DNA from: Flavobacteriaceae bacterium
Lineage (GTDB): Bacteria; Bacteroidota; Bacteroidia; Flavobacteriales; Flavobacteriaceae
Assembly: GCA_023141985.1 (NCBI GenBank)
Contig: JAGLKH010000060.1
Span: 1-16,370 of the forward strand
DNA: 16,370 nt
Reading direction: 5' to 3'
Part shown: positions 1 through 16,370 of the stretch, in pieces
How the letters are laid out: each line of letters starts with the position of its first letter
Position numbering within the stretch: position 1 is the first letter of the stretch
Made by a program: the position numbers and the translations under genes
Notes under the pieces: generated by a model
Told to the model about the DNA's origin: nothing
The model's input: the letters and a program-made list of their open reading frames with translations, nothing else
Database searches by the model: none

Positions 1-24
1 ATTCCCGTTTTCACGGGAATTACA
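1..24. repeat. Right arm of a REP-like hairpin element, cut by the window edge
   Basis: Positions 1-20 form a perfect 8-bp stem (ATTCCCGT / ACGGGAAT) around a TTTC loop. Positions 1-24 match 18 of 24 bases of the right arm of the hairpin element near 15029-15052. Two of the differences are compensatory in the stem (C-G for T-A, and T-A for C-G), so the fold is kept while the bases change. Any left arm would lie outside the window. It may also act as a terminator for an upstream gene, but no T-run follows. Confidence 0.6.
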
Positions 25-39
25 ACTTTTGTACTTTAG
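8..39 (+). promoter_or_regulatory. Possible promoter of the carboxyltransferase/MFS operon
   Basis: TACTTTAG at 32-39 differs by one base from the Bacteroidota -7 consensus TAnnTTTG. It is preceded at about 20 bp by TTTT at 8-11, a poor match to the -33 TTTG. Transcription would start near 45, giving a very short leader before the ATG at 57. The -33 region would overlap the loop of the hairpin at 1-20. The match is modest, and the true promoter may lie upstream of the window. Confidence 0.3.
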
Positions 40-56
40 CAACAAATTATTCATTA

Positions 57-1685
57 ATGGATATCAAATTCAATAAAAACGAAGATCATAATAAGCTTTT
101 AGTAACAGATCTAACAAAACGATTATCGAAAGTAAAACTTGGTGGAGGAAAATCAAGATTAGAAAAGCATCATTCTAAAGGAAAAATGACAGCTCGCGAG
201 CGTATCGATTATCTATTAGATAAAGGCTCCAAGTGTATAGAAATTGGAGGATTTGCAGGAGATGGATTGTATAAAGAGCATGGTGGCTGCCCTTCCGGAG
301 GGGTAGTTATAAAAATAGGTTATATAAAAGGAAAGCAGTGTATTGTTGTTGCTAATGATGCTACTGTAAAAGCTGGTGCATGGTTTCCAATTACCGCAAA
401 AAAGAATCTTCGCGCTCAGGAAATTGCTATTGAAAATCGTTTGCCTATTATTTATTTAGTAGATAGTGCAGGTGTGTATTTACCATTGCAAGACGAAATT
501 TTTCCAGACAAAGAACACTTTGGACGTATTTTTAGGAATAATGCCATAATGAGTAGTATGGGAATTACACAAATTTCTGCAATTATGGGTAGTTGTGTTG
601 CTGGCGGTGCTTATCTGCCTATTATGAGCGATGAAGCTATTATTGTAGATAAAACGGGTAGTATTTTCCTTGCCGGAAGCTATTTGGTAAAAGCAGCAAT
701 TGGTGAAAATGTAGATAATGAAACTCTTGGAGGAGCAACAACGCATTGTGAAATCTCTGGTGTAACAGATTACAAAGCCAAAGATGATGCAGCTGCTTTA
801 GATACTATTAAAAATATAGTTGATAAAATTGGTGATTTTGACAAAGCTGGTTATAACAGAATTAAGGCTTTAAAACCTAAAGAAAACCCTGAAGAGATTT
901 ATGGGTTATTGCCAAAAAGTCGTTCGGATCAATACGATATGATGGAAATTATTAATCGTTTGATTGATAATAGTGAATTTGAAGCTTATAAAGAAGATTA
1001 CGGAAAAACACTTATTACTGGTTATGCCAGAATTGATGGTTGGGCAGTTGGTATTGTTGCCAACCAGCGTAAAGTTGTAAAAACCAAAAAAGGTGAAATG
1101 CAATTTGGAGGTGTTATTTATAGTGATAGTGCAGATAAAGCCACACGTTTTATTGCCAATTGTAACCAGAAGAAAATTCCGTTAGTGTTTTTACAAGATG
1201 TAACTGGATTTATGGTTGGTAGCAAAAGTGAACATGGAGGTATTATAAAAGATGGTGCCAAAATGGTAAATGCTGTAAGCAATTCTGTAGTTCCGAAATT
1301 CACCTTTGTTATTGGAAATAGTTATGGTGCTGGAAATTATGCCATGTGTGGAAAAGCTTACGATCCCAGGCTTATTGCATCTTGGCCAAGTGCAGAGCTT
1401 GCTGTAATGAGTGGAAACTCAGCTGCTAAAGTATTATTACAGATTGAAAAAGCTTCGTTAGAGAAGAAAGGTGAAAAATTTACAAAAGTAAAAGAAGAAG
1501 CATTATATAACAAGATAAAATCTAAGTACGATGCTCAAGTATCTCCATATTATGCTGCTGCCCGACTTTGGACAGATGCCATTATTGATCCCATAGATAC
1601 ACGAACCTGGATTAGTATGGGAATTGAAGCTGCGAACCACTCACCTATTGAAAAACCTTTTAATTTAGGTGTTATACAGGTTTAG
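57..1685 (+). CDS. Acyl-CoA carboxylase carboxyltransferase (beta) subunit, methylcrotonyl-CoA carboxylase type
   Basis: This 542-residue protein is the carboxyltransferase half of a biotin-dependent acyl-CoA carboxylase, which moves CO2 from carboxybiotin to an acyl-CoA in the cytoplasm. Its length is normal for the family. The N-terminal half shows the MCC-like stretch VDSAGVYLP (135-143) with FPDKEHFGRIF, and the first oxyanion loop GSCVAGGAYLP (179-189). The C-terminal half carries LQDVTGFMVG (379-388) and the second oxyanion loop GNSYGAGNYAMCGKAY (420-435). These motifs resemble methylcrotonyl-CoA carboxylase beta (leucine degradation) more than propionyl- or acetyl-CoA carboxylase. The usual MGGEQAA segment reads MSGNSAA (451-457), so the exact acyl-CoA is uncertain. 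The biotin carboxylase/BCCP partner is not in the window. The ATG has no Shine-Dalgarno sequence, as is usual in this phylum. An MFS gene follows after 8 bp. Confidence 0.92.
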   Translation: MDIKFNKNEDHNKLLVTDLTKRLSKVKLGGGKSRLEKHHSKGKMTARERIDYLLDKGSKCIEIGGFAGDGLYKEHGGCPSGGVVIKIGYIKGKQCIVVANDATVKAGAWFPITAKKNLRAQEIAIENRLPIIYLVDSAGVYLPLQDEIFPDKEHFGRIFRNNAIMSSMGITQISAIMGSCVAGGAYLPIMSDEAIIVDKTGSIFLAGSYLVKAAIGENVDNETLGGATTHCEISGVTDYKAKDDAAALDTIKNIVDKIGDFDKAGYNRIKALKPKENPEEIYGLLPKSRSDQYDMMEIINRLIDNSEFEAYKEDYGKTLITGYARIDGWAVGIVANQRKVVKTKKGEMQFGGVIYSDSADKATRFIANCNQKKIPLVFLQDVTGFMVGSKSEHGGIIKDGAKMVNAVSNSVVPKFTFVIGNSYGAGNYAMCGKAYDPRLIASWPSAELAVMSGNSAAKVLLQIEKASLEKKGEKFTKVKEEALYNKIKSKYDAQVSPYYAAARLWTDAIIDPIDTRTWISMGIEAANHSPIEKPFNLGVIQV

Positions 1686-1693
1686 CAATACAG

Positions 1694-2977
1694 ATGAATA
1701 AAACAAAACAACCCTTTTACGTTATTATTCTGCTTATTCTATCCGGAGAAGCAGTTTTTATTTTGCCATTTGTTTTAGCCCGTATATTCAGACCAACTTT
1801 TTTAGAAGTTTTTGACATTAACAACCTACAACTGGGAATTTGCCAATCAGTTTATGGTATTGTTGCATTGCTCTCTTATCTATTTGGCGGACCATTAGCT
1901 GATAAATTCCATCCACGATATTTAATATCGGTTGCGCTAGTATTAACAGCTATTGGAGGTGTTTATCTTTCTATGTATCCTGATTATGTGAACTTAAAAT
2001 ATTTATTTGGATATTGGGGATTTACTACCATATTTTTATTTTGGGCAGCCATGATAAAAGCAACTAGAATTTGGGGAGGAGAAGCAAAGCAAGGCATTGC
2101 TTTTGGATTTCTAGATGGAGGTCGTGGTTTAGTAGCTGCAGGATTTGGATCTATTGGTGTACTGATTTTTTCTCTATTTATTGACGTTGATATTTCTGAA
2201 ACTTCATTAGAAGATCGTAAAGAAGCATTTCATTATGTAATTCTGTTTTCATCTGTTATAGTCGCTATCATAGGGCTTTTAATTTTTTATTTTTTAAAAC
2301 CATTACAAGTCAACGACACTTCAGACAAGAAGAGTTCTAATATATTGAATATCGCCAATTTTAAAAAAATTATGAAAATTCCGTCTGTTTGGTTACTGAT
2401 GATAATAATTTTATGTGCATATGTTGGTTATAAAATGACTGATGTTTTTAGCCTGTATGCTAAAGACGTAATGCTTTATGATGATATTGAATCGGCAAAA
2501 GTTGGAACTTACTTACTTTATATGAGGCCTTTTATTGGTGTTATTATTGGATTGTTAGCAGATAGAACACGAGCATCTTTATGGATAATCATCGGATTCT
2601 TTTTAATATTAATTACAAGTTTAATTTTTGCGTCAGGAATAATAAACGAACAAACCACATTACTTTTTGTTTTGTCGATTGGCATGATGGCTTTAGGTGT
2701 GTATTCAGTAAGAGTATTATATTTCGCAGCAATGGTAGAAGGAAAAATACCTTTAGCACTAACAGGTACAGTTGTAGGATTTATTTCAATTATTGGCTAT
2801 ACACCAGATATTTTTTCTGGGCCTATGATTGGTGTTTTATTGGATAATTCTCCAGGAGAATTAGGGCATCAACACGTGTTCATGGTATTAGCCGGCTTTA
2901 CACTAATTGGCCTAATCACTTCAATTATTTTCTATCAAATTTCAAAAAAGAGTGATTCAAACCTAATTAACAAATAG
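1694..2977 (+). CDS. MFS transporter, probably 12 membrane segments
   Basis: This 427-residue inner-membrane protein is of typical MFS size. Hydrophobic segments run through its whole length. The signature loop between helices 2 and 3 reads GGPLADKFHPR (65-75), and the matching loop in the second half reads GLLADRTRASL near residue 290. A hydrophilic central loop around residues 208-232 separates the two six-helix halves. The N-terminal half recalls the organophosphate/sugar-phosphate antiporter branch (GlpT/YihN-like), but that rests on general resemblance and the substrate is unknown. It starts 8 bp after the carboxyltransferase gene, so co-transcription is likely. Transport of a metabolite linked to acyl-CoA breakdown is only a guess from that position. 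It is convergent with the gene ending at 3019. Confidence 0.88.
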   Translation: MNKTKQPFYVIILLILSGEAVFILPFVLARIFRPTFLEVFDINNLQLGICQSVYGIVALLSYLFGGPLADKFHPRYLISVALVLTAIGGVYLSMYPDYVNLKYLFGYWGFTTIFLFWAAMIKATRIWGGEAKQGIAFGFLDGGRGLVAAGFGSIGVLIFSLFIDVDISETSLEDRKEAFHYVILFSSVIVAIIGLLIFYFLKPLQVNDTSDKKSSNILNIANFKKIMKIPSVWLLMIIILCAYVGYKMTDVFSLYAKDVMLYDDIESAKVGTYLLYMRPFIGVIIGLLADRTRASLWIIIGFFLILITSLIFASGIINEQTTLLFVLSIGMMALGVYSVRVLYFAAMVEGKIPLALTGTVVGFISIIGYTPDIFSGPMIGVLLDNSPGELGHQHVFMVLAGFTLIGLITSIIFYQISKKSDSNLINK

Positions 2978-3018
2978 CTATGAAGATGCTTGACCAATAT
3001 TTTGTTTTTCGAAACGAA

Positions 3019-3489
3019 TTATTTTGATGTTTTTCGGTTTTTGCGTCGCTTCCTTTTTTTCTTTTTCTTTTCATCTTTTGATTCTACAAAATCCATGACT
3101 TTGTATTGTTCAATTTCTTCTACAGTAAGAATTGAAGAGAGTTCTTTATAAAAATCTTTTTCTAAATCAAGAATCTTCTTTTGCCGATCTTCACGACTAT
3201 TTTTTTTATCACTAAGAATGGAATTTTGGTTTTCAAACTTCTTAATAAGGATGCTCTTTAAAATTTCCTTTTCAAATGCATCTAACTTAAACTCTTCAAT
3301 ACATTTTGGAAGTATAATATCAGTTTCTTTATAAGGATCTTTTAACTCTATATACGTTTTATTACTAATTTTTGGTGGTGGTGTATAACCCCTTTGTCCA
3401 CGCTGTATACGATCTATTTGCTGTGCATTTACCGATTGAAATGCACAGTAAACTATTATTCCAAACAAGAGAAAATATGTCTTTTTCAT
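3019..3489 (-). CDS. Small exported protein with a highly basic C-terminal tail, function unknown
   Basis: This protein has 156 residues from the ATG at 3489. An upstream in-frame TTG at 3495 is a less likely start. A signal peptide (about 1-22, ending ...SVNA before QQ) points to export. The mature N-terminus holds an Arg/Gly segment (RGQRGYTPPP). A charged, probably alpha-helical middle (about 60-130) follows, with spaced Leu/Glu/Lys reminiscent of Spy/LTXXQ-like periplasmic chaperones (SSILTVEEIEQYKVM). The last 17 residues are almost all Lys and Arg. I recognise no catalytic motif. The family resemblance is inference. The tail is encoded by an A-rich run (T-rich on + around 3035-3075) where slippage could vary its length. 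The gene lies 62 bp downstream of the M24 peptidase gene on the same strand and may share its transcript. Confidence 0.75.
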   Translation of the reverse strand: MKKTYFLLFGIIVYCAFQSVNAQQIDRIQRGQRGYTPPPKISNKTYIELKDPYKETDIILPKCIEEFKLDAFEKEILKSILIKKFENQNSILSDKKNSREDRQKKILDLEKDFYKELSSILTVEEIEQYKVMDFVESKDEKKKKKRKRRKNRKTSK

Positions 3490-3551
3490 AATCAAAATTT
3501 AATGCTGCAATTTACTAAAATTCCATTATACAACTAAATATCATATAACAA

Positions 3552-4889
3552 TTAATTTCCTTGGTGTTTTTTTATTCTTGGGATAGTTAGCAACTTTGTC
3601 TGTCTTCCATTTACATACCTAAATCCATTTTCGCCATAAAATCCAGCTTCTTCAAGCATAACCCGAATATCTCTTTTCCATTCAGGTATATTTACAGTAG
3701 CGTTTAATTCTATAGCGTATACTGTATCAGGATATAAAGGATAATCGCCTGCACCTATTACACCTTCTTGCGCATCCCACATTCCGATAGTTGGCCCTGA
3801 AGAATGCCCATAACTGCCTAATGGATGTGTGTAAATTGATGGTTTTAATCCTTGAGATTTTGCTTCTTCTAATGACTTTGTGAGTATTTGATTTCCTGTT
3901 TTTCCTGTTATAAAATTAGAAGTGAAAATATCTTGAACTTTATTACCATCTGCTAATGCATTCAGTAAAAAATCAGGTGGTAAAGTTTCTTTTGGTTTTA
4001 ATACATAAGCCAGTTCTTGACAATCTGTATTTAATCTTAAATATGTAATTCCAAAATCACAATGCAAAAGGTCTCCCGGTAAAATTATCATATCCCCTGG
4101 TCTATCATCAAATGAATATATATGACTTCCTAAATTATTATTACTTCTTTGTATGTCTACTGATGGATGAAACCATGTTTTTAACCCGATATCAGTTATT
4201 TTTTGTCTAAACCACCATTCTACATCTGTAGTTGTAGTAATTCCTGGAGTAATTACCTTTTCTGAAAAAGCTTCAGCTATAATTTCATGAGTAATATCTA
4301 CTAATTGGCTGTAAATAACCATTTCTCTTTTGGTTCTGGTTTCTATCCAAGAAGTAGCCAATTTTTCGGCTGAAACTATATTACTTGCAAATTTTTCAGG
4401 CAAATACTGCAATAATTCATCATAATCTGTTTTATCCAATCCATCAGAAATATTAAAATGAGTTGAAAAATTAAGTCCTATCGTTTTTGGGTTGCGATCT
4501 TCTATAAGTTCAATCAATCGTTTCCATTGATTAGGTTCTTTATCTTTATCCCATGCTGATAATATATTGTCTCCAAAATTATATCTGGCGACTGCAAGTT
4601 TATCTATGGTATTTTTTTCTTTATTTCTATAAAAAAGGATTATTGTCCTTCTTCTGGCATTTAACCAAGTAGAAGGTAACATTGTTTTTAAAACAGGATC
4701 TTCGTTATATTCTCTCGAAATAAGTACCCACATATCAATTCCTGAACGATCCATCAATTTGGGTAATAAATTATTTAACCTATCGGACAAAATCTCATCT
4801 ACTATTTTTGCTTGTTCCTTTTCTGATAATATTTGTTGGGCATTAATTTGAATTGTAAAGATTAGTAGTAATAAAATTAGTTTCTTCAT
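3552..4889 (-). CDS. Exported M24-family metallopeptidase (Xaa-Pro aminopeptidase-like)
   Basis: This protein has 445 residues from the ATG at 4889. The frame is open further upstream, but starting at 4889 puts a clean signal peptide (MKKLILLLLI..., ending INAQQ at 14-19) at the N-terminus. An N-terminal creatinase-like domain (about 25-180) precedes the pita-bread catalytic domain (about 190-440). The five metal ligands of the M24 family are visible: D278 in CDFG, D289 in TDCQ, H362 in YGHSSG, E394 in AIELN, and a glutamate of LEEAGF (413/414). It should therefore be an active dinuclear-metal peptidase in the periplasm, cleaving N-terminal Xaa-Pro bonds or a related peptide bond. Specificity cannot be read from sequence. 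An intrinsic terminator sits only 44 bp upstream of the start. Expression therefore needs a promoter squeezed into that gap, or read-through from the vWA operon. Confidence 0.88.
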   Translation of the reverse strand: MKKLILLLLIFTIQINAQQILSEKEQAKIVDEILSDRLNNLLPKLMDRSGIDMWVLISREYNEDPVLKTMLPSTWLNARRRTIILFYRNKEKNTIDKLAVARYNFGDNILSAWDKDKEPNQWKRLIELIEDRNPKTIGLNFSTHFNISDGLDKTDYDELLQYLPEKFASNIVSAEKLATSWIETRTKREMVIYSQLVDITHEIIAEAFSEKVITPGITTTTDVEWWFRQKITDIGLKTWFHPSVDIQRSNNNLGSHIYSFDDRPGDMIILPGDLLHCDFGITYLRLNTDCQELAYVLKPKETLPPDFLLNALADGNKVQDIFTSNFITGKTGNQILTKSLEEAKSQGLKPSIYTHPLGSYGHSSGPTIGMWDAQEGVIGAGDYPLYPDTVYAIELNATVNIPEWKRDIRVMLEEAGFYGENGFRYVNGRQTKLLTIPRIKKHQGN

Positions 4890-4932
4890 AATGGGTGTTT
4901 GATTTATAAAAATATGAATTTTTATGTTATAC

Positions 4933-4967
4933 AAAAAAAAAGAGGAGCATCAAGTAAGATACTCCTC
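4933..4967 (-). terminator. Rho-independent terminator of the vWA/VIT operon
   Basis: Read on the minus strand, GAGGAG and CTCCTC pair (4942-4947 with 4962-4967). One mismatch follows, then three more pairs (ATC/GAT) around a six-base loop, and then nine consecutive T (4933-4941). This is a canonical intrinsic terminator for transcription coming from the gene at 5030-8425. It lies 63-97 bp downstream of that gene's stop codon and 44 bp upstream of the M24 peptidase start. Confidence 0.8.
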
Positions 4968-4972
4968 GCTAA

Positions 4973-5022
4973 ACCAAGTCTGCTTATGAAAAAAATTACA
5001 AGCACTAATTGTTTGACTTGGT
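4973..5022 (-). other. Structured 3' untranslated hairpin, possible 3'-UTR RNA element
   Basis: ACCAAGTC (4973-4980) and GACTTGGT (5015-5022) are perfect 8-bp complements. Inside them TGCTT (4981-4985) pairs with AAGCA (5000-5004), leaving a one-sided 10-base bulge. The fold begins 7 bp after the stop codon of the 1131-residue protein and is followed after 5 bp by the terminator stem. Together they make a compact two-hairpin RNA of about 90 nt. It could protect the mRNA end or be a 3'-UTR-derived small RNA. I recognise no known RNA family. Confidence 0.45.
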
Positions 5023-5029
5023 AACTAAT

Positions 5030-8000
5030 TTATATTTCAAGTTTTGAAACGAAGATTTTATCATTCCTTTTTGTTAATCTAATAACCTTTATATCTTTGA
5101 TTTCGTTAGGTTTTCCATAATTTCTAAAAATAGTAACCTTCATAAAAGTAGGGTTTTCTATTTTTTGATATCGATCTCCAAAATAATTTACTTTAACATA
5201 ATATTCTCCATTTTTAGCATTTCTAAGTGTGAACTCTTCTGGGCCAAATCCTTGTGTCATATCTCTTGACAATTCGCCTCCTATTACTGTTTTTTCATTT
5301 AGATAATAGCATTCTTCTTTAAATGGATCGATAATATGTAAATCTATATCTGTATCGTTATGATTCCAATCAATGACAATTCTAATATCATAAGTTGTAT
5401 TTATTTTTTTATGGTTATTTAACTTTTCAGAATCAATTTCATTATTACTTTGCAATAAATTATTGATTTCATTTTTCGAAATACTTTGCATTCCAACAAA
5501 TCTTCTCCTTCCTTGTTTACTATAAATTTCTTCCGAAACTATTTTATTTAAAAGATTAAATGCTTCTTGTGACATTCCAATTTCTTGATAAGCTAATCCT
5601 AAATCTCTATAAGATTGAGAATCTTCAGGGCGTAATTTTAATACTTGTTTATATATAAATGCTGCTAATCCAAAGTTGTTTCCTTCTTCAAGTTTATAAG
5701 CAAACACTCGTAACAATTCATAATTGTCAAAGTCCAATTCAGCTATATTTGATAAAATCATCATACTATAATCTTCTTTTTTCCATTGTTTTAAAAAATC
5801 ATATACATCAATATAATATGCCGGAAAATTCAGATATTTTTTACGCTGCTTCAAATAAATAGCATAAGCTTCTTTAGCAGATTTCGCAACAGACAGTTCA
5901 TTTAAATAAGGTGTGTTTAATTTTTGTTTATAAACTTTTAATCTTCCTTTATATCTATTTTTTTGTCTTTTATTATAAATAGAACGACTGTAATTTGAAC
6001 CTCCATTACTAAAGGGTGAACCTGCTTTTGTTGTAATTAAAATCACACCATTTCTGCCAGCAGAACCATAAATTGTAGCAGCAGCAAGACCTTTAAGTAC
6101 GTTAATACTTTCAATATTGTTTGGATCTAAATCTAAAAATCTACTAGATCCAACATTACCACTAGCAAAACTACCTATTGTATTGTTATCGCTACTAAAT
6201 GGAACACCATCTACAATAAATAATGCTTGATTACTACCATTAATTGAAGAGTAACCTCTAATAATAACATTGGTAGCTGATCCAGAAATTCCACTTTGTG
6301 ATGTAATTTGTAATCCTGAAGCTTTACCAGATAAAATTCTTGCAACATCACCTTCTGCTCTTTGCTCTAAGTCATCAGCTTCTAGCATTGACACTGCATA
6401 TCCAAGAGCTTTCTTTTCTCTTTTAATACCTTGGGCTGTTACAACCACTTCATCTAGAGATGAAGCATCTTCTTGCATTGAAATATTTATATTATTGGAA
6501 CTTCCAATAGTTGTTTCGAGCGTTATCAAACCAATATAGCTAAAAGTAAGTATATCTCCAGTCCTTGCATTTATTGAATATCTTCCATCGAAATCTGTTT
6601 GAGTTCCTTGTGTAGTTCCTTTAATTAAAACATTAACACCTGGAAGTGGTATTCCTGAGTCATCTGAAATAACTCCCGAAATATTCCCGGTCTGAGTTGA
6701 AACTTGATTAGTTGCATGTGTATCAGAAGCTTGTTGTGAATCTTCATTTTCTTCATTTGTTTCATTGGTAACTGACACAATTCGTTTACCATTATTCCTA
6801 CTTATTATTCTATTGTATTCTTCAAGTAATTCTTCTGGTGGTGTGATTTTATACTTAACATAATCCCAAACTCTTTCAAGTACAATTAAAGAAGTGTGAT
6901 TACTCACTAAACTATAAAACTTACTATGTTTTATAATAGCATCTTTATTTAATTCACTTTCCGCTTGAAGCATATCAAGTTTTTTCTGAGCCCAAAATCG
7001 TTTTACTAAACTATTAGTAACATTAGACTCTAATATTACTGTTTGCTCTTTTGTAATCTCATTACCAAAACCAAAGTGTAATATTAATTCATCATTTGGA
7101 CAATAATTATTTACTGCAATTGAAAAATCTGTAGTAACTGTTTGAGGAGTATTTGGATATATTTCTAATTTGGAATTGTTTGATGTAACCCCAAGAAATT
7201 TATAAGATTCGTATTGTAATTTGTTTAAAGATTCTTGTACACTATTGTTTTTTAAATTAATGTATTTACCATTTGAAGCTTCTGAAATTTCATTAAGCTG
7301 AGAGTGGTTCGCTTTAATAATGCTGTTTACAACAAAAACTGGCTGCTTTTGTATCATTATAAAGTCACTTAAATTATTCATCCCATCGGAAAAAAGTAAA
7401 ATCTCATCAGCTTTATAATTACTCAAAATACAATTATATGATGTGCCGCCATCGTAAACGGTATTTATCAATTCTTGCTTTAAATCAATCCAATTCCCAT
7501 TTGTAATTTTATAAGACTTTTTATATCTAATTTCATTACTGAACTTTATTACTTCTACATTTACTGTATTGAGGTACTCAAAATATTGATTTAACAACTG
7601 TAATTCTTTTTGAATATCTCTTGACTTCATAGACAATGAAGTATCCCAAAACAAAGTTATTTTTTTAGCTTTCTCTCTAATACGCTTTTCTGCATTAATA
7701 GTTTGATATACATAAATATAGTCTTCAAAATCAATACTTTTAATTTTATTATATTCTTGTGGAATTTTTATAGTTAAATCGTTTCCAGGTGTAAAATTCT
7801 TTTTTGAAAATTTAGCTATATAAGAATTTTGAAACTTTTTAAAGCTAAAATTTTGCATTCCTCCTTTTGTAATTTCTGGTTTTATTTCTTGCCCAAAAAT
7901 GTTCAACTCAATAGAAAAATTATCTAAATTCTTTTTAAACCCTAAAGGCATTTGAAAATAATGTGAACCTTCGTTAAAAATTAACTCTTGTTCATAAGCA

Positions 8001-8425
8001 AGAACAACTCTTTTATAACCTCGTCTTGGAATCGGATAAATTCTAGCTTTATAATTATTACCTGTTCCTTTTTCTAAAAGCACAGGATCTACACCTCGTC
8101 TTACTACAGCTTCAAAAGCAACTCGACCTATTTCCTTTTCAACTACAACTGCCTCACGCAATTTTCCATTAACTTCTAATACTAACCTTGAAACATTTTG
8201 CCCTTCTCCAAGAGGAAAATTAAGTTCACCTTCTAAAACTTGATTTGTTGGGTTATAGAATAGCATATCATAAGTTATAGTAGCTATATTCCCAACAATT
8301 TCTACCTTAATATCTAAAGAAGTTACTCCTAATCTTTCTTCTCCAACTTTAATTGAAGGTATTTCTTGCGAACTTACTTGCATTGAAAACATCAATGCAA
8401 ATACAAATAGTAATGTACTCTTCAT
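5030..8425 (-). CDS. Mosaic exported protein: VIT, vWA, CarboxypepD_reg-like, SusC-type TonB plug, TPR, DUF2135
   Basis: This is a 1131-residue single open frame. Order: signal peptide (1-19); VIT domain (about 25-155, with YNPTNQVLEGELNFPL); vWA-like domain (about 255-405) with an intact MIDAS metal site (DTSLS 261-265, T328 in GGTS, D347 in FSDG); a polar linker (about 550-580) rich in Thr, Asn and Glu; a carboxypeptidase-regulatory-like beta-sandwich (581-650, GVNVLIKG and DFDGRYS); a TonB-receptor plug (about 655-802) with EVVVTAQGIKREKKALGYAV and a SusC/RagA signature ending IYGSAGRNGVILITTK; a basic bridge; TPR-like helices (about 885-965); and a C-terminal YfaP-type DUF2135 domain (about 1010-1100, IDWNHNDTDIDLHI). 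There is no outer-membrane barrel, so it cannot be a transporter. A periplasmic or surface-anchored adhesion or scaffold role is inferred. It starts 18 bp after the degenerate-vWA gene and is probably co-transcribed with it. Confidence 0.88.
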   Translation of the reverse strand: MKSTLLFVFALMFSMQVSSQEIPSIKVGEERLGVTSLDIKVEIVGNIATITYDMLFYNPTNQVLEGELNFPLGEGQNVSRLVLEVNGKLREAVVVEKEIGRVAFEAVVRRGVDPVLLEKGTGNNYKARIYPIPRRGYKRVVLAYEQELIFNEGSHYFQMPLGFKKNLDNFSIELNIFGQEIKPEITKGGMQNFSFKKFQNSYIAKFSKKNFTPGNDLTIKIPQEYNKIKSIDFEDYIYVYQTINAEKRIREKAKKITLFWDTSLSMKSRDIQKELQLLNQYFEYLNTVNVEVIKFSNEIRYKKSYKITNGNWIDLKQELINTVYDGGTSYNCILSNYKADEILLFSDGMNNLSDFIMIQKQPVFVVNSIIKANHSQLNEISEASNGKYINLKNNSVQESLNKLQYESYKFLGVTSNNSKLEIYPNTPQTVTTDFSIAVNNYCPNDELILHFGFGNEITKEQTVILESNVTNSLVKRFWAQKKLDMLQAESELNKDAIIKHSKFYSLVSNHTSLIVLERVWDYVKYKITPPEELLEEYNRIISRNNGKRIVSVTNETNEENEDSQQASDTHATNQVSTQTGNISGVISDDSGIPLPGVNVLIKGTTQGTQTDFDGRYSINARTGDILTFSYIGLITLETTIGSSNNINISMQEDASSLDEVVVTAQGIKREKKALGYAVSMLEADDLEQRAEGDVARILSGKASGLQITSQSGISGSATNVIIRGYSSINGSNQALFIVDGVPFSSDNNTIGSFASGNVGSSRFLDLDPNNIESINVLKGLAAATIYGSAGRNGVILITTKAGSPFSNGGSNYSRSIYNKRQKNRYKGRLKVYKQKLNTPYLNELSVAKSAKEAYAIYLKQRKKYLNFPAYYIDVYDFLKQWKKEDYSMMILSNIAELDFDNYELLRVFAYKLEEGNNFGLAAFIYKQVLKLRPEDSQSYRDLGLAYQEIGMSQEAFNLLNKIVSEEIYSKQGRRRFVGMQSISKNEINNLLQSNNEIDSEKLNNHKKINTTYDIRIVIDWNHNDTDIDLHIIDPFKEECYYLNEKTVIGGELSRDMTQGFGPEEFTLRNAKNGEYYVKVNYFGDRYQKIENPTFMKVTIFRNYGKPNEIKDIKVIRLTKRNDKIFVSKLEI

Positions 8426-8443
8426 AATTTTAATATTTAAGTG

Positions 8444-9046
8444 TTAATTTTTAATTATCGCTAGCAATTCTGGTAATAAACTCATTGCAGTTATTAACAC
8501 AGCATTGTTTTTCTTTTTTGAAGGTTCTTTAGAAGCTCTATTATAGGTGTTTATACTTAAAGAAGCATTTGGATTTCTTACCATAACAACTGTATTTACA
8601 GCATTTTCGTCAAAATTTTCTTTCGCATAATTATAAGCCAATTCAATACCATCATTATGAAACTCTTTAACGCTGGACTTAAAATTGTTTAGTACAAATA
8701 ATATCTTTTTTATATCCTTTGGAGAAGATTGCTTTAAAGCTATCCCATTAAATCCTGAGTAAGTAACGATAGAAATATTATCATCGTCTGTCAATCTACT
8801 GGAGAGTAATTTAAATGCTTGTTTTAAAACTATTTCACTTTCTGTGTCTAGATCTGCATCTTGAGTTTGAATTAAAAACGTAATATTTTTGCTAGCTGGA
8901 TCGACATTATTTTTTATTGCGTAGTTTTCTACTATAAAAGTGATAAAGTTTTCTATTGAAACAGAATTCGTATCTATATTTTTTTCCTGTGCAATACTTA
9001 CCGCTGTTGCAAACGATACAAATATTAATATGATTAGTGTTTTCAT
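8444..9046 (-). CDS. Small exported protein with a degenerate vWA domain
   Basis: This protein has 200 residues from the ATG at 9046. The frame is open to 9073, but 9046 gives a signal peptide (1-19, ending SIAQ). Residues about 54-160 follow the vWA pattern of YfbK-like proteins: a hydrophobic first strand (NITFLIQ), a helix, then DDDNISIVTYSGFNGIAL (88-104), a helix before DGIELAYNYAKENF (132-145), and the strand NTVVMVRN (151-158). All three metal-binding loops are lost: the DxSxS position reads QTQDADLD, the GST position reads EFHND, and the ATDGD position reads VRNPN. The domain is therefore predicted to be a non-metal-binding pseudo-vWA. A Lys-rich patch and a short hydrophobic C-terminus follow. 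It is first in the operon with the 1131-residue vWA/VIT protein, and interaction between the two is inferred. The fold assignment is by pattern only. Confidence 0.72.
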   Translation of the reverse strand: MKTLIILIFVSFATAVSIAQEKNIDTNSVSIENFITFIVENYAIKNNVDPASKNITFLIQTQDADLDTESEIVLKQAFKLLSSRLTDDDNISIVTYSGFNGIALKQSSPKDIKKILFVLNNFKSSVKEFHNDGIELAYNYAKENFDENAVNTVVMVRNPNASLSINTYNRASKEPSKKKNNAVLITAMSLLPELLAIIKN

Positions 9047-9072
9047 TTGGTTTAGGTTTTTTTTAATTAGCA

Positions 9073-9107
9073 TAAAACTATATGCAATCTTTAACCTATA
9101 AAACCAA
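9073..9107 (-). promoter_or_regulatory. Putative promoter of the vWA/VIT operon
   Basis: On the minus strand, TAGTTTTA (9080 to 9073) matches seven of eight positions of TAnnTTTG. TTGGTTTT (9107 to 9100) supplies a -33-like element, with TTTT placed 19 bp upstream of the -7. The -7 element is flanked by a GCATA/TATGC inverted repeat. Transcription would start near 9066, about 20 bp before the ATG at 9046. The tandem repeat at 9109-9143 ends directly upstream of the -33 element, which is where an activator would bind. Confidence 0.4.
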
Positions 9108-9108
9108 T

Positions 9109-9143
9109 AATGAGTGAAGTGCTGTTTTGAATGAGTAAAGTGC
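9109..9143 (-). promoter_or_regulatory. Tandem 14-bp direct repeat, likely regulator binding site
   Basis: On the minus strand two copies, GCACTTTACTCATT (9143-9130) and GCACTTCACTCATT (9122-9109), match at 13 of 14 bases. They start exactly 21 bp apart, two helical turns, so both copies face the same side of the DNA. They abut the menE stop codon and end just upstream of the putative -33 element. Head-to-tail repeats with this spacing are the usual layout for response regulators such as LytTR-type activators. The regulator itself is not in the window and its class is inferred. Confidence 0.6.
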
Positions 9144-10202
9144 CTACTTTAATAATTTTAAAGTTTCAGCACGTAGAATTTTTCCAGTTGAAGTTTCTTT
9201 AAAGTGGGTAACTGCATAAATGTGTTTTGGTATTTCATAGGTGTCTAAATCATTAAATATATCAGTATTTATGACATTAGATTTACCTTCAAGTACTAAA
9301 ATTAATTTATCTCCTAAGGTCTTATCTTTTTTAGAAGCGATAAAAAAACGCTGACTCATTTTTGCAGCAAGTTTTGCTTCTATTTGTTCTGGAAACAATT
9401 TTATTCCGCCAGAATTAATCATATTATCAAAGCGTCCTAAAACTTCAAATTCTGTTTTAGAGTGCAGCTTTACAATATCATTAGTTACTATGGTTTTGCT
9501 ATTAAGCCGAGGAGCATCAACAATAAGACAATCTCTTTCATCTACACTAATTGAAATTTCTGGTAAGAGCCTGAAATATGATTCTTCATTAAAATGATTA
9601 AGTGGTTTAATAGCAATATGAGTAACCGTTTCAGTCATTCCATACGTTGCGTACACTTTTGTAGATATATCCTTCACTTTTTCTTGTAAAGATTGAGAAA
9701 CAGTTGCTCCTCCAACAATTAATGTTTTTATGCTATCTAATTTAGCTAATGAATTTTGAAGTTGCATTGGCACCATAGCACAGAAATCGTATTTTTTTTC
9801 CACGCCTTCTAATGGATCTAAAGAAGGTTCTACAATATCTAACTCCAAACCCAAAATAATGGCTCGTACTAACATCATTTTACCAGCAATAAATTGTGTT
9901 GATAAACAATGTAGAGTCTTAGATCCTGGTTCCAGATTAAAATAGTTTCCAGTAGCAATCGCAGAATTTACCATCGCTTGCTTTTTTAGACTTATTACTT
10001 TTGGATTTCCTGTCGAACCAGATGTTTTTACAAGAATATAATCATTATCATCTAACCAATCTAATAAGAAATTACCAATACTTTTTTCAAATGGCTCTCC
10101 TTCTTTAACAAAACTATAGGCTACCTCTTTTAATTGAGTATGATTAAAATATTCTCTATTTAACTTAAATTTATTATGTACTTTAGAAAAACTTGGAATC
10201 AT
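9144..10202 (-). CDS. menE: o-Succinylbenzoate--CoA ligase (MenE), short Bacteroidota form
   Basis: This 352-residue AMP-forming acyl-CoA synthetase is shorter than the 450-500 residues of MenE in E. coli or Bacillus, but ordinary for this phylum. The N-terminal part is trimmed. It shows the phosphate loop TSGSTGNPK (60-68), YGMTE (187-191), the ribose-binding aspartate in TNDIVKL (D243), the hinge LGRFDN (255-260) and the catalytic lysine in STGKILR (K341), so it should be active. It would activate o-succinylbenzoate with ATP and CoA in menaquinone synthesis. Assignment to MenE rather than another acyl-CoA ligase rests on the short length and on menC lying 6 kb away on the same strand. It is divergent from the transglutaminase-like gene. 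No terminator follows its stop codon, which touches the tandem repeat of the next operon. Confidence 0.85.
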   Translation of the reverse strand: MIPSFSKVHNKFKLNREYFNHTQLKEVAYSFVKEGEPFEKSIGNFLLDWLDDNDYILVKTSGSTGNPKVISLKKQAMVNSAIATGNYFNLEPGSKTLHCLSTQFIAGKMMLVRAIILGLELDIVEPSLDPLEGVEKKYDFCAMVPMQLQNSLAKLDSIKTLIVGGATVSQSLQEKVKDISTKVYATYGMTETVTHIAIKPLNHFNEESYFRLLPEISISVDERDCLIVDAPRLNSKTIVTNDIVKLHSKTEFEVLGRFDNMINSGGIKLFPEQIEAKLAAKMSQRFFIASKKDKTLGDKLILVLEGKSNVINTDIFNDLDTYEIPKHIYAVTHFKETSTGKILRAETLKLLK

Positions 10203-10277
10203 TTTTGGTATAATATTAGATAAGTTAAATTTATACTATTTTTAATGGTTGGAAGTTATTAATTAGAATAAAAAAAA

Positions 10278-10285
10278 TATATTTG
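10278..10285 (+). promoter_or_regulatory. Putative -7 element of the DUF3857 operon promoter
   Basis: TATATTTG matches the Bacteroidota -7 consensus TAnnTTTG exactly. It lies 18 bp before the ATG at 10304, so the leader would be only about a dozen bases. The nearest TTG (10249-10251) is farther upstream than the usual 19-20 bp, so the -33 element is not convincing. The element lies in the 101-bp region between this gene and the divergent menE. Confidence 0.45.
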
Positions 10286-10303
10286 ACAATTAATTTTAGA
10301 AAT

Positions 10304-12187
10304 ATGCGATATGCCTTTATAATACTGTTTTTACCATGTATAGTCTTCTCCCAAGATTTTTCTAATGAAGACTATATCTATTTAAAGCGGCATGAACATA
10401 TTAAAATAGAACTATCCAAACGTTCTTTTGATATTTCTAAACAAGTCACAGAACAAGCTCAATATTTAACTGCAAAGAAGTTGTATTTTGCAAACGAATC
10501 TTTAGGTTTTGACAGTTTTACTGCTGTTGTGGATATAAATGCATATACTTTTTTACCAAGTTTAAACAAAACGATTAATGTTGATTATATCGAAACTAAG
10601 AGAGAGTTTGATAATGGTATTTTTTATAGCGATCAAGAATCTAAAAACTTTACTTTTCCTGCTGTTACCAAAGGTGCTGTTACAAATTTAAATTATAAAG
10701 AAATAATTAAAGATCCTCGTTTTTTAGGGCTTTTTCGTTTTGGGACTTATGTTCCAACAAAAAGTGTACAATTATCTATCGAATTTCCTAAAAATGTCAC
10801 CATTGGTTATATAGATTTTAATACTGAAAATATTCCTGTTGAATTTAAAAAAGAGACTTCAAAAAAGAGTAATATTTACACCTGGACAGTAAAAAATATT
10901 GAAGGATTTCAAGGTGAAGAAAAAAGTGAGTCTGCGCTATATTACCTACCTCATATAATTGTTTATATAAAGAGTTATGAGCTAAAAGGTAAAACATATA
11001 ATGTTTTAAATGATGTGAATGATTTATACAAATGGTATGTGTCTTTAGTAAAACAAATAGATTTAAAATCTTTAGACAAGGTTTATAAAATTGCGGACGA
11101 CATCACAAAAACGCTTTCAACAAAAAGAGAAAAAGCTGAAGCTATATTTAATTGGGTGCAAAACAATATAACTTATGTTGCTTTTGAAGACGGATTAGGC
11201 GGCTTTATACCAAGAGGAGCAGCAAGTGTATGCGATAAACGTTATGGCGACTGCAAAGATATGGCAAATTTACTTTACGAAATGCTAAATTATGTTGGTA
11301 TAGAATCTTATAGAACCTGGATTGGGACAAGAAACAGGCCTTATTCCTATTTTAAGGTTCCAACACCAATGGTTGACAACCACATGATTAATACTGCCAT
11401 TATAGAAAACGATACTATCTTTTTAGATGCTACCGATAGTTTTGTGCCATTTGGTATGCCAAGTGCTTTTACGCAAACTAAAGAAGCCCTCTTAGGTCTT
11501 AATGCAGATAGTTTTAAAGTTATTAATGTCCCTATCCAAAAAGCTGACAAAAGTCAATCCATAATAACAAGCAACATTTCGCTTGAAAACGGAACTATTA
11601 AGGTTTCAGAAAAAAGAGCCTTTACAGGTTATGAAAAAGTAGATTTTATTACAGATTACACTTATAAGAAAGATGACAAAACCGAAGAAGAATATTTAAA
11701 TACCACTTTAGCCTTAGGAAATAATAAAACGCAATACAATAATATTAAAATAGAAAATTTCGATAATAAAAACACGTCTTTACTTTTAAGTTATGATCTT
11801 GCCATTGATAACTATGCGAAAACAGTCTCAAATAAAACTTATATCAATTTAAATATAGATCGCGTATTATCTAAAAGCAAAATAGATATTGAAGATAGAA
11901 AGTATAGCAAAAAAATAGATAACAAATTCAAAAAAAGCTATACTACAACCTTTACAATTCCAAATGGTTACAAAGCCGGTTATATTCCTAAAGATTTATC
12001 ATTCGATAATCCAAAATTTGGGTATAACATAGCATATACTAATAATGACAACTCTATTACACAACACAAAACTATTTATATAAATACCTTAAGTGTGAAA
12101 AATGAAGATTTTCAAACTTGGAATGATTTTATAAAAAGCCTGACAAAAGCATATAAAAAAAGTATAATAATAGAAAAGAACTTATGA
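10304..12187 (+). CDS. Exported DUF3857 protein with intact transglutaminase-like domain
   Basis: This protein has 627 residues from the ATG at 10304. The frame extends to a TTG at 10283, but 10304 gives a proper signal peptide (MRYAFIILFLPCIVFSQ). A DUF3857-like beta-rich region covers about 35-220. A transglutaminase-like core (about 260-385) carries Cys317 in RYGDCKDM, His360 in VDNHMINT and Asp375 in LDATD, the expected Cys-His-Asp triad. A further beta-rich region (about 400-620) completes the protein. It is probably a periplasmic or outer-membrane-associated protein with a papain-like active site. Whether it cross-links, deamidates or cleaves peptides is unknown for this family. Its last four bases overlap the start of the next gene (ATGA), so the two are translationally coupled and their products probably act together. 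Confidence 0.85.
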   Translation: MRYAFIILFLPCIVFSQDFSNEDYIYLKRHEHIKIELSKRSFDISKQVTEQAQYLTAKKLYFANESLGFDSFTAVVDINAYTFLPSLNKTINVDYIETKREFDNGIFYSDQESKNFTFPAVTKGAVTNLNYKEIIKDPRFLGLFRFGTYVPTKSVQLSIEFPKNVTIGYIDFNTENIPVEFKKETSKKSNIYTWTVKNIEGFQGEEKSESALYYLPHIIVYIKSYELKGKTYNVLNDVNDLYKWYVSLVKQIDLKSLDKVYKIADDITKTLSTKREKAEAIFNWVQNNITYVAFEDGLGGFIPRGAASVCDKRYGDCKDMANLLYEMLNYVGIESYRTWIGTRNRPYSYFKVPTPMVDNHMINTAIIENDTIFLDATDSFVPFGMPSAFTQTKEALLGLNADSFKVINVPIQKADKSQSIITSNISLENGTIKVSEKRAFTGYEKVDFITDYTYKKDDKTEEEYLNTTLALGNNKTQYNNIKIENFDNKNTSLLLSYDLAIDNYAKTVSNKTYINLNIDRVLSKSKIDIEDRKYSKKIDNKFKKSYTTTFTIPNGYKAGYIPKDLSFDNPKFGYNIAYTNNDNSITQHKTIYINTLSVKNEDFQTWNDFIKSLTKAYKKSIIIEKNL

Positions 12188-14115
12188 TTAAAAGGATAAT
12201 ATTTATTTTAATAATAGCAACAACTAATAGTTTTGCACAACACTATAAAACTTACGATTGGAATGAAAACCCAAAGCTTCATAACCTGACCGAAAAAGAT
12301 TTAAAAGAACCATCTGTTGGTGTTTTAAAAAAACATATTGTAGAATATAATAAAGGGTTGTTTTCTAAAGGCCTTACAAGTTTTGAAACTACACACACCA
12401 TTACCAGGGTAAATAACGAAAAAGGTATAAGCAAACATAATACGGTTTATATCCCAATGTACGACGTTAATAAAGTTATTGATATTAAAGCTAGAACCAT
12501 AAACTCTGAAGGAAAAATAACCCTCTTAAACAAGGAAAATATTAAAGAGATAAACAATGTTGAAGAGTATGGCGATTTTAAAATATTTGCTATTGAAGGA
12601 GTAGAAAAAAACTCCGAAATAGAAGTATTATATACTGTCGAAAAAGAATACGACATGCATGGTACTGAGACTATACAAAGTGATTATAAAATTAAAGAAG
12701 CACAGTTTTTGTTTATAACAGGAGATTTAAATTCTGAAATTAAAGTGTATAGAACCGAATCTTCTTTTGAGAGTATAAATGTTGAAGGCAAACAAGCAAA
12801 ATTGCTTACGCTTAATGATATTCCAGCTATGATCGAAGAAGAATATTCAACGCCTACTGCCAATAAAATTGCAGTTGTATATCAATGTTTTCCTAAAGAT
12901 CAAAACATAACACAAGAGATGTTTTGGAATAATGTTGTTAATAATGTTGGTGGAAAATTTTTTCCTGAAGAAGTGTCTCCTTTAGTGAAAAACGATATTG
13001 ATAATATTGCTAAAGGTGAAAAAGATTTAACAACTTTTGAAAAAACTTCTCTAATAGATAATTTTATTAAATCTAATTATACAATTGTAAAAAACAATAA
13101 TGCCGAACTTACCGACTTAGAATACATCATAAAAAATAGAACTTCAAGCGATTTTGGTATATTAAAAGTTTATGCGCATTACCTAAAAGCTTTAAACATT
13201 GATTACGAAATTGTGGTAACAGCAAATCGATTTACTTACAAATTCGATCCTGACTTTTTTACACCAAATATGCTTAGAGATTTCTTAATTTACTTACCTG
13301 CCGAAGAAAAATATATAGCACCAGACAGATTAGAGTATCGCGTTGGAGAAGCACCATTTCAATTATTAGGGAATTATGGGTTATATATTACTGAAAGCCT
13401 GGAATATTATTTTAGTAAAATAATACAATCTGATCCTAATTACAGTCGCATTGTAAGAAATACCGATATTACTTTTGATGAAGATATAGAAAGTGTTTCG
13501 CTTAAGCAATACCAAGAACATTCCGGACATTGGGCTGTAACTAGCAAAGCAATATTAAATTTATCTACAGAACAAGGTATAAAAGATTATGAAGATTATT
13601 TAACGAGTTCCGGTATTGAAGATAAAGTAGTAGAAAGTTTTGAAACCGAAAACACAGATATGAATTCGTTAGAATATAACTTGCCGTTTATAACAAGATG
13701 TACTATTTCTTCCGAATCGCTACTTGAAGAAGCCGGAGATAGTTATATTTTCCAAATAGGAAAAGTAATTGGCACACAAAGTGAATTATATCAAGAAACA
13801 GATCGTGTTAACCCTATAGAAATGACTTATCCTAATCAGTACGATTATGATATTAAAATACATATTCCTGAAGGCTATACTGCCGAAGGTCTTGAAGTTT
13901 TAAATATTGATAAAAGTTTTAAATCGGTTACCGGAGAGAAGATTTGCAAATTCGAATCCAGTTATAAATTAGAAGGTAATACTATTGTAATTACTATACA
14001 AGAGTTTTATAAATCTAACGAATATGATGTAAACCGTTATGATGAATTTAGAAGCGTAATTAACGCCGCTTCCGACTTTAATAAAACATCCATTTTGCTT
14101 AAAGCTATTGAGTAA
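12184..14115 (+). CDS. Exported DUF3857 protein with degenerate transglutaminase-like domain
   Basis: This 643-residue protein has a signal peptide (MIKRIIFILIIATTNSFAQ). The DUF3857 region is at about 50-235 (TRVNNEKGISKHNTVYIP). A region with transglutaminase-core spacing follows (about 285-385). Where the first gene has RYGDCKDM, this one has RTSSDFGILK, so the nucleophilic Cys is replaced (Phe324 by alignment). The His region reads PNMLRDFLIYLP and the Asp region YIAPDRLE. The domain is therefore probably catalytically dead. It starts inside the stop codon of the active homologue, which suggests an active/inactive pair, perhaps a regulatory or binding subunit. Its last 15 codons recur as a remnant at 14910-14957 beyond the higBA module. 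A hairpin repeat starts 10 bp after its stop codon. Confidence 0.85.
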   Translation: MIKRIIFILIIATTNSFAQHYKTYDWNENPKLHNLTEKDLKEPSVGVLKKHIVEYNKGLFSKGLTSFETTHTITRVNNEKGISKHNTVYIPMYDVNKVIDIKARTINSEGKITLLNKENIKEINNVEEYGDFKIFAIEGVEKNSEIEVLYTVEKEYDMHGTETIQSDYKIKEAQFLFITGDLNSEIKVYRTESSFESINVEGKQAKLLTLNDIPAMIEEEYSTPTANKIAVVYQCFPKDQNITQEMFWNNVVNNVGGKFFPEEVSPLVKNDIDNIAKGEKDLTTFEKTSLIDNFIKSNYTIVKNNNAELTDLEYIIKNRTSSDFGILKVYAHYLKALNIDYEIVVTANRFTYKFDPDFFTPNMLRDFLIYLPAEEKYIAPDRLEYRVGEAPFQLLGNYGLYITESLEYYFSKIIQSDPNYSRIVRNTDITFDEDIESVSLKQYQEHSGHWAVTSKAILNLSTEQGIKDYEDYLTSSGIEDKVVESFETENTDMNSLEYNLPFITRCTISSESLLEEAGDSYIFQIGKVIGTQSELYQETDRVNPIEMTYPNQYDYDIKIHIPEGYTAEGLEVLNIDKSFKSVTGEKICKFESSYKLEGNTIVITIQEFYKSNEYDVNRYDEFRSVINAASDFNKTSILLKAIE

Positions 14116-14125
14116 AATTTTAGTT

Positions 14126-14213
14126 GTCATTGCGAGAGAGAAATGAAGCAATCTGGTTATTTTGAGTTTCATTTAAAAAGATTACTTCGTAGTGCTTTGC
14201 TTCTCGTAATGAC
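14126..14213. repeat. REP-like hairpin element, GTCATTGCGAG type
   Basis: The terminal inverted repeats are imperfect: GTCATTGCGAG (14126-14136) pairs with CTCGTAATGAC (14203-14213) and GAAGCAATCT (14145-14154) with AGATTACTTC (14179-14188). The result is one long hairpin of 88 bp with an AT-rich centre. No coding capacity is seen. It lies between the convergent ends of the second DUF3857 gene and higA, where it may work as a bidirectional terminator. The consensus resembles short mobile-looking intergenic repeats common in Bacteroidota, which is general knowledge and was not checked here. Confidence 0.75.
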
Positions 14214-14220
14214 CGTAATG

Positions 14221-14520
14221 TCAGGCTGCATTATTTGTTATAGTTTGAATGTTGTTTAATTCATCCTTTTTGTTATTCTGCTCTTCTTCAATATCGAAAT
14301 CGTCTTGTAAACCCAACCAAAATTTAGCAGAATTGCCAAAGTATTTCGCTAGCCTTAAAGCGGTATCAGCAGTTATTCTTCTACGTTGCTTTATTATCTC
14401 ACTTATTCTTGTTTGAGGAATAAAAGTGTCTTTTGAAAGCCTGTAAGCTGTTATCCCTAACGGTTTAAGAAATTCTTCTAATAATATTTCTCCAGGATGT
14501 ATGTTCTTTAAGTTGCTCAT
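14221..14520 (-). CDS. higA: HigA-family antitoxin (XRE-type HTH)
   Basis: This 99-residue protein is of normal length for the family. It opens with the HigA signature IHPGEILLEEFLKPLGIT (7-24), followed by a helix-turn-helix (RLSKDTFIPQTRISEIIKQ) and the conserved helix TADTALRLAKYFGNSAKFWL (50-69). The C-terminal 25 residues are acidic and Asn-rich. It should neutralise the upstream-encoded HigB toxin and repress the shared promoter through the HTH. The toxin gene lies 11 bp upstream, the reversed toxin-first order typical of higBA. Confidence 0.92.
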   Translation of the reverse strand: MSNLKNIHPGEILLEEFLKPLGITAYRLSKDTFIPQTRISEIIKQRRRITADTALRLAKYFGNSAKFWLGLQDDFDIEEEQNNKKDELNNIQTITNNAA

Positions 14521-14531
14521 TGTCGCTGTTT

Positions 14532-14813
14532 TTAATGATAATCTATGATCTCTGTTTCAAAAGCATTGCCATTGTTCCAGATAAAAATAATTCGCCATTG
14601 TTTATTAATTCTAATACTGTGATATTTTTTAAGGCTTCCTCCTAATTTTTCAAGTCTATTAGAAGGAGGTATTCTCAAATCTTTAATGTCTTGCGAGTTA
14701 TTTAACATTCTGAGTTTCCGTCTTGCAATATCTTGAATATCGTTTGGTAATTTTTTAGATCTTAATCCGTCCCATACTTTCTTTGTTTCTTTATTACCAA
14801 AAGATTTTACCAT
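14532..14813 (-). CDS. higB: HigB-family toxin (RelE/ParE superfamily mRNA interferase)
   Basis: This protein has 93 residues from the ATG at 14813. The frame stays open nine codons upstream, but family members begin MIKSF-like, and 14813 follows the promoter and palindrome sensibly. Family landmarks: KSFGNKETKKVW (3-14), RKLRMLNNSQ (32-41), DLRIPPSNRLEKLGGSLKKY (45-64), HSIRINKQWRIIF (65-77) and the terminal DYH (91-93). It is predicted to cleave mRNA on the ribosome and to be held inactive by HigA, encoded 11 bp downstream. No key residue appears lost, so the module should be functional. Confidence 0.92.
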   Translation of the reverse strand: MVKSFGNKETKKVWDGLRSKKLPNDIQDIARRKLRMLNNSQDIKDLRIPPSNRLEKLGGSLKKYHSIRINKQWRIIFIWNNGNAFETEIIDYH

Positions 14814-14826
14814 AGTCCCTTTTCGC

Positions 14827-14837
14827 GTTACTAACGT
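14827..14837. promoter_or_regulatory. Palindrome, candidate HigA operator
   Basis: CGTTACTAACG is a perfect 11-bp palindrome centred on 14832, which is about where transcription from the adjacent promoter should begin. It lies 14 bp upstream of the higB start codon. A site here would let the HTH antitoxin block the promoter, the usual form of autoregulation in higBA modules. Confidence 0.45.
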
Positions 14838-14838
14838 C

Positions 14839-14869
14839 AAAAGTAAGTATAAAAATTGAAACCAGAAAG
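14839..14869 (-). promoter_or_regulatory. Promoter of higBA
   Basis: On the minus strand, TACTTTTG (14846 to 14839) is an exact match to the Bacteroidota -7 consensus TAnnTTTG. TTTC (14869 to 14866) lies exactly 19 bp upstream as a -33 element, one base off TTTG. The start site would fall near 14832, inside the palindrome, about 20 bp before the higB ATG. This is the best promoter match in the window. Confidence 0.65.
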
Positions 14870-14909
14870 TTTTGGTTGGTGATTATTGAGTTTGTATAAA
14901 TTCTAACCC

Positions 14910-14957
14910 ACTTCCGACTTTAATAAAACCTCTATTTTGTTGAAGACTATTGAGTAG
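14910..14957 (+). pseudogene. Remnant 3' end of a second copy of the upstream DUF3857 gene
   Basis: The segment reads TSDFNKTSILLKTIE followed by TAG. It is almost the same as the last 15 codons of the gene at 12184-14115 (ASDFNKTSILLKAIE, TAA). Over 47 aligned bases (14911-14957 against 14069-14115) 40 match. Of the seven differences five are synonymous, one is an Ala/Thr change and one swaps the stop codon. Weak similarity continues upstream with a one-base deletion and in-frame stops. Downstream the match runs through TTAnTTGTCATT into the next hairpin repeat. It is the tail of a former homologous gene, now separated from it by higBA. Confidence 0.8.
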
Positions 14958-14967
14958 AGAATTTAAT

Positions 14968-15052
14968 TGTCATTCCTGCGAAGACAGGAATCTATTTCTT
15001 TATAGTATGTGCTTCCATTTTTTAATGGATTCCTGCCTTCGCAGGAATGACA
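14968..15052. repeat. REP-like hairpin element, ATTCCTGCG type
   Basis: The 25-bp arms at 14968-14992 and 15028-15052 are inverted copies differing at one base. Each arm is itself a small palindrome (ATTCCTG...CAGGAAT). The element can therefore fold as one long 85-bp hairpin or as two small ones. Its 35-bp centre is AT-rich and non-coding. A run of seven T (15054-15060) follows on the + strand. It sits 12 bp beyond the end of the CPBP gene and may terminate that transcript. Confidence 0.8.
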
Positions 15053-15064
15053 GTTTTTTTAATT

Positions 15065-16033
15065 TTACTCTAAAGTTTCAACCTCATCAACTACTGCTTC
15101 ATCAACAGGCTTTATAACTGCTCCAAAAAGTTTGTCTTTCCAATTGGTCCATTTATATTTTTTAGAAAAGATAAATAGCAGTATCGGGAAAATAACAAAT
15201 ACTGGAAGGATAGTTTCACCTACACCAACTTCTGTTGGGTCAGACATATCCTTAAAAATAGAATGTGTTTGAAATGCTGTCCAATCTGCTGTGACTAATA
15301 GGGCTGTAAATAAGTTATTGGCAGCATGAAAGCCTAAAGACAGCTCTAAACCTTCGTCCATTAATGTTGTTATTCCCAAAAAAAGGCCTGTACCTATATA
15401 ATATACTAAAATGACATAACCCAGCTTATCTACTTCAGGGTTGGCAATATGTAATAACCCAAAAACTACAGATGTAATTATTAATGGTACCCATTTATTC
15501 TTCGCTATCAATCCAATCCCTTGCATAAGATATCCTCTAAATAAATATTCTTCAAAACTTGTTTGTATAGGTACCAAAAGAATCGCAATTACGCAAAGTA
15601 TTAAAAAAGGCTGCAAATTAAAGTTATAAACATAACCTTCTGGATTTAAAAAATAATCTGTTAATACTAATCCGGAAGACACAATACCCCAAAATATAAA
15701 GGCAAACCAAAAGCGTTTCCAATCTATCCTTTCCCTTGCTGTAGTTAACATTCTAAACGACTGTTTGTGCAAGTATTTAACCGTTAAAATTAAAAACAAG
15801 AAACCTCCTGCAAATGATAAAAGCATTAGAAAAAGATTCAAATTAGGTTCTAGAAAAGAAAGCATTTTTTGCTCATCCATATCTTGAAGGCTTTCTCCAC
15901 TTTTAAATGCTTTAAAAAAAACTGCAATAGTGAATGGAATTTGCCCAATTAGAACACCAATAATAGCAACACCTACTCCAATAATATATCTCCACCAATC
16001 ATGCGATGTTTTATAAACTTGAGCTATATACAT
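15065..16033 (-). CDS. CPBP-family intramembrane protease (CAAX/Abi-type)
   Basis: This 322-residue integral membrane protein has about eight hydrophobic segments. The three catalytic motifs of the CPBP (Rce1-like) glutamic endopeptidase family are present: EEYLFR (161-166), FGLLH (191-195) and HAAN (236-239), so the active site is intact. Relatives cleave within or next to the membrane or act in bacteriocin immunity, but the substrate here is unknown. A soluble tail rich in Asp, Glu and Val (about 300-322) follows the last helix. It starts 4 bp after the menC stop codon and is surely co-transcribed with it. Membership in a menaquinone operon does not by itself imply a role in quinone synthesis. 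Confidence 0.9.
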   Translation of the reverse strand: MYIAQVYKTSHDWWRYIIGVGVAIIGVLIGQIPFTIAVFFKAFKSGESLQDMDEQKMLSFLEPNLNLFLMLLSFAGGFLFLILTVKYLHKQSFRMLTTARERIDWKRFWFAFIFWGIVSSGLVLTDYFLNPEGYVYNFNLQPFLILCVIAILLVPIQTSFEEYLFRGYLMQGIGLIAKNKWVPLIITSVVFGLLHIANPEVDKLGYVILVYYIGTGLFLGITTLMDEGLELSLGFHAANNLFTALLVTADWTAFQTHSIFKDMSDPTEVGVGETILPVFVIFPILLFIFSKKYKWTNWKDKLFGAVIKPVDEAVVDEVETLE

Positions 16034-16037
16034 ATTT

Positions 16038-16370
16038 TTAAAAATTTAAATTCCACTGTTGTTTTGGTTCATATCGCAATGTACCGTTTTCTACTTTTAA
16101 AGGCGATAAAAAATTGTTAGTAAATAAGCTACCTGTACCCAAACCCTGAGGCATTTCATTATTCAAAGTATAAGTCCACTGTGCAATAGCATTAAGTCCA
16201 ATGTTACTTTCTAATGCACTTGTAATCCACCATTTAATATTTTGCTTTTCTGCTATTTCAATCCATTCATGGCTTCCTTTAAAACCACCAATCAAACTTG
16301 GTTTTAAAATAATGTATTGCGGATGTATAGTTTGTAGTAATTCCTCCTTTTTTGTTACATCAAATATGCC
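16038..16370 (-). CDS. menC: o-Succinylbenzoate synthase (MenC), C-terminal part, 5' end outside the window
   Basis: The last 110 codons are present, and the frame is open to the window edge at 16370. It shows the enolase-superfamily barrel segment ILKPSLIGGFKGS, with the conserved strand-6 lysine, and WWITSALESNIGLNAIAQW. The signature ALESNIG and the following PQGLGTG are typical of o-succinylbenzoate synthase. The enzyme dehydrates SHCHC to o-succinylbenzoate, the substrate of MenE, which is encoded at 9144-10202 on the same strand. The upstream metal ligands lie outside the window. Confidence 0.9.
   Translation of the reverse strand, partial: GIFDVTKKEELLQTIHPQYIILKPSLIGGFKGSHEWIEIAEKQNIKWWITSALESNIGLNAIAQWTYTLNNEMPQGLGTGSLFTNNFLSPLKVENGTLRYEPKQQWNLNF

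Follow-up and report, generated by a model that had tools for sequence, protein, structure and literature searches.

A SusC-type plug cassette without a barrel, repeatedly exchanged in a family of ITIH-like proteins of Flavobacteriaceae

The stretch of DNA that was analysed (16,370 nucleotides; hereafter the window) was found to contain a gene for a large protein of a marine flavobacterium, which, from its termini as read by eye, is predicted to be exported and located in the envelope (Table 1). Gln20 directly follows the putative signal peptide and is invariant in 77 rows, a position to which the Bacteroidetes Q-rule can be applied (PMC5837995, accessible part of the text), and no lipobox was seen at the N terminus by inspection. 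The MIDAS of the vWA head is intact (D261, S263, S265, D325, T328, and D347). The initial annotation had described the domains around the plug as an adhesion-like set, which was partly right, in that the head resembles ITIH and retains its MIDAS. VIT and vWA stand in the heavy-chain arrangement of ITIH1 (PDB 6fpy); with an rmsd of 7.2 over the whole, however, the arrangement is shared rather than closely fitted, and here the protein is bacterial and its head is followed by a cassette, a TPR region, and DUF2135. The ITIH heavy chain makes a C-terminal ester linkage to a partner. In the full-length structure model, residues 546-578 and the TonB box have a pLDDT under 50, and the plug is poorly modelled (pLDDT about 36-72). 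The motif DWNHNDTD (residues 1019-1026) lies inside the DUF2135 region, where the Pfam gathering score was exceeded (40 bits vs. 22). Against the full-length equivalog for the marine sortase target (TIGR03788) the protein scored 48.6 bits where 551.65 are required, and no Rfam match was found anywhere in the window. Proteins of this kind go by the name "TonB-dependent receptor plug domain-containing protein" or "VIT domain-containing protein" in databases, so that the domains can be regarded as already annotated.

Table 1. Features of the gene under study and of its neighbour (positions in the window).
Feature	Residues	Positions	Strand	Remarks
Whole gene	1131 aa	5030..8425	(-)	Signal peptide, ITIH-like VIT/vWA head, NTE, TonB box, SusC plug, TPR, DUF2135
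Signal peptide	1-19	8369..8425	(-)	Read by eye
VIT + vWA head	30-540	6806..8338	(-)	Inter-alpha-inhibitor heavy-chain-like
Linker	532-577	6695..6832	(-)	Largely disordered in structure model
SusC-type N-terminal extension (NTE, CarbopepD_reg_2)	578-656	6458..6694	(-)	
TonB box LDEVVVTA	657-664	6434..6457	(-)	Motif; between NTE and plug
SusC-type plug	665-803	6017..6433	(-)	
Helical TPR region	840-965	5531..5908	(-)	
DUF2135 (YfaP-like) region	1005-1120	5066..5413	(-)	Pfam match 1070-1117
Neighbouring gene	209 aa	8444..9073	(-)	Reduced YfbK-type vWA protein without MIDAS; inner ATG at 9046

The cassette matches PF13715 (NTE) and PF07715 (plug), and it scored 47.1 bits against TIGR04057 (cut-off 46.2). 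NTE, TonB box and plug occur in the same order in the SusC/RagA TonB-dependent transporters (TIGR04056), with up to 76% identity to a SusC of the same genome. In contrast to those transporters, where the cassette is N-terminal, it is here internal to a multidomain protein, no beta-barrel follows the plug (no barrel family was found with Pfam), and no SusD partner was recognised next door among the window products scanned with Pfam, three of which had no significant family. TIGR04056 covers only positions 2-208 of 981 (249.4 bits vs. a cut-off of 368.25). The likeness to this SusC is confined to residues 578-803 against SusC residues 23-248 (75% amino acid identity), and the limits of the cassette are the start of the mature SusC and the end of the plug. 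The initial annotation of a plug without a barrel inside a VIT/vWA/TPR/DUF2135 protein was confirmed by Pfam and TIGR04056, and the two objections which it had foreseen were both ruled out: a missed barrel by the same profile results, and a misassembly because relatives carry the same cassette at the same site.

The protein belongs to a widespread family and is not a single odd gene. A total of 2092 matching proteins were found, and the place of the cassette (the slot) was classified in the best 120 of these, the window's own included, with models built in this analysis (the TonB_C-type model was made from P0062). The slot holds NTE and plug in 68, a TonB_C-type domain in 30, and an NTE only in four, and is empty in 18. 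The search of relatives for the same domain order was successful, as the 68 (own protein included) share the five-domain order of the window protein. TonB_C is over the cut-off by Pfam in P0062, yet it is not reported by Pfam in P0073, which is of the TonB_C type by the model made here. A survey of genome contigs (best 80 of 111 matches kept) gave 78 loci, with a main gene carrying NTE and plug (55), TonB_C (11), an empty slot (5), an NTE only (5), or a plug remnant that lacks the NTE (2). The menE-like gene of the window (9144-10202) has a homologue close by in 25 of the 78 loci, indicating that the family gene is in a conserved place; the slot in these is NTE plus plug in 24 and NTE only in one. 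A match at E <= 1e-150 was present in only three of the 60 relatives' genomes searched (the window's own included) and in none of four from the same genus, with at most 12 candidates scored per genome, and the distribution therefore appears patchy.

In a backbone tree built without the slot (136 rows, FastTree), proteins with NTE and plug fall into several groups, and those with TonB_C or an empty slot form one further group. Fifteen changes are needed for the five slot states; the NTE-only state by itself requires five. Among 22 genomes chosen for holding the family, with slot states judged from match breaks, TonB_C-type and plug-type copies occur together in only four, the other 18 having the plug/NTE type only. 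The two types as a co-occurring pair are thus not general.

The cassette has been exchanged with SusC-type cassettes repeatedly and independently. Compared with P0004, the window protein is 68% identical in the backbone and 49% in the cassette; compared with P0039, only 46% in the backbone and 71% in the cassette. A cassette tree was made from 34 VIT rows, all from the query's side of the backbone tree, and 32 SusC rows (ten checked to extend past the plug in TIGR04056, the others by frame length); left out were L052, the rows of YfbK proteins, paralogues, and short sequences, and any VIT row not among the chosen 34. The VIT cassettes do not form one clade, six changes being required, of which five are forced by supported branches. 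A single VIT clade was found in 0% of 200 bootstrap trees (the bootstrap not being fully settled) and was rejected by the AU test (p 4.5e-60). With a value of 324, the log-likelihood gap is very large, and a poor constrained search may be partly responsible; reliance was therefore also placed on the bootstrap and on distance correlations. Among the 34 VIT proteins, plug and head identities are uncorrelated (Spearman 0.006, permutation p 0.46), NTE and head agree weakly (0.26), and head and tail agree well (rho 0.81). As a control, plug and barrel in the 32 SusC proteins gave a rho of 0.57, rising to 0.82 in the 38 pairs whose barrel parts share 30% identity or more; since plug and barrel agree there, plug identity carries descent. 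NTE and plug agree poorly even in SusC proteins (0.16), and their correlation was therefore dropped as proof of reassortment within the cassette. Single acquisition followed by vertical descent was rejected for the 34 VIT proteins by the tree, the AU test, and the distance correlations. The module transfer from a SusC paralogue that had been put forward in the initial annotation is strongly supported by the same evidence, as an event which happened several times and not once.

The tree is unrooted; a direction from SusC to VIT is suggested because five SusC proteins adjoining the window's cassette group are 55-81% alike over 421-764 residues including the cassette. The best SusC match lies in the same genome for six of 14 VIT cassettes (permutation p 0.0002), a test which is biased, because the window's cassette served as query in retrieving most of the SusC loci; for the other eight it lies elsewhere. 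The cassette of L036 has its best non-VIT match in its own genome (54%), and that of L015 in another genome (52% vs. 48% in its own). A BAM-linked SusC was considered as donor and set aside: the nearest solved structure to the donor-like SusC L087 is BT_2264 (5fq6), and the accessible text of the Flavobacterium johnsoniae BAM paper gave no link (PMC12611786).

Selection on the protein was read from nine pairs with dS of 0.6-1.8, out of 18 pairs computed. The dN/dS was 0.12-0.38 for the plug, 0.09-0.31 for the NTE, 0.08-0.16 for the head, and 0.07-0.15 for the tail. Purifying selection acts on the plug at about half the strength seen in the rest of the protein, and the plug varies approximately twice as fast. 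It is also dispensable, given this faster variation and the five changes needed for the NTE-only states. The core of the TonB box, L-x-E-V-V, is conserved in 121 VIT rows (0.95, 0.95, 0.93, and 0.83) about as in 33 SusC rows (0.94, 0.91, 0.91, and 0.91), with a lower third V (0.71 in VIT vs. 0.79 in SusC); the box of Bt1763, VDEVVV, can be compared with LDEVVVTA (PMC7782687, accessible part). A strict box pattern is kept in 30 of 34 rows of the more distant backbone clade and in all ten plug-less NTE rows (eight distinct proteins). However, among the plug-less NTE domains of other proteins in the same genomes, used as a control, a strict box was found in five of 14 (two of the 14 rows being poor matches), with near misses in several more. 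Retention of the box after plug loss was therefore dropped as proof of TonB binding, and the box alone is no proof of it, since plug-less NTE proteins often have a box-like motif.

Related cassettes were found in two other kinds of protein, YfbK and alpha-2-macroglobulin proteins. Of the homologues of the 209-aa product encoded next to the gene, the best (E 3e-46) adjoins the family gene in L019 and another adjoins it in L042; full YfbK proteins also match this product. In nine of the 78 loci (L012, L019 in several frames, L025, L028, L040, L053, L061, L074, and L077), the family gene has a full YfbK-type gene as its neighbour. These vWA proteins all carry the NTE, and five (L012, L025, L028, L061, and L074) carry the plug by Pfam; they differ from the window protein in having vWF_A, VWA, and YfbK_C domains and the cassette at the N terminus. 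Among the best 120 matches to the L012 YfbK protein, every one is also matched by the two models built in this analysis for NTE and plug, Pfam Plug being absent for some (e.g., P0132 and P0136); they are no census, because the query itself bore the cassette. Short headless proteins with NTE, plug, and TPR/DUF2135 occur in the same loci (L012, L014, L019, L023, L025, and L028), and, in the two which were scanned, Pfam DUF2135 was found for L025 and not for L014. In two alpha-2-macroglobulins (A2M), L120 (2157 aa) and L121 (2181 aa), the A2M domain is preceded by an NTE, and Pfam calls a plug in L120. When nine of the YfbK and A2M cassettes were compared, the best match was a SusC in three and a YfbK or VIT cassette in six. 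Those of the L019 and L053 YfbK proteins are closest to a SusC of the same genome and that of L120 to a SusC of another Lacinutrix, followed in each case by VIT cassettes of that lineage. A2M, YfbK, and DUF2135 proteins are also linked in E. coli (yfa genes).

The best explanation, to which a probability of roughly 0.45 is given, is an exported ITIH-like envelope protein which uses the SusC-derived NTE, TonB box, and plug as a module for coupling to the Ton system. TonB would bind the exposed box, and the NTE may set which TonB paralogue binds. The bound TonB would pull on or position the MIDAS head and the TPR/DUF2135 tail, with the plug acting as a force-labile spacer or clamp between the two and not as a gate, and replacement of the cassette would let box and NTE stay in step with the resident TonB. 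Favouring this, the predicted box lies within disordered sequence that separates the NTE from the plug, and a TonB_C-type domain fills the same slot in a sister clade; against it, the plug is dispensable, Pfam does not report TonB_C for P0073, and a recent SusC replacement would itself bring a conserved box along. In a SusC the box is needed for transport, and the NTE has been suggested as a TonB-specificity element, its role in SusC being called unknown in the accessible part of the same paper (PMC7782687). The plug may be force-labile because TonB under force unfolds the weak half of transporter plugs; the isolated FepA plug, however, is reported to be unfolded, which counts against coupling (both from the accessible part of a review, PMC11658791), as does the low pLDDT of the plug in the present model. 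The binding of TonB-system partners, one of the options in the initial annotation, would fit the box, the NTE, and the sister clade's TonB_C, but it is something we infer, as a box-like motif also follows the NTE of plug-less proteins.

Coupling of this kind has been proposed for other envelope proteins. In the accessible text of PMC12204202, YfbK-like vWA modules of periplasmic force transducers are proposed to be coupled to Ton/Tol-like motors; in many of these a membrane helix bears an SHLS motif, whereas the window protein has a signal-peptide-like N terminus and a SusC cassette, and the motif S-x-H-x-L-x-S, by which the N-terminal membrane helix is defined there, is absent from its N terminus. 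The same text suggests TonB/TolA-like force coupling for PorE, an envelope protein of Bacteroidota that contains an NTE-like domain of the carboxypeptidase type, but which differs in being a lipoprotein with TolB/CpoB/Pal-like parts and for which that text mentions no plug. No description of the present architecture or of its turnover was found in the literature searched, where subscription papers were mostly out of reach. On our best reading, the coupling end of a transporter may have been put to new use in three kinds of envelope protein, namely ITIH-like, YfbK-like, and A2M proteins.

A passive module is a less likely explanation, in which NTE and plug are a spacer or a protein-interaction domain without any role for TonB, and recombination overwrites the slot, since there are many SusC genes and these resemble one another. 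The faster evolution of the plug and its loss in several lineages agree with this, as do the empty slot in 18 of the best 120 proteins, the wider occurrence of box-like motifs after NTE domains, and the ample donor sequence (twenty SusC-model matches over the cut-off in genome G002). However, the dN/dS of the plug is well below 1 and the SusC-type motifs are kept, and a TonB_C-type domain in the sister clade's slot would be an odd coincidence for a mere spacer.

It is improbable that the protein is an ITIH- or A2M-like envelope defence protein in which a copied Ton component, renewed from the resident SusC, is displayed as bait. Targets of such a bait would be agents that parasitise or cleave TonB transporters. 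Plant integrated-decoy receptors offer a comparison, and a Flavobacteriaceae analogue of them, formed by ITIH-like, YfbK-like, and A2M proteins with an interchangeable Ton-component bait, is similarly doubtful. The bait would be a SusC NTE-box-plug or, in the ITIH-like family, TonB_C, and would be updated by copying from resident SusC. Repeated replacement of the cassette, the same-genome best match for six of 14 VIT cassettes, the Ton-related nature of the domains found in the slot, and the related cassettes in alpha-2-macroglobulins, which have been proposed to inhibit invading proteases (PMC4498604, accessible part), all favour a bait. Against it, PADLOC gave no family at E up to 0.01 for any of the five proteins tested, no executioner domain was found in the protein with Pfam, no defence phenotype is known, and the SusC sample was picked by likeness to the window's cassette, with eight of the 14 lacking a same-genome best match.

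Docking of the plug in trans into a SusC barrel, which it would close or modulate, had been considered in the initial annotation and is now improbable, since in three gene-bearing genomes (49 candidates scored in each, out of 55, 81, and 70) all SusC matches over the cut-off start at profile position <=36 and so include a plug of their own; the matches below the cut-off included one half (the second) of a SusC gene that is divided between two neighbouring frames (G001 C33) and, in a frame of 768 aa (G006 C1), a weak match to part of the barrel (44 bits), and 18 neighbouring products scanned with Pfam contained one SusC-like fragment (L052, ~4 kb away and cut by the locus end).

In TonB-dependent transporters, plug and TonB box are viewed as components of a pore. 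In the proteins described here they make up a module which is repeatedly exchanged in non-transporter envelope proteins and for which a TonB_C-type domain is an alternative in the same slot. For the NTE, this provides natural swap experiments on TonB specificity. If the module is a bait, it would represent a new kind of envelope defence; if it binds TonB, the work of the Ton motor in Bacteroidota would extend beyond transporters to driving or positioning other proteins.

The genes upstream of the VIT gene (which encodes the 1131-aa protein joining an ITIH-like VIT/vWA head to a SusC-type plug, TPR and DUF2135) share a single strand with it in relatives, in the order cluster 3 (about 350 aa), cluster 2 (about 323 aa), menE-like gene and VIT gene, the clusters being groups of homologous neighbouring genes. 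In the window, the menE-like gene is separated from the cluster 2 and 3 genes by two genes on the plus strand, one of them encoding a DUF3857/transglutaminase protein, and by a toxin-antitoxin pair of the HigB/HTH kind; this looks like an insertion. Downstream, an M24 peptidase gene (79% identity) and a gene of 158 aa (58% identity) are kept in locus L009, indicating that synteny with the nearest relative continues beyond the VIT gene.

The reduced vWA companion without MIDAS adjoins the VIT gene. Judged by eye, the companions in the window, L019 and L042 all keep a similar hydrophobic stretch at the C terminus, which in the window reads NNAVLITAMSLLPELLAIIKN.

Coordinates of the features discussed
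Feature	Locus	Position
Cluster 3 member	window	16038-16370
Cluster 2 member	window	15065-16033
Stretch between menE-like and cluster 2/3 genes	window	10283-14840
Cluster 1 (menE-like) member	window	9144-10202
MIDAS-less vWA companion	window	8444-9073
	L019	5218-5889
	L042	5210-5899
M24 peptidase and 158-aa genes	window	3019-4934
	L009	9363-11379
Second family member	L009	11630-13897
Own-genome paralogue of VIT protein	L006	1292-3679
A2M proteins carrying NTE	L120	5765-12238
	L121	4135-10680

The own-genome paralogue in L006, incomplete at a contig end, has two units of N-terminal extension (NTE) and degenerate plug followed by a part matching the TPR/DUF2135 model. The second member in L009 (756 aa), downstream of the main copy, is very divergent: it comprises part of the head together with an NTE, a plug and the TPR region, and its branch in the cassette tree is long.

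Parts of the cassette (NTE, TonB box and plug) were also found in alpha-2-macroglobulins (A2M). The NTE precedes the A2M domain in both proteins, being placed after a weak bait-region match in L121, and a plug is also present in L120. Neither NTE nor plug was among the Pfam matches of the tandem A2M frame of L120 (1085 aa). Cassette matches also occur in frames of 2123-2213 aa in genomes G005, G006 and G080. Several plug-less proteins (loci L122-L132) show an LDEVVV-like motif after an NTE-type domain; either non-transporter proteins carry TonB boxes more often than has been supposed, or NTE-type domains generally end in such a motif.
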